From assembly GCF_033170155.1 (NCBI RefSeq), contig NZ_CP137079.1, forward strand, positions 310,001 through 374,000: a DNA stretch of 64,000 bases. The letters run 5' to 3'. The position numbers and the translations under genes are program-made. Under the pieces are notes generated by a model. It was given only the letters and a program-made list of their open reading frames with translations, searched no databases and was not told the DNA's origin. The DNA comes from Raineyella sp. W15-4 (GTDB lineage Bacteria > Actinomycetota > Actinomycetes > Propionibacteriales > Propionibacteriaceae). How positions within the stretch are numbered: the first letter of the stretch is position 1; the number at the start of each line of letters is the position of its first letter. This document shows, in pieces, positions 1 through 64,000 of this stretch.

Positions 1-813
1 CAGCAACCCGATCAGGGTGGGGACCAGTTCCCGCTGGCGCTCGGCCCGATGGATCATGCTGACCGGCAGCAGCGGCACTTCGGCCAGCAGCCAGTTCGGC
101 AGGTCGAGGGTGAGCCGGGGTGAGCGGGTGTAGCCGATCAGCGCCGCCCGCCCACCGCGCACGGTGGCGTGCAGCGCCCGGGACAGCGGCTCGCCGCCGG
201 TGGTGTCGACCACCGCATCGGCCCAGGGCCCGTCGGGGATGCCGTCGGCGGTCACCGCGGTCACTCCGTCCGGTACCAGCGCCAGCGATGACTCCCGGCC
301 GACGACGCCGATCACCTCGGCGCCGGCGAGGACGGCCAGCTGGGCAGCCACCCGGCCCACCGCCCCGGCCGCGCCGCCGACGATCACCCGCTCGCCGGCC
401 AGCACCCCGGCGACGTCGTGCACGGCGACCCACGCCGTCGTGGCGGGCACCAGGAAGGTCGCGGCGACCGGCAGCGGCAGGGCCCCCTCCTCGGGGATGA
501 GGTGGCGGTCGCGCACGACCACGTACTCGGCCCAGCAGCCGGGCCGGGTCAGCCCGATGCCCCCGCCGCGGACGATGACGCGCTGCCCGACCGGCAACGT
601 GTCGGAGGCGACGACGGTGCCGGCCGCGTCGGTGCCGCCGATGTGCGGCAGCGGCGGGCGGATGTCGAAGGTCCCGGAGGCGACGGTGAGGTCGAGGTGG
701 CCCACCGCCGCGGCGCCGACCCGGACCAGGGTGCTGCCCTCGGGGCGGGTGGGCGTCTCGACATCGTCGACGACCGGCGGACGGCCGAAGGTGTGCAGTC
801 GGGCGGCCTTCAT
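1..813 (-). CDS. Zinc-less MDR oxidoreductase (quinone oxidoreductase-like), 3' end outside window
   Basis: The reading frame starts at ATG 813 (MKAARLHTFGRPPVVDDVET) and stays open to base 1, so 271 codons are visible and the C-terminus is missing. The N-terminal GroES-like fold is followed by a Rossmann segment with the dinucleotide motif IVGGAAGAVGRVAAQ, typical of NADPH:quinone reductases in the medium-chain dehydrogenase superfamily. The catalytic-zinc Cys/His pattern and the structural-zinc Cys cluster are absent, which fits the zinc-less quinone reductase branch. It lies 43 nt downstream of the double CoA-transferase on the same strand and is probably the third gene of that operon. A role in reducing an unsaturated ketone or enoyl intermediate of the ring-cleavage pathway is inference. 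Confidence 0.8.
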   Translation of the reverse strand, partial: MKAARLHTFGRPPVVDDVETPTRPEGSTLVRVGAAAVGHLDLTVASGTFDIRPPLPHIGGTDAAGTVVASDTLPVGQRVIVRGGGIGLTRPGCWAEYVVVRDRHLIPEEGALPLPVAATFLVPATTAWVAVHDVAGVLAGERVIVGGAAGAVGRVAAQLAVLAGAEVIGVVGRESSLALVPDGVTAVTADGIPDGPWADAVVDTTGGEPLSRALHATVRGGRAALIGYTRSPRLTLDLPNWLLAEVPLLPVSMIHRAERQRELVPTLIGLL

Positions 814-856
814 GGGGACTCCTCGGGGTGCAGGGGGACGGTGGAGGGGCGGTGGG

Positions 857-3184
857 TCAGCGCAGGACGCCCCGCGCGGCGAGCGCCGCGACCCGTTCGG
901 CGGGGTAGCCGAGCGCGGTCAGCAGCCGCGTCGTGTCGGCGCCCAGCACCGGCGCCGGGCGCCGGATCGGGGTGGCCCGGTGGGGCGTACGGATCGGGCT
1001 GGCCTCGCTGAGGTGCCGGCCGGCCACCGGGTGGTCGACCGGCTGGAAGAAGCCGCGGTGGCCCAGTTGGGCGTCGGTGAGCAGGTCCCGGCCGTCCTGC
1101 ACCGGGGCGGCCGGCACGCCGGCGGTGAGCAGCGTTCCCGCGGCGTCGGTGGCGGACCGCTGCCCGGTCCAAGCGCCGATCGCGGCGTCGATCCCGGCGG
1201 CCGCGGCCCGCCGGCCGGCCGCGGTGGCGTACCCGGGGTCGGTCGCCAGGTCCGGCCGGTCGAGCACCCGGCAGAGCGCGGCCCAGTCCGCGGCGTCCCG
1301 GACGGCGACGGCGACCCAGGCGTCCGGCCCGAGGCAGCGGTGCACTCCGTGCGGGGCGAGGTCCGGGTCCGCGTTGCCCAGCGGCACCGGGGGCGCCTCG
1401 GGGTGCGCGGCCGCATCGAGCAGCACGGTCCCGAGCGAGGCGGCGGACGCCTCCAGCTGGGACAGGTCCAGGTGGGCGCCGCGGCCGGTCACCCGGCGGC
1501 AGGCCAGGGCGGCGACGACGGCGAGGGCACCGTGCAGGCCGGCCACGATGTCGGCGTGGCCGTAGATGACGCCGACCACCTCGTCGGGGCCCCAGCCGGT
1601 CAGCGCGGTGAGTCCGGAGGCGGCCGAGACGATGTCGGCGTACGTCACCCAGTCCCGGCGCGGCCCGGTGTGGCCCATCCCGGACATCGACAGGTAGACG
1701 ATGTCCGGCCGCAGCCGGCGCAGTTCCTGGTAGCCGAGACCCATCCGGGCCATCACCGAGGCGCTGAAGTTCTCCACCACGACGTCGGCGGAGGCGATCA
1801 GGTCCGCCAGCACCGCCCGGCCCTCGTCGGTGCGGGTGTCGAGCGCGATGCTGTGCTTGTTGCGGTTGTACTCGTTGAAGTAGCCACTGGTGTCCGGCCC
1901 GGCGGTCCGGTCCCGGGACAGGTGCATGGCGGGGTTGAACCGGGTCGGGTCCGGGCGGCGCACCGATTCGACCTTGATCACCTCGGCGCCGTGGTCGGCG
2001 AGCACCCGGGTGGCGAACGGCCCGGCCAGCACCCAGGTGAGGTCGACGACCCGGACCCCCGCGAGCAGCGCCGCTGGGCTCGGTGCCGGTCCTGCTGCGG
2101 CACGGGCCGCCTCGGCCCGAGGCGCCGTGACCGTCGGCCCGATGCCGGGAACGGGCGGGCGCAGTGGCCCGGCCGGCGCCCCCTCGACCCGAACGCCGAA
2201 GCCGAGGTCGGGGACGACCCGCCCGTCCAGGCAGGTCGGCCGGAAGAAGTCGCGGGAGAGCAGCTGTGGATCCTGCCGCAGCCGGTCGGGCGGATCGACC
2301 GCCGCCCAGGGCAGCCGGCGGGCCTGGGCCCGCTCCGCCCAGTCGGCCGCGTCGACCCCGGCCAGCAGATCGTCGAGGGCGGTGAAGAGTGCCGTGCGAT
2401 CGGCCGCCCGCGCTTCGGCGGTGGCCCAGCGTGGGTCGGCCAGGCCGGAGTCGAGGCCCTCCTCGGCGAGCCAGTCGAGCAGGTCGTCCCACATCCGCGG
2501 GCTGCCGCCGAGCCCGCCGCCGAGGTACCCGTCGGCGGTCCGGAACAGCCCGTGCAGCACCAGTGGGTGTTGCCGACCCGGCCGGGGGTCGACCCGGTCG
2601 GCGTGGATCGCGGTAAGTGCCCCGGTCTCCAGGCACCCGGCGACCGCCTCGAGCGCCGACACCTCCAGCACCGGGGCCGGGTCCCACCGGCCCGCCGCGA
2701 GGCAGAGCACCGCGGCGATCGCGCCGTACGCCCCGGCCAACTGCTGGGCCTGGTCCTGCGGCAGCCGCAGCGGCGGTGAGTCGGGGGTGCCGACCTGGGC
2801 GAGCATCCCGCCGCGGGCCGCGACGGTCAGGTCGGTGGCCGGCAGCCGCGCGGCCGGGCCGTCGCTGCCGTACGGGGTGATCCGGACTGTGGCGACCCGG
2901 GTGGGCACCCCGGCGGGCAGGCCGTCGGTGTGCAGGATGACGTCGGCGCCGCCCGTGAGCGTATGCCACCGGGCCGGGTCGGCCGCCGGGTCGAGCAGGA
3001 CCGAGGACTTGCCGGCGTGCCAGTGGGTGAACGGGATGCCGTCGCGGACCGCCCGCTCGGGACTGCCGCCCGGGGGCTCCACCAGCACCACGTCCCAGCC
3101 GAGCCCGACCAGCATCCGGCCGGCGGCGCGGGTCCACGGGCTGGCGAGCTCCAGCACCCGGGGCCGGCCGGTCCCGGCCGTCAC
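857..3184 (-). CDS. Fused double-domain CaiB/BaiF family CoA-transferase
   Basis: This 775-residue protein is about twice the usual length of class III CoA-transferases and consists of two tandem CaiB/BaiF units, roughly residues 5-360 and 373-775. Family members move CoA between carboxylic acids through an aspartyl-CoA intermediate. In the C-terminal unit the expected Asp is D545 in YGHADIVAGLHGALA. In the N-terminal unit the aligned segment is DQAQQLAGAYGAIA with Q148 at that position, so only the second half seems catalytic. The chosen start is GTG 3184, which overlaps the TGA of the upstream hydrolase (GTGA) and implies translational coupling. The frame stays open further upstream, but that stretch is antisense-like and overlaps a real gene. 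It probably activates an acid intermediate to a CoA thioester for the enoyl-CoA hydratase encoded in the divergent operon. Confidence 0.9.
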   Translation of the reverse strand: MTAGTGRPRVLELASPWTRAAGRMLVGLGWDVVLVEPPGGSPERAVRDGIPFTHWHAGKSSVLLDPAADPARWHTLTGGADVILHTDGLPAGVPTRVATVRITPYGSDGPAARLPATDLTVAARGGMLAQVGTPDSPPLRLPQDQAQQLAGAYGAIAAVLCLAAGRWDPAPVLEVSALEAVAGCLETGALTAIHADRVDPRPGRQHPLVLHGLFRTADGYLGGGLGGSPRMWDDLLDWLAEEGLDSGLADPRWATAEARAADRTALFTALDDLLAGVDAADWAERAQARRLPWAAVDPPDRLRQDPQLLSRDFFRPTCLDGRVVPDLGFGVRVEGAPAGPLRPPVPGIGPTVTAPRAEAARAAAGPAPSPAALLAGVRVVDLTWVLAGPFATRVLADHGAEVIKVESVRRPDPTRFNPAMHLSRDRTAGPDTSGYFNEYNRNKHSIALDTRTDEGRAVLADLIASADVVVENFSASVMARMGLGYQELRRLRPDIVYLSMSGMGHTGPRRDWVTYADIVSAASGLTALTGWGPDEVVGVIYGHADIVAGLHGALAVVAALACRRVTGRGAHLDLSQLEASAASLGTVLLDAAAHPEAPPVPLGNADPDLAPHGVHRCLGPDAWVAVAVRDAADWAALCRVLDRPDLATDPGYATAAGRRAAAAGIDAAIGAWTGQRSATDAAGTLLTAGVPAAPVQDGRDLLTDAQLGHRGFFQPVDHPVAGRHLSEASPIRTPHRATPIRRPAPVLGADTTRLLTALGYPAERVAALAARGVLR

Positions 3185-4023
3185 CGGCCCTCCGCGAGGA
3201 ACATCGCGAGCAGCGCCTCGAACTCCGCGGCCCGCTCGTACGGCACCCACAGGCCGGTGTCGGCGAACAGGTGCAGCCGGGCGCCGGGGATCCGCCGGAG
3301 CAGGAACAGCGCGTTGTCGTAGCCCTGGATCCGGTTGTGGGTGCCCCAGACGATCAGCGTCGGCGCGGTGATCCGGTCGGCCTCCCGCCACGGCTCCTCG
3401 GCCGCCGGGTGTCCGGCGACGGTCCCGGCCGGCCCGTCGGAGGTGGCCCGGCGGACCGACTCCTGGTAGCGGTCGCGGACCAGGTCGGCGGTGATCAGCG
3501 TGTGGTCGTGCATCATCAGCTTCAGGTACGCCTCCATCCGCTCCGGGGAGGGACCCGCGCCGGCGTAGTAGCCGCGGATCGCCTTCTGTCCCTCGGACGG
3601 CATGGTGGTGAACAGCGGCAGCCCGCCGGCACTGGAGACCAGCACCAGCCGGTCCACCCGGTCGGGGTGGTCGACGGCGAGCTTCATCGCCACCGCGCCG
3701 CCGGTGGCCATCCCGACCACGTCGGCCCGCTCGATGCCCAGTGCGGTCAGCATCCGGGCGAACAGCTCGGCCAGCCCCGCGTACCGGCCGCCCTCGATCC
3801 CGAACGGGTCGGAACGGCCGTAGCCCGGCAGGTCGACGACCAGCACCCGGTGGTGGGCCGCCAGGGCGTCGACGTTCTGCCCGAAGTTGCCCCACCCGTA
3901 CGCCCCCGGGGCGCCGCCGTGGATGCACAGCAGGACCGGGCCGGTGCCGGCCTCGTGGTAGTGGATCCGGGTCGGGCCGACGCTGACGAAGCGTGAGGTC
4001 GATTCCTGGGTGGAGGGCGTCAT
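3181..4023 (-). CDS. Meta-cleavage-product hydrolase homologue lacking the catalytic triad
   Basis: The 280-residue alpha/beta-hydrolase closely follows the MhpC/BphD pattern of C-C bond hydrolases, including the oxyanion-side motif IHGGAPGAYGWGNFGQN. All three triad positions are changed. The nucleophile elbow reads GMATGG (A106 for Ser), the acid position reads WGTHNRI (N230 for Asp), and the His position reads ADTGLWVPYE (L258 for His). The codons agree clearly, so this is not a frameshift. Length and codon use are normal, so the gene looks maintained rather than decaying. It heads a three-gene minus operon and is divergent from an intact paralogue. It may bind a pathway intermediate, form a complex with the intact enzyme, or catalyse a non-hydrolytic step; these are inferences. 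Confidence 0.88.
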   Translation of the reverse strand: MTPSTQESTSRFVSVGPTRIHYHEAGTGPVLLCIHGGAPGAYGWGNFGQNVDALAAHHRVLVVDLPGYGRSDPFGIEGGRYAGLAELFARMLTALGIERADVVGMATGGAVAMKLAVDHPDRVDRLVLVSSAGGLPLFTTMPSEGQKAIRGYYAGAGPSPERMEAYLKLMMHDHTLITADLVRDRYQESVRRATSDGPAGTVAGHPAAEEPWREADRITAPTLIVWGTHNRIQGYDNALFLLRRIPGARLHLFADTGLWVPYERAAEFEALLAMFLAEGR

Positions 4024-4030
4024 GGCCCGG

Positions 4031-4036
4031 ATGCTA
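4031..4036 (-). promoter_or_regulatory. -10 box of a leaderless promoter for the triad-less hydrolase
   Basis: TAGCAT on the minus strand lies 7 nt before ATG 4023. This places transcription start at or next to the start codon and leaves no room for a ribosome binding site. Confidence 0.5.
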
Positions 4037-4075
4037 GGCAGCCGGGCCGCCCACCCCCGAGGCCGCCGGACTGCT

Positions 4076-4102
4076 CAGTGGACCCGCCGGCGGGGTCCAC
4101 TG
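4076..4102. promoter_or_regulatory. 10-bp inverted repeat, probable operator between divergent operons
   Basis: CAGTGGACCC (4076-4085) is perfectly repeated inverted as GGGTCCACTG (4093-4102) with a 7-nt spacer. It lies in the 130-bp gap between the two divergent catabolic operons, about 50 nt upstream of the intact hydrolase start. No regulator gene lies next to it inside the window. Confidence 0.6.
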
Positions 4103-4126
4103 GCCGGACCTGGATCGTGGTGCGGA

Positions 4127-4156
4127 CATGGCCCGATGCGGTCCCATCGGGCCATG
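4127..4156. promoter_or_regulatory. 11-bp inverted repeat spanning the start codon of the C-C hydrolase
   Basis: CATGGCCCGAT (4127-4137) is perfectly repeated inverted as ATCGGGCCATG (4146-4156) with an 8-nt spacer. The right arm ends in the ATG of the downstream gene. It could be a DNA operator, or in RNA a hairpin that hides the start codon. Confidence 0.55.
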
Positions 4157-5023
4157 ACACAGCCTCCCCCGAGCCACTTCACCACCGTCGCCGGCGTCAC
4201 GTACCACTACCACGACCTCGGCGAGGGGACGCCGACGATCTTCCTGCACGGCGGGGGCCCGGGCTGCACCGCCTGGTCCGACTTCGGGCCGGTGGCACCG
4301 CTGTTCGCCGCCGACCGGCGCTGCCTCCTGGTCGACCTGCTGCAGTACGGCCGGTCCGACAAGGGCGAGATCGAGGGCCCGATGTGGGACCACCACGCGG
4401 CCAAGCTGGTCGCGCTGATGGACGACCTGGGCATCGAGCGGGCCGACTTCGTCTGCAACTCGTGGGGCGGCCACATGGCCCTGAAGATCGCCGCGGACCA
4501 TCCGGAGCGGGTCCGGACCGTCACCATCACCGGCAGCATGCCGGTCTTCCGCGGCCCGCTCGGCCCGCTGCCGGAGAACGGCCACCGCGGCCGCAGTGCC
4601 CGGGACCGCTACTACGGCGGCGAGGGCCCGACGAAGGAGAAGCTGCGCGAGCTGATCACCGGCCTGGAGTGGTACGACGGCGACCGGCTTCCCGAGGAGA
4701 CGCTGGAGCTGCGTTACCGGCAGAGCCTCGACCCCGAGGAGATGGCACTGGCCGGCGGGTCGGACAACCCGCGCGGCGAGTGGCAGGACATCGCCGGTGA
4801 CCTGGGCAGGATCCAGGCGCCGGTGCTGATGGCCTGGGGCATGTACGACGGCTTCCTCACCCCCGACTACCCGCTGATGCTGGCGAGCATGATCCCGCAC
4901 GGCCAGCTGTGGATCATGGACCAGGCCTCCCACCATCTGCAGGAGGAGCGGCCGCACGACTACTACACGATGGTCTCCGGCTTCCTCGCCCAGCACCTGC
5001 CCGGTGAGGGGGACCGGGCATGA
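4154..5023 (+). CDS. Meta-cleavage-product type alpha/beta hydrolase (C-C hydrolase), triad intact
   Basis: The 289-residue protein starts at ATG 4154 (MTQPPPSHFTTVAGV). The frame is open further upstream, but that part lies in the operator region. It has the family oxyanion motif LHGGGPGCTAWSDFG, nucleophile S103 in VCNSWGGHM, acid D232 in WGMYDGF and a base His at H260 in DQASHHLQEE. Family members hydrolyse the carbon-carbon bond of 2-hydroxy-6-oxo dienoates formed by extradiol ring cleavage, in the cytoplasm. Its stop overlaps the next start (ATGA), and an MhpB-like dioxygenase follows two genes later, which supports this job. Heteroaromatic ring-cleavage hydrolases of the same fold are an alternative. 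Confidence 0.88.
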   Translation: MTQPPPSHFTTVAGVTYHYHDLGEGTPTIFLHGGGPGCTAWSDFGPVAPLFAADRRCLLVDLLQYGRSDKGEIEGPMWDHHAAKLVALMDDLGIERADFVCNSWGGHMALKIAADHPERVRTVTITGSMPVFRGPLGPLPENGHRGRSARDRYYGGEGPTKEKLRELITGLEWYDGDRLPEETLELRYRQSLDPEEMALAGGSDNPRGEWQDIAGDLGRIQAPVLMAWGMYDGFLTPDYPLMLASMIPHGQLWIMDQASHHLQEERPHDYYTMVSGFLAQHLPGEGDRA

Positions 5024-6390
5024 CCGCCCCGGTCTTCGGCAACGCCTCCATCCCGGCCGACGGTGACACCCACCTGCGCGGCCTCGACGGGGTGCTGCGG
5101 GACCGGGTCCGGGCGGCCGCCGATCTCGTCACCGCCGAGCGGCTGGCCGAACTGGTCAGCGGACTGGTCGACGTGCCCAGCCCCACCGGTGACGAGCGGC
5201 CGGTCGCCGAACACCTCGTCGACCGGCTCACCGCTGCCGGTCTGGCCGCCGAACTGATGCCGCTGGACGACCGGCAGGCCAACGCCTGGGGCCGGCTGCC
5301 CGGCGACGGCACCGGCCCGTCGCTGATGCTGTACGCCCCGACCGACACGGTCACTACCGGTGACCCGGCCGAGGACCTGCCGTGGATCGGGGCGATGCGC
5401 CCCGACCTGCAGGCCCGCGCCGAGGTCCGTGGCGATTACGTGATCGGCCTGGGCGCGTCCAACCCCAAGGGCCACGCGGCCTGCGTGCTGGCCGCGGTCG
5501 AGGCGATCGCCGCCGCCGGGATCCCGCTGCACGGCGACCTTGTCGCAGCGTTCGGCGCCGGCGGGATGCCGACCAACGCCCGCCCGGGCGTCGACAACCC
5601 GCGGCTCACCACCGGCCAGGGCGCCGGCTGCTCCTTCCTGCTCGAGCAGGGTGTGCACACCGACTACGCGGTGATCGCCAAGCCCGGCTGGACCGTCGCC
5701 TGGGACGAGGTCGGCCTGACCTGGTTCGAGATCGTCGTGCACGGCACCCACACCTACACCGGCTCCCGGCACCGGCTGCCGTACCACAACACCGTCCGGC
5801 TCGCGGCCGAGGTGGTCTGCCGGCTGGAGGACTGGCTCCCCACCTACACCGCCCGGCACACCGGCGGCCAGGTCGCCCCTCAGGGCATGGTGGCCAACGT
5901 CCACGGCGGCTGGACCCGCACCGCCTCCTTCACCCCGGAGAACGTCCGGTTGATGGTCGACCTGCGGATCAGCCCGCGCTCCACCCCGAGCGAGGTGCGC
6001 CGCGAGCTCGAGGCCGAGGTCGCCCGGATCGCCGCCGAGCTCGGCACCACGGTCGACGTACGTCCCGTCCTCGCCATCCCCGGGGTGGCGAGCGACCCCG
6101 ACTCCTGGTTCGTCCGCCGGGCCGTCGGCGCCTGGGAGGCCGTCACCGGCCGGGAGCACCCGCGCACCGACAACGGCTCCGGCGCCACCGACGCGGCGAT
6201 CCTGCGCAGTCGCGGCATCCCGACCGTACGGATCGGCATGCCGAAGATCACCGATGCGCCGTTCCCGGTCGACTTCGCCATGGGGATGAACGCCGTCGAC
6301 CTGCGCGAGGCTGCCGCCTTCACCCGATTCCTGATCCGCTTCGCGCTCGAGGTCGCCTCGAGCGACCTCGACACCGCGGAGGTGCACTGA
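5020..6390 (+). CDS. M20-fold peptidase/deacylase homologue lacking metal ligands
   Basis: The 456-residue protein has the M20 (ArgE/DapE/carboxypeptidase G2) layout with a catalytic domain and an inserted dimerisation domain around residues 225-345. The standard metal-ligand positions are altered. GHxD reads YAPTDTV (P107), GAxDMKG reads GASNPKG (N148), the DEEGG position reads FGAGGMP (around 179-182), the EP motif reads AKPG (K221), and the C-terminal ligand region reads AMGMNAVDL without His. The TDAA segment is kept. The protein therefore probably does not use the normal two-zinc chemistry. It is translationally coupled on both sides (ATGA with the hydrolase, TGATG with the dioxygenase), so it belongs to the ring-cleavage pathway. 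Its reaction is unknown. Confidence 0.82.
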   Translation: MTAPVFGNASIPADGDTHLRGLDGVLRDRVRAAADLVTAERLAELVSGLVDVPSPTGDERPVAEHLVDRLTAAGLAAELMPLDDRQANAWGRLPGDGTGPSLMLYAPTDTVTTGDPAEDLPWIGAMRPDLQARAEVRGDYVIGLGASNPKGHAACVLAAVEAIAAAGIPLHGDLVAAFGAGGMPTNARPGVDNPRLTTGQGAGCSFLLEQGVHTDYAVIAKPGWTVAWDEVGLTWFEIVVHGTHTYTGSRHRLPYHNTVRLAAEVVCRLEDWLPTYTARHTGGQVAPQGMVANVHGGWTRTASFTPENVRLMVDLRISPRSTPSEVRRELEAEVARIAAELGTTVDVRPVLAIPGVASDPDSWFVRRAVGAWEAVTGREHPRTDNGSGATDAAILRSRGIPTVRIGMPKITDAPFPVDFAMGMNAVDLREAAAFTRFLIRFALEVASSDLDTAEVH

Positions 6391-7343
6391 TGGCACAGAT
6401 CGTCCTGGGCGTGGGAGCGTCCCACAGCACCCTGATGAACACCCACTGGGAGGAGACCACCCACCGGGAGGAGGCGATCACCTTCCGCGACGGGCTGGCG
6501 GAGGCCCGCCGCCGGGTCGAGGCGGCCCGGCCGGACGTGGCGCTGATCATCGGCTCCAACCACTTCCGCGGCTTCTGGCTCGACCTGATCCCCGGCTTCA
6601 CCCTCGGCGTGGGGGAGTGTCTCGCCAGCGGTGAATCCGGCACCCCGAAGGGCCCGCAGCCGGTGCACACCGGGCTGGCCCGGCACATCGTCGACGACGT
6701 CGTCGGGTCCGGCCGGGGCGACCTCGCCTTCTCCGCCCGGATGCAGATCGACCACGGCCAGAGCCACGCCATCCAGTACCTGCTGGCCGGGCTCGAGGTC
6801 CCGATCATTCCGCTGGTGGTCAACGTCTTCGCCCAGCCGCTGCCACCGCTGGCGCGCTGCCGGGAGGTCGCCGAGGCGATCCGGGCCGCCGTGGCGAGCT
6901 ACCCCGAGGACCTGCGGGTCGTGGTGATCGGCTCCGGCGGTCTGTCCCACCGGTTGCCCTGGCCTGACTGGCGTGCCCCGGAGGGCGAGGACGAGGAGTT
7001 CATGGTCCGCGCCTGGCTGGACGGTCGGCTCAACTGGTCCGACTACGACGTCCGCCGACGACAGATCATCCGCGCGGCGACATCGGCGATCACCCCGGAG
7101 TGGGACGAGGCGGTGATCGACACGTTCGTCGCCGGTCGGACCGCCGAGCTCTACGCGTACCGCACCGAGGACCTCGAGCGGGAGGCGGGCAACGGGTCCC
7201 AGGAGTTGCGCTCCTGGCTGATGATGGCGACCCTGCTGGGCGGGGCGCCGGCCGAACGGATAGCGTACGCGGCCGTGCCGGACTGGCTCACCGGGATGGG
7301 CGTCATCAGCATCACGCCGGCCGCCGCCCCGGACCGGGCCTGA
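6390..7343 (+). CDS. Extradiol ring-cleavage dioxygenase, MhpB/LigB type (class III)
   Basis: The 317-residue protein resembles 2,3-dihydroxyphenylpropionate 1,2-dioxygenase (MhpB) along its full length. Expected catalytic and iron-binding histidines are present: H12 in GASHSTLM, H58 in GSNHFRG, H122 in QIDHGQSH and H187 in GSGGLSHRLPWP. The C-terminal PDWLTGMG segment also matches MhpB. Such enzymes insert O2 next to the hydroxyls of a catechol-type ring to give a 2-hydroxy-6-oxo dienoate, which the intact hydrolase at 4154 would then split. The start codon overlaps the previous stop (TGATG). The ring substrate cannot be read from sequence; no ring hydroxylase is encoded in the window. Confidence 0.9.
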   Translation: MAQIVLGVGASHSTLMNTHWEETTHREEAITFRDGLAEARRRVEAARPDVALIIGSNHFRGFWLDLIPGFTLGVGECLASGESGTPKGPQPVHTGLARHIVDDVVGSGRGDLAFSARMQIDHGQSHAIQYLLAGLEVPIIPLVVNVFAQPLPPLARCREVAEAIRAAVASYPEDLRVVVIGSGGLSHRLPWPDWRAPEGEDEEFMVRAWLDGRLNWSDYDVRRRQIIRAATSAITPEWDEAVIDTFVAGRTAELYAYRTEDLEREAGNGSQELRSWLMMATLLGGAPAERIAYAAVPDWLTGMGVISITPAAAPDRA

Positions 7344-7347
7344 CGCC

Positions 7348-8319
7348 ATGGCGCCGCCTGTCCTGGTCCTCGGCCGGGCGGCCGTGCCCGACCTGACCGC
7401 CGCCCTCACCGACCTGCCGCACCCGCCCGACGTGCTGCTCGCCGAGGACCGGGCGGCCATGCTGCGCCACCTCGCGGTGGCCGGCGCGGTGATCGCCGAC
7501 TGGTCCGGCCGGCTGGTGCTGGACGCCGCGGCGGCCCGGGCCGGGGGGCAGGTCCGGCTGATCCAGTACCCGGGCGCCGGGCTGCACTCGATCGACGTCG
7601 ACGCCTGGCGGCGCGCCGGTGCGGAAGTCTGTCATCTCCCCGGCGCCAACGCCGCGTCGGTCGCCGAATGGTCCGTGCTCGCCGCCGGAGCGCTCTGCCG
7701 CCGGCTGCCCGGGCTCGACCAGGACCTGCGGGCCGGGCGCTGGACCTCCGGCGCGGACGTCCGCGACCTGTCCGAGCGCCGGGTCGGGGTGCTCGGCGGC
7801 GGGGCCGTCGGCTCCGCCTGCCTGCGCCTCTTCGCCGCCTTCGGCTGCCCGGTCTCCTACCATTCCCGTCGGCCACGCCCCGAGCTGCCGTACGAGTGGC
7901 GCCCCCTCGACGACCTGCTCGCCGGCTCCGACGTGCTGGTGGTGGCCGTCCCGCTCACCCCGGCCACCCGGGGCCTGCTCGGTGCCGGAGAGATCGCCCG
8001 GCTGCCGGCCGACGCGCTGCTGGTCAACGTCGGGCGTGGCCCGGTCACCGACGAGGACGCCGTGGCCGATGCGCTGCGGACCGGCCGGCTCGGCGGCGCG
8101 GCCCTCGACGTGTTCGGCGCCGAGCCACTGCCCGCCGACCATCCGCTGCGGGCGGCCCCACACACCCTGCTCAGCCCGCACGTCGCCGGCGGATCGGGGA
8201 CGGCGCGCCGGCAGATCTTCGCCGGCGTGGCCGACAACCTTGCCCGGGTCGCGGACGGCCGCGAGCCGCGCTGGCGCTGGCCCACCCCGAACCCACCGAA
8301 GGCAGGCCACGATGACTGA
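7348..8319 (+). CDS. D-2-hydroxyacid dehydrogenase, NAD(P)-dependent
   Basis: The 323-residue protein has the D-isomer-specific 2-hydroxyacid dehydrogenase fold. The nucleotide-binding motif is VGVLGGGAVGSACL, the substrate Arg is in NVGRGPV, the Glu is in DVFGAEP and the catalytic His is in LSPHVAGG. It would reduce a 2-oxoacid or oxidise a D-2-hydroxyacid. Four bases separate it from the dioxygenase stop, and the next gene overlaps it by 8 nt, so it belongs to the same operon. A 2-oxoacid is a typical product of meta-cleavage pathways, which makes this a plausible late step. Confidence 0.85.
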   Translation: MAPPVLVLGRAAVPDLTAALTDLPHPPDVLLAEDRAAMLRHLAVAGAVIADWSGRLVLDAAAARAGGQVRLIQYPGAGLHSIDVDAWRRAGAEVCHLPGANAASVAEWSVLAAGALCRRLPGLDQDLRAGRWTSGADVRDLSERRVGVLGGGAVGSACLRLFAAFGCPVSYHSRRPRPELPYEWRPLDDLLAGSDVLVVAVPLTPATRGLLGAGEIARLPADALLVNVGRGPVTDEDAVADALRTGRLGGAALDVFGAEPLPADHPLRAAPHTLLSPHVAGGSGTARRQIFAGVADNLARVADGREPRWRWPTPNPPKAGHDD

Positions 8320-9073
8320 CACTCCTGCCGTCCGTACACCCACCCGGCGGGTCGCCTGGGTCACCGGCGGCACGTCGGGGATCGGCCTGGCCGCCGCGCG
8401 CCGGCTCGCCGCTGACGGCTGGCAGGTGGCCGTCAGCGGGCGCGACCGTTCCCGGCTGCGGGCCGCCGCCGACCTGCTCGGCGGGGACCACCTGACGATC
8501 GGCTGCGACATCGCCGATCCCGACAGCGTCCGCGGCGCCGTCGAGCAGATCCACGAGCGTGCCGGCGACCCCTCGGCCCTGGTCGCTTCGGCCGGCTCGT
8601 TGCTCAAGGGCGAGCTCACCGACCACTCCGACAACGAACTGGCCGACCTGCTGGCCACCAACGTGCTCGGTGCGATGAACGCCTGCCGAGCCGTCATCCC
8701 CGGCATGCGGGCGTACGGCTGGGGCCGGATCGTCACTGTCTCCTCCGTGCTCGCCTCGGTCGGCGCACCCCGACGGGCCGCGTACGCCGCCACGAAGGGC
8801 GCAGTGCTGGCCCTCACCCGTGGGCTGGCGGTGGATCTCGCCGCCGACGGGATCACCGTCAACGCGGTCGCCCCCGGCCCGACCCTGACTCGGCCCGACC
8901 TCGGCCAGGCCGACGACCCGGTGGCCCGGGCGATGGTCGCCGACGTCGTCCCGCTCGGCCGCTGGGCGGCCCCGGCCGAGGTCGCCGCACTGGTCGCCTT
9001 CCTCTGCTCCGAGGCCGCGTCGTACTGCACCGGCGGCCACTACCCGGTCGACGGCGGCTACCTCGCCCGCTGA
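8312..9073 (+). CDS. Short-chain dehydrogenase/reductase
   Basis: The 253-residue classical SDR has the cofactor motif VTGGTSGIGLAAA, the NNAG-equivalent ASAGSL, catalytic Ser in TVSSVLAS and YAATK. The C-terminus GGHYPVDGGYLAR is typical of FabG-like SDRs. The start at ATG 8312 overlaps the end of the hydroxyacid dehydrogenase by 8 nt. It probably oxidises or reduces a hydroxyacyl or cyclic alcohol intermediate of the operon's pathway. Substrate and cofactor (NAD or NADP) are not determined. Confidence 0.87.
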   Translation: MTDTPAVRTPTRRVAWVTGGTSGIGLAAARRLAADGWQVAVSGRDRSRLRAAADLLGGDHLTIGCDIADPDSVRGAVEQIHERAGDPSALVASAGSLLKGELTDHSDNELADLLATNVLGAMNACRAVIPGMRAYGWGRIVTVSSVLASVGAPRRAAYAATKGAVLALTRGLAVDLAADGITVNAVAPGPTLTRPDLGQADDPVARAMVADVVPLGRWAAPAEVAALVAFLCSEAASYCTGGHYPVDGGYLAR

Positions 9074-9104
9074 CCACGCCTCTCTCACCCACCGAAGGAC
9101 CCCG

Positions 9105-9875
9105 ATGGACCCCGTCATCCACTGTGAGCAGGCCGGCGGCGTCGGCACCCTCACCATCAACCGCCCCCCGGTCAACGCCGTCGATCCCGCCCTGATCGCC
9201 GACCTCCGTGCGGCCGTCACCGCCTGCGCCGACGACCCCGCGGTCCGCTGCCTGGTCATCCGCGGCACCGGCTCGTGCTTCGTCGCCGGCGCGGATCTGC
9301 GGGTGATGCGCGACCTTTCCCTCGGCACCCAGCGCCTGATGCGTGGCTGGGTGACCGTGCTCGAGCTGATCGAGGCCACCCCCAAGCCGGTGATCGCCGC
9401 TCTCAACGGCCATGCCCTCGGCGGCGGGGCGGAACTGGCCTTGGCCTGCGACCTGAGGATCGCCGCCGAAGCCGCGACGGTCGGCTTTCCCGAGGTCACC
9501 CTCGGACTGATCCCGGGCGCCGGCGGGAGCGTACGGCTGCCCCGGCTGGTCGGCCCCCACCTCGCCAAGCGGCTGATGATGGACGGCTCCCGGCTGACCG
9601 CCCGCGAGGCAGAGCGTCTTGGCCTGGTCGACCTGGTGGTGACTCCCGAGGAGTTCGAGGACACAGTCCGGCGCACCGCCCTGGACTATGCCACCCGTGC
9701 CACCGCGGCGATCGGGGAGATCAAACGGATGGTGCGGGCCAGCGCCGACGGAGCCCTTGCTGCAGCCAGCGCAGCAGAGTTCGAGGCCGTCCTGCGGCTG
9801 ACCGCCACCGACGACGCCGCCGAGGGGCTACAGGCCTTCCTCGACAAGCGCCCCGCCGTCTTCTGGGGTCGCTGA
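9105..9875 (+). CDS. Enoyl-CoA hydratase/isomerase family protein
   Basis: The 256-residue crotonase-fold protein carries both catalytic glutamates of true hydratases, in HALGGGAELALACD and FPEVTLGLIPGAGG, plus the oxyanion segment SCFVAGADLR. It is the last gene of the plus operon, 31 nt after the SDR. It would hydrate a 2-enoyl-CoA made after CoA loading by the fused CoA-transferase of the divergent operon. The last 48 bp overlap the convergent amidase. Confidence 0.88.
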   Translation: MDPVIHCEQAGGVGTLTINRPPVNAVDPALIADLRAAVTACADDPAVRCLVIRGTGSCFVAGADLRVMRDLSLGTQRLMRGWVTVLELIEATPKPVIAALNGHALGGGAELALACDLRIAAEAATVGFPEVTLGLIPGAGGSVRLPRLVGPHLAKRLMMDGSRLTAREAERLGLVDLVVTPEEFEDTVRRTALDYATRATAAIGEIKRMVRASADGALAAASAAEFEAVLRLTATDDAAEGLQAFLDKRPAVFWGR

Positions 9876-11051
9876 CCCGATCGTGCGCCCCAGCGCCAGC
9901 AGGTCCCGGTCGCTGCCCGCCGGGCCGACCAGGGACAGCCCGCAGGGCAGCCCCGCAGCCGTCCGCAGCGGGATCGCCAGTGCCGGCAGGCCGGACAGCC
10001 CGGCGATGCAGGTGAGTTGCAGGGTGGACGTCCGGGCGGGCCCGGTGGCCGGGTCCGCGCCGGAGCGCGGTGGCGGCACGGTCGCGGTGCTGGGCACCGC
10101 CAGCACCTCGTCGCCGATGGCGCGGCGTACGGTCCGGGCGATCCGCCGCCGGGCGGCCAGCGCCCGGTCCCGCTGCGCGTCGGTGATGGTGGCGGCCCGA
10201 CGGAACCGCTCGGCCACCGCGGACCCGAGCGCCCCCGGATGGGCGGTCACCCAGGCGCCGTGCTCGGCCCACGCCTCGTGACCTTGGATGGTCACGAACA
10301 CTTCCCGCCAGTCGGCCAACGGCCAGCCGGTGCCGTCGGCCGGGCCGGGCTGGATGCCGCGGACGTCGAGGGGGAGCGGACCGGCGAGGAACTCCCGGAT
10401 CGCGGCGGCGACGTCCGGGTCGGCCGCGTCGAGCAGCTGGTCGCTGACCAGGATCGCGGTGAACGTCCGGCCGGCCGCCAGCGGCAGCAGCACCTTGCCG
10501 ACTGCCTCCAGCAGGGTGGGTTCGCGGGTCAGCCAGCCGACGGTGTCGAAGCTCGGCGCCAGCCCGTGGACACCTTCGTGGGAGACCGCACCGTGGGTGG
10601 TCCGGATGCCCCACAACCCCTGGTAGGCGGCCGGCACCCGGATCGACCCGCCGGTGTCGGTGCCGAGCCCGATGTCCGCCAGCCCGAGAGCGACCGCCGC
10701 CGCCGATCCGGAGCTCGACCCGCCGGGCACCCGGTCCGGGCAGACCGCGTTCGGCGGGGTGCCGTAGTGGGGATTGGTGCCGGCCAGAGAGAAGGCGAAC
10801 TCGTCGGTCCGGGTGATTCCGACCACTGTCGCACCGGCCCGCATCAGGTCGTCGACCACCCGGGCGTTGCGGTCCTGCAGTGGCGCCTCGGCCAGGAAAG
10901 TGGGGTTGCCGGCGCCGATCGGCTGGCCGGCGATGGCAAACAGGTCCTTGACCGCCACTCGGGCGCCCCCCAGCGGCCCACTGGACACCTGCGGCATCAG
11001 GTCGTCATCGGCCAGCCGCCAGATGGTCGGGTCAAAGGTGCTGGTGGTCAT
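9828..11051 (-). CDS. Amidase (amidase-signature family)
   Basis: The 407-residue protein has the Ser-cis-Ser-Lys triad of the amidase-signature family: K35 in ARVAVKDLF, the cis-Ser region GGSSSGSAA (residues 110-116) and nucleophile S136 in TDTGGSIRVP. The start is ATG 11051 because a TANNNT box lies 7 nt before it. Longer in-frame starts would run through the promoter repeats. The substrate is an amide, but which one is unknown. Its place beside the ring-cleavage operons suggests cleavage of an amide in the growth substrate or of a ring-opened N-heterocycle; that is inference. It overlaps the hydratase gene tail to tail by 48 bp. Confidence 0.87.
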   Translation of the reverse strand: MTTSTFDPTIWRLADDDLMPQVSSGPLGGARVAVKDLFAIAGQPIGAGNPTFLAEAPLQDRNARVVDDLMRAGATVVGITRTDEFAFSLAGTNPHYGTPPNAVCPDRVPGGSSSGSAAAVALGLADIGLGTDTGGSIRVPAAYQGLWGIRTTHGAVSHEGVHGLAPSFDTVGWLTREPTLLEAVGKVLLPLAAGRTFTAILVSDQLLDAADPDVAAAIREFLAGPLPLDVRGIQPGPADGTGWPLADWREVFVTIQGHEAWAEHGAWVTAHPGALGSAVAERFRRAATITDAQRDRALAARRRIARTVRRAIGDEVLAVPSTATVPPPRSGADPATGPARTSTLQLTCIAGLSGLPALAIPLRTAAGLPCGLSLVGPAGSDRDLLALGRTIGSATPEDGGALVEEGL

Positions 11052-11058
11052 GCCGGTG

Positions 11059-11064
11059 ACGTTA
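11059..11064 (-). promoter_or_regulatory. -10 box of the leaderless amidase promoter
   Basis: TAACGT on the minus strand sits 7 nt before ATG 11051, so the transcript would start at the codon itself. Confidence 0.5.
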
Positions 11065-11084
11065 GGGACCGGTCGTTCCAGGGA

Positions 11085-11116
11085 TGTGTAGCCGGTGTTA
11101 CACAGAGGGAACACCG
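11085..11116. promoter_or_regulatory. Two interleaved inverted repeats upstream of the amidase promoter
   Basis: TGTGTA-N8-TACACA (11085-11104) overlaps CGGTGTT-N10-AACACCG (11093-11116); both are perfect. They lie around the -35 region and just upstream of the leaderless amidase promoter. This fits a dimeric regulator, either an activator at the outer repeat or a repressor at the inner one. The encoded regulator is not evident in the window. Confidence 0.55.
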
Positions 11117-11236
11117 CCGAAAGCCGGCTGACGTGTGGCGTCCGTAGCGTGGAGGGCACGTGAGAGTGGGTGACGGGTGGGATGGGTTCTCACGGGATCC
11201 CTGTCGTCGCGGTCGTTCGCGGGGCACGATGGGGGC

Positions 11237-13030
11237 ATGACGCAGTCGCGACTGGAGGACTACGCGCTCCTCGCCGACCGGCGGACGGGTCCGCTGGTGT
11301 CCCGGGAGGGGAGCGTCGACTGGCTGTGCCTGCCACGGTTCGACGGGCCGGCGGTCTTCGCCGCGCTGCTCGGTGAGCCGGGCAACGGGCACTGGCGGAT
11401 CCGGCCGGTGGACGGGGTCGTGGTGGAGCGGTCGTACGTGGCGGACACGTTCGTGCTGCGGACCCTGTGGCGGACGCCGACCGGAGAGGTGGTCTGCACC
11501 GACTTCATGGCCGAGCACGAGCACCGGGCCGACCTGATCCGGATGGTGGAGGGCGTCTCCGGCCGGGTGACCGTGCAGTTGGACCTGGTGATGCGCTTCG
11601 ACTACGGGTCCAGCATCCCGTGGGTGCGTCGGGTGCCGGGGCCCGACGGGGAGCGGCTGCTGGCGGTGTCGGGGCCGGACGCGCTGCTGCTGGACGGTCC
11701 GCTGCCGCACGCCGTCGACCGGCACCACGTCGGCGTGTTCACCGTCGGGGCCGGGGAACGGGAGTGCTGGACCCTGACCTGGTTCCCCAGCTACCGGCCG
11801 GTGCCGCAGCGGCTCGATCCGGTCACCGAGCTGGACCGGACCACTGCCGACTGGCAGGCCTGGAGCCGGGCGACCGCCCTGGAGGGCTGCCGGCCGGAGG
11901 TCCGCCGCTCCCTGCTGGTGCTGCGCGCCCTCACCGACCGGGAGACCGGGGGGATCGCCGCCGCGCCGACCACCTCGCTGCCGGAGGACCTCGGCGGGGT
12001 CCGCAACTGGGACTACCGCTACTGCTGGCTGCGCGACTCCGCGCTGACCATCCAGGCGATGGCCACCCACGGGGCCGTCCACCACGGGTGGCGCGACTGG
12101 CTGCTGCGCGCCATCGCCGGCGACGACCGTACGTTGCGGATCATGTACGGGCTGGCCGGGGAACGCCTCGGTCCCGAACTGGAACTCGACCACCTGCCCG
12201 GCTACGCCGGCTCCCGGCCGGTCCGGGTCGGCAACGGCGCCGCCGGGCAGTACCAGGCCGACGTGGTGGGCGAGGTGATGATGGCGCTGGACCGGCTGCG
12301 CCGGGTCGGGATCCCCGACGACCGGTTCTCCTGGGGCCTGCAGCGCCACCTGCTGGAGTTCGCCGCCGACCACCTCGACCGGCCCGACCAGGGGATCTGG
12401 GAGATGCGGGGGGAGCCGCAGTTCTTCACCCACTCCCGGGTGATGATGTGGACCGCCTTCGACCGGGGCGTACGGGCCGTCGAGGAGCACGGGCTGCACG
12501 GCCCGGTGGCCCGCTGGCGCGGCCTGCGGGAGGAGCTGCGACTGGAGGTGGAGGAGCGGGGCTACGTCCCCGAACTGGGCACCTTCGTCCAGCACTACGG
12601 GACCACCGAGGTGGACGCGTCGCTGCTGGTGCTGCCGCAGTGCGGCTTCGTCGCCTGGGACGACCCGCGGATGCTGCGGACCGTCGCCCGGATCGAGGAC
12701 GAGCTGCGCGACGACCGGGGCCTGCTCCGCCGCTACCGGACCGCGCCGGGCACCGACGGGCTGCCCGGCGACGAGGGCAGCTTCCTCTTCTGCACCTTCT
12801 GGCTGGTGAACCAGTACGCCCACACCGGCCGGTTGGCCGAGGCGGAGGCGCTGTTCGACCAGGTGGTGTCGTACGCCGGTGACGTCGGGCTGCTGGCCGA
12901 GGAGTACGACATCGACGCCGGCCGGCTGACCGGCAACTACCCGCAGGCGTTCAGCCACCTCGGCCTGGTGCAGGCCGCGGACGCGATCCTGCGCGCCAAG
13001 GGCGGGCCCGGGGGTTGCGATGAGCGCTGA
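11237..13030 (+). CDS. Glycoside hydrolase family 15 (trehalase or glucoamylase)
   Basis: The 597-residue protein starts at ATG 11237 and has an N-terminal beta-sandwich (about 1-230) and a C-terminal (alpha/alpha)6 barrel. Family motifs include VRNWDYRYCWLRDS, the general acid region DQGIWEMRGEPQFF and the base region LLAEEYDIDAGRLTGNYPQ. In actinobacteria this GH15 branch includes trehalases as well as glucoamylases, so it hydrolyses either trehalose or maltosyl alpha-1,4 ends. There is no signal peptide, so it acts in the cytoplasm. Its 3' end overlaps putA by 11 nt, and GlgX follows, giving an operon with two glucan/trehalose enzymes around a proline enzyme. Confidence 0.88.
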   Translation: MTQSRLEDYALLADRRTGPLVSREGSVDWLCLPRFDGPAVFAALLGEPGNGHWRIRPVDGVVVERSYVADTFVLRTLWRTPTGEVVCTDFMAEHEHRADLIRMVEGVSGRVTVQLDLVMRFDYGSSIPWVRRVPGPDGERLLAVSGPDALLLDGPLPHAVDRHHVGVFTVGAGERECWTLTWFPSYRPVPQRLDPVTELDRTTADWQAWSRATALEGCRPEVRRSLLVLRALTDRETGGIAAAPTTSLPEDLGGVRNWDYRYCWLRDSALTIQAMATHGAVHHGWRDWLLRAIAGDDRTLRIMYGLAGERLGPELELDHLPGYAGSRPVRVGNGAAGQYQADVVGEVMMALDRLRRVGIPDDRFSWGLQRHLLEFAADHLDRPDQGIWEMRGEPQFFTHSRVMMWTAFDRGVRAVEEHGLHGPVARWRGLREELRLEVEERGYVPELGTFVQHYGTTEVDASLLVLPQCGFVAWDDPRMLRTVARIEDELRDDRGLLRRYRTAPGTDGLPGDEGSFLFCTFWLVNQYAHTGRLAEAEALFDQVVSYAGDVGLLAEEYDIDAGRLTGNYPQAFSHLGLVQAADAILRAKGGPGGCDER

Positions 13031-16000
13031 GGGCCCGGGCGCCGACCTGCCGTCCGCCGACCTGCGGACTGCCGCCGAGCTGGCCGTCCCGACCGCCGAA
13101 CGCTGGTGGCGGGCCGCCCACGGCGGCCACCGCGCCGCACCGGTAACCCTGCTCGGCCGGGTCGCCGGCGACCCGGCCGAGACGCGCTGGCTGCTCGACT
13201 TCGTCGACCGGGTGGTCCGGCCCGAGGACGACCGCACCGCCGCGTACGCCCTGCACCGGCTCACCGCGACGATCCCGGACTCGCTGCCGGCCCCGCTGCG
13301 CGGGCTGCTCGCCGCCGGTGGCGCGACCGGGCCGGAGGTGCCCGGCGTCGTGCTGCCGCTGGCCCGCCGGGTGCTCCGGGCGCTGGTCGGGGACCTGGTC
13401 GTCGACGCGACCGACGAGCGGCTCGGCGCCGCCCTGGCCCGGCTCTCCGGCACCGGCTGTGCCCTCAACATCAACCTGCTCGGTGAGGCGGTGCTCGGTG
13501 ACGGTGAGGCGGCCCGTCGGCTGGCCGACGTCGAGCGGCTGGTGCGCCGCGACGACGTGACGTACGCATCGCTCAAGGTCTCCTCGGTGCTCGGCCCGCA
13601 CAACCCGTGGGGCTTCGACGCGGCGGTCGACCGGGCGGTCACCCGGCTCGAGCCGCTCTACCGGCTGGCCGCCGGCCGACCCCGTCCGGTGTTCCTCAAC
13701 CTGGACATGGAGGAGTACCACGACCTGCACCTCACCCTGGCGGTCTTCCGCCGGCTGCTGGATCTGCCGGGTCTGGCCGGTTCTCCCGGTGGCGTGGTGC
13801 TGCAGGCCTACCTGCCCGACGCGCTGCCGGCATACCAGGAGCTGGCCGGCTGGGCGACCCGCCGGGTGGACGCGGGTGGGGCGCCGATCCGGGTCCGGCT
13901 GGTGAAGGGGGCCAACCTGGCGATGGAGACGGTCGACGCGGTGCTGCACGGCTGGCCGGTGGTGACGACCGGCTCGAAGGAGGCCACCGACGCCAACTAT
14001 CTGCGGCTGCTCGACCGGGCGCTGACCCCGGAGGCCACCCGAGCGGTCCACCTCGGCATCGCCGGGCACAACCTCTTCACCCTCGCTCTGGCCTGGGAGC
14101 TGGCCGGCCTGCGCGGTGTCCGGGACCGGGTCGAGGTGGAGATGCTGGCCGGGATGGCCCCGGCCCAGGCCGCGGCGGTCCGCGCCGACGTCGGCCGGCT
14201 GCGGCTCTACGTCCCGGTGGTCCGGCCCGAGGAGTTCGACGTCGCGCTGGCCTATCTGGTCCGCCGGCTGGAGGAGAACGCCGCGCCGGGCCACTATCTC
14301 GCCTCCCTCGGCGACCCGGATCCGGAGGCCGGCCTGGCCCGGGAGCGGGACCGGTTCCGGGCCGCGGTCGCCCGGTGGGCCACCGAGGGGCCCGAGGCGG
14401 TCGGCCCGCGCCGCCGCCAGGACCGTACGCTGCCCCCGCCGCCGACCGGTGTGCGCCGCGCGACCGGCTTCCACAACGCCCCCGACACCGACCCCGCGCT
14501 GCCTGCCGCGCTCGCCTGGGGCCGCCGGATCCTCGCCCGGGTGCCCGACTCCCGCCTCGGGATCACCACCGTCGAGCAGGCCCGGATCGACGACCCGGCC
14601 CGGCTGGACGCGCTGATCGGGCACACCGAACGGGCCGGCGCCGGCTGGGCGGCCCGGACCCCGTTGGAGCGGGCCGCGATCGTGCACCGGATCGGCGACG
14701 AACTGGAGGCGGCCCGGGCGGACCTGCTGGAGGTCGCCGCCGCCGAGTGCGGCAAGACCCTCGACCAGTCCGACCCGGAGGTGTCCGAGGCGGTGGACTT
14801 CGCCCACCACTACGCCGAGGAGTCGCTGCGGCTCGACCGCCTGGTCGGCGGCACCTTCCGACCGGTCCACCTCACCGTGGTCACCCCGCCGTGGAACTTC
14901 CCGCTGTCGATCCCGCTCGGCGGGGTCGCCGCCGCGCTGGCCGCCGGCTCGGCGGTGATCCTCAAGCCCGCCACCGCCGCCCGCCGCTGCGGCGCCCTGG
15001 TCGCCGAGGCCTGCTGGCGGGCCGGGGTCCCGCACGACGTGCTGCGGCTGGTGGCACCCGCCGACGCCGGGCTGGGCCGCCGGCTGGTCACCGATCCGCG
15101 GGTGGCCCGGGTGGTGCTGACCGGTTCGGCGGACACCGCCGCGGTGTTCCGCCGCTGGCGCCCCGAGCTCGGTCTGTTGGCCGAGACCTCCGGCAAGAAC
15201 GCGATCGTCGTCACCCCGTCCGCCGACCGTGACCTGGCGGTCCGGGACATCGTCACCTCGGCCTTCGGCCACGCCGGGCAGAAGTGCTCGGCCGCCTCCC
15301 TGGTGATCCTGGTCGGCGCCGTCGCCGGCTCGACCCGGTTCCGCGACCAGCTGATCGATGCCACCCGTTCACTCACCGTCGGCCGGCCCACCGACCCGGC
15401 CACCCGGATGGGCCCGCTCACCACGCCGCCGACCGACAAGCTGCTCCGCGGCCTGACCACGCTCGAGCCCGGCCAGCACTGGATCCTCGCCCCTCGCCGG
15501 CTCGACCCGCCTCTGTCCGACCCGCCTCTGCCCGACCCCGGGGGCCGGCTGTGGACCCCGGGGATCCGAGCCGGGGTCGCGGCCGGTAGCGAGTTCCACC
15601 GGGTGGAGTACTTCGGGCCGGTGCTCGGCGTGCTGACCGTCCCCGACCTGGAGACCGCGGTGGAGGTGCAGAACGGCACCGACTACGGCCTCACCGCCGG
15701 CCTGCAGTCGCTGGATCCCGACGAGGTGCGCTACTGGATCGACCACGTGCAGGCCGGCAACCTCTACGTCAACCGGCCGATCACCGGCGCGATCGTCCGC
15801 CGCCAACCGTTCGGCGGCTGGAAGCGGTCCGCCGTCGGTGGCGGCGCCAAGGCCGGCGGCCCCAACTACCTCTACGGGTTCGGCGAGGTGGTCCCGGCGC
15901 CGGTCACCGAGCTGGTCGCCGAACCGACCGCTCCGCTGCTGCGCCGGGTGCTGGCGGTGGGGCGTACGGTGCTGCCGTCGGAGGACGCCGTCCGGCTCGA

Positions 16001-16544
16001 GGTCGCGGTCGGCCTCGACCAGCGGGCCCTCGACGAGGAGTTCGGCCGGGCCCACGACCCGGCGGCCCTCGGCGTCGAACGGAACGTGCTGCGCTACCTG
16101 CCCACCCCGGTGCTGATCCGGCTGGGGGAGGGCCGGCCGCTGGTGGAACTGGTCCGGGAGCTCTCCGCCGCCCTCGCCGTGCCCGGCGCCGCCGGAGCGG
16201 GGCACCGGGTCTCCACCGCGATCCCGCTGCCCGGGCCGTTGCGGGACCTGCTGGCCGAGCAGGGCATCCCGGTCGTCGTCGAGTCGGACGCCGCCTTCCT
16301 GCACCGGGTGCCGGAGCGCACCGTCGGTCCCGACGGCCGGATCCGGCTGCTCGGCGGCGATCGGACCGCACTGGCCGAGGTGCTCGCCGGCTCGGCGTCC
16401 CTGGCGGCGATCGACACCGCCGTCTACGCCGGCCCGGTGGTCGACGCCGGGCGGGTCGCCCTGCTGCCGTACCTGCACGAGCAGCTGGTGTCGATCACCG
16501 GGCACCGCTACGGCCACCCGGTGGACCTGTGGGACGGGCGGTGA
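13020..16544 (+). CDS. putA: Bifunctional proline dehydrogenase / glutamate-semialdehyde dehydrogenase
   Basis: The 1174-residue protein oxidises proline to glutamate in two steps. The FAD-dependent proline dehydrogenase barrel covers about residues 150-430 (VSSVLGPHNPWGFDAAV, VRLVKGANLAMETV, GIAGHNLFTL). The aldehyde dehydrogenase domain covers about 500-960 (TPPWNFPLSIPLGG, LAETSGKNAI, catalytic C756 in GHAGQKCSAAS). A C-terminal segment of about 200 residues resembles the extra domain of long PutA proteins. No DNA-binding domain is visible at the N-terminus, so it is probably not its own repressor. A duplicated 15-bp unit (15504-15533) adds a DPPL repeat in the ALDH domain. It is coupled to the GH15 gene in front and is 6 nt from glgX behind. 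Confidence 0.92.
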   Translation: MSAEGPGADLPSADLRTAAELAVPTAERWWRAAHGGHRAAPVTLLGRVAGDPAETRWLLDFVDRVVRPEDDRTAAYALHRLTATIPDSLPAPLRGLLAAGGATGPEVPGVVLPLARRVLRALVGDLVVDATDERLGAALARLSGTGCALNINLLGEAVLGDGEAARRLADVERLVRRDDVTYASLKVSSVLGPHNPWGFDAAVDRAVTRLEPLYRLAAGRPRPVFLNLDMEEYHDLHLTLAVFRRLLDLPGLAGSPGGVVLQAYLPDALPAYQELAGWATRRVDAGGAPIRVRLVKGANLAMETVDAVLHGWPVVTTGSKEATDANYLRLLDRALTPEATRAVHLGIAGHNLFTLALAWELAGLRGVRDRVEVEMLAGMAPAQAAAVRADVGRLRLYVPVVRPEEFDVALAYLVRRLEENAAPGHYLASLGDPDPEAGLARERDRFRAAVARWATEGPEAVGPRRRQDRTLPPPPTGVRRATGFHNAPDTDPALPAALAWGRRILARVPDSRLGITTVEQARIDDPARLDALIGHTERAGAGWAARTPLERAAIVHRIGDELEAARADLLEVAAAECGKTLDQSDPEVSEAVDFAHHYAEESLRLDRLVGGTFRPVHLTVVTPPWNFPLSIPLGGVAAALAAGSAVILKPATAARRCGALVAEACWRAGVPHDVLRLVAPADAGLGRRLVTDPRVARVVLTGSADTAAVFRRWRPELGLLAETSGKNAIVVTPSADRDLAVRDIVTSAFGHAGQKCSAASLVILVGAVAGSTRFRDQLIDATRSLTVGRPTDPATRMGPLTTPPTDKLLRGLTTLEPGQHWILAPRRLDPPLSDPPLPDPGGRLWTPGIRAGVAAGSEFHRVEYFGPVLGVLTVPDLETAVEVQNGTDYGLTAGLQSLDPDEVRYWIDHVQAGNLYVNRPITGAIVRRQPFGGWKRSAVGGGAKAGGPNYLYGFGEVVPAPVTELVAEPTAPLLRRVLAVGRTVLPSEDAVRLEVAVGLDQRALDEEFGRAHDPAALGVERNVLRYLPTPVLIRLGEGRPLVELVRELSAALAVPGAAGAGHRVSTAIPLPGPLRDLLAEQGIPVVVESDAAFLHRVPERTVGPDGRIRLLGGDRTALAEVLAGSASLAAIDTAVYAGPVVDAGRVALLPYLHEQLVSITGHRYGHPVDLWDGR
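15504..15533 (+). repeat. Two tandem 15-bp units inside putA
   Basis: GACCCGCCTCTGTCC is followed by GACCCGCCTCTGCCC. The duplication is in frame and adds five residues (a second DPPLS/P unit) to the aldehyde dehydrogenase domain. Confidence 0.75.
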
Positions 16545-16550
16545 ATCGCG

Positions 16551-18752
16551 ATGCTGCTCCATCCGCCGTACTTCGTCGCCCCCGGTGACCGGTTCCCGCT
16601 CGGCGCCAGCTTCGACGGCTTCGGCACCAACTTCGCGATCTTCTCCGAGGTGGCCGAGGCCGTCGACCTGTGCCTGTTCGATCCCGACGGGGCGGAGACG
16701 AAGATCCGGATGACCGAGGTCGACGGCTACATCTGGCACATCCGGCTGTCCGGTCTCGGCCCCGGCACCCGCTACGGCTACCGGATCGACGGCCCGTGGG
16801 ATCCGGCCCGGGGGCTGTGGTGCAACCCGGCCAAGCTGCTCGCCGATCCGTACGCGAAAATGTTCGACGGGGCGGTCGTCGACCACCCGGCCCTGTCGGC
16901 GTACGACCCGGAGCGGCCCGACTACCCCGATCTGCGCGACTCCGCCCCCTACACGATGCGCGGGATCGTCGTCTCGGACGGCTTCGACTGGCGCGACGAC
17001 TCCCCACCCCAGACACCGTACGAGGAGTCGGTGATCTACGAGACGCACGTCAAGGGGCTGACGATGCGCCACCCGGCGATCCGCCCGACCATCCGCGGCA
17101 CGTATCTCGGCGTCGCCCACCCGGCGACCGTCTCGCACCTGCACCGGATCGGCGTCACCGCGGTCGAGCTGCTGCCGGTGCACCAGTCGGTCACCGAGCC
17201 GTGGGTGTTCCGGCGCAGCCTGACCAACTACTGGGGCTACAACACCTTCGGGTTCTTCGCGCCGCATCGGGCGTACGGCGCCTCCGCCACCCCCGAGGGC
17301 GTGGTCGGGGAGTTCAAGACCATGGTCCGCGAGCTGCACGAGGCCGGGATCGAGGTGATCCTCGACGTCGTGTTCAACCACACCGCCGAGGGCGGCACCG
17401 ACGGGCCGACGTACTCCCTGCGCGGCATCGACAACCCGGCCTACTACCGGCTCGACCCGGCCGACCGCCGCCGCTACGTCGACACCACCGGCGTCGGCAA
17501 CTCGATCAACTCCCACCACCCGATGTCGCTGCGGCTGGTGATGGACTCGCTGCGCTACTGGGTGACGCAGATGCACGTCGACGGGTTCCGCTTCGACCTG
17601 GCGCCGACCCTGGCCCGCCAGGAGGACGCGGTGGACCACCTGTCGGCGTTCTTCGCCCTGGTCGCCCAGGATCCGGTGCTCGGCCAGGTCAAGCTGATCG
17701 CCGAGCCCTGGGACGTCGGCCCGGCCGGCTACCAGGTCGGTGCGTTCCCGCCGCAGTGGTCGGAGTGGAACGGCCAGTACCGCGACGTGGTGCGGGACTT
17801 CTGGCGGGGCGAACCGGCGCTGGTCGACGACTTCGTGGCCCGGATCAGTGGCTCCCGCGACATCTACGCCTCCACCGGGCGCCAGCCGGTCGCCTCGGTC
17901 AACTTCGTCACCGCCCACGACGGGTTCACCCTGCGCGACGTCGTGTCGTACGAACGCAAGCACAACGACGCGAACGGCGAGCACAACCGGGACGGCAACG
18001 ACGACAACCGGTCGGCGAACTACGGGGCCGAGGGGGAGACCGACGACCCGGAGATCTTGGCGACCCGGGCCTGCCAGCAGCGCAACCTGCTGGCCACCCT
18101 GCTCTGCTCCCAGGGGGTGCCGATGCTCCTCGGCGGCGACGAACGGGGCCGCACCCAGGGCGGCAACAACAACGCCTACTGCCACGACAGCGAGCTCACC
18201 TGGCAGGAGTGGGTCCGCGACGACGCGGTGGCGGAGGACCTGGAGGCGTTCACCGAGCGGTGCGCCCGGCTCCGCCGCGAGCATCCGGTCTTCCGGCGCC
18301 GGTATTACGAACGCGACGCCTCCTCGCTGCCGCGCGGCCCCGGCGCCGAACCGGGCGACGTCGTCTTCCTGCGGATCGACGGCGTCGAGATGACCGAGGC
18401 CGACCGGGACGCCGCGTTCGTCCGCAGCTTCGGGCTGTTCCTCAACGGACGCGGGCTCACCTGGCTGGACTCCTGGGGACGGCCCTCGGCGGACGACTCC
18501 TTCCTGCTCTGGTTCAACGCCTGGGACCAGGCCGTCCTGGTCACCCTGCCGTCCCGGCGGCTGGGCGCCCACTGGGGCGGCATGCTCGACACCACCCATG
18601 CCCGCGGCGAGTCCGCGGTGACGTACGCCGCCGGTGACAGCTTCCTGCTGGCCGGCCGGTCGATGCTGGTGCTGCGGTGCACCGACCTCGACGAGGTGCA
18701 ACGGCTGTCGGACGAGGTGGGCCGGGTGAGCCCGGTGGAGATCGAACGCTAG
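16551..18752 (+). CDS. glgX: Glycogen debranching enzyme GlgX
   Basis: The 733-residue GH13 enzyme has an N-terminal carbohydrate-binding module (FPLGASFDGFGTNFAIFSE), then the catalytic barrel with DVVFNHTAEGG, VDGFRFDLAPTL, LIAEPWDVGPAGYQ and FVTAHDGFTLRD, which carry the GH13 nucleophile Asp and acid Glu. It removes alpha-1,6-linked stubs from phosphorylase-limited glycogen in the cytoplasm. It starts 6 nt after putA and is the last gene of the GH15-putA-glgX unit. Its stop is one base away from the stop of the convergent flavoprotein gene, so there is no space for a separate terminator. Confidence 0.95.
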   Translation: MLLHPPYFVAPGDRFPLGASFDGFGTNFAIFSEVAEAVDLCLFDPDGAETKIRMTEVDGYIWHIRLSGLGPGTRYGYRIDGPWDPARGLWCNPAKLLADPYAKMFDGAVVDHPALSAYDPERPDYPDLRDSAPYTMRGIVVSDGFDWRDDSPPQTPYEESVIYETHVKGLTMRHPAIRPTIRGTYLGVAHPATVSHLHRIGVTAVELLPVHQSVTEPWVFRRSLTNYWGYNTFGFFAPHRAYGASATPEGVVGEFKTMVRELHEAGIEVILDVVFNHTAEGGTDGPTYSLRGIDNPAYYRLDPADRRRYVDTTGVGNSINSHHPMSLRLVMDSLRYWVTQMHVDGFRFDLAPTLARQEDAVDHLSAFFALVAQDPVLGQVKLIAEPWDVGPAGYQVGAFPPQWSEWNGQYRDVVRDFWRGEPALVDDFVARISGSRDIYASTGRQPVASVNFVTAHDGFTLRDVVSYERKHNDANGEHNRDGNDDNRSANYGAEGETDDPEILATRACQQRNLLATLLCSQGVPMLLGGDERGRTQGGNNNAYCHDSELTWQEWVRDDAVAEDLEAFTERCARLRREHPVFRRRYYERDASSLPRGPGAEPGDVVFLRIDGVEMTEADRDAAFVRSFGLFLNGRGLTWLDSWGRPSADDSFLLWFNAWDQAVLVTLPSRRLGAHWGGMLDTTHARGESAVTYAAGDSFLLAGRSMLVLRCTDLDEVQRLSDEVGRVSPVEIER

Positions 18753-18753
18753 T

Positions 18754-20283
18754 TCACTGCTCGAGCAACCGTAGCCAGACCTCCGAGGCGGTCGGGTAGC
18801 TCGGTACCGCCCGGCGCAGGGTGGCCAGATCCAGGCTGCCGGCGATCGCGACGGTGGCCGAGTGCAGCAGCTCGGCCACCTCGGGACCGACGAAGGTGGC
18901 GCCCAGCAGCACCTCGGTGTCGGCGTCCAGCACCAGCCGGGCATGCCCGGCGGCGTCATCCCGCAGCAGGCCCGCACCGGCGGCCGAGGTGTAGTCGGCG
19001 TCGAGGAGTCGGACCGTCTGCCCGGCCTCGGCCGCTCCGCGGGAGGTGAGGCCGACCGCGGCGACCTGGGGGGCGCTGAAGATCACCTGGGGGACCGGGG
19101 CCGGCACCTCGTCGGGTACTGGGCGGCCCTCGGCGAGCGCGGCGATCCGCCGCCCGACCACCCGGGCCTGGTACTTGCCCCAGTGGGTGAGCATCGCCTC
19201 GCCGTTGACGTCGCCGACGGTGAACAGCCACTCGGGCAGCGGCCCGCCGTGCGTACGTCCCCGCAGATCGGCGGGGTCGAGACCGATCGCTTCGAGGCCG
19301 ATGTCGGTGCGCGGGTGCCGACCTGCGGCGACGACCAGTTCGTCGACCTCCAGCTCCTCCGATCCGGCGCCCTCGCCGTCGGGCGCCGTTCCGTCGTCCA
19401 GGGTCAGGGTGATCGGACCGCCGTGCGGCCGGCCGACCGTGGCGCGAGGGTCGGCCGGGTGGTGTTCGGCCGGGTGGTGTTCGGCCGGGTCGTGCTCGAC
19501 CCGGTCCCGGACGGCCCGGGTCACCGAGGTACCGAACCGTACGGTCACCCCGGCGGACCGCAGTCCCTCGGCAACCTCCTCCCCGGCGAAGTCCTCGAGC
19601 CGGCCCAGCAGCCGCTCGCCGCGGACCAGCAGGGTGACGTGGGAGCCCAGCGCCGTCATCCAGCGGGCCGCCTCGCAGGCCGCCACCCCGCCGCCGACGA
19701 TCGCCAGGCGTCCGGGCACCTCGACCACGCCGGTGACGTCCCGGGTCGTCCAGGGGCGTACGGACGCCAGGGTGTCCGGGATCACCGGTGCCGATCCGGT
19801 CGCCAGGACGACCGCGGTGCGGGCCGTCAGCCGCTGCACCGCACCGCCGGCGTCGACCACTTCGAGGGTCCGTTCCCCGACCAGTCGGCCGTGGCCGCGG
19901 ACCATGGTCAGGCCGGCGCTCTCGGCCCAGCGGACCTGACCGCTGTCGTCATAGTGGGCGACCCAGTCGTCGCGCCGGGCGAGCAGTGCGTCGCGGTCCA
20001 GGGTGGGGACCGACAGCGGGGCGAGGTTTGCCGCCGTCTCGGCCACGTCGAGCGGGCGGAGCAGGGCCTTGCTCGGTATGCAGGCCCAATAGGAGCACTC
20101 GCCGCCGAGGAGTTCGGCCTCGATGATCGCGGCGGTGCGGGAACTGCCGCGGACGGCGTAGTCGGCGGCGTTCTCCCCGGCGGGGCCGCCGCCGAGGACG
20201 ATGACGTCGTAGGTCTCGGCGAGCGGATCGGTCTCGGCGAGCGGGTCGGTCTCGGCGGCCGGATCGGACGCAGGGCTGGTCAT
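18754..20283 (-). CDS. Flavoprotein disulfide reductase family (dihydrolipoamide dehydrogenase-like)
   Basis: The 509-residue protein has the FAD motif VIVLGGGPAGENAA, the redox-active pair C-x4-C in LGGECSYWACIPSK, the NAD motif LAIVGGGVAACEAA and the second FAD motif LFTVGDVNGEAML. The C-terminal interface carries SYPTASEVW, with Tyr in place of the catalytic His of lipoamide dehydrogenases, so lipoamide may not be its substrate; quinone or mercuric-reductase-like activity is possible. Two in-frame minisatellites lengthen it, one at the N-terminus (ETDPLAETDPLAE) and one between the NAD and FAD segments (EHDPAEHHPAEHHPAD). No 2-oxoacid dehydrogenase genes are nearby. Confidence 0.87.
   Translation of the reverse strand: MTSPASDPAAETDPLAETDPLAETYDVIVLGGGPAGENAADYAVRGSSRTAAIIEAELLGGECSYWACIPSKALLRPLDVAETAANLAPLSVPTLDRDALLARRDDWVAHYDDSGQVRWAESAGLTMVRGHGRLVGERTLEVVDAGGAVQRLTARTAVVLATGSAPVIPDTLASVRPWTTRDVTGVVEVPGRLAIVGGGVAACEAARWMTALGSHVTLLVRGERLLGRLEDFAGEEVAEGLRSAGVTVRFGTSVTRAVRDRVEHDPAEHHPAEHHPADPRATVGRPHGGPITLTLDDGTAPDGEGAGSEELEVDELVVAAGRHPRTDIGLEAIGLDPADLRGRTHGGPLPEWLFTVGDVNGEAMLTHWGKYQARVVGRRIAALAEGRPVPDEVPAPVPQVIFSAPQVAAVGLTSRGAAEAGQTVRLLDADYTSAAGAGLLRDDAAGHARLVLDADTEVLLGATFVGPEVAELLHSATVAIAGSLDLATLRRAVPSYPTASEVWLRLLEQ
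19451..19495. repeat. Three tandem 15-bp units inside the flavoprotein gene
   Basis: TCGGCCGGGTGGTGT occurs twice exactly (19451-19480) and once with changes (19481-19495). On the coding strand it adds a repeating (E/H)HPAE peptide that is not part of the fold. Confidence 0.8.
20213..20266. repeat. Three tandem 18-bp units at the start of the flavoprotein gene
   Basis: Units at 20213-20230, 20231-20248 and 20249-20266 (GTCTCGGCGAGCGGATCG and close variants) encode the repeated N-terminal DPLAET stretch ahead of the FAD-binding domain. Confidence 0.8.
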
Positions 20284-20289
20284 GCGCTC

Positions 20290-20295
20290 ACCCTA
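20290..20295 (-). promoter_or_regulatory. -10 box of a leaderless promoter for the flavoprotein gene
   Basis: TAGGGT on the minus strand ends 6 nt before ATG 20283, matching the leaderless arrangement seen at other genes in this window. Confidence 0.45.
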
Positions 20296-20321
20296 GGTCC
20301 CGGTCGGCGTCGCGGGAAGGA

Positions 20322-20420
20322 TCAGCGCCGGGTGAAGCGCACCGTCCACTGCTCCGGGCCCTCGGTGAGGTAGGTGCGGGCGAACTGTCCGGGAGCGATG
20401 TCCTCGAGCCGGGCCATCAT
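20322..20420 (-). CDS. Candidate small protein of unknown function
   Basis: A minus-strand frame starting with two ATG codons (20420 and 20417) encodes about 32 residues (MMARLEDIAPGQFARTYLTE, ending WTVRFTRR). Codon choice is as GC3-rich as in the neighbouring genes, and the frame remains open upstream without a good start or ribosome site. It lies in the otherwise empty 341-bp gap between the flavoprotein and helicase starts. I do not recognise the sequence. It could be a small protein, the 3' remnant of a longer gene, or chance coding in GC-rich DNA. Confidence 0.3.
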   Translation of the reverse strand: MMARLEDIAPGQFARTYLTEGPEQWTVRFTRR

Positions 20421-20611
20421 CGGCAGCGGGTTGTGCAGCGGCCGCTCGGCCCGCGTGATGGCCCGGGAGTTGGCTTTCGGGTGGGATGCCGGGTAAGTTC
20501 GTGGTGTCGGCCCGCCGAGTCTTGCCCCGGGCCGCCGGGCGCCCGGGATCCCTCCCGATGATGTGCCGTGTCTGTCCCAGAGGGCGATGCGATCCCCCGG
20601 CAAGACACTTC

Positions 20612-20617
20612 GAAGGA
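20612..20617 (+). promoter_or_regulatory. Ribosome binding site deciding a TTG start
   Basis: GAAGGA lies 7 nt before TTG 20625 in a locally AT-rich leader. No comparable site precedes the upstream in-frame GTG 20568. Confidence 0.6.
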
Positions 20618-20624
20618 ATTTTTC

Positions 20625-22139
20625 TTGACTTCAGCTTTCGTGCGCCTCGGCGTGCCCACATCTCTCTCCGATGTCCTCGCCGAGCGTGACATCACCGTGC
20701 CCACCCCGATCCAGGCGGCCACCCTGCCGGACTCGCTGGCCGGCCGCGACGTTCTCGGTCGGGGCCGCACCGGCTCCGGCAAGACGTACGCCTTCCTGCT
20801 GCCGACGGTGGCCCGGCTCGTCGCCACGCCGCGGAAGGCCCGTCCCAAGCGGCCGCGCGCCCTGGTGCTGGCCCCCACCCGTGAGCTAGCGACCCAGATC
20901 GAGGAGTCGCTCAAGCCGCTCGAAGCCGCGGTCGGGCTGACCAGCCGGACGGTCTTCGGTGGCGTCGGCCAGGGGCCGCAGGTGCAGGCCCTGGCCCGCG
21001 GCGTCGATGTGCTCGTCGCCTGCCCGGGCCGGTTGCTCGACCTGATGGGCCAGGGGGCGGTCAACCTCGACGGGGTCGAGATCACCGTCCTCGACGAGGC
21101 CGACCACATGGCCGACATGGGCTTCCTGCCGATGGTCCGCAAGATCCTCGACCGTACGCCCACGACTGGCCAGCGGCTGCTGTTCTCCGCGACCCTCGAC
21201 AACGGCATCGACGTGCTGGTGAAGCGCTACCTGCACGACCCGGTGACCCACGAGGCCGACTCGCCGCAGTCCCCGGTGGCGACGATGGACCACTACGTGC
21301 TGCGGGTCGACAAGGACACCCGCGGCCGGGTGCTCGCCGATCTGGCCTCCGCCCCGGGGCGGACGATCCTCTTCACCCGCACCAAACACGGCGCCAAGCG
21401 GCTCGCCAAGCAGCTCGTCGACCGGGGCATCCCGGCCGTCGACCTGCACGGGAACCTCTCGCAGAACGCTCGCACCCGCAATCTGGCGGCGTTCGAGTCG
21501 GGCACCGTCGGCACCCTGGTGGCGACCGACATCGCCGCCCGCGGCATCCACGTCGACGACGTGGCCCTGGTCGTGCACGCCGACCCGCCGGTCGAGCACA
21601 AGGCCTACCTGCACCGTTCGGGCCGTACGGCGCGGGCCGGGCACTCCGGCACGGTGGTCACCCTGGTGACCCCCGACCAGCGCCAGGAGGTCCGCCAGAT
21701 GATGCGCAAGGCCGGCATCACCCCGGAGGTGGCCGAACCGGAGAAGTCCGTGCTCGAGTCCCTCGCGCCGGGGGAGCGGGTGACCCTCAGCGTCGAGCAG
21801 GCCCGGGCCCTGGCGAACCCGCAGGCGGCGGCCGTCACGGCGTCGGCGGGCGCCACGAGTCCGTCCGGTGCCGAGCGAGGCCGCTCCCGTTCCGGGCGTG
21901 GTCGCGGTGGTCGGGGTGGATCGGGCCGCGGTGGATCCGGGGGTTCCGGTGCCGGATCGCCTTCGGCAACCGCCCGTACGACCACGACCCGGTCGCGCTC
22001 GCCGGAGCATGCCGAACGTCGCCCCGCCGCCGGTCAGCCGGCCGCTGCGCGCCCGGAGGGTTCCGGATCCCGACGTTCCGGGTCCGGGCAGGGCCGGCGC
22101 CGGCACCGCCATGCGGAGCGGCCCACCTCGCACGCCTGA
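20625..22139 (+). CDS. DEAD-box ATP-dependent RNA helicase
   Basis: The protein has 504 residues from TTG 20625, a start chosen because GAAGGA precedes it. It carries the Q motif (TVPTPIQAATLPDSL), motif I GRTGSGKT, Ia APTRELA, motif II as DEAD in VLDEADHMADMG, motif III SAT and motif VI HRSGRTARAG. It unwinds structured RNA, for example during ribosome assembly or mRNA turnover. The C-terminal tail is basic and rich in Arg-Gly-Ser (RGRGGRGGSGRGGSGG), typical of RNA-binding tails. Helicases of this type are often cold-inducible, and the low-GC leader with a weak TTG start fits post-transcriptional control, which is inference. Confidence 0.92.
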   Translation: MTSAFVRLGVPTSLSDVLAERDITVPTPIQAATLPDSLAGRDVLGRGRTGSGKTYAFLLPTVARLVATPRKARPKRPRALVLAPTRELATQIEESLKPLEAAVGLTSRTVFGGVGQGPQVQALARGVDVLVACPGRLLDLMGQGAVNLDGVEITVLDEADHMADMGFLPMVRKILDRTPTTGQRLLFSATLDNGIDVLVKRYLHDPVTHEADSPQSPVATMDHYVLRVDKDTRGRVLADLASAPGRTILFTRTKHGAKRLAKQLVDRGIPAVDLHGNLSQNARTRNLAAFESGTVGTLVATDIAARGIHVDDVALVVHADPPVEHKAYLHRSGRTARAGHSGTVVTLVTPDQRQEVRQMMRKAGITPEVAEPEKSVLESLAPGERVTLSVEQARALANPQAAAVTASAGATSPSGAERGRSRSGRGRGGRGGSGRGGSGGSGAGSPSATARTTTTRSRSPEHAERRPAAGQPAAARPEGSGSRRSGSGQGRRRHRHAERPTSHA

Positions 22140-22215
22140 CCCGGGCGCAGCCCCTGCTGGGCATCCCGTCGTCGCGCGTAGGGTGACGAGCGCAGGGATG
22201 TCTCAGGAGGTCAGC

Positions 22216-23079
22216 ATGAACGGGTTCGGCAAGGTCGTCATCCTCGGCACCGGGATCATGGGCAGGGCGCTCGCCGAGCGTCTGCTCGGCCAGGGTGTGG
22301 AGGTGACGGTCTGGAACCGTACGGCCGAGCGGGCCCTGCCGTTGGCCGAGTTCGGCGCGACGGTCGCCGGCACCCCCGCAGCGGCGGTCGTCGGGGCCGA
22401 CGTCGTGCTGCTCACCCTGTTCGATGCCGAGGCCGTCGTGTCCGTGCTCGGCGAGGCCGCCGACGCCGCGCCGGTCGACGCGATCTGGGTGCAGCTGTCG
22501 ACCATCGGCGTCGAGGGCACCGAGCGGGTCAGGTCGGTCGCCGCCGGGCATGGTCTGACGCTGGTCGAGGCGATGATGCTCGGCACCAAGGGCCCGGCCG
22601 AGTCGGGCACCCTGGTGCTGCTCACCGGTGGTGATCCGGATCGGCTCGCCGCCGTGGAGCCGCTGCTGGCCCTGGTCAGCCAGAAGCGGGTCAACGCCGG
22701 CCCGACGGTCGGTGTCGGCACCCGGCTCAAGCTCGTCTGCAACACCTGGATCGGCCTGCTGACCGCCGGCACCGGGCAGGCCTTCGCCATGCTGCGCGCC
22801 CTCGGTCTGGACGAGAAGCTCTTCCTCGAGGCGATCGCCGGTGGCCAGTCCGACACCCCGTACGCCCACGCCAAGGGCGCGCTGATGCTGGCCGACGACT
22901 ACCAGCCCGCCAACTTCCAGCTGCGCGGGCTGCACAAGGACCTCGAGCTGGCCGAGGCGGCCACCGGGGACGCGGGCGCTTTCCCGATCCTCGACGCGGT
23001 GCGCGGGCTGTACGACCGGGCCGAGGACCACGGACTGGGCACCGAGGACATCGCCGCGGTCTTCCGCGTCCTCGCCTGA
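22216..23079 (+). CDS. 3-hydroxyisobutyrate dehydrogenase / beta-hydroxyacid dehydrogenase family
   Basis: The 287-residue protein starts at ATG 22216 behind CAGGAGG. It has the Rossmann motif ILGTGIMGRALAERL, the substrate-loop region (LVEAMMLGTKGPAESGTL, where true HIBADH has a DAPVSGG-like loop) and the catalytic-Lys helix KLVCNTWIG, where K is followed by N four residues later. It probably oxidises or reduces a small beta-hydroxyacid or is a GLYR/imine-reductase relative; the altered substrate loop leaves this open. Its last 181 bp overlap the antisense 3' end of the DUF222/HNH gene. Confidence 0.83.
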   Translation: MNGFGKVVILGTGIMGRALAERLLGQGVEVTVWNRTAERALPLAEFGATVAGTPAAAVVGADVVLLTLFDAEAVVSVLGEAADAAPVDAIWVQLSTIGVEGTERVRSVAAGHGLTLVEAMMLGTKGPAESGTLVLLTGGDPDRLAAVEPLLALVSQKRVNAGPTVGVGTRLKLVCNTWIGLLTAGTGQAFAMLRALGLDEKLFLEAIAGGQSDTPYAHAKGALMLADDYQPANFQLRGLHKDLELAEAATGDAGAFPILDAVRGLYDRAEDHGLGTEDIAAVFRVLA

Positions 23080-24671
23080 TGGCGTCCCGGATGCTTCGCC
23101 CGCCGCGCCGACCCTGACTCGCGGGCTCTCCGATGTCGTGACCGTTGGCGCTCCCGTCGAGGTGGTGACGGCGGCAGGGCCGGTGGTCTGGTGAATCGCT
23201 CCAGGGCCTCGAGCTCGGTGGGCGACGGGATGGCTTCGGGCGGGACCCAGACCCGAGTGCCCCAGTTGTCGACCTCATAGTCGCGTCCGTAGGGGCTGCG
23301 CCAGAGCCAGTGGCCGGGGGCGGTCTGTCGGCAGCGCCAGCCGGCATGGGTCTTGGCGCGGTGCCCGGTCCGGCCCAGGGGGCCGAGGTTGGTGGGGCTG
23401 GTGGGTCCGCCGTGGTGCCAGGGGATGGTGTGGTCCAGGTCCGTGTGGCGGGCCCGGCGGGTGCCCCAGGGGAAGATCTCGTACGGATGGGCGAGGACGA
23501 CCTGTTCGCGCATCCGGTCGGGGATCTCGTAGGCGTCGATCGGCTCGGAGTCGCGGTGATCGATCACGGTGGTGACCCGGACCGTGGAGTCGGCCAACAG
23601 GGCCCTCAGTGAGGTGACGGGGACGGCGCCGTTGCCTTCGAGGCGGGCCACGCCGTCGGGGCCCAGGCGGTCGGCGTTGACGTGCACGTAGAGCCGGACC
23701 GGAGGCTTGTACCGATTGCCGGTGGCGGTGTCACCGGCAAGCAGGGCGAGGGCCCGGTCAGGGACGGCGAGGATGCCCAGAGCGCGGGAGCGGCGTACGT
23801 CGAGGGCGTCGGTGTCCCCGCCCAGGTGCAGGCTGTGGGCGAGTTGAGCGATAGTCGCATCGAGCTGTTCGGCCTCGGGGGTCGCGAGGCGCGCGATCAG
23901 GGTGCGGATCCCGGCTTGGCCGGCTTCCTCGCGGACGACCCGGGCATAGCGGCCGGCTCGGGCACGTTCCTCCCGCTGGTCGGCGGCGACCGGGTCGGCG
24001 TTGACGATCTCGCCCTCGAGGAGGGCTTCGAGGCGGGGCCAGGACAGCGTCCCCAGGCCCGGGGCGAGGGCCCGGTCGATCCGCAGGGCCCGGGCCCGGT
24101 CCAGCCCGGCCCAGCGGACGGCCTGGGCGATCTTGCGGGCCTGCCAGACGGGGAGACGGCCGGCCATCACCGCGGCCCACATCCGCGGGTGGCGCCACCG
24201 GGCGGAAAGGGCGTCGGCGACCAGGCCACGGGCGGCGGTGTGGGAGGTGTGCAGCAGGGCGGCGATCTCCACCACGATGAACTCCGGGACCGGTGGGCTG
24301 CCGTCGCCGCCCAGGTCGACCAGGGCCTCCCGGCCGGGGAGGGGCTTCTGGTCGGGGAGGGGTCTCTGGTCGGAACGCGGGGCGGTCGCGGCGAGATTGG
24401 CGACGATCGCGAACTGGCGTGCCTCGGCGGTCGCGCGCAGGGTCCGCAGGGCGTCGAGCTCGTCGAGGGCGTCACAGACCGTGCCGGGTAACAACCGGTC
24501 CGGCGACAGCGTCAACGACGTGACGATATCGGCCGTCGTGGTCTCGACGGCCTCAACCGGCCCGGCATCAACCTCGACCCCAGCCGGGCCGAGCACATCG
24601 CCCCCGCCGGGCGCTTCATCGGCGGGCGCGTCATCGTCCGGATCGGGCGGTTCGAACAGTTCCTCCTGCAT
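22899..24671 (-). CDS. DUF222 / HNH endonuclease domain protein
   Basis: The protein has 590 residues from ATG 24671, preceded by a TAGTGT box 7 nt upstream; an ATG at 24713 would add 14 residues. The DUF222 region covers roughly 60-370 and the HNH nuclease motif is DLDHTIPWHHGGPTSPTNLG followed by RTGHRAKTH. Actinobacterial genomes carry many such proteins; they are mobile-like and their roles are mostly unknown. The final 60 residues are Arg/Ser-rich and are read antisense to the gene at 22216, where the frame simply runs on to the first stop. The original stop may have been lost. It lies downstream of the esterase on the same strand. Confidence 0.8.
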   Translation of the reverse strand: MQEELFEPPDPDDDAPADEAPGGGDVLGPAGVEVDAGPVEAVETTTADIVTSLTLSPDRLLPGTVCDALDELDALRTLRATAEARQFAIVANLAATAPRSDQRPLPDQKPLPGREALVDLGGDGSPPVPEFIVVEIAALLHTSHTAARGLVADALSARWRHPRMWAAVMAGRLPVWQARKIAQAVRWAGLDRARALRIDRALAPGLGTLSWPRLEALLEGEIVNADPVAADQREERARAGRYARVVREEAGQAGIRTLIARLATPEAEQLDATIAQLAHSLHLGGDTDALDVRRSRALGILAVPDRALALLAGDTATGNRYKPPVRLYVHVNADRLGPDGVARLEGNGAVPVTSLRALLADSTVRVTTVIDHRDSEPIDAYEIPDRMREQVVLAHPYEIFPWGTRRARHTDLDHTIPWHHGGPTSPTNLGPLGRTGHRAKTHAGWRCRQTAPGHWLWRSPYGRDYEVDNWGTRVWVPPEAIPSPTELEALERFTRPPALPPSPPRRERQRSRHRRARESGSARRAKHPGRHQARTRKTAAMSSVPSPWSSARSYSPRTASRIGKAPASPVAASASSRSLCSPRSWKLAGW

Positions 24672-24678
24672 GACCACA

Positions 24679-24684
24679 ACACTA
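24679..24684 (-). promoter_or_regulatory. -10 box of a leaderless promoter for the DUF222/HNH gene
   Basis: TAGTGT on the minus strand is 7 nt before ATG 24671, which has no ribosome binding site in front. It supports this start over the upstream ATG codons. Confidence 0.5.
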
Positions 24685-24768
24685 CGAGAGAGGTCAGACA
24701 ATCGATCACCCGTACGATCCATCCCGGAAGTGCAGGGCACACCGACCCGCCCACCCGTCCTGGCACCA

Positions 24769-25731
24769 TCACCTCGTGCCCGGATGCGCCGCGAAGAAGT
24801 CCCAGATCACCGCCGTGGCGTCCACGGCGGCCGAGGCGCCGCCGGAGCCGGTCGCGCCGCCATCGCCCGGCCCGGCGCTACCCGGCCATTCATGGCCCAG
24901 GCCTGCGACCGTCACCAACGTCACGCTGCGGCCGTCGGGGCAGGGGGCTGTCGAGGTGGTCACCGCGCCGGTGTTGGCGACGCTCGGCTCCGCGCATCCG
25001 TCGACCGTCCGCCACTCTGCCACCACGTCCGGCACCGGCGGCCCGTCGACATGGGCTCCTGCCGGGCCGTACGACCCGCCGGGTCCACCCTGGTACGGCA
25101 CGATCGGGTCCGCGGTGCCGTGGACCGCCAGCACCGAGACCGGGGCCGCGCCGGAGCACTCCACCAGCCGGGTGGCAGCGACCGGGGCCACCGCCGCGAA
25201 GAGATCGGTCTCGCACGCCAGCCGGTACGTCATGATGCCGCCGTTCGACATCCCGGTCGCGTACACCCGGTGCGGATCGACCGGCACCCGGCGGCCGACC
25301 TCGGCCACCAGCGCGGTGAGGAAAGCCACGTCGTCGACCCCGTCGCGACCGGCCTGCCCGCAGCATCCGCCGCCCGCATTCCAGGAGCGGTGCAGGCCGT
25401 CAGGGAACGCCACGACGAACCCGCCGGCGGTGGCCCGGTCGTCCCAGTGGTAGGCCGTCTCGGCCTGCGCCCCGCTGCCGTAGCCGCCGTGCAGCACGAC
25501 GACGAGTGGTGCCGGTCCGGTCAGCCCGGTCGGCACGAACAGTCGGTAGGTCCGGGTCACCCCTCCGATGCGGATCGACGCGGTGGTGGAGGAGGGGAGG
25601 TCGACCGGGCGGCAGCCGGTGAGCGCCAGGCAGGCGACCAGGAGGGCCAGCCCCCGGAGGGCCAGCCGCGACCGGAGCGGTCGGTGGCGGGGCGGCCGGA
25701 GCCGGCCGTGTCGCGGTGTCATGCCCACCAT
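24769..25731 (-). CDS. Secreted lipoprotein esterase, PHB-depolymerase/LpqC-like
   Basis: The 320-residue protein has a basic, Arg-rich N-terminus, a hydrophobic stretch and a lipobox LALTGC, so it is exported and lipid-anchored. The alpha/beta-hydrolase domain shows VVLHGGYGSGAQAE, nucleophile Ser in ATGMSNGGIMTY, HGTADPIVPY for the acid and GLGHEWPG for the His. This is the poly(3-hydroxybutyrate) depolymerase / feruloyl-esterase-like family (LpqC in mycobacteria). Cys pairs (GGGCCG and others) may form disulfides outside the cell. ATG 25722 would give a start three residues shorter. It is divergent from the MoxR-type gene. Confidence 0.87.
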   Translation of the reverse strand: MVGMTPRHGRLRPPRHRPLRSRLALRGLALLVACLALTGCRPVDLPSSTTASIRIGGVTRTYRLFVPTGLTGPAPLVVVLHGGYGSGAQAETAYHWDDRATAGGFVVAFPDGLHRSWNAGGGCCGQAGRDGVDDVAFLTALVAEVGRRVPVDPHRVYATGMSNGGIMTYRLACETDLFAAVAPVAATRLVECSGAAPVSVLAVHGTADPIVPYQGGPGGSYGPAGAHVDGPPVPDVVAEWRTVDGCAEPSVANTGAVTTSTAPCPDGRSVTLVTVAGLGHEWPGSAGPGDGGATGSGGASAAVDATAVIWDFFAAHPGTR

Positions 25732-25801
25732 GGTGGCCGCGCGAGGGGCCGCCGTAACCCGGTCGCAAACTCGGGGTCTTTTGTGCCGGGCGCCGCAGGG
25801 T

Positions 25802-25807
25802 TAGCGT
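25802..25807 (+). promoter_or_regulatory. -10 box of a leaderless promoter for the MoxR-type ATPase gene
   Basis: TAGCGT is followed by 7 nt and then GTG 25815. This spacing supports GTG 25815 over GTG 25806, which would overlap the box. Confidence 0.45.
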
Positions 25808-25814
25808 GGGCGAT

Positions 25815-27215
25815 GTGACCGCCACCTCATCCTTTGCCCCGACCCCCCGAACGCTCGGTGAACTCCGTGCCTCCGGGCACCGCATCCGTGGCGTCCGTGA
25901 GGAGATCCGCGAGAACCTGCTCGACAAGCTCCGCCGCGGGGAGGACCCGTGGCCGGGGCTGCACGGTTTCCGGGACACGGTGCTCCCGCAGCTGGAACGC
26001 GCCCTCATCGCCGGCCACGACGTCGTCCTGCTCGGCGAACGCGGCCAGGGCAAGACGCGGCTGCTGCGGACCCTCGTCGGCCTGCTCGACGAATGGTCCC
26101 CGGTGATCGCAGGCTCCGAACTCGGTGAGCATCCGTACGAACCGATCAGCCCCGAATGGCGCCGCCGCGCCGCCGAACTCGGCGACGACCTGCCGATCGA
26201 GTGGCGCCACCGCAGCGAGCGGTACGCCGAGAAGCTCGCCACCCCCGACACCAGCGTCGCCGACCTGATCGGCGACGTCGACCCGATGAAGGTCGCCGAG
26301 GGCCGCCACCTGGGCGACCCGGAGACCATCCACTTCGGCCTGGTCCCGCGCAGCCACCGCGGCATCGTCGCGATCAACGAGTTGCCCGACCTGGCCGAGC
26401 GGATCCAGGTTGCGCTGCTCAACGTGATGGAGGAGCGCGACATCCAGATCCGCGGCTACGTGCTGCGCCTCCCCCTCGATGTGCTGCTGGTCGCCTCCGC
26501 CAACCCCGAGGACTACACCAACCGCGGCCGGATCATCACCCCGCTCAAGGACCGCTTCGGCGCCGAGATCCGCACCCACTACCCGACCACCCTCGACGAC
26601 GAGCTGGCGGTCATCCGCCAGGAGGCCCACCTGGTCGCCGAGGTGCCCGAGCCGGTGCTGGAGATCGTCGCCCGCTTCACCCGCTCGCTGCGCGAGTCCG
26701 CCGCGGTGGACCAACGCTCCGGGGTGAGCGCCCGGTTCGCCATCGCCGGCGCCGAGACCGTCGCCGCCTCCGCCCTGCACCGCGCCACCGTCCGCGGCGA
26801 GGACCGCGCGGTGGCCCGCTGCGTCGACCTCGACACCGTGGTCGACGTGCTGCGGGGGAAGATCGAGTTCGAGACCGGCGAGGAGGGCCAGGAGACCGAG
26901 ATCCTCTCCCACCTGCTGCGCACCGCGATCGCCGCCTGCGTCCGGGAGCGGCTCCGGGGCATCGACCTCGGCCTGCTGGTCACCGCTCTGGAGCAGGGGC
27001 GTACGGTCGCCACCGGCGTCCGGATGACCGCTGAGGAGTTCCTCACCGGGCTGCCGGCGCTCGGCGAGTCCACCCTCTACGACCAGATCGCCCAACGCCT
27101 CGGGGCCCGCACCCCCGGTGAGGTTGCCGGCGGCGTCGAACTCGCCCTCGAGGGCCTCTACCTGGCCCGCCGGATCGGCAAGGAATCCGGCGGCGGCGAA
27201 GCCCTCTACGGCTGA
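25815..27215 (+). CDS. MoxR/magnesium-chelatase-I type AAA+ ATPase
   Basis: The 466-residue AAA+ protein starts at GTG 25815, judged from promoter spacing. It has Walker A LLGERGQGKTRLL, a Walker B-like segment GIVAINELPD, the sensor region LLVASANPEDYT and a helix-bundle C-terminus. MoxR-like ATPases work with VWA-domain proteins to assemble or activate enzyme complexes or insert metals. The next gene, 19 nt away, encodes such a VWA protein, so they form one functional unit. The long insert between Walker A and B (about residues 95-175) is characteristic of the magnesium-chelatase subunit I side of the family. The client is unknown. Confidence 0.88.
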   Translation: MTATSSFAPTPRTLGELRASGHRIRGVREEIRENLLDKLRRGEDPWPGLHGFRDTVLPQLERALIAGHDVVLLGERGQGKTRLLRTLVGLLDEWSPVIAGSELGEHPYEPISPEWRRRAAELGDDLPIEWRHRSERYAEKLATPDTSVADLIGDVDPMKVAEGRHLGDPETIHFGLVPRSHRGIVAINELPDLAERIQVALLNVMEERDIQIRGYVLRLPLDVLLVASANPEDYTNRGRIITPLKDRFGAEIRTHYPTTLDDELAVIRQEAHLVAEVPEPVLEIVARFTRSLRESAAVDQRSGVSARFAIAGAETVAASALHRATVRGEDRAVARCVDLDTVVDVLRGKIEFETGEEGQETEILSHLLRTAIAACVRERLRGIDLGLLVTALEQGRTVATGVRMTAEEFLTGLPALGESTLYDQIAQRLGARTPGEVAGGVELALEGLYLARRIGKESGGGEALYG

Positions 27216-27234
27216 TGACAGGGATGAGGCCGCG

Positions 27235-29250
27235 ATGAGCCGCTACACCCGCTACGCCGGCGGCGACCCGCTCGCCCCGCCGGTCGACCTGGCCGACGCC
27301 CTCGCCTCGATCGGCGAGGACGTGATGGCCGGCTGGTCACCCGAGCGGGCGATGCGCGAATACCTCCGCCGCGGCGCCAAGGGCACCGGCGGCCAGCAGC
27401 GGACCGGTCTCGACGACCTCGCCCGCCGGGTCGCGCAACGCCGCCGGGAACTCCTCGACCGGCACTCCCTCGACGGCACCCTGCAGCAGGTCCGCGAGCT
27501 GCTCGACAAGGCGGTGCTGGCCGAGCGCAAGCAGCTCGCCCGGGACCCGATGATGGACGAGGGTGACCGAGCGTTCCGTCAGCTGCAGCTGGACGACCTG
27601 CCGCCGGCCACCTCCGCCGCGGTCCAGGAGCTGTCCTCGTACGACTGGCAGAGCAGCGAGGCCCGCGAGGCGTACGACCGGATCAAGGACCTGCTCGGCC
27701 GTGAGCTGCTCGACCAGCGGTTCGCCGGGATGAAGCAGGCGCTGGAGAACGCCACCGAGGAGGACCGCGAGCGGGTCGGTGAGATGCTCCGCGACCTCAA
27801 CGAGCTGCTGGAGAAGCACCGCCGCGGCGAGGACACACGTGCGGACTTCGACGACTTCATGGCGAAGCACGGCGAGTTCTTCCCCGAGCAACCGAAGGAC
27901 ATCGAGGAACTGCTCGACGCGCTGGCCGCCCGCAGCGCCGCGGCACAGCGGATGCTCAACTCGATGAGTCCGGAGCAGCGGGCCGAGCTGATGCAGCTGT
28001 CGGCACAGGCCTTCGGCTCGCCGGAGCTGATGGACCAGCTCGCCCGGATGGACGGCAACCTGCGGTCACTGCGTCCCGGGGAGGACTGGACCGGCTCCCA
28101 GCGGTTCCAGGGCGAGGAGGGGCTCGGCCTGGGCGACGGCACCGGGGTGCTGCAGGATCTCGCCGACCTCGACAACCTGGCCGACCAGCTCGCCCAGTCC
28201 CGCGAGGGCTCCCGGCTGGACGACGTCGACCTCGACGCGCTGGCCCGCCAGCTCGGTGCCGAGGCCGCCGTCGACGCCCGCGCCCTGGCCGAACTGGAGC
28301 GGGCGCTGCGGGACTCCGGCTACCTGAAACGGGCCCCCGAGGGCGATCTGCGGCTCAGCCCCCGGGCGATGCGCCAGCTGGGCCGCCAGCTGCTCCGCGA
28401 CGTCGCGACCCGGTTGGCGAGTCGGCAGGGCCAGCGCGACGCCCGGAAGGCCGGCCTGCTCGGCGAACCGACCGGGGCGTCCCGCGGGTGGGAGTTCGGC
28501 GACATCGAGCCGTGGGCCACCGCCCGGACCGTCACCAACGCCGTCGTCCGCACCGTCGCCGCTGGCGGGTCGGTCGCCGACGGGGTGCGGATCACCCTGG
28601 ACGACATCGAGGTCACCGAGACCGAGGAGCGCACCCGGGCCGCGGTCGCACTGCTGGTCGACACCAGCTTCTCGATGGCGATGGACGGCCGTTGGGTGCC
28701 GATGAAGCGTACGGCGCTGGCCCTGCACCACCTGCTGCGGACCCGCTTCCGCGGCGACCTGCTGCAGGTGGTCGGGTTCGGCCGGGTCGCCACGGTGATG
28801 GACATCGAGCAGCTCATCGGCCTGGACAGCCAGTGGGAGAAGGGCACCAACCTGCACCACGCCCTGCTGCTGGCCAACCGCTTCTTCCGCAAGCATCCGG
28901 ACGCCCAGCCGGTGCTGCTGATCGTCACCGACGGCGAGCCCACCTCGCACCTGGAGGCGAACGGCGAGGTGTGGTTCGACTACCCGCCGCACCCGCTGAC
29001 CATCGCCCGGACCGTGCAGGAGCTGGACGCCTCCCGCCGGCTCGGCGCGCAGACGACGTTCTTCCGGCTGGGGGACGACCCGGGGCTGGCCCGTTTCGTC
29101 GACTCGATGGCCCGCCGGGCCGACGGCCGTACGGTCGCCCCCGAGCTGGACGACCTCGGCGCGGCGGTGGTCGACAGCTACCTCGGCTCGCGGGCGCGGC
29201 GCGCCGGGCGTGCCGGTGCCGGTGGGACGGATCCGTTCGGGGAACGGTAG
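27235..29250 (+). CDS. VWA-domain protein, partner of the MoxR-type ATPase
   Basis: The 671-residue protein starts at ATG 27235. Residues 1-450 are mostly charged helix with long acidic and basic stretches (LLEKHRRGEDTRADFDDF and similar), likely coiled coil. The C-terminal von Willebrand A domain holds the MIDAS motif DTSFS beginning at D476 and a conserved TDGEPTSH loop. It resembles the BchD/CoxE-like partners of AAA+ ATPases and would bind a client or metal in the cytoplasm. It is coupled to the ATPase gene in front. A short GC hairpin follows at 29266-29286. Confidence 0.86.
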   Translation: MSRYTRYAGGDPLAPPVDLADALASIGEDVMAGWSPERAMREYLRRGAKGTGGQQRTGLDDLARRVAQRRRELLDRHSLDGTLQQVRELLDKAVLAERKQLARDPMMDEGDRAFRQLQLDDLPPATSAAVQELSSYDWQSSEAREAYDRIKDLLGRELLDQRFAGMKQALENATEEDRERVGEMLRDLNELLEKHRRGEDTRADFDDFMAKHGEFFPEQPKDIEELLDALAARSAAAQRMLNSMSPEQRAELMQLSAQAFGSPELMDQLARMDGNLRSLRPGEDWTGSQRFQGEEGLGLGDGTGVLQDLADLDNLADQLAQSREGSRLDDVDLDALARQLGAEAAVDARALAELERALRDSGYLKRAPEGDLRLSPRAMRQLGRQLLRDVATRLASRQGQRDARKAGLLGEPTGASRGWEFGDIEPWATARTVTNAVVRTVAAGGSVADGVRITLDDIEVTETEERTRAAVALLVDTSFSMAMDGRWVPMKRTALALHHLLRTRFRGDLLQVVGFGRVATVMDIEQLIGLDSQWEKGTNLHHALLLANRFFRKHPDAQPVLLIVTDGEPTSHLEANGEVWFDYPPHPLTIARTVQELDASRRLGAQTTFFRLGDDPGLARFVDSMARRADGRTVAPELDDLGAAVVDSYLGSRARRAGRAGAGGTDPFGER

Positions 29251-29265
29251 CCGGCCGGGACCGGG

Positions 29266-29286
29266 CCACCCCCAGAATTGGGGTGG
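29266..29286 (+). terminator. GC-rich hairpin after the VWA gene
   Basis: CCACCCC (29266-29272) pairs with GGGGTGG (29280-29286) around a 7-nt loop. There is no T tract, so terminator function is likely but not certain. Confidence 0.5.
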
Positions 29287-29434
29287 TACGCCCCCGGCCC
29301 CGGATGGTGCCATAGCAGTGGCCGATGGCCCCGGCCTGATCTGGGGGGAGTCAGGCGCGGGGGCCGTCGGCCGGCCCGTGGGGGCGAGCCCGCCGGCGAC
29401 GAGTGACGGCCGGCGAGGGGTGACGGAGGTGGCG

Positions 29435-30052
29435 GTGCGGGATCGGTTGGGCGTCGTCGCCGGGCTGCTCTGCGGGGCGATCATCCTCGCCGGCCTGCCG
29501 GTGGTGACCTGGGCCAGCGGGGACTGGCTCATCGCCGCCGGGTGGACGCCGGTCGCCCGCAACCGGATCCAGTGGCCCTCGATGATGCTGCTGGGACCGT
29601 ACGGCCCGCTGATGACCGGCGTCCTGCTCGGCTCCGCCGCGGCCGGCGGGTGCTTCCTGCCGCGGCTGCGGGTGGTGGCGTCCCGCCGTGCCGCCGTCGC
29701 CCTCGCCGTGGCCGTCTGCTGTGTGGCCCTCACCGCCGTCCCACCACTCGACACCCCGGCGGCCTTCCCGCTCGTCCGGCTGCACAACGCCGCCTACCTG
29801 GGCCTGCTCGTCGCCTGGGCGGCCTTCCTGGTGCTCGGCTGGACCGACATCCGGGGCAGCACCCGCCGGGGCACCCCGGTGCGGCCGGCGGTCCGCCGGC
29901 TCGCTCTCTGCTGCCTGGTCCCGGTGCTGGTCGGGACGCTCCTCACCGCGCTGCCGGCCACAGGGCAGCTGGCCCGTTATCTGCTGCTGTTCCCGATGGC
30001 GGCCTGGATCGGTGGTGTCGCCTGGCTCACCAGAGGCGTCGTCCGTGCCTAG
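29435..30052 (+). CDS. Polytopic membrane protein, unknown (possibly DUF998-like)
   Basis: The 205-residue protein starts at GTG 29435 with GGAGGT (29425-29430) in front. Five to six hydrophobic segments are visible, for example VVAGLLCGAIILAGLPVVTW, LMTGVLLGSAAAGG, AAVALAVAVCCVALTAV, AAYLGLLVAWAAFLVLGW and LCCLVPVLVGTLLTALP. A Pro-Leu-Asp-Thr-Pro loop and a His-Asn before the fourth segment resemble DUF998-type membrane proteins, but I cannot confirm that. It ends 37 nt before the sensor kinase gene and may be co-transcribed with the two-component system. Confidence 0.65.
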   Translation: MRDRLGVVAGLLCGAIILAGLPVVTWASGDWLIAAGWTPVARNRIQWPSMMLLGPYGPLMTGVLLGSAAAGGCFLPRLRVVASRRAAVALAVAVCCVALTAVPPLDTPAAFPLVRLHNAAYLGLLVAWAAFLVLGWTDIRGSTRRGTPVRPAVRRLALCCLVPVLVGTLLTALPATGQLARYLLLFPMAAWIGGVAWLTRGVVRA

Positions 30053-30089
30053 CGCGGTGGACACGACCGGCGCGGTGGACAATACCGAC

Positions 30090-31310
30090 ATGACGCGCAT
30101 TCCCCGCCCGAGGAGCCCGCTGCCGCGTCTGGTCACCCATCTGCTGGGTCGTACCGAGCCGGAGCGGGTCGAGCGGGGCATCGTGATCGTCTTCGCCGCG
30201 CTGCGGATCGGGCTGATCGCGCAGCTGTCCATCGTGTGGTGGTTCCAGCTGGGTTCCCCGGAGATCCCGACCGCGGTGCTGCCGGTGACCACCGCGGCGA
30301 TCCTGTTCTCGGTGGCCTTCGTCGCCTCCGCGCTGCGCCGCCGCGAGCTGCGCTCGACCGTCTGGGGGCTGACCGACCTGATCACCGGCTGTCTGGCCCT
30401 GGTGGTGACCAGCCAGCTGATCCCCCGGCACCTGCAGGTGGGGTCCTGGCTGCACTGGGCACCGGGCTACCTGGAGCAGGTGGTGGCCTTCGTCGCGGGC
30501 TGGTTGCGGTCGGTCCGGGGTGCCTTCCTGGTCGGTGTCGGTGTCGGACTGCTCTACCTGGCGTGCACCATGCCGGGCACCGACCAGCCGGTCGCGGTGC
30601 TGGTCAACGTGCTCAACTATCCGATGTTCGCCACCGCCGCGGCGCTGTTCGGCCGCTACACCAGGCGCCTCGCCGCGGGGGCGGAGGAGAACCGTCGCCG
30701 GGCCGAGGAGAGCCGGGCGCAGGCCCGGGAGGCCGCCGCCGCCCTCGAACTGGCCCGCTACTCCTTCCACGTGCACAACGCCACCGGTCTGCTCGAGGCG
30801 TTCGCCCGGGCCGATCTGCAGCCGGAGCTGATGCCCTCGCTGCGCCGGCAGGCCGCCGAGGAGGCGAACCGGCTGCGCTACGAGGTGCTCCGCGGGCCGC
30901 AGCGCGGCACCGCCGAGGACGGGCCGATCCTGCTGGAGAAGGTGGTCTGGGAGGCCACCGCCGGGTTCGGGCACCTGCCGCTCGAGCTGTCGCTCGCGCT
31001 GGGCCGGACCGCCCCGCTCGCCCGGGACCACGCCCGGGCCCTCAAGCAGGCGCTGATCGCGCTGCTCTACAACGTCCAGCTGCACGCCCGGGCCTCGACG
31101 GTCACCGTGCACGCCGACCGGCGGGATGACCGGTGGGAGGTCACCGTGACCGACGACGGTGTCGGCTTCGATCCCAAGCCGGAGCACTACGGTTTCGGCC
31201 TGGCGCTGCAGGTGGTGGACTCCCTGCAGCGCCATCAATTGACGGTCTCGATCACCTCACACCCCGGGGAGGGCACATGCACGACGATCACCGGCCCGAC
31301 GGCGACCTGA
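30090..31310 (+). CDS. Membrane histidine kinase-like sensor
   Basis: The 406-residue protein starts at ATG 30090. Four or five membrane segments occupy residues 30-190, followed by a helical linker (EENRRRAEESRAQAREAAAA). The HATPase region holds LLYNVQLHARAS as the N box and TDDGVGFDP as the G1 box. The phosphoacceptor region is unusual: the usual LHD-x-x-x-Q of LuxR-partnered kinases is not seen, and a candidate is RYSFHVHNATGLLEAF. It overlaps the response regulator gene by 34 nt, so the two are translated together. The signal is unknown. Confidence 0.78.
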   Translation: MTRIPRPRSPLPRLVTHLLGRTEPERVERGIVIVFAALRIGLIAQLSIVWWFQLGSPEIPTAVLPVTTAAILFSVAFVASALRRRELRSTVWGLTDLITGCLALVVTSQLIPRHLQVGSWLHWAPGYLEQVVAFVAGWLRSVRGAFLVGVGVGLLYLACTMPGTDQPVAVLVNVLNYPMFATAAALFGRYTRRLAAGAEENRRRAEESRAQAREAAAALELARYSFHVHNATGLLEAFARADLQPELMPSLRRQAAEEANRLRYEVLRGPQRGTAEDGPILLEKVVWEATAGFGHLPLELSLALGRTAPLARDHARALKQALIALLYNVQLHARASTVTVHADRRDDRWEVTVTDDGVGFDPKPEHYGFGLALQVVDSLQRHQLTVSITSHPGEGTCTTITGPTAT

Positions 31311-32011
31311 CCCGACTGTCCGGCACCCAACCGTCGGACACCCCACCGACGGTCGCGGTGGTGGACGACGCGGCGCTGATGCGCCGGCTGTTCCAGTCGG
31401 CGTTCCCCCGGCTCGACGTGGTCGGGACGTACGCCTCGGTGGACGAGCTGCTGGCCGCCCACCCGACCGCCGACCTGGTAGTGCTCGACCTGCTGCTGTC
31501 CACCAGCCTCCAGTCGGAGGGGGTGCTCCAGGGCCCGGCGGCGATCCGGGCGCTGACCGGGAGCGGCTATCCGCGGATCTGTCTCTACACCGACGAGCGC
31601 CGCCCGCTGGTGCTGGCCCACTGCCTGTCCGTCGGCGCGTCCGGCTTCGCCCGCAAGAGCGACGACTTGGAGGTGAGCGAGGAGGCGTTCCTACGGGTCG
31701 CCGCCGGCGACACCGTCATCGCCCGCTCGATGGTGGGGCTCGCCGAGCTGCTGGCGCGCCGCGGCAGCCTGCCCGAACTCACCACCCGGCAGAGCGAGGT
31801 GCTCGCCGCGCGATCCCGCGGGGAGAAGTGGGAGGCCATCGGCCGTCGCCTGGGCATCTCCACCGACACCGCGCGGGGTCATCTGGAGAACGTGATGACC
31901 AAGATGGTCTGGTACCTGCACGACGCCGGCGTCGACCCCGACGCCCCGCCCGCGGATGTCGAGCGGGCGCTCGGTCTGGCCCCCGGTGACCTGATGGACC
32001 CCTCGTCCTAG
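31277..32011 (+). CDS. LuxR-family response regulator
   Basis: The 244-residue protein starts at ATG 31277 behind GGGGAGGG. The receiver domain (about 25-140) has the acidic pair VVDDAAL, phospho-acceptor D71 in LVVLDLLLS and the conserved Lys in GFARKSD. The C-terminal helix-turn-helix is ELTTRQSEVLAARSRGEKWE followed by IGRRLGISTDTARGHLENVM, which is LuxR-like with an altered recognition helix. It is the cognate regulator of the overlapping sensor gene. Its stop overlaps the convergent beta-helix protein gene by 4 nt. Confidence 0.87.
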   Translation: MHDDHRPDGDLTRLSGTQPSDTPPTVAVVDDAALMRRLFQSAFPRLDVVGTYASVDELLAAHPTADLVVLDLLLSTSLQSEGVLQGPAAIRALTGSGYPRICLYTDERRPLVLAHCLSVGASGFARKSDDLEVSEEAFLRVAAGDTVIARSMVGLAELLARRGSLPELTTRQSEVLAARSRGEKWEAIGRRLGISTDTARGHLENVMTKMVWYLHDAGVDPDAPPADVERALGLAPGDLMDPSS

Positions 32012-33180
32012 GCGTCCTGGGGAGAAGCCTCCTGGGGAGAGGTGCGGTACTGGTCCCGCAGCGTGTAGAGGATCAGGCCCACGCCCACGCAGCCGGCCAC
32101 CAGGGTGAACACCCAGCCGACGTACGGCAGCGCCATCGCCACCCCGAGGATCGCCGCGCCCAGCGCCATCAGGCCGACCGGATGCCCCTTCCCGCGGAGC
32201 ACCTCCCGGCCGATGATGTACGCGGCCAGCGGTCCGGCCAGCAGGGCGGCGAAGGCGAATCCGGCCACGATCAGCGCGCCGAGCGCGGCGCCGACGATCA
32301 ACACCAGGGTCACCAGGACGATCGGTAGCACCACGACCGCTGCCAACAGGCCGATCAGCCCGGGGATCGCCAGTCGCCGGACCGGCACCACGGTGGTCGC
32401 CCGGGCCACGTACCTGGGCAGCAGCAGGATGACGGCGAGCGCCAGCACCTCGAACGCGATCACGCCGTACGCCGCCGCCCCGAACCGCTGCGCCACCGTC
32501 GGCCCCTTCCGGGTGGTCGGCGGAGGAGTGGTCCGGACCACGTCGCCGTTGACCGTGCCGGGGGCGATCGTCGCGTCCTGCGCGCTGGTGTAGTGCACGT
32601 GGCCGTCGATCGAGGCTCCCGGGGTCACTGTCAGGGTGGTCACCCCGCCGTCGACGTCGCGGCCCACGGTCCCGGAGACAGTGGCGGTGTTGGCTCCCAG
32701 TAGGGCGTCGCGGGCCACCTGGCCGGCCACCTGGACGCTGTTGCCGGCGGCGGTGAGGTCGGTGCCGACCCTCGCGCCCGGCGACACGGTCACGGTGTTG
32801 CCGGCCAGGGTGGTCCCACCACCGGTGCTGGCGCCGGTCGTCACGGCGTTGCCGGCGAGGCGTACGGACCCGCCGACGGTGCCGGTCACCGTGACGCTGC
32901 TGCCGGCACAGAGCACGTCACCGGTCACGGTGCCCGCGACGACGACGGTGGTGCCGGCGCAGAAGAGGTCGCCGTCGATGCGGCCGTTGACGGTGACGAC
33001 CTGGCCGGTGAGGTAGGCCGAGCCGTCGACGACCTGGCCGTCGGTGACGGTGGGGGAGCTGCCGGACTCGAAGAGGCCGGCAGCGAAGGCCGGGCTGGCC
33101 ACGGCGGCCAGCAGCAGGGCGATGCCGAGGATCGCCGGCACGAATCGGGGAAGACGGGCGGAACGGGCAGTGGGCTTCAT
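32008..33180 (-). CDS. Exported beta-helix (bactofilin-like) membrane protein
   Basis: The 390-residue protein has a signal peptide (VPAILGIALLLAAVASPAFA). About 190 residues of short VTVNGRIDGDLFCAGTTVVV-type repeats follow, the pattern of polymer-forming cytoskeletal or beta-solenoid proteins. The C-terminal part has four or five membrane segments (VIAFEVLALAVILLLP, LIGLLAAVVVLPIVLVTLV and others). The solenoid would lie outside the membrane. ATG 33180 is preceded by GGAGTG. A structural or stress-sensing role in the envelope is plausible; the convergent two-component system may be related, but this is inference. Confidence 0.78.
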   Translation of the reverse strand: MKPTARSARLPRFVPAILGIALLLAAVASPAFAAGLFESGSSPTVTDGQVVDGSAYLTGQVVTVNGRIDGDLFCAGTTVVVAGTVTGDVLCAGSSVTVTGTVGGSVRLAGNAVTTGASTGGGTTLAGNTVTVSPGARVGTDLTAAGNSVQVAGQVARDALLGANTATVSGTVGRDVDGGVTTLTVTPGASIDGHVHYTSAQDATIAPGTVNGDVVRTTPPPTTRKGPTVAQRFGAAAYGVIAFEVLALAVILLLPRYVARATTVVPVRRLAIPGLIGLLAAVVVLPIVLVTLVLIVGAALGALIVAGFAFAALLAGPLAAYIIGREVLRGKGHPVGLMALGAAILGVAMALPYVGWVFTLVAGCVGVGLILYTLRDQYRTSPQEASPQDA

Positions 33181-33207
33181 GGCAGACACTCCACGGTGCT
33201 GGGCTGG

Positions 33208-33244
33208 CCCCGCGCTGCGGGGAGGGCTCCCCGCCCGGGGAGCC
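33208..33244 (-). promoter_or_regulatory. Two adjacent hairpins in the 5' leader of the beta-helix protein gene
   Basis: CCCCGC-GCT-GCGGGG (33208-33222) and GGCTCCCCG-CC-CGGGGAGCC (33225-33244) are perfect inverted repeats. They lie between a TAGAGT box near 33256-33261 and ATG 33180, so they would be in the transcribed leader. They may control translation or stability. Confidence 0.45.
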
Positions 33245-33667
33245 GATGCCTCCACTCTAGGCGGCGGCAGGTGCCCCTGTGGGGGGATGCGGGCCAACCC
33301 ACACAAATAAGCATGAGTTATCGATTGAGTCGAGATTACTTATGTGAGTTCGGGTGGTGCTGGCCTCGATGGAGATCGGAGCATGCCCGATCAGTGCCCG
33401 GTTGTCCGATGACCTACTGGGTGGGGAGATCCGCGTAGCGGCGCGCTCTGATGGTGGATCCTGGGCCGTCGAAGGAAAGTACTGGATGACTGATGTGTCT
33501 GTTTATGTTGGATAAATGTTAGTTTGTGTCGACTCAGAGATCACATAGTGAGAAACGCAGGTGATCGGGTGCTCTTGACAAACACAAACGGGCGGCGGAG
33601 TCTGGTGATCACGATCAATGTCGATCCTGTCCGTCTCCGTACGGGCAGCCATACCAACGGAGTTGAG
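33245..33667. other. AT-richer intergenic region before the PTS gene
   Basis: Together with the leader above, about 490 bp here hold no convincing gene. From roughly 33300 the base composition drops to near-even GC with many short AT runs (33303-33350, 33480-33560), unlike the rest of the window. I see TTGACA at 33576-33581 without a good -10, and a partial match to the iol operator (ATGTTAGTTTGTG near 33517). It is probably the control region of the PTS operon. Confidence 0.5.
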
Positions 33668-35683
33668 ATGTCTTTCGCTCTCCCCGACGCACGCGTCAAC
33701 AAGAACCTCGAAGGTCACGGGTTCCGGGCAACGGTGCAGAAGTTCGGTGGGTTCCTCGCCGGGATGATCATGCCGAACATCGGTGCGTTCATCGCCTGGG
33801 GCCTGCTGACCGCCTTCGTCATCCCCACCGGCTGGACGCCGAACGCCGACTTGGCCAAGATGGTCGACCCGATCATCACCTACCTGCTCCCGCTGCTGAT
33901 CGGCTACACCGGTGGCCGTACGGTGCACGGCCAGCGCGGCGCCGTGATCGGCGCCATCGCGACGATGGGCGTCATCGTCGGTTCCTCGGTCCCGATGTTC
34001 CTCGGCGCCATGATCATGGGCCCGCTGTCCGCCTGGATCCTGAAGCAACTCGACAAGCTGATCCAGGACCGGATCCCGTCCGGCTTCGAGATGCTGGTCG
34101 ACAACTTCTCGCTCGGCATCCTCGGCATGCTGCTGGCCATCGTCGGCCGGTTGCTGATCGAGCCGGTGGTCACCACGCTGGTCGGCTGGATGGCCGCCGG
34201 CGTGGCCGTCCTGGTCGCCAACCACCTGCTGCCACTCGCCTCGATCCTGGTCGAGCCGGCCAAGGTGCTCTTCCTCAACAACGCCGTCAACCACGGCATC
34301 CTCACCCCGCTCGGCATCGAGCAGGCCAAGAGTGCCGGCAGCTCCATCCTGTTCATGGTCGAGTCCAACCCCGGCCCCGGCTTCGGGCTGCTGCTGGCGT
34401 ACTGGATCGCCGGCCCGAAGCTGATCCGCGGGTCCGTCCCCGGCGCCATCATCATCCACCTGTTCGGCGGCATCCACGAGATCTTCTTCCCGTACGTGCT
34501 GATGAAGCCGAAGCTGATCGCCGCCACCATCCTCGGCGGCATGTCCGGCGTGTTCGTCGGCAGCCTGCTCGGCGCTGGTCTGGTCGCCCCGGCCTCGCCG
34601 GGGTCCATCCTCGCCTGGATGGCCGTCACCCCGCGCGGCAACTACCCGGCCAACCTGGCCGACTTCGGTGTCGCCACGGTGGTGTCCTTCCTCGTCGCCT
34701 TCCTGCTGCTCAAGGCGGAGCGACAGTCCGACGTGCCGGCCGAGGAGGCCGAGGTCGAATCGCCGGAGGATGCGGCCGTGGTCGCTGCCGGGGCGGCCGC
34801 TGCCGGCCCGACGATCAGCGGTCGGGACGTACGCCAGGTGGTGATCGCCTGTGACGCCGGCATGGGGTCCAGCGTGATGGTCGCCAGCGCGATGAAGAAG
34901 CAGCTCAAGCCGTACGGTGTGGACGTGATCCACACCCCGGTGAACGAGATCCCGGCGGACGCCACGGTGGTGCTCACCCAGGAGGGTCTCGCCGAGCGGG
35001 CCCACCGGCAGGTGCCGACCGCGGCGATCGTGCCGTTCAAGGTCTACATGGGCGATCCGGCCTTCGCCGCGGTCGAGCGGGCGATCAAGGCCGGCGCACC
35101 GATCGGGCCCGACCTGCTGACCGCTCCCGCCACGGCCTCCGTCGCCAGCGCCGTAGCCGCCCCGGCGGTCGGCGCCGCCGCGGCCGGGGCAGCGGTGGCG
35201 GGCGCGGTCACCGCCACCCGTCCTCGTCGTCGGCGCAAGCAGCTGCCCTCCGACGTCCTCACCGCTCAGGCGATCCGACTCGGGCTGCCCACCCGGACCA
35301 AGGATGAGGTGATCCGGCTCTGCGGCGAGACCCTGGTCGGGGTCGGCGCCACCGATCCGGCCTACACCGACGCGATGTTCGCCCGTGAGCTGCAGGTGTC
35401 GACCTTCATGGGTAACGGCTTCGCCATCCCGCACGGGACCAACGAGGCCCGGGCCCACGTCCGGAAGGCCGCGCTCGGCTTCCTCCAGTTCCCCGAGGGG
35501 GTCGACTGGGACGGCCACACGGTCTACGTGGCCATCCCGATCGCCTCCAACACCGATGAGCACGTGGGGATCCTCGGCGCCCTCGCCGGCGTGCTCGCCG
35601 ACCCCGCCAGTGCGGAGAAGCTGCGTACGGCGACCAGTCCCGATGAAGTGATGGAGCTGCTGGCTCCGGAAGAAGGAGAGTGA
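33668..35683 (+). CDS. mtlA: Mannitol-type PTS permease EIICBA
   Basis: The 671-residue protein starts at ATG 33668. Residues 1-350 form the membrane EIIC unit with the signature GGIHEIFFPYVLMKPKLI. EIIB follows with phospho-C395 in IACDAGMGSSVM. An Ala-rich linker (about 500-530) leads to EIIA with phospho-H589 in GFAIPHGTNEAR. It takes up and phosphorylates mannitol or another hexitol using phosphate from HPr, which is encoded at 62096. The next gene, a zinc MDR dehydrogenase, starts 5 nt after its stop. The usual mannitol-1-phosphate dehydrogenase is absent, so the sugar alcohol may not be mannitol. Confidence 0.9.
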   Translation: MSFALPDARVNKNLEGHGFRATVQKFGGFLAGMIMPNIGAFIAWGLLTAFVIPTGWTPNADLAKMVDPIITYLLPLLIGYTGGRTVHGQRGAVIGAIATMGVIVGSSVPMFLGAMIMGPLSAWILKQLDKLIQDRIPSGFEMLVDNFSLGILGMLLAIVGRLLIEPVVTTLVGWMAAGVAVLVANHLLPLASILVEPAKVLFLNNAVNHGILTPLGIEQAKSAGSSILFMVESNPGPGFGLLLAYWIAGPKLIRGSVPGAIIIHLFGGIHEIFFPYVLMKPKLIAATILGGMSGVFVGSLLGAGLVAPASPGSILAWMAVTPRGNYPANLADFGVATVVSFLVAFLLLKAERQSDVPAEEAEVESPEDAAVVAAGAAAAGPTISGRDVRQVVIACDAGMGSSVMVASAMKKQLKPYGVDVIHTPVNEIPADATVVLTQEGLAERAHRQVPTAAIVPFKVYMGDPAFAAVERAIKAGAPIGPDLLTAPATASVASAVAAPAVGAAAAGAAVAGAVTATRPRRRRKQLPSDVLTAQAIRLGLPTRTKDEVIRLCGETLVGVGATDPAYTDAMFARELQVSTFMGNGFAIPHGTNEARAHVRKAALGFLQFPEGVDWDGHTVYVAIPIASNTDEHVGILGALAGVLADPASAEKLRTATSPDEVMELLAPEEGE

Positions 35684-35688
35684 ACCAG

Positions 35689-36735
35689 ATGAAGGCGTTG
35701 CGCTTCTACGCCCCCAAGGACGTCCGGGTCGAGGACGTACCGGAGCCCGTCTGCGGACCGAACGAGGTGAAGATCAAGGTCAAGAACTGCTCGACCTGCG
35801 GCACCGACGTCAAGATCTTCAACAACGGGCACCCGAACATCACCGGGACCACCACGATGGGTCACGAGGTCGCCGGTGAGGTGGTCGAGGTGGGCGCGAA
35901 CGCACGGGGCGGCTTCCGGGTCGGCGACCGGGTGCAGTCCATCGCGGCCGTCCCCTGCGGTGAGTGCTACGAGTGCAGGAAGGGCTGGATGGAGGTCTGT
36001 CAGAACCAGACCTCGGTCGGCTACCAGTACGACGGCGGCTTCGCCGAGTACATGATCGTGCCCGAACAGGTGCTCAAGGTCGACGGCCTCAACCGGATCC
36101 CTGACGGTGTCGGCTACGACGAGGCCTCGGCGGCCGAGCCGTTCGCCTGCGCCATCAACGCCCAGGAACAGGTGGGCATCGAGGAGGGCGACTTCGTAGT
36201 CGTCTTCGGCGCCGGCCCGATCGGCTGCATGCACACCCGGATCGCCCGCGGCGTGCACCGGGCCGGCACCATCGTGCTGGTCGACATCAACGCCGAGCGG
36301 CTGAAGATGTCGGCCGACGCCGTGCACCCGGAGGTGACCGTCGACGCCTCCACCGAGGACGTCGTCGCCAGGGTGCTGGAGCTGACCGGTGGCCGGGGGG
36401 CCGATGTGGTGATCACCGCCACCCCCGCCAACGTCACCCAGGAGCAGGCGGTCGCGATGGCCGCCCGCAACGGCCGGATCTCCTTCTTCGGCGGCCTGCC
36501 GAAGACGAACCCGACGATCACCCTGGACTCCAACCTGGTGCACTACCGCCAGCTGCACATCCACGGTGCCAACGGGTCCTCGCCCGATCACAACAAGCGG
36601 GCGCTGGCCTACATCGCCTCCGGCCAGGTGCCGGTGAAGGACCTGATCACCGCGCACCTGCCGCTGGACCGGGTGCTCGACGCCTTCGAGATCGTCCGCA
36701 AGGGCGAGGCGATCAAGGTCACCGTCGAGCCCTGA
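35689..36735 (+). CDS. Zinc-dependent MDR polyol (phosphate) dehydrogenase
   Basis: The 348-residue protein starts at ATG 35689, about 11 nt after AAGGAG; GTG 35680 is too close to that site. The catalytic-zinc region is NCSTCGTDVK with GHEVAGEVVE, the structural-zinc Cys cluster is CGECYECRKGWMEVC, and the nucleotide motif is VFGAGPIGCMHTRI. It resembles sorbitol/threonine dehydrogenase relatives. Direct coupling to the hexitol PTS permease points to oxidation of the phosphorylated polyol taken up by that system. A role with inositol isomers is also possible, since the iol cluster follows immediately. Confidence 0.85.
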   Translation: MKALRFYAPKDVRVEDVPEPVCGPNEVKIKVKNCSTCGTDVKIFNNGHPNITGTTTMGHEVAGEVVEVGANARGGFRVGDRVQSIAAVPCGECYECRKGWMEVCQNQTSVGYQYDGGFAEYMIVPEQVLKVDGLNRIPDGVGYDEASAAEPFACAINAQEQVGIEEGDFVVVFGAGPIGCMHTRIARGVHRAGTIVLVDINAERLKMSADAVHPEVTVDASTEDVVARVLELTGGRGADVVITATPANVTQEQAVAMAARNGRISFFGGLPKTNPTITLDSNLVHYRQLHIHGANGSSPDHNKRALAYIASGQVPVKDLITAHLPLDRVLDAFEIVRKGEAIKVTVEP

Positions 36736-36740
36736 TCACC

Positions 36741-36753
36741 CCGCCGTCGGCGG
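36741..36753. terminator. Short hairpin between convergent genes
   Basis: CCGCC-GTC-GGCGG lies in the 30-bp gap between the convergent polyol dehydrogenase and iolE-like genes. It is weak and lacks a T tract. Confidence 0.3.
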
Positions 36754-36765
36754 CCGGTCCGGGAG

Positions 36766-37626
36766 TCAGGCCAGCGCCTGCAGCGCTTCCAGCGAGGCCC
36801 TGGCGGAGACCACCGGGCCGCCGTCGACCGGCGGCTCGCCGTCCAGCATGATGTCCTGCTCCAGGACGTAGTAGCCGTCGAACCCGGCCTCGTCCAGGGT
36901 CTTCACGATGCCGGCGAAGTCGATGTCACCCTGCCCGATGGGGGCGAACATGCCGCCCTTCACCCCGTCGGACCAGGACAGCTCGCCCGGCAGCAGCTTG
37001 TCGGTCAGCTCCTTGTGGACGTCCTTGGCGTGCACGATGGCGACCCGGTCGGCGTACTCGCGGGCCAGCGCGGCGACGTCGGCACCACCGGCGGCGAGGT
37101 GGCCGGTGTCCAGGCACAGGCCGACCGCGGAGTGGTCGAGCACCCGACGGACCTCGTCGACGTTCTGCACCATCGTGCCCCAGTGCGGGTGGATGCAGGC
37201 GGTGACGCCGGCCTCGGCGCACACCTCGCTGATCCGGGTCAGGTTGGTGAAGAGCGTCTGCCAGCCCTTCTCGTCCAGCACCGGGCGGTCGTCGTACCCG
37301 TCCCGGCCGGAGTCGGCGGCCAGGATCAGGTACTCGCCGCCGGCGACGGCGAAGGCCTCCAGTTCGCGGCGGACGGCGGGGATCGGGTCATGCTCCGGGT
37401 CGTGCATCACGGCGAGGAAGAACGAGCCGACGGGCTTGAGCGCGTAGCCGGCCACCGCCTCGGCCCGGGCCTGGGGCGCCTCCGGCAGCCAGCCCTGCGG
37501 GCCGAACTCGGTGGCGGTGAGGCCGATCTCCTTCATCTCGGTCAGCACCCGCTCCGGGGTCATCTGGTATCCCCAGCCGGGGACCTCGCACACGCCCCAG
37601 GTGATGGGGGCTCCGGCGATCTTCAT
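36766..37626 (-). CDS. TIM-barrel sugar isomerase/dehydratase, IolE-like
   Basis: The 286-residue protein starts at ATG 37626 behind AAGGAG. It belongs to the xylose-isomerase-like / AP-endonuclease-2 TIM-barrel family. Motifs include the N-terminal GAPITWGVCEVPGWG, metal-binding segments TACIHPHWGT, LCLDTGHLAAGG and IVHAKDVH, and the C-terminal YYVLEQDIML. Family members include inosose dehydratase (IolE) and inosose isomerase (IolI). It is the second gene after iolG on the minus strand, so it probably acts on the inosose made by that dehydrogenase. Two other TIM-barrel paralogues in the cluster make the exact assignment uncertain. Confidence 0.8.
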   Translation of the reverse strand: MKIAGAPITWGVCEVPGWGYQMTPERVLTEMKEIGLTATEFGPQGWLPEAPQARAEAVAGYALKPVGSFFLAVMHDPEHDPIPAVRRELEAFAVAGGEYLILAADSGRDGYDDRPVLDEKGWQTLFTNLTRISEVCAEAGVTACIHPHWGTMVQNVDEVRRVLDHSAVGLCLDTGHLAAGGADVAALAREYADRVAIVHAKDVHKELTDKLLPGELSWSDGVKGGMFAPIGQGDIDFAGIVKTLDEAGFDGYYVLEQDIMLDGEPPVDGGPVVSARASLEALQALA

Positions 37627-37670
37627 GGTCTGCTCCTTCGCAGTAGTGGTTCGTGAGGGGTGGGGTGGGA

Positions 37671-38666
37671 TCAGAGTCGTACGGTGGCGCCGGTGCGGGC
37701 GGACTCGCCCGCCGCCTCGGCGATCCGCAGTGCCTCGACCCCGTCGTCGACGGTGGGGGAGACGGGGCGGCCCGCGGTGACGGCGTCGATGAACGCGGTC
37801 AGCTCGGCCCGGTAGGCGTCGGCGTAGCGCTCCAGGAAGAAGTCCAGGTACGGGGCCTTCGCGTCGGAGGCCTCCCGGGTGGACACCTGCAGGGTGGTCG
37901 GGCGCTGGTTCTCGGCCAGGATCGCACCGTCCGGCCCGAACGCCTCCAGACGCTGGTCGTAGCCGGTGGCGCAGTGCCGGGAGTTGATGATGGTCGCCGC
38001 CGCCCCGGTCGAGGAGCGCAGCACGATCACCGCCCCGTCGAAGTCACCGGTGTCGGCGAGCTCCGGGTCGAGGTGCTGGCCGGTCGCGGTGACCTCGGCG
38101 ACGTCACCGAGGAAGAACCGGGCGGTGTCGAAGTCGTGGATGGTCATGTCCTTGAAGATGCCGCCGGACTGGGCGAGGTACGCCTTCGGCGGGGCGGCCG
38201 GGTCGCGGGAGATGATGGTGAGCTGTTCCAGCGGGCCGATCGCGCCCTCCTCGACCAGCGCGCGGGCCCGGGCGAAGGACGGATCGAAGCGCCGGTTGAA
38301 GCCGAGCATCACCGGGACGTCGGCCAGCTCGGCGAGCCGGCGCTGCAGCTCCTCGGCATCGGCCAGCTCCATCGCGACCGGCTTCTCGCACAGCGCCGGC
38401 TTGCCGGCCTGCACCGCGGCGAGGATGTGCGGCACGTGCAGCGGGGTGGGGGAGCCGATCACCACCGCGTCGACGTCCTCGGCCGCGAACACCTCGGCCG
38501 CGTCGGTGCAGGCGCGGGCACCGTACGTCGCGGCGACCGCCTGCCCGGCGGCGACCACCGGGTCGCAGACCAGGGTCAGGGTCGCCGCGGGATGGGCCGC
38601 GATGGTTCGGGCGTGGACCTGGCCGATACGGCCGGCCCCGATCAGAGCGAAACGCAGTGCAGTCAT
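37671..38666 (-). CDS. iolG: Inositol 2-dehydrogenase (Gfo/Idh/MocA family)
   Basis: The 331-residue protein has the Rossmann motif FALIGAGRIGQVHARTI, the EKP cofactor motif in ALCEKPVAME and the catalytic segment KDMTIHDFDTARFFLGD with the family His-Asp pair. It oxidises myo-inositol (or an isomer) to 2-keto-inositol with NAD. It is transcribed from the promoter at 38724-38752, directly downstream of an iol palindrome, and is followed by the IolE-like gene 44 nt later. Two more Gfo/Idh/MocA genes lie at 45850 and 51143, so substrate preference among the three is open. Confidence 0.85.
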   Translation of the reverse strand: MTALRFALIGAGRIGQVHARTIAAHPAATLTLVCDPVVAAGQAVAATYGARACTDAAEVFAAEDVDAVVIGSPTPLHVPHILAAVQAGKPALCEKPVAMELADAEELQRRLAELADVPVMLGFNRRFDPSFARARALVEEGAIGPLEQLTIISRDPAAPPKAYLAQSGGIFKDMTIHDFDTARFFLGDVAEVTATGQHLDPELADTGDFDGAVIVLRSSTGAAATIINSRHCATGYDQRLEAFGPDGAILAENQRPTTLQVSTREASDAKAPYLDFFLERYADAYRAELTAFIDAVTAGRPVSPTVDDGVEALRIAEAAGESARTGATVRL

Positions 38667-38723
38667 GCCTGTTCCTCATCACCGGCGGACCGGCTTCACT
38701 GCCGGCCTCAGGAAGCCAGTTCG

Positions 38724-38752
38724 ATTCAACAGACAGGCCGGAGCACTGTCAA
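38724..38752 (-). promoter_or_regulatory. iolG promoter
   Basis: On the minus strand TTGACA (38747-38752) and TTGAAT (38724-38729) are separated by exactly 17 nt. The iol palindrome ends 2 nt upstream of the -35 box. Confidence 0.65.
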
Positions 38753-38754
38753 CC

Positions 38755-38770
38755 AAATGTCAGAACAAAA
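38755..38770. promoter_or_regulatory. iol palindrome upstream of iolG
   Basis: AAATGT-CAGA-ACAAAA matches the shared TTTGT-N4-ACAAA pattern and is 2 nt from the -35 box of iolG. The core TGTCAGAACA is close to the published IolR consensus of Corynebacterium glutamicum as I recall it. Confidence 0.65.
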
Positions 38771-38794
38771 CGTTTCGGAATGCGACAATCGGGC

Positions 38795-39538
38795 TCAGCG
38801 CGCGACCAGGGTCAGGTCGAAGGAGTACAGCGTGGGCCGGTAGACGTGGTTGCCGTACTCCACCACCCGTCCGGCGCTGTCGTACGCGGTCCGGCTCATG
38901 GTGAGCAGCGGCGCGCCGACCTCCTCGGTCAGCAGCTCTGCCTCCTCCGCCGTCGCCGCCCGGGCGCCGATCACCTGTTTGGCGCTGGCGATGTGGATGC
39001 CGTGCTCGTTGAAGCACCGGTAGAGCCCGTGCTCGTTGAGGTCGGTCCAGGAGGGGGCCAGGTCGATCGGGATCAGGTTGGTCAGCACCGCGAGCGGCCG
39101 GTTGTCCGCCGAGCGGAGCCGGGCGATCCGGACCACGCCGGTGCCGGGCTCGACCGCCAGCCGGTCGGACTCCTCCTCGTCGGCCTCGTGCACGTCGTAC
39201 GCCAACACCTTCGTGGTCGGCGTGAAGCCCTCCCGGGTCAGGTCGTCGTAGAGCGAGGTGAGCTCGATCGGCCGGTGCACCTGGGGTGGGGTGACCGTCG
39301 TGCCGACCCCGCGCCGGCGGGTCAGCAGCCCGCGGTTGACCAGCTCCTGCATCGCTCGGCGCGCGGTCGGGCGGGAGACGTCGAGGCGCTGGGCCATCGA
39401 GATCTCGTCCTCGATCCGGGCGCCCGACGGCAGCTCGCCGGAGAGGATCGCCTGCTCGATCGGCTCGGCGATCTGCCTGTACAGCGGCTCGTCGGAATCG
39501 CGGTCGATGACGATGGTCGGCTCGTAGTAGTCGCTCAT
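38795..39538 (-). CDS. GntR/HutC-type regulator, probable inositol-catabolism regulator
   Basis: The 247-residue protein has an N-terminal winged helix (EPLYRQIAEPIEQAILSGEL, then SMAQRLDVSRPTARRAMQEL and LLTRRRGVGTTV). The C-terminal UTRA ligand-binding domain (about 85-247) is typical of the HutC branch. It sits between the divergent iolG and iolC transcription units, and a matching palindrome lies on each side of it (38755-38770 and 39611-39626). It is thus the likely factor for these sites, by analogy with GntR-type IolR of corynebacteria. The inducer would be an inositol breakdown intermediate. Repression is the usual mode, but the sites lie upstream of the -35 boxes, so activation cannot be excluded. 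Confidence 0.88.
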   Translation of the reverse strand: MSDYYEPTIVIDRDSDEPLYRQIAEPIEQAILSGELPSGARIEDEISMAQRLDVSRPTARRAMQELVNRGLLTRRRGVGTTVTPPQVHRPIELTSLYDDLTREGFTPTTKVLAYDVHEADEEESDRLAVEPGTGVVRIARLRSADNRPLAVLTNLIPIDLAPSWTDLNEHGLYRCFNEHGIHIASAKQVIGARAATAEEAELLTEEVGAPLLTMSRTAYDSAGRVVEYGNHVYRPTLYSFDLTLVAR

Positions 39539-39610
39539 GGTCGTCCTTGTCCGTACGGCGTTCCAGGGTATTGCTAGGCCCCACTCTAGCGGTTGATGAC
39601 AAGATTGGGT

Positions 39611-39626
39611 CTTTGTGCGGACAAAG
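39611..39626. promoter_or_regulatory. iol palindrome upstream of iolC
   Basis: CTTTGT-GCGG-ACAAAG is a perfect 6-bp-arm inverted repeat, 2 nt upstream of the iolC -35 box. Confidence 0.7.
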
Positions 39627-39628
39627 TG

Positions 39629-39657
39629 TTGACCTTGTTCGTTCCATCGGGCAGACT
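39629..39657 (+). promoter_or_regulatory. iolC operon promoter
   Basis: TTGACC (39629-39634) and CAGACT (39652-39657) are spaced by 17 nt. The geometry relative to the palindrome is identical to that at iolG. Confidence 0.55.
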
Positions 39658-39688
39658 GAGGACAGTCCCAAAGGAGAGGCAGGCAGCA

Positions 39689-40678
39689 GTGGACACGTCA
39701 ATGTCAACAGTCCCTGACGTCCTCACCATCGGTCGGAGTGGTGTGGACATCTACCCGTTGCAGATCGGCGTCGGACTGGAGGAGGTGGCGTCGTTCGGGA
39801 AGTTCCTCGGCGGCTCACCGACGAACGTCGCCGTCGCCGCTGCTCGGATGGGTCACAGCGCCGCGGTGGTCACCGGCGTCGGTGACGACCCGTTCGGCCG
39901 GTTCGTCCGCCAGGAGATGGCCCGGCTGGGGGTCGATCCCCGCTACGTGGTCACCAACCACGACTACAACACCCCGGTCACGTTCTGTGAGATCTTCCCC
40001 CCCGACGACTTCCCGCTCTACTTCTACCGATCGCCCTCCGCCCCCGACCTGAACATCCGGCCCGAGGACATCCCCGAGGCCGCCGTCCGGGAGGCGAAGA
40101 TCTTCTGGATGTCGGTCACCGGCCTGTCGGTCGAGCCGACCAGGGCCGCCCACCACCGGGCGATGGACCTGCGCGGCCGGACCCCGCTGACCATCCTCGA
40201 CCTGGACTACCGACCGATGTTCTGGGCGAGCGAGGAACTGGCGCACGCGGAGGTCGAGCGGATGCTCGGCCTGGTCGACATCGCCGTGGGCAACAAGGAG
40301 GAGTGCCGGATCGCCGTCGGCGAGACCGAGCCCGAGCGGGCGGCCGACGCCCTGCTGGAACGCGGCGTCGAGATCGCCATCGTCAAACAGGGCCCGCGGG
40401 GCACCCTGGCCAAGACCCGCGACCAGCGGGTGGTCGTGCCGGTCACCCCGGTGGAGGTCTGCAACGGCCTGGGCGCCGGTGACTCCTTCGGGGGTGCACT
40501 CTGCCACGCCCTGCTGGAGGGCTGGGATCTCGCCCGGGCGGTCTCCTTCGCGTCCACCGCCGGCGCGATCGTCGCCTCCCGGCTGGAGTGCTCCACCGCG
40601 ATGGCCACCGAGCAGGAGGTCCTCGACCTGATGGCCGCCAATCCCGCATCCGCCCCGAAGGTCGAGGTCCTGTCATGA
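39689..40678 (+). CDS. iolC: 5-dehydro-2-deoxygluconokinase
   Basis: The 329-residue PfkB-family kinase starts at GTG 39689, 12 nt after AAGGAG (ATG 39701 is a possible later start). It has the sugar-kinase motif GKFLGGSPTNVAVAAARMG near the N-terminus and the anion-hole/catalytic motif NGLGAGDSFGGAL near the C-terminus. It phosphorylates 5-dehydro-2-deoxy-D-gluconate in the inositol pathway. It is the first gene of the iolC-aldolase-iolB-iolD-iolA operon, and its stop overlaps the next start (ATGA). Confidence 0.92.
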   Translation: MDTSMSTVPDVLTIGRSGVDIYPLQIGVGLEEVASFGKFLGGSPTNVAVAAARMGHSAAVVTGVGDDPFGRFVRQEMARLGVDPRYVVTNHDYNTPVTFCEIFPPDDFPLYFYRSPSAPDLNIRPEDIPEAAVREAKIFWMSVTGLSVEPTRAAHHRAMDLRGRTPLTILDLDYRPMFWASEELAHAEVERMLGLVDIAVGNKEECRIAVGETEPERAADALLERGVEIAIVKQGPRGTLAKTRDQRVVVPVTPVEVCNGLGAGDSFGGALCHALLEGWDLARAVSFASTAGAIVASRLECSTAMATEQEVLDLMAANPASAPKVEVLS

Positions 40679-41541
40679 CACTGATCGAGAAGCTCACCGA
40701 GATCCGCTTCCACGACCCGCTGGCGGTCCGCCGGGCACTGGCCGAGCGGCCCCGCGGTGCGCTGCCGCAGGGCGGCGCGAAGCTGATGATCATCGCCTGC
40801 GACCACCCGGCCCGCGGCGCGCTCGGCGCCGGCGCGGACCCGATGGCGATGGCCTCTCGGGAGGAGGTGCTCGCCCGCTGCGTCGAGGCGCTCGGCCGCC
40901 CCGGGGTGAACGGCTTCCTCGGTTCGGCCGACATCATCGAGGACCTGGCCCTGCTCGGCGCCCTGGACGGCAAGCTGGTCTGGGGCACGATGAACCGGGT
41001 CGGCCTGCAGGGTGCGTCCTTCGAGATGGACGACCGGTTCAACTGCTACGACGCCCGCGGCATCGGCGAGGGCGGGCTCGACGGCGGCAAGATGCTGCTG
41101 CGGATCGACTACACCGACGCCGGCAGCGCCGCCACCCTGACCTCCTCGGCGCACGCCATCGACGAGCTGGCCGACCGCGGCCTGACCGCGATGGTCGAGC
41201 CGTTCATCTCCACCCGCCGGGACGGGCGGGTGGTCAACGACCTGACCCCCGACGCGGTGATCCGGTCGATGGCGATCTCCTCGGCGCTCGGTCGTACCTC
41301 GGCGTACACCTGGCTGAAGCTGCCCTGCGTCGACGAGATGGAACGGGTGATGGAGGCCACCACGCTGCCGTCGTTGATCCTCGGCGGCGAGGTGCCGGAC
41401 GACCCGGAGGCCGCGCTGTCGGGCTGGGCCACCGCGCTGTCCCTGCCGAACGTCCGCGGCCTGGTGATCGGCCGCTCGCTGCTCTTCCCGCCGGACGGTG
41501 ATGTCGCCGGCGCGGTCGACAAGGCGGTGGGGTTGCTGTGA
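40675..41541 (+). CDS. Cgl0159-type (beta/alpha)8 aldolase-like protein of the iol operon
   Basis: The 288-residue protein resembles the family named for Corynebacterium glutamicum Cgl0159, which occurs in actinobacterial inositol operons. Recognisable segments are KLMIIACDHPARGALG near the N-terminus, LLRIDYTDAGS, TAMVEPFISTRRDG and a buried Lys in YTWLKLPCVDEM. The fold and the Lys suggest a class I aldolase. It probably splits 5-dehydro-2-deoxygluconate 6-phosphate into dihydroxyacetone phosphate and malonate semialdehyde, replacing IolJ, which is not found here. Its start overlaps iolC and its end overlaps iolB, so translation is coupled. Confidence 0.85.
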   Translation: MTLIEKLTEIRFHDPLAVRRALAERPRGALPQGGAKLMIIACDHPARGALGAGADPMAMASREEVLARCVEALGRPGVNGFLGSADIIEDLALLGALDGKLVWGTMNRVGLQGASFEMDDRFNCYDARGIGEGGLDGGKMLLRIDYTDAGSAATLTSSAHAIDELADRGLTAMVEPFISTRRDGRVVNDLTPDAVIRSMAISSALGRTSAYTWLKLPCVDEMERVMEATTLPSLILGGEVPDDPEAALSGWATALSLPNVRGLVIGRSLLFPPDGDVAGAVDKAVGLL

Positions 41542-42425
41542 GCGACAACGACCGGTACGTCATCCGGGCCGGGGAGACCGCCCACGAGGCGTACGAGACA
41601 GACCTCACCGTGGAGCGCGCCGGCTGGGACTGGTGCTCGCTGCGGGTCCTGGCGCTGCCCGCCGGCGGCCGTCAGGAGGTCTCCACCGGGGAGGCCGAAC
41701 TGCTGGTGCTGCCGCTGTCCGGCGGCTGCCGGGTGGAGGTGGGCGGGGAGTCGTACGACCTCGCCGGCCGCCCCGAGGTGTGGACCGCCGTCACCGACTA
41801 CCTCTACCTGCCGCGGCACACCACCGTGGTGGTGTCGAGTGCGGAGGGCGGCCGGTTCGCGCTGCCGGCGGCGAAGGCCACCGCCGACCTGCCGGTGCGC
41901 TACTGCCCGGTGGGCGAGGTGGTCAGCCAGCTGCGCGGCACCGGCGACTGCTCCCGCCAGGTGAACAACTACGCGCTCGGCAACGCCGTGCCGACCTCCC
42001 ACCTGCTCGCCTGCGAGGTGCTCACCCCGGGCGGCAACTGGTCCTCGTACCCGCCGCACAAGCACGACGAGCACACCGAGGTGGAGCGGATCCTGGAGGA
42101 GATCTACTACTACGAGGTCCGCCCGGCCGCGAACGGCACCACCGGGATGGCCCTGCAGCGGATCTACCCCTCGCCGGGCAAGCCGATCGACGTCTGTGCC
42201 GAGGTGCACAGCCGCGACATCGTGATCATGCCGTACGGCTACCACGGTCCCTCGGTCGCCGCCCCCGGCTACGACCTCTACTACCTCAACGTGATGGCCG
42301 GCCCGGCCGAGGACTCGACCTGGCTGATGACCGACGACCCGCATTACACCTGGCTGCGCCAGGAATGGCAGACCGGTGAGGTCGATCCCCGGCTGCCGAT
42401 GACCCCCCTGAACCCCGAGGAGTGA
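41538..42425 (+). CDS. iolB: 5-deoxy-glucuronate isomerase
   Basis: The 295-residue double-cupin protein starts at GTG 41538, overlapping the previous stop (GTGA). Metal-binding cupin motifs are WSSYPPHKHDEH with the Glu of ERILEEIYYYE, and the later His in IMPYGYHGPSVAAPGYDLYY. It isomerises 5-deoxy-D-glucuronate to 5-dehydro-2-deoxygluconate between the IolD and IolC steps. Position and length match IolB proteins. Confidence 0.93.
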   Translation: MSDNDRYVIRAGETAHEAYETDLTVERAGWDWCSLRVLALPAGGRQEVSTGEAELLVLPLSGGCRVEVGGESYDLAGRPEVWTAVTDYLYLPRHTTVVVSSAEGGRFALPAAKATADLPVRYCPVGEVVSQLRGTGDCSRQVNNYALGNAVPTSHLLACEVLTPGGNWSSYPPHKHDEHTEVERILEEIYYYEVRPAANGTTGMALQRIYPSPGKPIDVCAEVHSRDIVIMPYGYHGPSVAAPGYDLYYLNVMAGPAEDSTWLMTDDPHYTWLRQEWQTGEVDPRLPMTPLNPEE

Positions 42426-42427
42426 CC

Positions 42428-44329
<1,902 letters not shown>

Positions 44330-44354
44330 ACCGAAGGAAACGAAGGAGTATCCC

Positions 44355-45848
44355 ATGAAGACGATCGAACAGTGGATCGACGGCGCCCCGTACCACGGCG
44401 AGCCCGTCCGCCGGGTCCCGGTCGAGAACCCCGCGACCGGCCAGACCGAGGCCGAGCTGCTCGAGGCCTCCCCGGCCGACGTCGACCACGCCGTCCGGGT
44501 GGCCCGGCGCGCCCAGCTCAGCTGGCGCAAGGTGTCGCTGGCCAAGCGGATGGACATCATGTTCCGGATGCGGCAGCTGGTCCTCGACCACTCCGACGAG
44601 ATCGCCACGTCCATCGTGAACGAGCACGGCAAGACGTTCTCCGACGCCATCGGCGAGATCCAGCGCGGCCGGGAGACCCTCGACTTCGCCTGCAACATCG
44701 CCGCAGCGTTGAAGGGCGAGATCTCCTACGACGTCTCCACCGGCGTCGACGTGCACACCCTGCGCCAGCCGGTCGGCGTGGTCGCCGGCATCGGCCCGTT
44801 CAACTTCCCGGTGATGGTGCCGATGTGGATGCACCCGATCGCCATCGCCACCGGCAACGCCTTCGTGCTGAAGCCGCCGTCCCCGGCGCCGACGGCGTCG
44901 ATGATCATCGCCCGGCTGTACAAGGAGGCCGGCCTGCCCGACGGCGTCTTCAACGTCGTCGCCGGGGACCGGCACGTGGTGACCGCGCTGCTGGAGCATG
45001 ACGGGATCGACGCGGTCTCGTTCGTCGGCTCCACCCCGGTGGCCGAGATCGTCCAGGAGACGGCGACCCGGCACGGCAAGCGGGTCCAGGCCCTCGGTGG
45101 TGCGAACAACCACGCCATCGTGCTGCCGGACGCCGACCTCGACCACGCCGCCCAGCACATCGCCGCGGCTGCCTTCGGTGCCGCCGGCGAGCGCTGCATG
45201 GCGCTGCCCGCGGTGATCGCCGTCGGCGGGATCGCCGAGGAGCTGGCCCGGAAGGTCCGCGAGCACGCCGGGGCGTACGTGGTGGGCTCCGGCTTCGCGG
45301 CGGAGACCGACCTCGGCCCGGTGATCTCCGCCAAGGCCAAGGAGCGGATCACCGGGCTGATCGACGACGCCGAACAGCGCGGCGCCGAGATCGTCCTGGA
45401 CGGCCGGGGCGCCACGGTCGCGGGCTTCGAGGGCGGCCACTTCCTGGCCCCCACGGTGATCGCCAAGGTGCCGCTGGACGCCCCGGTCTACACCGAGGAG
45501 ATCTTCGGCCCGGTGCTGACGATCGGTGAGGCGGCGACGTACGAGGAGGCGATCGCACTGGTGAACGCCCAGCCGTTCGGCAACGGTGCGGCGATCTTCA
45601 CCCGCGACGGGGGAGCGGCCCGCCGGTTCGTCCTCGACGTCGAGGCGGGCATGGTCGGCGTCAACGTGCCGATCCCGACCCCGGTGGCGTACTACTCCTT
45701 CGGCGGCTGGAAGGACTCGCTGCTCGGCGACACCCACATCCACGGGCCCGAGGGCGTGCGGTTCTGCACCCGGGCCAAGGCGGTGACCGAGCGGTGGCCC
45801 GGTGACACGGTGCACGCCGCCACCACCTCCTTCGAGCGGGAGTCCTGA
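44355..45848 (+). CDS. iolA: Methylmalonate/malonate-semialdehyde dehydrogenase (CoA-acylating)
   Basis: The 497-residue aldehyde dehydrogenase has the MMSDH-type features GIGPFNFPVMVPMWMHP, SFVGSTPVAE, and the nucleophile Cys in FGAAGERCMALPAV. The C-terminal part ends with SFGGWKDSLLGDTHIHG. It converts malonate semialdehyde from the aldolase step to acetyl-CoA and CO2 with NAD and CoA. A clear ribosome site precedes ATG 44355. The following Gfo/Idh/MocA gene starts one base after its stop. Confidence 0.93.
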   Translation: MKTIEQWIDGAPYHGEPVRRVPVENPATGQTEAELLEASPADVDHAVRVARRAQLSWRKVSLAKRMDIMFRMRQLVLDHSDEIATSIVNEHGKTFSDAIGEIQRGRETLDFACNIAAALKGEISYDVSTGVDVHTLRQPVGVVAGIGPFNFPVMVPMWMHPIAIATGNAFVLKPPSPAPTASMIIARLYKEAGLPDGVFNVVAGDRHVVTALLEHDGIDAVSFVGSTPVAEIVQETATRHGKRVQALGGANNHAIVLPDADLDHAAQHIAAAAFGAAGERCMALPAVIAVGGIAEELARKVREHAGAYVVGSGFAAETDLGPVISAKAKERITGLIDDAEQRGAEIVLDGRGATVAGFEGGHFLAPTVIAKVPLDAPVYTEEIFGPVLTIGEAATYEEAIALVNAQPFGNGAAIFTRDGGAARRFVLDVEAGMVGVNVPIPTPVAYYSFGGWKDSLLGDTHIHGPEGVRFCTRAKAVTERWPGDTVHAATTSFERES

Positions 45849-45849
45849 C

Positions 45850-47058
45850 GTGTCGGACGCGGGGATCAGCAGCAGGGCCCGCGTCGGCGTGGGGGTGATC
45901 GGTCTGGGGTGGATGGGGCGGGTCCATGCCCGGGCCTACCGCGGGGTCACCGAGTACTTCCCCGACCTGGGGGTGGGGCCGCGGCTGGTGTCCGCCGCCG
46001 ACGGCGAGGTGACGGCCCGGCTCGCCGCCGTCGGGGTGATGGGCTTCCAGCGCGCCACCCCGGACTACCGGGAGGTGCTGGCGGACCCCGACGTCGACGT
46101 GGTGTCGATCTGCGCCCCGAACTTCCTGCACCACGAGATGGCGCTCGCCGCCGTGGCGGCCGGCAAGGCGTTCTGGATCGAGAAGCCGATGGGGGTCTGC
46201 GCGGCGGAGTCGCGGGAGATCGCCCTGGCCGCCCAGCGGGCCGGCCTGGTCACCGCGGTCGGGTTCAACTACCGCCACACCCCGGCGGTCGAGCGGGCCC
46301 GGACGCTGATCCGCTCCGGCCGGCTGGGCCGGATCACCAACGTCCGTGCCTGGCTGATCGCCGACTACGCGTCCTCCCCGGAGGGCCCGCTGACCTGGCG
46401 CTACGAGCGGGCCCGCGGCGGCTCCGGGGTGATCGGCGACCTGCTGAGCCACGGCGCCGACCTGGTCCAGTACCTCGTCGGCCGGATCGCCGCGGTCTCC
46501 GCGGTCTCCCGGACCTTCATCCCCGAGCGGCCCATCCCGACCAGGGCCGGCGTGGGGCACACCGGCTGGGAGGTCTCCGACCGCAAGGGCCCGGTCGAGA
46601 ACGAGGACTGGGCGGCCGCGTTGATCCGCCTCGACGACGGGGTGGTCGGCACCCTGGAGGCCTCCCGGGTCAGCGTCGGCCCGCGGGCCGAGTACGTGAT
46701 CGAGGTGTACGGCACCGAGGGCTCGCTGCGGTGGAACTTCGAACACCTCAACGACCTCGAGGTCTGCCTCGGCCGCGACCAGGAGCTCCAGGGCTACACC
46801 CGGGTGATGGCGGGTCCGGACTTCCCGGAGTTCCACCGCTTCCAGCCCGGTGCCGGCGTCCCGACGGGTTTCGACGACATGAAGACCATCCAGGCCGCTC
46901 TGTTCCTGCGCTCGTATGCCACCGGTGAGCAACTGGCTCCCTCGGTTGCCGACGGCTGGGCCGCCGCCGAGGTCGACGAGGCCGCGGTGGCCTCCGGTGC
47001 CGACGGTCGGTGGCACGACGTGCCCCGGGTCGACGGCCTCACCACCTACGACAGCTGA
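45850..47058 (+). CDS. Gfo/Idh/MocA family oxidoreductase (second inositol dehydrogenase-like)
   Basis: The 402-residue protein starts at GTG 45850, one base after the iolA stop. It has VGVIGLGWMGRVHARAY, the EKP motif in FWIEKPMGVC and the catalytic segment GGSGVIGDLLSHGADLVQYL with its His-x3-Asp pair. At about 400 residues it is longer than the iolG at 37671, and it probably acts on a different inositol isomer or sugar acid. It is the sixth gene of the iolC operon. Scyllo-inositol dehydrogenases (IolX/IolW) belong to the same family; the exact substrate is not determined. Confidence 0.85.
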   Translation: MSDAGISSRARVGVGVIGLGWMGRVHARAYRGVTEYFPDLGVGPRLVSAADGEVTARLAAVGVMGFQRATPDYREVLADPDVDVVSICAPNFLHHEMALAAVAAGKAFWIEKPMGVCAAESREIALAAQRAGLVTAVGFNYRHTPAVERARTLIRSGRLGRITNVRAWLIADYASSPEGPLTWRYERARGGSGVIGDLLSHGADLVQYLVGRIAAVSAVSRTFIPERPIPTRAGVGHTGWEVSDRKGPVENEDWAAALIRLDDGVVGTLEASRVSVGPRAEYVIEVYGTEGSLRWNFEHLNDLEVCLGRDQELQGYTRVMAGPDFPEFHRFQPGAGVPTGFDDMKTIQAALFLRSYATGEQLAPSVADGWAAAEVDEAAVASGADGRWHDVPRVDGLTTYDS

Positions 47059-47090
47059 TCCACCACCCGACCCACCAGCCAGGAGGCACC

Positions 47091-47957
47091 ATGGTCGACA
47101 TCGCGCTCGACCCGAACATGTACTACCGGACGATGTCCACCGCGGACACCCTGCGCAAGGCGGCCGAGCTCGGCTTCGAGCACGTCGAGCTGTCCCCCAA
47201 CGAGGAGTTCCACTTCTGGCACCACTACCCGAAGGCCGACGACGACTTCGTCGCCGGCCTGCGCCGGGCGTCCCGGGAGACCGGGGTGCGGGTCCGTACG
47301 CTCAATCCGGTCTTCAACTGGTCCAGCGTCGACGAGCAGGAGCGCACCGCCCAGGTGCGCAACTGGCGCCGGCTGCTGGAGCTGGCCGACCAGCTGGACG
47401 TCCGGGAGATCACCTCGGAATTTTCCGGGAACCCGAACACCCCGCGGGAGTGCGAGCACCAGTGGTACCGCTCGATCGAGGAGCTCGGCCCCGACTTCGA
47501 GCGGTACGGGATCCGGCTCAACATGGAGGCCCACCCGTACGACTTCGTCGAGCTGCACGACCAGGCGTACAGCGTGATCCGGGGCGCCAATCGGGACTGG
47601 ATCGGCTACGAGTTCTGCTGCCCGCACACCTTCCACCTGTCCGACGGGGCCGGGGACGTCGAGCGGATGATCCGCTCCAGCGCCCCCAAGCTGCGGGAGG
47701 TGCACGTCGCCGACGCCTTCAACCACCGCGCCAACGACGGCAACCGCTACATCATCAACCCGCCGGGTGCCGATGCCCGGGTCCACCAGCACAACGAGTT
47801 GGGCCTGGGCGAGGTCCCCTTCGACCGGGTGGTCGCCACTCTGAAGGAGATCGGCTTCGACGGCGTGCTGTCGGTGTGTGTCTTCGGCTGGCACGAGCGG
47901 GCCGACGAGATCAACCGCCGGATGCTGGCCCGGCTGCGGGAAGAGTTCCTCGCCTGA
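47091..47957 (+). CDS. TIM-barrel sugar phosphate isomerase/epimerase (IolE/IolI/IolH type)
   Basis: The 288-residue protein starts at ATG 47091 behind AGGAGG (47081-47086). It has the xylose-isomerase-like barrel with metal-binding residues in RLNMEAHPYDF, YEFCCPHTFHLSDG and REVHVADAFNH. It is the last gene of the iolC operon. Family members isomerise or dehydrate inososes. The sequence differs clearly from the paralogues at 36766 and 52182, so the three are not recent duplicates. Confidence 0.82.
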   Translation: MVDIALDPNMYYRTMSTADTLRKAAELGFEHVELSPNEEFHFWHHYPKADDDFVAGLRRASRETGVRVRTLNPVFNWSSVDEQERTAQVRNWRRLLELADQLDVREITSEFSGNPNTPRECEHQWYRSIEELGPDFERYGIRLNMEAHPYDFVELHDQAYSVIRGANRDWIGYEFCCPHTFHLSDGAGDVERMIRSSAPKLREVHVADAFNHRANDGNRYIINPPGADARVHQHNELGLGEVPFDRVVATLKEIGFDGVLSVCVFGWHERADEINRRMLARLREEFLA

Positions 47958-47963
47958 CGGCAG

Positions 47964-47994
47964 TGTCAGGACGACGATATTTGTCAGGACAAAT
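47964..47994. promoter_or_regulatory. Tandem iol palindromes upstream of the alcohol dehydrogenase
   Basis: ATTTGT-CAGG-ACAAAT (47979-47994) is perfect. A half-matching copy TGTCAGGACG lies at 47964-47973, 18 nt before the corresponding core. The perfect site ends 2 nt before the -35 box. Confidence 0.7.
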
Positions 47995-47996
47995 CC

Positions 47997-48025
47997 TTCA
48001 CATGGCGGGGAAATGTCTGTAATCT
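47997..48025 (+). promoter_or_regulatory. Alcohol dehydrogenase promoter
   Basis: TTCACA (47997-48002) and TAATCT (48020-48025) are 17 nt apart, with the same operator spacing as at iolG and iolC. Confidence 0.6.
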
Positions 48026-48090
48026 GGTGTCGGGTCCACCGTGGGTTGTGGGCCCGGCAAGGCGCCGAACCAACGGAGGTATCCATCGCA

Positions 48091-49227
48091 ATGTCTGCAC
48101 ATATCCCGTCAACGATGAGGGCTGCGGTCCTGCGCGATCCGGAGCGGGGCCTCCGGGTCGAGGAGATCCGGACGCCCCACCCGAAGGTCGGTGAGGTGCT
48201 GATCAAGGTCGCCGCCTGCGGCCTGTGCCATTCCGACCTGCACGTGCTCGGCGGGGCGATCGCCTTCCCGCTGCCGGCCGTGCTCGGCCACGAGGTCTCC
48301 GGCGAGATCGTCGAGGTCGGGCCCGGCAACGAGCACACCGGTCTGGCGGTGGGGCAACGGGTCGCCGGCGCGTTCCTGATGCCGTGCGGCCAGTGCGCCG
48401 CCTGCGCCGCCGGGCGCGACGACCTGTGCGGCCCGTTCTTCGACCTCAACCGGCTGCAGGGCAAGCTCTACGACGGCACCACCCGGCTGGCCACCCTCGA
48501 CGGCGACCCGATCGCGATGTACTCCATGGGCGGTCTGGCCGAGTACGCGGTGATCCCCTCGACCTCGGTCGCCCCGGTGCCGGACGACTACGACGTGGTG
48601 CCCGGTGCGATCATCGGCTGTGCCGCGATGACCGCGTACGGCGCGGTGCGCCGGGGTGCCGACCTGCGCCACGGGGAGACCGTGGCGGTGGTGGCGACCG
48701 GTGGCGTCGGATCGACGATCATCCCGATCGCGAAGTCCTTCGGGGCCCGCCGGATCGTTGCGATCGACGTCTCCGACGAGAAGCTGGCGGACGCCGTGGC
48801 GCTCGGGGCGACCGACGCGGTGAACTCGGCCACCACGCCCGACGTCCGGGCCGCGGTGCTGGCGGTGACCGGCGGGCGCGGGGTGGATGTCGCCTTCGAG
48901 GCGCTGGGTCGTCCGCAGACCTGGACGACCGCCCTCGATGTGCTGGCCGACGGCGGCCGGATGGTGCCGATCGGCCTGGGTGCAGGGGTGCAGACCGCCG
49001 GGGTGGAGATCAACCGGACGGTCCGCCGGTCCCAGTCGATCATCGGATCGTACGGTGCCCGGACCCGCCAGGACCTGCCCGAGGTGGTGCGACTCGCCAC
49101 CGAGGGCGTGATCGACTACCGCGGACTGGTGAGCCGGCGCTACCGCCTCGAGGACGCCGGTGAGGGCTACGCGGCGCTGAAGCGCGGCGAGATCCGCGGG
49201 CGGGCCGTGGTCGACCTGTCGCTGTGA
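48091..49227 (+). CDS. Zinc-dependent alcohol dehydrogenase (MDR)
   Basis: The 378-residue protein starts at ATG 48091 behind ACGGAGGT. Catalytic zinc ligands lie in ACGLCHSDLH and LGHEVSGEI, the structural Cys cluster in CGQCAACAAGRDDLC and the cofactor motif in VVATGGVGSTIIPI. The family oxidises primary or secondary alcohols with NAD(P). Control by the iol palindrome places it in the inositol regulon. It may act on a semialdehyde or alcohol side product such as 3-hydroxypropionate, since malonate semialdehyde is made in this pathway; that is inference. Confidence 0.86.
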   Translation: MSAHIPSTMRAAVLRDPERGLRVEEIRTPHPKVGEVLIKVAACGLCHSDLHVLGGAIAFPLPAVLGHEVSGEIVEVGPGNEHTGLAVGQRVAGAFLMPCGQCAACAAGRDDLCGPFFDLNRLQGKLYDGTTRLATLDGDPIAMYSMGGLAEYAVIPSTSVAPVPDDYDVVPGAIIGCAAMTAYGAVRRGADLRHGETVAVVATGGVGSTIIPIAKSFGARRIVAIDVSDEKLADAVALGATDAVNSATTPDVRAAVLAVTGGRGVDVAFEALGRPQTWTTALDVLADGGRMVPIGLGAGVQTAGVEINRTVRRSQSIIGSYGARTRQDLPEVVRLATEGVIDYRGLVSRRYRLEDAGEGYAALKRGEIRGRAVVDLSL

Positions 49228-49275
49228 GCATCGACTCGCTGTGAGCGCCGACCCGGTGCCCGCCCGCGGACGGCG

Positions 49276-49512
49276 TCAGCGGGGCAGCAGGGAGAAGGCG
49301 TAGGTGGTCGTGGCGGCGCTGGCCACGAGGCCGGCGGCCACGGCCACCAGCGGCGCCGAGACTGCCACGCCGACCACCACGAGGGCGGCGCAGAGCAGCA
49401 GGACGGCGATCAGCAGGGTGGTCCGGATGGCGTAGCGGAAGCCCGCAGCGGCGAGGCGACCGTCCGGCTCGACGGCGGTGCGGGTGATGGCGGGGAAGGT
49501 GACGGTCGACAT
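49276..49512 (-). CDS. Small membrane protein of unknown function
   Basis: The 78-residue protein starts at ATG 49512 behind AGGAG. Two hydrophobic segments are clear (TLLIAVLLLCAALVVVGVAV and LVAVAAGLVASAATTTYAF), joined by a short turn, with an N-terminal cytoplasmic-type stretch of about 28 residues. I do not recognise the family. Upstream are an 11-bp inverted repeat and an iol-type palindrome, so it may belong to the inositol regulon, perhaps as a helper of transport. Confidence 0.65.
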   Translation of the reverse strand: MSTVTFPAITRTAVEPDGRLAAAGFRYAIRTTLLIAVLLLCAALVVVGVAVSAPLVAVAAGLVASAATTTYAFSLLPR

Positions 49513-49549
49513 GACATTTCTCCTGTCAGGAGGTGGCGACCGTCCGGAC

Positions 49550-49580
49550 CAACGACCGTGGTGATCCGGCACGGTCGTTG
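49550..49580. promoter_or_regulatory. 11-bp inverted repeat between fprA and the small membrane gene
   Basis: CAACGACCGTG (49550-49560) and CACGGTCGTTG (49570-49580) are perfect inverted copies with a 9-nt spacer. It is either a terminator stem for fprA (no T tract) or an operator for the small gene. Confidence 0.5.
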
Positions 49581-49603
49581 TGCTGTGTTCTGCTTGCACT
49601 CAA

Positions 49604-49618
49604 TATGTTAGTACAAAG
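49604..49618. promoter_or_regulatory. iol-type palindrome overlapping the fprA stop
   Basis: TATGT-TAGT-ACAAAG matches the TGT-N4-ACA core and lies upstream of the small membrane gene. It partly overlaps the last codons of fprA, so it is a weaker call than the other sites. Confidence 0.4.
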
Positions 49619-51014
49619 TGCTGTCAGGGCAAGCGTCCGGGTCGCCGGAGCGGCACAGCCGCATCAGCTCGGCCCAGGCGTTGATCTTCACCCGCGGCCG
49701 GCCGAGCGCCGCTCCCCGGGCGATCTCGGCGGCGTCGATCGCCAGCCAGTCGTCGTATGTCGTGGGGTCCACGCCGTGCAGCCGTAGCTCCACCAGCGGA
49801 TCGGCGGGATGCCGGGGGAGGGTCGGCAGGTCCTCGAGCAGGTGGGCGACGGTCTGGGCGGCGTCCGCCTTGTTCGTGCCGATCACGCCGGTGGCCCCGC
49901 GCTTGATCCAGCCGGTGACGTACTCCCCGGGCAGCGCCCGGCCGTCGGTGTCGAGCACCCGGCCCTCGCGGTTCGGGATCACCCCCCGGGCATCATCGAA
50001 CGGCACGTCGGGCAGCCTGGTGCTGCGGTAGCCGATCGCCCGCAGCACCAGGTCGACCGGGATGGTCCGGGTCCCGCCGCCCGGTACCGCGCCGGCGGGG
50101 ATCACCGCCCCGTCCGGGCCGAGGGTGGTGCGCTCCAGTTCCAGCCGCTCGACCCGTGCGGCGCCGTGCAGGGCGACCGGGCGGTGCCAGAAGAGGAAGT
50201 GCAGCCGGCGCCGGACCGGGACCGGGTCCGGACGGGCGGCGGCCTCCCGCAGCGCCTCGATGTTCGCCCGGGTCCGCCGGTCGAGGCCGGCCTGCTCGGC
50301 CGTGTTGTCGTCCGCGGTGCCGGCGACCTCGCCGGCGCCGTCCTCGATCGTCACTGCCAGGCCGGGGGTGGTCAGCAGCTCCCGCAGCTCCCGGGTGGTG
50401 TAGCTGGCGTACTGCGGGCCGCGCCTGCCGATGATCCAGATGTCGGTGACCGCGGAGGCGGTCAGCTCGGCCAGCACGGTCTCCGGCATGTCGGTCGCGG
50501 CGAGCTGGGCCGGGTCCTTGGCCAGGATCCGCGCCACGTCGACGGCCACGTTGCCGACCCCGACGCAGGCCACCGAGCGGACCCCGTGCAGCGACTGCGG
50601 GGCGGCGTCCGGGTGGCCGCCGTACCAGGCGACGAACTGGCGGGCCGAGCCGCTGCCCGGCAGCTCCTCGCCGGGCACCCGCAGCATCAGGTCGCCGGAC
50701 GCGCCGACGGCGTACACCACCGCGTCGTACGCCTCGACCAGACCCCGGCGGGTGAGGTCACGGCCGAGTTCCACGGTGCCCAGGAAACGGACCCGGGTGG
50801 AGTCGAAGGTGTGCGCCAGGGCCCGGGCGACGGAGCGGATGCTGGTGTGGTCCGGTGCCACGCCGTAGCGCAGCAGGCCGAACGGGGTGGGCAGCCGGTC
50901 GAAGATGTCGATCAGGACCGGCACCTGCTGCTGGCGGACCAGATGCTGGGCGGTGAACAGCCCGGCCGGGCCCGCTCCGACGATGGCGACGCGGTACGGC
51001 GACGGCTCGACCAT
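49608..51014 (-). CDS. fprA: Ferredoxin/adrenodoxin-type NADP reductase, FprA family
   Basis: The 468-residue flavoprotein has the FAD motif VAIVGAGPAGLFTAQHL, the signature PTPFGLLRYGVAPDH, the NADP motif VACVGVGNVAVDVARIL and the Arg pair IGRRGPQYA that binds the NADP phosphate. The C-terminal GWIKRGATGVIGTNKADA is diagnostic for the FprA/adrenodoxin reductase group. It passes electrons from NADPH to a ferredoxin. Its start is preceded by AAGGAG and a TAGGCT box. No ferredoxin or P450 gene is near, and its place inside the inositol locus is not explained. Confidence 0.93.
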   Translation of the reverse strand: MVEPSPYRVAIVGAGPAGLFTAQHLVRQQQVPVLIDIFDRLPTPFGLLRYGVAPDHTSIRSVARALAHTFDSTRVRFLGTVELGRDLTRRGLVEAYDAVVYAVGASGDLMLRVPGEELPGSGSARQFVAWYGGHPDAAPQSLHGVRSVACVGVGNVAVDVARILAKDPAQLAATDMPETVLAELTASAVTDIWIIGRRGPQYASYTTRELRELLTTPGLAVTIEDGAGEVAGTADDNTAEQAGLDRRTRANIEALREAAARPDPVPVRRRLHFLFWHRPVALHGAARVERLELERTTLGPDGAVIPAGAVPGGGTRTIPVDLVLRAIGYRSTRLPDVPFDDARGVIPNREGRVLDTDGRALPGEYVTGWIKRGATGVIGTNKADAAQTVAHLLEDLPTLPRHPADPLVELRLHGVDPTTYDDWLAIDAAEIARGAALGRPRVKINAWAELMRLCRSGDPDACPDSTLY

Positions 51015-51074
51015 GCCAGCTCCTTCTCAGGCTGGCACCGAGCCTAGTCGCTCGCCGGGTGCGGGGACGGCGAA

Positions 51075-51112
51075 ACCCCCGGCGGCCTGGTGTCGGGGAG
51101 GCCGCCGGGGGT
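51075..51112 (-). terminator. Strong hairpin terminator after the iolG paralogue
   Basis: ACCCCCGGCGGCC (51075-51087) pairs perfectly with GGCCGCCGGGGGT (51100-51112) across a 12-nt loop. On the minus strand it is followed by a short T run, just past the stop of the gene at 51143. Confidence 0.75.
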
Positions 51113-51142
51113 GGTTCGTGGAGTGATCCGCAGGGCTGAGGG

Positions 51143-52150
51143 TCAGGCGTAGAAGGCCGGCCTGTCGATCATCTGCACCGCGACCTCGACGCCGCCGCTC
51201 TCCAGCGACTCGATCGCCGCGTCGACCACACAGGTGGCGGCGTAGCCGTCCCAGGAGGTCGAGCCGGTGTGCTCGCCGCGCTCGACCGCGCGGATCCACT
51301 GCTGGACCTCCTGGTTGAAGGCGGCGTGGAACCGGTCGATGTGGCTGGAGCAGATCGCGTGGTGCTCGCCCACCGCGTCGCGGGTGATGGTGTGGTGCTG
51401 GTCGCTGAGCCGGATGGTGCCCGCCTCCAGCACCAGCTCGCACTCGATCGCGTAGCCGAACTGGATGTTGACGTTGACCTCGTCGTCGATGAGGACGCCC
51501 GACTCGGTCTTCGCCACCAGCACCAGCGGGTCCTGCAGGTGCGCGAACCGGCGCGAGGTGGCCCGCGGGGTGTCGATCCGGACCGAGGTGATCTCCTCAC
51601 CGAGCAGGAACCGGCAGGTGTCGATCTCGTGGATGGCGGTGTCGTCGATCATGTTCCGGGTGGTGTACCCCTCCGGGACGGTGGGGTTGCGGTGCCGGCA
51701 GTGCACCAGGGTGGCGTAGCCGAGCTCGCCGTCGACGAGGGCCTTGCGCATCTCGCCGTAGCCGGCGTCGAAGCGCCGCATGAAGCCGACGGTGACCAGC
51801 TTCTTGCCGGCCCGCTGCTCGGCCTCGAGGACCTTGAGGCCGTCCTCGGCGGTGGTGGTCAGCGGCTTCTCGCAGAGCACGTACTTGCCCGCCTCGACGG
51901 CGGCCAGCACGTCGGGGGCGTGCACCTTGCCGAAGGTGGCGATCAGGACGGCGTCCACCTCGGGGTCGGCGATCAGCTCCGCGCCGGTCGCGTAGGCCTT
52001 GGCGCCCAGCGGCTCGGCCACCGCCTTCGCACCGTCGAGGTTGATGTCGGCGACGGCGACGACCGTGCCGCCGGCCAGCTCGTTCTCGATCCGCTCGACG
52101 TGGGCGCGGCCCATGCCGCCGGCGCCGATGAGTCCGATCCGTACGGTCAT
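51143..52150 (-). CDS. Inositol 2-dehydrogenase-like Gfo/Idh/MocA oxidoreductase
   Basis: The 335-residue protein has VRIGLIGAGGMGRAHVERI, the EKP motif in VLCEKPLTTT and the catalytic region DDTAIHEIDTCRFLLGEE. It resembles actinobacterial IolG more closely than the paralogue at 45850. It follows the TIM-barrel gene at 52182 on the same strand (31-nt gap), so the pair forms a small operon behind the LacI-type operator. Together with 37671 it gives two IolG candidates under different regulators. Confidence 0.86.
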   Translation of the reverse strand: MTVRIGLIGAGGMGRAHVERIENELAGGTVVAVADINLDGAKAVAEPLGAKAYATGAELIADPEVDAVLIATFGKVHAPDVLAAVEAGKYVLCEKPLTTTAEDGLKVLEAEQRAGKKLVTVGFMRRFDAGYGEMRKALVDGELGYATLVHCRHRNPTVPEGYTTRNMIDDTAIHEIDTCRFLLGEEITSVRIDTPRATSRRFAHLQDPLVLVAKTESGVLIDDEVNVNIQFGYAIECELVLEAGTIRLSDQHHTITRDAVGEHHAICSSHIDRFHAAFNQEVQQWIRAVERGEHTGSTSWDGYAATCVVDAAIESLESGGVEVAVQMIDRPAFYA

Positions 52151-52181
52151 TGTCCCGATCCTTCCTGTCCCGTTCCCGGGC

Positions 52182-53138
52182 TCACTTCAGGCCCAGGCCG
52201 CAGTCGGCCAGGTAGTTGCGCATGTTGATGGCGTTCTGCTTCGGGAAGTCCGGGGCGCAGGGGTAGCAGTCCTGCTCACAGATGCAGTAGAGGTCCTTGT
52301 CCAGGCCGGCGAGGGCGTCGACGAAGGCGTGCATCTCCGGCAGGCCGGCGGGCGGGCAGACCGAGGCGCCCTTGGTGACGGCCTCGCCGAACGGCCAGTC
52401 CTTCTCGTGGGCCTCCTTGGTGATCGCCTCGTCGAAGGCCTTGATGTGCACGTAGGTGATCCGCTCGGGGTACTGGCGGACCAGTTCCACCGGGTCGCCG
52501 CCGCCGTAGACGATGTGACCGGAGTCGAGGCAGAGGTTGACGTACGTCGGGTCGGTCGCCTCGAAGATCCGGGCGATCTCCTCGGGGGTCTCGATGTGCG
52601 AGTCACCGTGCGGGTGCAGCACCATCTTCAGGCTGTACTCGTCGAGCAGGATCTGGCCGAGCCGGTTGGCGTTGTCGACGTAGAGCTTCCAGGCCTCCGG
52701 GGACAGCACCCGGTCGTCGGTGAACTGCCAGGTCTTGTCGTCGCGGTACAGCGGAGGCAGGTGCACGATGTACTCGGCGCCGACGGCGGCGTGGGTCTCG
52801 GCGATGGCCCGGAAGGTCTTCTCGGTGTCGGCCCAGGCCTCCTTCTTGTGCAGGATGCCCCAGCCGGTGCCGCCGACGACCTTCAGGCCGAACTCCTTGG
52901 TCCAGCGGTCGAGTTCCTTGGGGTCGGTGGGGAAGTAGCCGTACGGGCCCGTCTCGAGGATCTCGAAACCGGCCTCGGCCATCTCCTGCATGGCCTGGCG
53001 GGGGTCCATCTGCTTCGGGTCCTGGGGGAACCAGACCCCCCACTGGTCGGGGCAGACACCGATCGCCAGCTTGGAGTACCGGGGGTCGTCGGTGTTGCGC
53101 GCCTTGGAGGTCGCCGTGGGCGTCGTGGTGGAGGTCAT
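52182..53138 (-). CDS. TIM-barrel sugar phosphate isomerase/epimerase, inosose dehydratase-like
   Basis: The 318-residue protein starts at ATG 53138; GTG 53147 is a possible start three codons earlier. The N-terminal GVCPDQWGVWFPQDPKQ and GPYGYFPTDPKEL match the group usually named IolE in streptomycetes. Metal-site segments are MVLHPHGDSH, LCLDSGHIVYGGG and YVHIKAFDE, and the C-terminus is Cys-rich (CICEQDCYPCAPDF). It would dehydrate 2-keto-inositol to the dione used by IolD. It is the first gene of the operon controlled by the TTGGAGCGTGCCAA site. Confidence 0.83.
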   Translation of the reverse strand: MTSTTTPTATSKARNTDDPRYSKLAIGVCPDQWGVWFPQDPKQMDPRQAMQEMAEAGFEILETGPYGYFPTDPKELDRWTKEFGLKVVGGTGWGILHKKEAWADTEKTFRAIAETHAAVGAEYIVHLPPLYRDDKTWQFTDDRVLSPEAWKLYVDNANRLGQILLDEYSLKMVLHPHGDSHIETPEEIARIFEATDPTYVNLCLDSGHIVYGGGDPVELVRQYPERITYVHIKAFDEAITKEAHEKDWPFGEAVTKGASVCPPAGLPEMHAFVDALAGLDKDLYCICEQDCYPCAPDFPKQNAINMRNYLADCGLGLK

Positions 53139-53173
53139 CGTCCTCACATCTCCTCGTCGTTGAAGAGCTCCTA

Positions 53174-53189
53174 TTTGGAGCGTGCCAAA
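53174..53189. promoter_or_regulatory. LacI-type operator upstream of the TIM-barrel/iolG-like operon
   Basis: TTTGGAGCGTGCCAAA has near-palindromic halves, as LacI-family operators do, and overlaps the likely transcription start behind a TAGCCT box at 53190-53195 (minus strand). A near-identical site lies at 54373. Confidence 0.7.
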
Positions 53190-53211
53190 AGGCTAACCCG
53201 CCTCGATGCAG

Positions 53212-53225
53212 TTTGTACAGTCAAA
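53212..53225. promoter_or_regulatory. Degenerate iol-type palindrome
   Basis: TTTGT-ACAG-TCAAA is close to TTTGT-N4-ACAAA but differs in the right half. It sits upstream of the LacI operator in the same intergenic region. Confidence 0.3.
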
Positions 53226-53236
53226 AGAGGTCTTCG

Positions 53237-53252
53237 GGTGACAAAAGTCACC
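53237..53252. promoter_or_regulatory. Perfect palindrome upstream of the LacI-type gene
   Basis: GGTGAC-AAAA-GTCACC lies about 70 nt before the LacI-type start, near where a -35 box would be for TAAGCT at 53266-53271. It differs from both the iol and LacI sites. Confidence 0.45.
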
Positions 53253-53322
53253 TGCTGCTGGCCGGTAAGCTGTTCCCACGTGCAATTGTCAGTACGTGCG
53301 GCGGAGGGGGAAGGGGGCCGGA

Positions 53323-54318
53323 GTGGCCGGATCGCGTCCGACCCAGGCGGACGTCGCGCGCCTGGCGGGCGTCTCACGCCAGACGGTGTCCCTGGTGGTG
53401 CTCGACGATCCGCGGGTGTCCGACCGCAGCCGGGCCGTCGTCCGGCAGGCGATGCAGCAGCTCGGTTACCGGCCCAATGTCGCGGCCCGGGCACTGGCGG
53501 CGCACCGGACCGGGTTCGTCGGCATCGTGCTCTCCGATCTCGGCAACCCCTTCCATGCCGACATCGTCGAGGCGCTGCGCCGCCGGTTCGAGGACGACGG
53601 CCTGATCCCCTTCATCGCCCCGGTCGGTGACGATCCGCGCGAGGAGGCGGTCGCCGTCGGGAGGTTCCTCCAGATGAACGTCGACGGGCTGGTGCTGATC
53701 TCGCCGCTGGCCACCGACGCCGAGCTCGCCGTGGTCGGCCGCCAGGTGCCGACCGTGCTGGTCACCCGGAATCTCGGGCCCACCTCGGTGGATCTGGTGC
53801 ACACCGACGACCGGGCCGGGGCGCACCGGCTGACCCGGCACCTGTTGGACCGTGGCTATGATCCGGTCGTCTATGTCGGCTACGACCGGGGCGTGCCGGG
53901 GGACTCCTCCAGTGCCCGGATGATGGGCTATCGCGCGGCGATGGTCGAGCACGGCCGGATGCCGTTGATCGTCCCGGTCGGTGCGGACGGGGTGGCTGCC
54001 GCGGTCGGCCCGGTGTTGCGCGAGCATGGACCCGGGCTGGCGCTGTGCTGCCACAACGACCTGACCGCTCTCGAGGTCCTCGGGGTGCTTGCGGCGTACG
54101 GCCTGGCACCCGGGCGGGATGCGGGGGTGGCGGGGTTCGACAACACCACCATCGCCGGCTACCCCGGAGTCTCGCTGACCAGCATCGACCAAGGGACCGA
54201 GGAGATGGCCCGCCGGGCTGTCGGGTTGATCGGCGAGCGACTGGCCGGCCGGGACGAGGCGGTGGACATCGTGGTGCCGTTGTCGCTGGTGGTCCGGCAG
54301 TCCAGCACTCGGGAATGA
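53323..54318 (+). CDS. LacI-family transcriptional regulator
   Basis: The 331-residue protein starts at GTG 53323, 5 nt after AAGGGGG; GTG 53296 is an alternative. The helix-turn-helix is PTQADVARLAGVSRQTVSLV with the hinge RALAAHRTG. The periplasmic-binding-protein-like domain follows (GIVLSDLGNPFHADIV, CCHNDLTALEVLG, GFDNTTIAGYPGVSLTSIDQ). It lies between two nearly identical operators, one for the operon at 52182-51143 and one inside the iolT promoter, so it most likely represses both flanking units until a sugar ligand binds. Confidence 0.9.
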   Translation: MAGSRPTQADVARLAGVSRQTVSLVVLDDPRVSDRSRAVVRQAMQQLGYRPNVAARALAAHRTGFVGIVLSDLGNPFHADIVEALRRRFEDDGLIPFIAPVGDDPREEAVAVGRFLQMNVDGLVLISPLATDAELAVVGRQVPTVLVTRNLGPTSVDLVHTDDRAGAHRLTRHLLDRGYDPVVYVGYDRGVPGDSSSARMMGYRAAMVEHGRMPLIVPVGADGVAAAVGPVLREHGPGLALCCHNDLTALEVLGVLAAYGLAPGRDAGVAGFDNTTIAGYPGVSLTSIDQGTEEMARRAVGLIGERLAGRDEAVDIVVPLSLVVRQSSTRE

Positions 54319-54330
54319 GATCGCTCGTCG

Positions 54331-54346
54331 AAATGTATGGACAAAT
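54331..54346. promoter_or_regulatory. iol palindrome upstream of the iolT-like gene
   Basis: AAATGT-ATGG-ACAAAT matches the shared pattern. Here it is 18 nt from the -35 box, unlike the 2-nt spacing at the other three promoters. Confidence 0.55.
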
Positions 54347-54364
54347 GATGAACGGATGGGTACT

Positions 54365-54393
54365 TTGACAATATTGGAGCGCGCCAAAGGGTG
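54365..54393 (+). promoter_or_regulatory. iolT promoter overlapped by the LacI operator
   Basis: TTGACA (54365-54370) is followed 17 nt later by a weak -10 (AGGGTG, 54388-54393). The operator fills the spacer. Confidence 0.45.
54373..54388. promoter_or_regulatory. LacI-type operator within the iolT promoter
   Basis: ATTGGAGCGCGCCAAA differs from the 53174 site at two positions only and lies between -35 and -10, a classic repression position. Confidence 0.7.
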
Positions 54394-54443
54394 ACGTCCG
54401 GCGCGCTCCTCCTCAACGACGAGCGTACGAAGGAGTTGCCCCC

Positions 54444-56057
54444 ATGGCGACCACATCCGATCCCCTCAGTTCCCTGCCGTCGGATCCCACTCCGGGCGAC
54501 ATCCGGGAGCTGGTACGGACCACCCCGGCCTCGGGCACGCGGCGCTCGATCGCCCTGCTCGCGACGGTGGCGACCTTCGGATCGCTGCTGTTCGGGTACG
54601 ACACCGGCGTCATCGCCGGCGCGCTGCCCTACATGTATCTGCCCCGGATCGCCGGTGGCCTGCACCTCAACTCGGTCGAGGAGGGCATGGTCGGCGGCAT
54701 CCTGGCGGTCGGCGCGGCCTTCGGTGCGATCATCGGCGGCCGGCTCTCCGACCGCTACGGGCGGCGGCACAACATCCTGATGCTGGCGGTGATCTTCATC
54801 GTCGGCACGGTCGGCTGCACACTGGCCCCGAACGTCTGGCTGCTCTACCCGTTCCGGTTCGTCCTCGGCTGGGCGGTCGGCGGGGCCTCCTCCACCGTCC
54901 CGATCTACCTGTCGGAGACCGCCCCGAAGCGGATCCGCGGACCGTTGATCGCGGTCGACCAGTTCATGATCGTCACCGGCCAGTTGCTCGCCTACACGAT
55001 GAACGCCGTGCTGTCCTCGGCCAACGGCGGGCCGCGGGTGTTGGTCGCCGCCGACCCGTCCGGCGCCTTCGCCGCGGGCCAGTGGGCGCCGTGGGACGCC
55101 GTCAGCAGCATCGCCGGGCTGGTGGTCTCCGGTGGCAACGGTTCGGTGTGGCGCTACATGCTGGTGCTCGCCACCATCCCGGCGATCGCGCTGTGGATCG
55201 GCATGCGGATGATGCCGGAGTCCTCGCGCTGGTACGCCGCCAACGGCCACTACGTCCAGGCGATCGGGGCGCTGAAGCGGGTCCGCAACGACCCCCGCGA
55301 CGACGTCGCCGGCGAGATCGAGCAGATGGTCGAGGTGCACCGCCTCGAGCAGCAACAGGAGAAGTGGACCCTGCGGCAGGCGTGGAACACCCGCTGGACC
55401 CGCCGGATCATCGTCATCGGCTGCTTCCTGGGCTTCTTCGACCAGCTGACCGGCATCAACACGGCGATGTACTACCTGCCGAAGATCCTGCACGCCGCCG
55501 GCTTCTCCTCGGCGAACTCCATCACCCTGAACGTCGTCACCGGCATCGCCTCCTGCATCGGCTCGGCGGTCGGCTTCCTGCTGGTGGGCAAGTTCATGCG
55601 CCGGCACGTCGGCATGTACCAGGAGACCGGCGTGACGCTGTCGCTGTTCTCGCTGGCGCTGGTCTTCGGTCTCGGCATCGCCCCGCACATGACCGCCGAC
55701 GGCAGCATCGCCTCCACCATCCCGGCCGCGCTGCCCTGGGTGGTCGTCGCGCTGGTCTCGGTGTTCGTCTTCATCAAGCAGTCCGGCACGGTCAACTGGA
55801 TCCTGGTCTCGGAGATCTTCCCGGCCCGGATCCGCGGCGTCGCCCAGGGCGTGGCCGTGGGTGCGCTGTGGATCATGAACGCCATCGTCACCTTCGCCTT
55901 CCCGGTGATGATCGCCGGTCTCGGCGCGGCCTGGACGTACGGCGTGTTCGGCGCCATCAATGTGGTCGCGCTGCTCTTCTACACGTTCGTCGTGCCCGAG
56001 ACGAAGACCTCCTCGCTGGAGGAGATCGAGGAGCAGCTCCGGGAGCGGTTCGCCTGA
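54444..56057 (+). CDS. iolT: MFS sugar/inositol:proton symporter
   Basis: The 537-residue transporter starts at ATG 54444 behind AAGGAG. It has the sugar-porter signatures FGYDTGVIAGALPYM, GGRLSDRYGRRHN in the 2-3 loop, PESSRWYAANGH after segment six and FDQLTGINTAMYYLPKIL in segment seven. The C-terminal VPETKTSSLEEIE is also typical. Twelve membrane segments are expected. It probably imports myo-inositol with protons, supported by its place in the iol locus and by both regulator sites in front. A loop of about 35 residues after segment five is longer than usual. Confidence 0.9.
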   Translation: MATTSDPLSSLPSDPTPGDIRELVRTTPASGTRRSIALLATVATFGSLLFGYDTGVIAGALPYMYLPRIAGGLHLNSVEEGMVGGILAVGAAFGAIIGGRLSDRYGRRHNILMLAVIFIVGTVGCTLAPNVWLLYPFRFVLGWAVGGASSTVPIYLSETAPKRIRGPLIAVDQFMIVTGQLLAYTMNAVLSSANGGPRVLVAADPSGAFAAGQWAPWDAVSSIAGLVVSGGNGSVWRYMLVLATIPAIALWIGMRMMPESSRWYAANGHYVQAIGALKRVRNDPRDDVAGEIEQMVEVHRLEQQQEKWTLRQAWNTRWTRRIIVIGCFLGFFDQLTGINTAMYYLPKILHAAGFSSANSITLNVVTGIASCIGSAVGFLLVGKFMRRHVGMYQETGVTLSLFSLALVFGLGIAPHMTADGSIASTIPAALPWVVVALVSVFVFIKQSGTVNWILVSEIFPARIRGVAQGVAVGALWIMNAIVTFAFPVMIAGLGAAWTYGVFGAINVVALLFYTFVVPETKTSSLEEIEEQLRERFA

Positions 56058-56075
56058 CCGCCCCCGCGTACCGCC

Positions 56076-56092
56076 GGCCGGCTCAGCCGGCC
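56076..56092. terminator. Bidirectional hairpin between iolT and the oxygenase gene
   Basis: GGCCGGC-TCA-GCCGGCC is a perfect stem whose 3-nt loop is the reverse-strand stop codon of the oxygenase gene. It can serve both convergent genes. Confidence 0.6.
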
Positions 56093-56979
56093 AGCGGCCA
56101 CTCCGCCACGGTGAGGTGCTCCGGGAGGTCCAACCGGCCCGGCACCTCACCGTACGGTGCGTCGTAGGTGTAGCTGAGGCTGACCCGTTCCCGGACCGCC
56201 GGCAGCAGCCGGTGGGGCGCCGCCCGCAGGTAGCCGTCGGTGAGGTCGGCGAGCAGTTCGCCGACGGTCACCAGGAAGGCGCCGCGCACCCGGTCGGCCG
56301 GACGCCACCGGTGGTCGACGAGGATCTGGTCACCCTCGCTCCAGGAGTCGAGCCAGCGCAGCGTCAGCGCCCCGCCGTCGGTGTGGGATTCGATCGGGTG
56401 GCTGGCCGCGTCGTCGCCGAGTTCCCGGGCGACCGAGGTCCAGGTCGCCGGGTCCCCGGCGAATGCCCGGTCGAACACCGCGGCGTCCTGTTCCAGCCCG
56501 ACGGCCAGCTGCCGCAGCAGCGCCCGGGCTACCTCCGTCGCCCGGTCCTGGAACCGCAGTGCGCGGTCCCGCAGGGCGGGCAGCCGGGTCGGCCACTGGT
56601 TGGGGCCGACCAGCGAGTCGCCGGGGCGGGTCCGGCGCCGGGGCGGGATCGTCGGCAGTTCCGCGCCGACGTCGAACTGTTCGCGCCAGCCCGCCGCGGC
56701 CCCCTGGCCGAAGCTGGTCCAGCCGCGGAACTGCTCGGAGCGGGCGGTGTCGACGGTGGCCTTGACCCGGGTGGGCAGCGCGAAGAACAGCCGGGCCTGG
56801 TCGAGGACCTGGGCCGGCAGCGCGGGCCGGATGCCGTGGCCGATCAGGTAGAAGGCGCCGATGTCGTGGGCGGCGGCGCGCAGTTCGTCGGGCGCGAGCC
56901 GGCCGAGGTCGAGGACCGGCAGGTCGGTGGCGGAGGTGGAGGGCCGGGTGGGGGCGTGCGTGATCGTGGAGACGGACAT
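56083..56979 (-). CDS. 2-oxoglutarate/Fe(II)-dependent oxygenase, isopenicillin-N-synthase-like
   Basis: The 298-residue protein starts at ATG 56979 behind AGGAG. Iron ligands are in SHTDGGALTL (H-x-D) and the distal His in APHRLLPAV, with the 2-oxoglutarate-binding R-x-S in RERVSLSY. The N-terminal FYLIGHGI matches the DIOX_N domain. It hydroxylates or oxidises a small molecule; the substrate is unknown. A small cysteine-rich leader ORF lies 85 nt upstream, so its expression may respond to cysteine or sulfur supply. A longer in-frame start at 57099 would read through that leader. Confidence 0.87.
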   Translation of the reverse strand: MSVSTITHAPTRPSTSATDLPVLDLGRLAPDELRAAAHDIGAFYLIGHGIRPALPAQVLDQARLFFALPTRVKATVDTARSEQFRGWTSFGQGAAAGWREQFDVGAELPTIPPRRRTRPGDSLVGPNQWPTRLPALRDRALRFQDRATEVARALLRQLAVGLEQDAAVFDRAFAGDPATWTSVARELGDDAASHPIESHTDGGALTLRWLDSWSEGDQILVDHRWRPADRVRGAFLVTVGELLADLTDGYLRAAPHRLLPAVRERVSLSYTYDAPYGEVPGRLDLPEHLTVAEWPLAG

Positions 56980-57064
56980 GGGAGAACTCCTGAGGACAAG
57001 CAGAGGTACGGGAAGAGGTCGTCCGGGGACGCGCCGAGGCGCCGGGCGCTGGGGACCGGCGGTC

Positions 57065-57157
57065 TCAGCGCGACAGCATTCGCTCGCACCGACACGCACG
57101 ACACGACATCGCCGCGAGGGCGGCGACGGGGCGCGAGGCGGGGGCGAGATGCGACAT
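57065..57157 (-). CDS. Putative cysteine-rich leader peptide upstream of the oxygenase gene
   Basis: ATG 57157 behind AGGAG (spacing about 6 nt) opens a 30-residue ORF (MSHLAPASRPVAALAA, then MSCRACRCERMLSR) ending at 57065. Three Cys in five residues near the end resemble attenuator-type leader ORFs described ahead of sulfur genes in some actinobacteria. A GC-rich stretch that can form hairpins (GCGCC/GGCGC) lies between its stop and the oxygenase start. The ribosome-site context CTCAGGAGTCCCATGTC is almost repeated at the oxygenase start. The ORF has no other recognised similarity. Confidence 0.45.
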   Translation of the reverse strand: MSHLAPASRPVAALAAMSCRACRCERMLSR

Positions 57158-57261
57158 GGGACTCCTGAGACGTGCTTGCAGAAGAGACATTAGGGGAACT
57201 TCGGGATGGGTTCAAGCCCTGTGATGGTCGGAAAACCCCTGCCGGAACGACGACGCGGTCC

Positions 57262-57267
57262 TACCGT
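57262..57267 (+). promoter_or_regulatory. -10 box of a leaderless promoter for the amidohydrolase gene
   Basis: TACCGT is followed by 6 nt and ATG 57274, and no ribosome site precedes the ATG. Confidence 0.45.
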
Positions 57268-57273
57268 GGGACC

Positions 57274-58197
57274 ATGAGCCCGGGCTACCCAGCACTCCGC
57301 CAGGTCGACGTCCACACCCATGCGCTGCCGCAGCCGCTGTTGCAGTGGCTGGCCGAGCAGGGCCTCGCCGAGCCCGACGACGTCCCCCGCGAGGCGTACG
57401 ACGTCGAGGCGCGGCTGGCCTTCATGGACGAGGCCGGGGTCGAGGTGCACGCGGTGTCGGTCTCCCCGCACCTGCGCACCCCGGCGTCCCCGGACGCCGG
57501 CTTCGTCCGGGAGCTGGCCCGGCGGAGCAACGAGGCGCTCGCCGGGTTCGTCGCGCAGGCACCGGACCGGCTGGTGGCGCTGGCCGCCGTCCCGGTCGGT
57601 CTGGCCGATGCCACCGAGGAGGTGCGGCGCTGCCTCGACGACCTCGGGATGGCCGGGGTGGTCCTCGCCACCCGCGGGCTGGGACGGGACCTGACCGACC
57701 CGGTGCACACCCCCCTGTGGGAGCTGCTGGTGCAGCACCGGGCGTTCACGCTGCTGCACCCGGTGGCGGCCCCTGGGCAGGCCGGCACGCTGGCCGCGGC
57801 GGTCGACCTGGCGACCGGGGTGGCGGCGCTGCTGCACGCCGGCGTCCTGGAGACGTACGACGTCCCGCTCTGCCTGGCCTACGGCGGGGGCGCCCTGCCG
57901 TCGGTGCGGGGTCTGCTGCAGCGCGGCTGGGAACGTCTCGGCGAGGGGCCCGCGCTGCGCCACTCGCCGCTCGACCAGCTGCGTCGGCTGTTCTACGACA
58001 CGGCCACCTTCGACCCGCTCCAGCTGCAGCAGCTGGTCGAGTTCGCCGGTCCCGCGCAGGTGCTGATGGGCAGCGACTACCCGGCGCCGCTGGGCGACGC
58101 CGACCCGATCGGGGTGGTGGAGGCCTGCCAGTTCGGCCCGGTGCAGGAGATGATCACCGGGGTGACGGCGACCTCCCTGCTCCGGCTGACCGTCTGA
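57274..58197 (+). CDS. Amidohydrolase family (ACMSD/decarboxylase-like)
   Basis: The 307-residue protein starts at ATG 57274, a leaderless start. It has the metal motif VDVHTHALPQ near the N-terminus, a His in LLHPVAAPG and the terminal Asp in MGSDYPAPLGDADP. This is the pattern of amidohydrolase-2 proteins such as 2-amino-3-carboxymuconate-6-semialdehyde decarboxylase and related hydrolases. The substrate is not evident. The genes around it give no pathway hint; the ring-cleavage island is about 46 kb away. Confidence 0.84.
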   Translation: MSPGYPALRQVDVHTHALPQPLLQWLAEQGLAEPDDVPREAYDVEARLAFMDEAGVEVHAVSVSPHLRTPASPDAGFVRELARRSNEALAGFVAQAPDRLVALAAVPVGLADATEEVRRCLDDLGMAGVVLATRGLGRDLTDPVHTPLWELLVQHRAFTLLHPVAAPGQAGTLAAAVDLATGVAALLHAGVLETYDVPLCLAYGGGALPSVRGLLQRGWERLGEGPALRHSPLDQLRRLFYDTATFDPLQLQQLVEFAGPAQVLMGSDYPAPLGDADPIGVVEACQFGPVQEMITGVTATSLLRLTV

Positions 58198-58212
58198 GCC
58201 CCTGCCGGGGGG

Positions 58213-58674
58213 TCAGCGGCCGGTGCCGCGGACCGAGCCGGTGACCGGGGTGGGGGAGACGGCCAGGCAGACGGTCGGGGCCGGCCCGGACCGGTCCCAG
58301 GCATCCGCCGAGGCGGTGAGCACCCGGACGGCGGTGTCGCTGTGGTCCGGGACGCTGCCGACGTATGCCTGGAACGCGTCGCTGCACGGGGCGTCGCCCC
58401 GGGCCGCCGGATCGTTCCCGTCGAGGACGGCGACCACCTCGGCGGTGTGGTCGACCGCACAGCCGAGCACCTCCAGGTAGGCCACCCTGCCGGTGCCCGG
58501 CAGCCGATCGGCGTCGAGGCACATCCCGGTCCGGACATCGGCCAGGTGCACCATGGTTGCCGGCGGGGGCGTCTGAGGGCTGGGGGTGGCCAGCAGGCTG
58601 TGCGAGCCGGTGGCGCAGCCGGCCAGCGGCAGGGCCAGAGCCAGCAGCAGGGCGGCGGGGGCGGGTCGGGGCAT
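58213..58674 (-). CDS. Lipoprotein with septum-formation-like domain
   Basis: The 153-residue protein has a signal peptide and lipobox PLAGC at about residue 20. The mature part has the pattern GMCLDADRLP, LGCAVDHTAEVVAVL and a later pair of Cys, which resembles the actinobacterial septum-formation domain (conserved Cys around a C-x-x-x-H-x-x-E motif). It would be anchored outside the membrane with disulfides. Function is uncertain. It follows the degenerate ABC-type gene by 12 nt and is probably co-transcribed with it. Confidence 0.7.
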   Translation of the reverse strand: MPRPAPAALLLALALPLAGCATGSHSLLATPSPQTPPPATMVHLADVRTGMCLDADRLPGTGRVAYLEVLGCAVDHTAEVVAVLDGNDPAARGDAPCSDAFQAYVGSVPDHSDTAVRVLTASADAWDRSGPAPTVCLAVSPTPVTGSVRGTGR

Positions 58675-58686
58675 CGGGGGACTCCT

Positions 58687-59331
58687 CTAGAGCAGGCGGC
58701 CCTCGGCCGTCAGCAGTCGGGTGCGGGCGCCCGCCGGAAGCCCGTCGATCAGGGAGTCGGTCACCGCGAGCACGGCCCCGCCCCGCCGCGCCCGGGCCGA
58801 GGCGCGGTCACGGACCTCGGCAGTGGTGTGGTTGGTCAGGTCGACCAGCACCACCGGCGCGGGGTGCAGCAGGGCGGCGGCGATCGGCAGCACGCTGCGA
58901 TCGGACCCGCGGGTGTCGCCGACCCGGGCATCCACGGCGTGACCGTGGCCGAGCGCGGCCAGTTCGGTGGCGGCCTCGTCGACGGTACGGTGGGCCAGCT
59001 CGGCGACGGCGTGGGCGCAGCTGAGGGCCGGGTGCGGGGCGCGGAGGGTGAGGCTGCAGACGATCCCGCGGTGGCGGACCGCGGCGACGTCGCGGGCGCA
59101 GGCCTGGGCGAGATCCGTCGCCCCGTGCCGGTCACGGTAGACCAGCTGCCCCGAGGTGAGGCTGCAGGCGCTGCTCAACAGCCGGAGCAGGGTGCGGCGG
59201 GTCCGTTCCTCGGCCGCGGTGACGACAGTGAGCCGGCCCGAGACGAGTTCGAGATCGACGTCGCGGACGGCCGCGGCCCCTGGCAGCTCACCGTTGAGGG
59301 CGGTGGCCACCAGACTGACCGGGCCGGGCAT
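58687..59331 (-). CDS. Degenerate ABC-type ATPase
   Basis: The 214-residue protein has ABC ATPase layout (AAVRDVDLELVSGRLTVVTA at the start of the domain) without a working nucleotide site. The Walker A position reads TAAEERTRRTLL in place of GxxGxGKS/T. The signature region reads GDTRGSDRS, and Walker B reads PVVLVDLTN without the catalytic Glu. The layout resembles PhnL/LolD-type proteins. It is intact in length, so it is probably kept as a non-hydrolysing subunit. No permease gene is adjacent; it lies between a lipoprotein gene and a gene of unknown function on the same strand. Confidence 0.72.
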   Translation of the reverse strand: MPGPVSLVATALNGELPGAAAVRDVDLELVSGRLTVVTAAEERTRRTLLRLLSSACSLTSGQLVYRDRHGATDLAQACARDVAAVRHRGIVCSLTLRAPHPALSCAHAVAELAHRTVDEAATELAALGHGHAVDARVGDTRGSDRSVLPIAAALLHPAPVVLVDLTNHTTAEVRDRASARARRGGAVLAVTDSLIDGLPAGARTRLLTAEGRLL

Positions 59332-59395
59332 CAGGGGCCCGGCGGGAGGATACTGGAGGACACGCGGGCGACGCTACCAGCATCGGCCGCCGCTA

Positions 59396-60874
59396 TCACA
59401 CCGCCGGTCCACCCAGCGCCAGGGGCCCGGAACCGGACAGGAACGCGTCGAGGGCGGCCCGCATCGCGGTGACCTCGGCCAGCGCCGTCGAGCTCACCGG
59501 GTGCAGCTCGGCCAGGGTGGCGTCGAGGTCGGCCGGGTCCACCGGTTGCACGCCGGCCAGGGCCTCCCGCGCGCCGGGCATGCCGAACCCGCCGGCCGAG
59601 TCGCCGCTCCACCGCCGGTAGTCCCACCGGCCGCGGACGCACCAGTCCAGGTCGAGGAGCTCCCCATCGGCCTGCCGGATCTCCTCCGCCGGTACCCAGC
59701 CGGGTGACGGGGACAGCGAGCGTTGCCCGTCCGTCCCGTCCCCGGCCGGTTCCACGGGACGGCGGCCGAACAGCCGCCCGAACAGGCCAGGCCCGGCCGC
59801 CGATGCCGGCCGGTGCACCGACAGCACCAGGTGGGCGGGGTCCAGCGCGGTCAGCCGGACGATCCGTCCGTCCGGGGCGTACGCCACCGGCCCGTGCTCG
59901 TCCAGATCGAGCCGGCGCCGTTCCCGCGGGGTGCCCGCCGCCGCGTCGCGCAGCGCCGCCACCCCCCAGGCCAGGGTCCGGCGGACCGCCTGGGCCAGCT
60001 CCGGGTCGGTCGGGTCGGGGCGGGCGGGTGCGGCGGCGTGCTCGGCGTGCTCCACCGGCAGCACATCGGCCCGCTCCAGGGCCCGCCGGGTGGTGTCGTA
60101 CGGCGCCGGCGGCACGGTGAGGGAGACCACCCCCAGCGGGGCGTCGCCGGCCAGGTGTCCCCACAGCTGGTAGGTCAGCCGGGCGGTCCGTTCCGCGGCG
60201 ACCCGGGGGACCGGGGTGCGGCGCAGGTGCCCGGAGAGGGCCACCAGGTGGTCGGCCAGCAGGCCGGGGTCGAGGGCGATCTCCGGGTCGACGATGGCGT
60301 TCCAGGCGACCGCGGCCAGCGGCAGCAGTTCCGCCGCCCAGGTCCGTCCGGGATCGTACGACCAGGCGTCGGCGGACCGCCACAGCAGGGTGGCGAGTGC
60401 TTCGACGGTCGCCTCGTCGGAGCCGAGGCTCTGCAGCGAGGGGTCGGCCGCCGGGTCGGCCCAGGGCCGGCGCGGGTCGAGCCGGCCGGTCCGCTGCGGG
60501 GTGCTCTCCCATCGGCCGTCCTGGGTCCAGGCGATCAGCGAGTAGCGGCGGGCCGGGTCGGCCGCGACCCAGGACGGGGCGCCCGCCAGGTGCCAGCCGG
60601 CCCGCTCGGAGCCGGGCTCACCGACCCCGGGGGCGTACGCCGACAGCACGTAGTGCCGGGCCCGGTCGGCCTCGGCGTCGACGAGGGTGGCCCAGCAGCC
60701 CTCCTCGGGTGCCGCGGAGAGTCCGTCCTGCAACAGCGTCCACGGGGAGGTGCGGGGCGACCCGTCCGCCAGCAGTTCGGCATGCAGCGCGAGCACGCCC
60801 CAGCGGACCAGCACCGGGTTGAGCCGGGCGAGCAACCGGCCGGGCGAGGGGAGGTAATCCGACATGTGTCCCAT
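59396..60874 (-). CDS. Conserved-looking protein of unknown function
   Basis: The 492-residue protein has no family I recognise. It is rich in Ala, Leu, Trp and Arg, has no signal peptide or membrane segment, and contains a linker near residue 355-375 (LFGRLFGRRPVEPAGDG) between two globular-looking parts. Trp-rich stretches (TWAAELLPLAAVAWNAI, LDWCVRGRWDYRRWSG) suggest an ordered fold. ATG 60865 is an alternative start three codons later with AGGATGGG in front. It is divergent from the lipoprotein at 60910. Confidence 0.6.
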   Translation of the reverse strand: MGHMSDYLPSPGRLLARLNPVLVRWGVLALHAELLADGSPRTSPWTLLQDGLSAAPEEGCWATLVDAEADRARHYVLSAYAPGVGEPGSERAGWHLAGAPSWVAADPARRYSLIAWTQDGRWESTPQRTGRLDPRRPWADPAADPSLQSLGSDEATVEALATLLWRSADAWSYDPGRTWAAELLPLAAVAWNAIVDPEIALDPGLLADHLVALSGHLRRTPVPRVAAERTARLTYQLWGHLAGDAPLGVVSLTVPPAPYDTTRRALERADVLPVEHAEHAAAPARPDPTDPELAQAVRRTLAWGVAALRDAAAGTPRERRRLDLDEHGPVAYAPDGRIVRLTALDPAHLVLSVHRPASAAGPGLFGRLFGRRPVEPAGDGTDGQRSLSPSPGWVPAEEIRQADGELLDLDWCVRGRWDYRRWSGDSAGGFGMPGAREALAGVQPVDPADLDATLAELHPVSSTALAEVTAMRAALDAFLSGSGPLALGGPAV

Positions 60875-60896
60875 CCTGCACGTTCCGGGACCTCGG

Positions 60897-60902
60897 TAGG
60901 CT
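60897..60902 (+). promoter_or_regulatory. -10 box of a leaderless promoter for the lipoprotein gene
   Basis: TAGGCT is followed by 7 nt and ATG 60910. Confidence 0.45.
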
Positions 60903-60909
60903 GACCCCC

Positions 60910-62088
60910 ATGCGGTGGCGAGGATGGCGGGCGGTGGCGAGCGGCTTGGCCGTGTGCGGACTGGTGGCCGGGTGCAGCGCCCCGCAGAACGCCGCGGCCG
61001 CCGCCCCCCGGCTCTCCGACATCGCCTATCGCAACTTCGTCTACCGCGGCGGCTGTGACTGGGACAAGCCCGGCCTGGACACCCCGATGGCCTGGGGCCG
61101 GCAGACCGGTGTGGTGACCAGGACCGGCACGGTGCCCTCGCACGCCGAGGTGGTCGACTCCCGCCGGGTCCGGCTCGGCACCCCGGCCCGGGACTACCTC
61201 ATCGTCCGGCTGCAGTGCTCGATCGGCGATGCGACCGCCACCGGCTGGCATCTGCTCGGCTTCGACGGCACCCAGCCGGTCGACCTCGGCATCGTCGCGG
61301 CGGCGTACGGTCCGCTGGACCTGCAGGTGGCCGACGGCCAGCTCGTCGTCGGGCACGAGTACCGCAGCACCGCCGACCGGGGGCTCTCGGACACCGGTCG
61401 CACCGACTACCGGGTGGCGATGGTGGGCAACACCCCGGTGCGTCTCTACGGCGACGAGCAGCCCTCCGACGTGCCGGCCGGGGTGGACCGCTGGGCCCCG
61501 AACGCCTGGCGTGCCGGTCTGGTCACCCTGGTCACCACGAGTCCCGCCGGGGTCACCGGGTGGCACCTGGGGGTGCAGCTCGACCCGACCACCGCGATCA
61601 CTGCCGACGACCTCACCGTCGGCGACGCCGGGTGCACCCCCGCGGCGACCTGGACCCACGCCGGCCAGCGGATCGATCCGGCCGGCACCCAGGGCTGGGT
61701 CGGCGCCGACGGAGCCGGTCAGCGCGGCTCGCTGGTCACCCTCTCGCTGCCGACCGACGCCCCCGACCTGGCCCGGGTCGCCCGTCCGGCGCTGCCGTTG
61801 TCGACCCCGCTGCGCGGGCTGCTGGTCACCGGCTCGGGGCTGGTGCCGGCGCTGGCCACCGCGGGCACCGCGACCCTCGGGTCGGCGGTGCCGACCGTCC
61901 CGGTGACCTCGCGTGCCCCGGCCGACGACCGGTTGGAGACCCAGCCGTTCGCCGGCCCGACGGCCGTGTTCCGCGACGAGCAGGGGACGGTGCTGCTCTC
62001 CGGCGCCTGGACGGCATCGGGCGCATCCACCACGGAGGGGATGCGCCCGATGCCGGACCCCGGCGTGACGCCGGTATCCGGCTGCTGA
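60910..62088 (+). CDS. Putative lipoprotein of unknown function
   Basis: The 392-residue protein has a signal peptide with lipobox GLVAGC at about residue 22. The mature part is Gly/Thr/Val-rich with paired Cys (GGCDWDK, LQCSIGD, AGCTP, final SGC), suggesting an exported beta-rich fold with disulfides. No family is recognised. Transcription probably starts at the ATG. Its stop lies 7 nt from the stop of the convergent HPr gene. Confidence 0.65.
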   Translation: MRWRGWRAVASGLAVCGLVAGCSAPQNAAAAAPRLSDIAYRNFVYRGGCDWDKPGLDTPMAWGRQTGVVTRTGTVPSHAEVVDSRRVRLGTPARDYLIVRLQCSIGDATATGWHLLGFDGTQPVDLGIVAAAYGPLDLQVADGQLVVGHEYRSTADRGLSDTGRTDYRVAMVGNTPVRLYGDEQPSDVPAGVDRWAPNAWRAGLVTLVTTSPAGVTGWHLGVQLDPTTAITADDLTVGDAGCTPAATWTHAGQRIDPAGTQGWVGADGAGQRGSLVTLSLPTDAPDLARVARPALPLSTPLRGLLVTGSGLVPALATAGTATLGSAVPTVPVTSRAPADDRLETQPFAGPTAVFRDEQGTVLLSGAWTASGASTTEGMRPMPDPGVTPVSGC

Positions 62089-62095
62089 GCCGCTG

Positions 62096-62362
62096 TCAGG
62101 CGTCGAGATCCTGGGCGACCAGCTCGGCGATCTTCTGCATCGCCTCCTCGTTCTCCGACTCGACGATGACCTCCCGACCCTTCGAGGCGCCGAGCGCCAT
62201 GATCAGCAGGGACGAGCTCGCATCGGCGGGCTCCTCGTCCGGATCGTCGGCGAGCGAGATCAGGATCTCGTCGTCGTAGGCCGAGGCGGCCTCGGCGATG
62301 ATCGAGGCGGGGCGGGCGTGCAGGCCCACGGCGGAGCCGACGATGACCTTGGTGGACGGCAT
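62096..62362 (-). CDS. ptsH: Phosphocarrier protein HPr
   Basis: The 88-residue protein has the active-site H15 in VGLHARPAS and a Ser-rich segment DASSSLLIMALGA where the regulatory Ser lies. It carries phosphate from enzyme I to PTS permeases, including the fructose-type permease just upstream and the mannitol-type permease at 33668. A small acidic insertion (DDPDEEP) precedes the regulatory helix. It follows the fructose permease gene by 43 nt with GGAGGA before the ATG, so the two are co-transcribed. Confidence 0.93.
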   Translation of the reverse strand: MPSTKVIVGSAVGLHARPASIIAEAASAYDDEILISLADDPDEEPADASSSLLIMALGASKGREVIVESENEEAMQKIAELVAQDLDA

Positions 62363-62405
62363 GGGATCCTCCTTCGTGATCGGGTGCGGTACAGGATATC
62401 GGGCG

Positions 62406-64000
62406 TCAGGCGCCGACGGCTGCGGGGGTGGCCGGCTCGGTGCCCTCGACGGTCTTCCCGCGGGCGGCCGTCTTGAGCACGATCACCAGGAAGGCGCCGA
62501 GTGCGGTGCCGGCGGCGAGGGCCACCAGGAAGCCCCAGATCGGCTGGATCGCGAAGAACACGAAGATGCCGCCGTGGGGCGCCCGCAGGGTGACGTGGAA
62601 GGCCATCGACAGCGCGCCGGTGAGCGCACCGCCGGCCATCATCGAGGGGATCACCCGCAGCGGGTCGGCGGCGGCGAACGGGATGGCGCCCTCGGAGATG
62701 AACGACGCCCCCAGCAGCCAGGCCGCCCGGCCGTTCTCCCGCTCGACCTCGGTGAAGAGCTTCTTGCGGACGGTGGTGGCCAGTGCCATCGCGAGCGGCG
62801 GGACCATGCCGGAGGCCATCACGGCCGCCATGATCATCATCGAGGCCTCGGTGCCTGAGGACAGGCCGGCGGTGGCGAAGAGGTAGGCCGCCTTGTTGAC
62901 CGGGCCGCCCAGGTCGAAGCACATCATCAGGCCGAGGACGATGCCGAGCACGATCGAGCCGCCGGCGGACATCCCGGTGAGCCAGTTCTGCAGGGCGGTG
63001 GTGAGCATCGCCAGCGGGCGGCCGAGCAGCAGGTACATCAGCGCGCCGGTGATCAGGGTGGTCAGCAGCGGGATGATCACCACCGGCATCAGGCCGGCCA
63101 ACCAGCGGGGCGCCTTGTAGGAGCCGATCCACATCGCGATCAGGCCGGCCACCAGGCCGGTGACCAGGCCGCCGATGAAGCCGGCGCCGACGGCGACCGA
63201 GATGGCGCCGCCGACGAAGCCGGGGGCGATGCCGGGGCGGCCGGCGAGGGCGTACGCGATGTAGCCGGAGAGGGCCGGGACCAGGAAGTTGAACGCCACC
63301 CCGCCGATGGTGAACAGCACCACACCGAGGTACTCCAGCAGGCCGCCCGGCGGGAGGTTCGCCAGCGAGTTGTTGGTGATGATGTCCTTGGCGGTGGTGC
63401 CGATCCCGATCCCGTACCCGCCGAGCAGGAAGCCGAGGGCGATCAGCAGACCGCCGGCGGCGACGAACGGGATCATGTACGAGACACCGGTCATCAGCGC
63501 CTGCTGGATCCGCTTGCCCCAGCCGAGCTGGCCGGTGTCCTCACCGCCGCCCTCGGTGCCCCCGCCGCCGGCGATCCGGTGACCGTTCGGGTCGTCGGCC
63601 GCGGCGAGTGCCCTGGCGATCAGCCCCTTCGGGTCGGAGATGCCGGCCTTGACGCCGGACTCGGTGCCGGGCTTGCCGGCGAACCGCTCCCGGTCCCGGA
63701 CATTGACGTCGGTCGCGAAGATCACCGCATCGGCCTGCTCGATCGTCTCCCGCGGCAGCGGGGTGAAGCTCGAGGAGCCCTGGGTCTCGACCTGCAGGTC
63801 GAACCCCAGCTCGGCGGCGGCCTGGCTGAGCGAGTCGGCGGCCATGTAGGTGTGGGCGATGCCGGTGGGGCAGCCGGTCACCGCGACCAGCCGGCGCGGC
63901 CCGGCCGCGGCGGTCTCGGTGGTGGTGGCGGCGGCCGACGCGGCGGTGTCCTTGGCGGGCGGGTTGACCACCCCGTCGACCAGGCCGACAACCTCCTCAG
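62406..64000 (-). CDS. fruA: Fructose-type PTS permease (EIIBC, probably EIIABC), 5' end outside window
   Basis: The frame stays open to the right edge. A GTG at 63971 could start it, but in-frame codons continue upstream as EEVVGLVDG, which looks like the end of an EIIA domain, so the gene is probably a fused EIIABC cut by the window. EIIB has its phospho-Cys in VAVTGCPTGIAHTYMAA. EIIC spans the remaining residues with the fructose-family SFISEGAIPFAAADPLRVIP and MMCFDLGGPVNKAAY. It imports and phosphorylates fructose at C1 and is followed by ptsH. Confidence 0.9.
   Translation of the reverse strand, partial: EEVVGLVDGVVNPPAKDTAASAAATTTETAAAGPRRLVAVTGCPTGIAHTYMAADSLSQAAAELGFDLQVETQGSSSFTPLPRETIEQADAVIFATDVNVRDRERFAGKPGTESGVKAGISDPKGLIARALAAADDPNGHRIAGGGGTEGGGEDTGQLGWGKRIQQALMTGVSYMIPFVAAGGLLIALGFLLGGYGIGIGTTAKDIITNNSLANLPPGGLLEYLGVVLFTIGGVAFNFLVPALSGYIAYALAGRPGIAPGFVGGAISVAVGAGFIGGLVTGLVAGLIAMWIGSYKAPRWLAGLMPVVIIPLLTTLITGALMYLLLGRPLAMLTTALQNWLTGMSAGGSIVLGIVLGLMMCFDLGGPVNKAAYLFATAGLSSGTEASMMIMAAVMASGMVPPLAMALATTVRKKLFTEVERENGRAAWLLGASFISEGAIPFAAADPLRVIPSMMAGGALTGALSMAFHVTLRAPHGGIFVFFAIQPIWGFLVALAAGTALGAFLVIVLKTAARGKTVEGTEPATPAAVGA

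Follow-up and report, generated by a model that had tools for sequence, protein, structure and literature searches.

The window, a stretch of 64,000 nucleotides of the Raineyella sp. W15-4 genome (contig NZ_CP137079.1, positions 310,001 to 374,000), contains near its left end a gene for a protein that looks like the C-C hydrolases HsaD and BphD and carries none of their Ser, Asp and His triad residues. The genes and features at this locus are listed below; the residues of the triad-less protein were placed by counting from its start codon.

857 to 3184, minus strand: CoA-transferase family III protein, 775 amino acids, two matched stretches
3181 to 4023, minus strand: triad-less HsaD/BphD-like alpha/beta-hydrolase-fold protein, ATG start, 280 amino acids
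3250 to 3252, minus strand: L258, at the catalytic His position
3334 to 3336, minus strand: N230, at the acid position
3703 to 3708, minus strand: A106-T107, Ala at the nucleophile position followed by Thr
3901 to 3921, minus strand: oxyanion loop HGGAPGA, H35-A41
4024 to 4153, no strand: spacer between the divergent triad-less and intact genes, taking 4154 as the ATG of the paralogue
4076 to 4102, no strand: perfect inverted repeat, 10-nt arms 7 nt apart, candidate operator
4127 to 4156, no strand: perfect inverted repeat, 12-nt arms 6 nt apart, candidate operator
4154 to 5023, plus strand: intact alpha/beta-hydrolase-fold paralogue, 289 amino acids, 32% identical to the triad-less protein
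5020 to 6390, plus strand: M20 family amidohydrolase (ArgE/DapE-like)
6390 to 7343, plus strand: class III (LigB-type) extradiol dioxygenase; its closest models, for 3-carboxyethylcatechol 2,3-dioxygenase, score below cut-off
7348 to 8319, plus strand: D-2-hydroxyacid dehydrogenase family protein
8318 to 9073, plus strand: short-chain dehydrogenase
9105 to 9875, plus strand: enoyl-CoA hydratase/isomerase family protein

The CoA-transferase gene begins inside the triad-less gene and shares its last 4 bases. On the other side the intact paralogue, which has a full triad (in the motifs CNSWGG at the elbow, GMYDG for the Asp and QASHH for the His), faces the triad-less gene as the earlier note had described, and the two are 130 bp apart when the ATG at 4154 is used instead of the start at 4136 preferred by the gene caller. 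Of the two putative operators between them, the repeat at 4076-4102 occurs as a single copy in the window, even when up to 3 mismatches are allowed, and the one at 4127-4156 reaches the ATG of the paralogue. No sigma-70-type promoter was found between 3900 and 4300, which says little for an actinomycete.

The 280-residue protein is related to HsaD, BphD and MhpC over its full length. HsaD gave both its top NCBIfam model (NF045632) and its best phmmer match in the PDB; the scores, however, lie below the equivalogue cut-offs for HsaD (248.3 bits against 400) and for BphD (TIGR03343; 167.7 against 462.15). A structure predicted from a 7-sequence input (mean pLDDT 87.2, pTM 0.89, with low-confidence loops at residues 134-138 and 194-206) has the BphD/MhpC/HsaD form of the alpha/beta-hydrolase fold. 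Its best structural match is BphD (Z 39.4-39.5, 36% identity; for 2og1, Z 39.4 and rmsd 1.8 over 273 residues), and E. coli MhpC, in which the triad is present, has this fold too (Z 37.5; 275 residues at rmsd 2.0). Alignment with HsaD by phmmer bore out the replacements proposed in the earlier note: Ala (A106) stands in for Ser, Asn (N230) for Asp and Leu (L258) for His. The same note had the oxyanion loop and the fold retained; this holds for the fold and largely for the loop, where HGGGPGA has become HGGAPGA through a Gly to Ala change at position 38. Three other positions of the BphD site, R185, N46 and W259, are kept. We take R185 to correspond to BphD R190 and N46 to BphD N51, the residues facing the substrate carboxylate in the known enzymes. 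The Asn beside the nucleophile, N111 in BphD, is lost. The protein is effectively a natural relative of the BphD S112A/H265A double mutant made in the laboratory (2pu7, by title), with the acid and this Asn altered as well. The protein thus has the carboxylate Arg and Asn expected of a meta-cleavage product hydrolase and lacks both the triad and this second Asn.

The case is not isolated. We found 16 further genes of the same clade in 15 other genomes or records, giving 17 members in 16; these relatives come from other soil bacteria, Streptomyces hirsutus and Nocardioides among them. All 17 proteins form one branch of the tree (support 100/99), and none keeps any residue of the triad: the Ser position holds Ala in 16 and Gly in one, Asp is Asn in 17/17 and His is Leu in 17/17. 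In the aligned columns of 32 triad-bearing homologues (including L029 and L030, class-level matches that proved intact), Ser and His are each present in 32/32 and Asp in 30/32, so that the loss of all three residues in every member is not a matter of chance. Had orthologues elsewhere retained the triad, the earlier reading would have fallen; they do not. Outside the 17 stand L024_9, L040_11 and L044_10, which are one CMD protein and two intact hydrolases, as well as L026 (fifth locus, 30%), a distant hydrolase that was left out; among 72 matching plasmid records two were inspected, one triad-less (H1) and one intact (H4). A triad placed elsewhere in the fold was also considered. The only His residues conserved in at least 16/17 members are H23, H35 and H251, which intact homologues carry too (9, 30 and 13 of 30, respectively), and an alternative triad was therefore rejected. 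In the literature searched, mostly outside subscription journals, we found no description of a triad-less clade of meta-cleavage hydrolases.

The clade is under purifying selection: dN/dS lies at 0.12-0.38 in the 12 member pairs more than 80% identical, much as in the enzyme genes c1, c3, c5 and c8 next to them (0.19-0.42). The member at L046, which lies in a decayed operon, could raise the suspicion of a pseudogene in decay, or of an error in sequencing or alignment; this explanation is extremely improbable and is refuted by the conservation and the dN/dS values, since 17 open frames in 16 genomes or records carry nearly the same replacements throughout. With catalytic residues lost clade-wide under purifying selection, the proteins would, as far as sequence can tell, count as pseudoenzymes.

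R185, the conserved Arg of the family, is present in 17/17 members and in 32/32 controls, N46 in 17/17 and W259 in 15/17 members. The Asn beside the nucleophile is replaced by Leu or Met in 17/17, so the carboxylate pocket is kept in part only. Position 38 is Ala in 17/17 members against Gly in 28/32 triad-bearing homologues. Residue 107, next to the nucleophile position, is Thr in 16 members and Ser in one, whereas the controls have Met (16), Leu (12), Phe (2), Trp (1) or Tyr (1). S130 is found in 17/17, and together with S131, Y152 and Thr/Ser 107 it belongs to a set of polar residues that are invariant or nearly so in the clade but seldom or less often seen in the controls.

Two readings draw on these polar residues. 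The proteins might still be C-C or other hydrolases of unusual mechanism, using the Thr/Ser hydroxyl at residue 107 or a water at the oxyanion loop; the hydroxyl next to the nucleophile position in all members and the universal S130 would fit. The usual places, however, hold no conserved His or acid for activation. In addition, 10/17 loci encode an intact hydrolase within the stretches read, and 4/17 have a gene of the FAH cluster no more than 6 kb away. We consider such a hydrolase unlikely. Alternatively, the clade could be a new alpha/beta-hydrolase-fold catalyst acting on ring-fission products by means of a hydroxyl shifted by one residue along the nucleophile elbow (Thr/Ser 107) with S130 and S131, independently of Ser, His and Asp, a possibility that we regard as real though doubtful. 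A third view is that the protein carries out no chemistry and serves as a carrier, buffer or sensor that binds labile ring-fission products and passes them on, protects them or reports them. It has in its favor the uniform loss of the triad beside a retained pocket Arg and Asn, and the known structures: the closest folds include Ser-to-Ala mutants of HsaD and BphD solved with bound ring-fission products (2wue and 2puh, by their titles), which also speak for the preferred reading given below. On the other hand, the invariant or nearly invariant polar residues at 107, S130, S131 and Y152, which may line the pocket, perhaps exceed the needs of plain binding, and no DNA-binding domain is attached; one member carries a CMD fusion. 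We consider a purely binding role possible, while leaning against it.

The genes near the clade members mostly point to ring cleavage. Within 6 kb, an HsaC-like ring-cleavage dioxygenase is found in 12/17 loci, an HsaA-like monooxygenase in 12/17 and a flavin reductase in 10/17, counts that depend on the gene caller and may be low; the names were tested on L025, whose operon mates match the HsaA, HsaB and HsaC models and whose dioxygenase gene lies at 5301-6179. The HsaC-like proteins have two His and one Glu at the metal-ligand positions, which we took from BphC, in 13/13 compared, a 14th (a 205-residue piece from L027) being left out. At 8 loci the triad-less gene lies directly against the HsaA-like gene, either sharing 1 nt with it or starting no more than 35 nt after its end. 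This frequent coupling to oxygenase genes, and not to a fixed hydrolase, also suits a carrier or sensor. The link to ring cleavage is not universal, because L022, L023, L052 and the window have neither the HsaA-like nor the HsaC-like family among their gene calls (the caller can miss genes); the window has a LigB-type dioxygenase in place of an HsaC-like one. At L043 a CMD domain is fused in front of the triad-less domain, the same order as in PcaC-PcaD fusions (NF051487), but there is no triad in its hydrolase half. With that model the window protein reaches only 54.4 bits against a cut-off of 430.

The earlier note had also suggested that the triad-less protein may be a partner of the protein at 4154. 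Such a role, as a pseudoenzyme subunit complexed with the intact hydrolase next to it and tuning its activity, would fit the divergent arrangement around a shared control region, the intact hydrolase directly downstream in 6/16 other loci (plus the truncated remnant at L046, whose operon is visibly decayed) and the ability of C-C hydrolases to be oligomers (9ijk is titled an MhpC homotetramer). However, among the seven loci where the two kinds of gene adjoin, the window included, the triad-less proteins are 49-88% identical to each other, whereas their intact neighbours are only 25-35% identical in 19/21 pairs (95% and 79% in the other two); at L025 and L040, for example, the triad-less proteins are 81% and the neighbours 31% identical. 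The intact neighbour, then, often adjoins but is exchanged freely, so the 4154 protein is unlikely to be a fixed partner, and the proposed pairing found no support as a specific one. In addition, no intact hydrolase of this kind was found at six loci (L022, L023, L024, L043, L052 and L054) in about 10 kb scanned on each side, or, for L054, in a 12-kb piece, with an intact hydrolase further off on its contig. A tuning subunit is thus very unlikely in our estimate, an obligate one being weakened by the neighbour exchange. The idea that some operons hold the triad-less copy alone was dropped, as an intact gene lies downstream in L042 and L027; the Caballeronia hydrolase of the Mhp-type cluster (L027, 26614-27492) belongs to a different part of the tree.

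The non-hydrolytic role suggested earlier agrees with the absence of the triad from the whole clade, and the protein's part in the breakdown of aromatic compounds is probably another one than cutting. Our preferred reading, to which we give somewhat less than an even chance, is that the clade consists of HsaD-like proteins that have lost the Ser-His-Asp triad, retain part of the pocket for ring-fission products and perform a non-hydrolytic step. The protein would bind the 2-hydroxy-dienoate formed by ring fission, or something closely similar, and would carry out or assist a step that is most likely an isomerisation or tautomer change. The altered product would fit a separate C-C hydrolase, which could be of the fumarylacetoacetase family or a second alpha/beta hydrolase. 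For the window this would mean that the LigB-type dioxygenase (6390-7343) opens the ring and that the 4154 protein is the hydrolase. Against this reading stand the only partly kept carboxylate pocket, the four loci with neither HsaA-like nor HsaC-like gene calls, and the loss of the His: in BphD, H265 probably drives the tautomer step, and a tautomerase would need another base.

The position of the triad-less clade beside HsaA/HsaB/HsaC-type genes suggests an extra, as yet unassigned step or an unrecognised binding protein in some meta-cleavage pathways. The Caballeronia copy is annotated simply as alpha/beta hydrolase, and a pathway model built on annotation could therefore give the hydrolysis step to a protein that has no triad. 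The clade is also a natural experiment on how much the substrate-binding half of such a hydrolase can do by itself, a question approached in the laboratory with the solved Ser-to-Ala mutants. If the novel catalyst proves true, it would add a step, such as an isomerisation, that is absent from the textbook meta-cleavage pathways.

An earlier note had described a relative of the meta-cleavage product (C-C) hydrolases in which all three residues of the Ser-His-Asp triad are replaced, facing an intact paralogue across a shared control region. The arrangement found here, with two perfect inverted repeats in the divergent gap, agrees with that description:

3181-4023, (-), triad-less gene, ATG start, 280 aa
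4076-4102, perfect inverted repeat in the gap
4127-4156, perfect inverted repeat in the gap
4154-5023, (+), gene of the intact paralogue (the 4154 protein), Ser, Asp and His all present

C-C hydrolases were the top phmmer matches of the triad-less protein among solved structures, HsaD first (1.3e-56) and then BphD and MhpC, and the HsaD alignment places A106, N230 and L258 at the Ser, Asp and His positions, the same replacements that the note had named. The structure prediction that it had proposed, built from seven sequences (mean pLDDT 87.2, pTM 0.89; residues 134-138 and 194-206 below 50), yields a model that matches BphD (2og1; Z 39.4, rmsd 1.8, 273 residues) and MhpC (Z 37.5).

Some further features of this region were observed. 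The repeat at 4076-4102 is single, at up to three mismatches, both in the window and in L020, a 20-kb locus of the same genome; for that at 4127-4156, L020 likewise gave no second match. A CoA-transferase III gene, 857-3184(-), encoding a 775-aa chain with two matched stretches, overlaps the triad-less gene by 4 bases at its start. The same catabolic island holds a second hydrolase-fold gene 3.4 kb left of the window (L020:9755-10561(+), or G000:C1:305755-306561 in genome coordinates); its odd elbow reads G-H-H-T-G-A, with His in place of Ser, no His was seen by eye at the usual place, and its product has a relative in three plasmid records at 1e-25.

The absence of the triad is a family trait. 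A scan of a named genome collection, which used two short exact peptide patterns and was thus not exhaustive, gave close relatives at four loci, in Granulicoccus phenolivorans, a Salinibacterium MAG, Nocardioides sp. Iso805N and Streptomyces hirsutus; a fifth locus, at 30% identity, was excluded. A Caballeronia plasmid carries a further relative (51.5% identity) and genome searches supplied the rest, giving a clade of 17 genes from 16 genomes or records (two genes in genome G444) with pairwise identities of 45%-95%. The earlier note had held that orthologues keeping the triad would speak against it; all 17 genes lack the triad, with Ser replaced by Ala in 16 and by Gly in one, Asp by Asn in 17 and His by Leu in 17. 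In the same columns, all 32 triad-bearing homologues used as controls have Ser and His, and 30 have Asp, the exceptions being L008, with Asn, and the downstream gene of the Caballeronia locus (L027), with Asp one column away. The clade forms one branch in the tree (support 100/99), adjoined by HsaD-like intact proteins through a join supported at 85/82 only; the long branch of the 4154 protein has no certain place in the tree and is not sister to the clade.

The clade is rare. In a class sample of 394 genomes, three had matches at E <= 1e-75, and of these only that of the window's own genome is triad-less. At E <= 1e-70, counting the already known genome in each sample, matches occurred in 5/196 genomes (6 genes) from the genus of Nocardioides Iso805N, 3/246 from that of S. 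hirsutus, 2/199 from the family of the Salinibacterium MAG and 5/197 from the window's own family. The three other listed genomes of the window's genus (G001-G003) gave no match at E <= 1e-70, so that the gene looks accessory.

The triad-less genes are under selection: by a simple counting method, dN/dS was 0.12 to 0.38 in the 12 clade pairs more than 80% identical, 0.19 to 0.42 in the neighbouring monooxygenase, dioxygenase, flavin reductase and binding-protein genes, and 0.10 for one pair of adjacent intact hydrolases. Sixty of 280 positions are invariant across the 17 members, among them N230, L258, S130, S131 and R185. The last, taken here as the counterpart of the substrate-carboxylate Arg in BphD, is kept in all members and all 32 controls; N46 is found in 17/17 members and W259 in 15/17. 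The residue after the nucleophile position carries a hydroxyl throughout the clade (Thr in 16, Ser in one) and is Met, Leu, Phe, Trp or Tyr in the 32 controls. The Asn before the nucleophile, however, is replaced by Leu or Met in all 17, which counts against a fully kept pocket.

The triad-less genes often keep company with ring-cleavage genes. Within 6 kb lie an HsaA-like ACAD-fold monooxygenase in 12/17 loci, an HsaC-like two-domain dioxygenase in 12/17 and a flavin reductase in 10/17, and at eight loci the monooxygenase gene and the triad-less one share 1 nt, or the latter starts at most 35 nt after the former. These HsaA-, HsaC- and HsaB-like names rest on the proteins of locus L025, whose scores (HsaA 352 bits, HsaC 247, biphenyl-2,3-diol dioxygenase model 251, HsaB 165) all fall below the equivalogue cut-offs. 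At the metal-ligand positions known from BphC, two His and one Glu are present in all 13 HsaC-like dioxygenases compared (a 205-aa piece from L027 was excluded), so these enzymes look catalytically able. A single 479-aa frame at L043, 9238-10677(-), encodes the triad-less domain together with a CMD domain. Against a simple neighbourhood rule, the HsaA-like and HsaC-like families are both missing from the gene calls at L022, L023, L052 and the window; the window carries a LigB-type dioxygenase instead, and the one clear HsaA-like match of its genome lies far off at C1:2278447.

Individual loci showed other peculiarities. At L024 the CMD gene is separate (9543-9995), and the triad-less gene starts within a 4-base overlap with it. 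In the Caballeronia operon (L027 7984-10638), an IS3-family transposase gene separates a short dioxygenase-family gene from a small hypothetical frame, which by eye resembles the end of that dioxygenase-family gene. The L025 flavin reductase, 4064-5263(+), has 399 aa with its Pfam match confined to the first half, the second resembling by eye an IclR-type effector domain. The operon at L046 (~7606-10566) looks decayed, with flavin reductase, monooxygenase and downstream hydrolase all reduced to short remnants beside a full-length triad-less gene. In Granulicoccus (L023 6767-9418), isochorismatase-type and arylmalonate decarboxylase/racemase-type proteins and a luciferase-like monooxygenase adjoin the triad-less gene, a set reminiscent of N-heterocycle pathways. 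An MmgE/PrpD cluster gene (Pfam checked on that of L023), with no obvious tie to ring cleavage, occurs in 7/17 loci (L022, L023, L041, L042, L044, L045, L052), within 6 kb in 4/17.

Intact hydrolases were sought in the 17 loci by tblastn. One lies directly downstream of the triad-less gene at L025, L027, L040, L042, L044 and L045, divergently in the window, and further off at L041, L053 and L055; L046 has a truncated remnant downstream. None was found within the stretch read at L022, L023, L024, L043, L052 and L054, the last a 12-kb piece with a further match at 13074-13820 of the same contig. Where the whole genome or record was searched (six out of 16), further hydrolase-family matches, counted by family and not by triad, were always present elsewhere. 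Genes of the FAH cluster (Pfam checked on that of L024) lie within 6 kb at L022, L024, L043 and L055. The neighbouring hydrolases are not one lineage: the triad-less proteins of L025 and L040 are 81% identical and their intact neighbours 31%, and for L025 and the window the values are 67% and 30%. The neighbour is retained in two pairs (triad-less 88% and neighbour 95% for L025/L045; 85% and 79% for L040/L042). The exchange of neighbours weakens a fixed partnership with the 4154 protein, a partner role being among those raised in the earlier note. The triad-less protein thus commonly has a hydrolase nearby, but any of several would suffice, which fits two successive steps better than a matched complex.

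Dead enzyme homologues are already known as a kind; a literature search covering titles and abstract openings turned up no account of a clade of meta-cleavage hydrolases lacking the triad. Among the closest solved structures are, by title, Ser-to-Ala mutants with ring-fission products bound (2wue, 2puh), which suggests that the C-C hydrolase fold can hold such products without the nucleophile. The triad-less protein would bind a ring-fission product and aid a non-hydrolytic step before hydrolysis. For that role an isomer or tautomer change is our first choice, and service as a carrier or buffer comes next.
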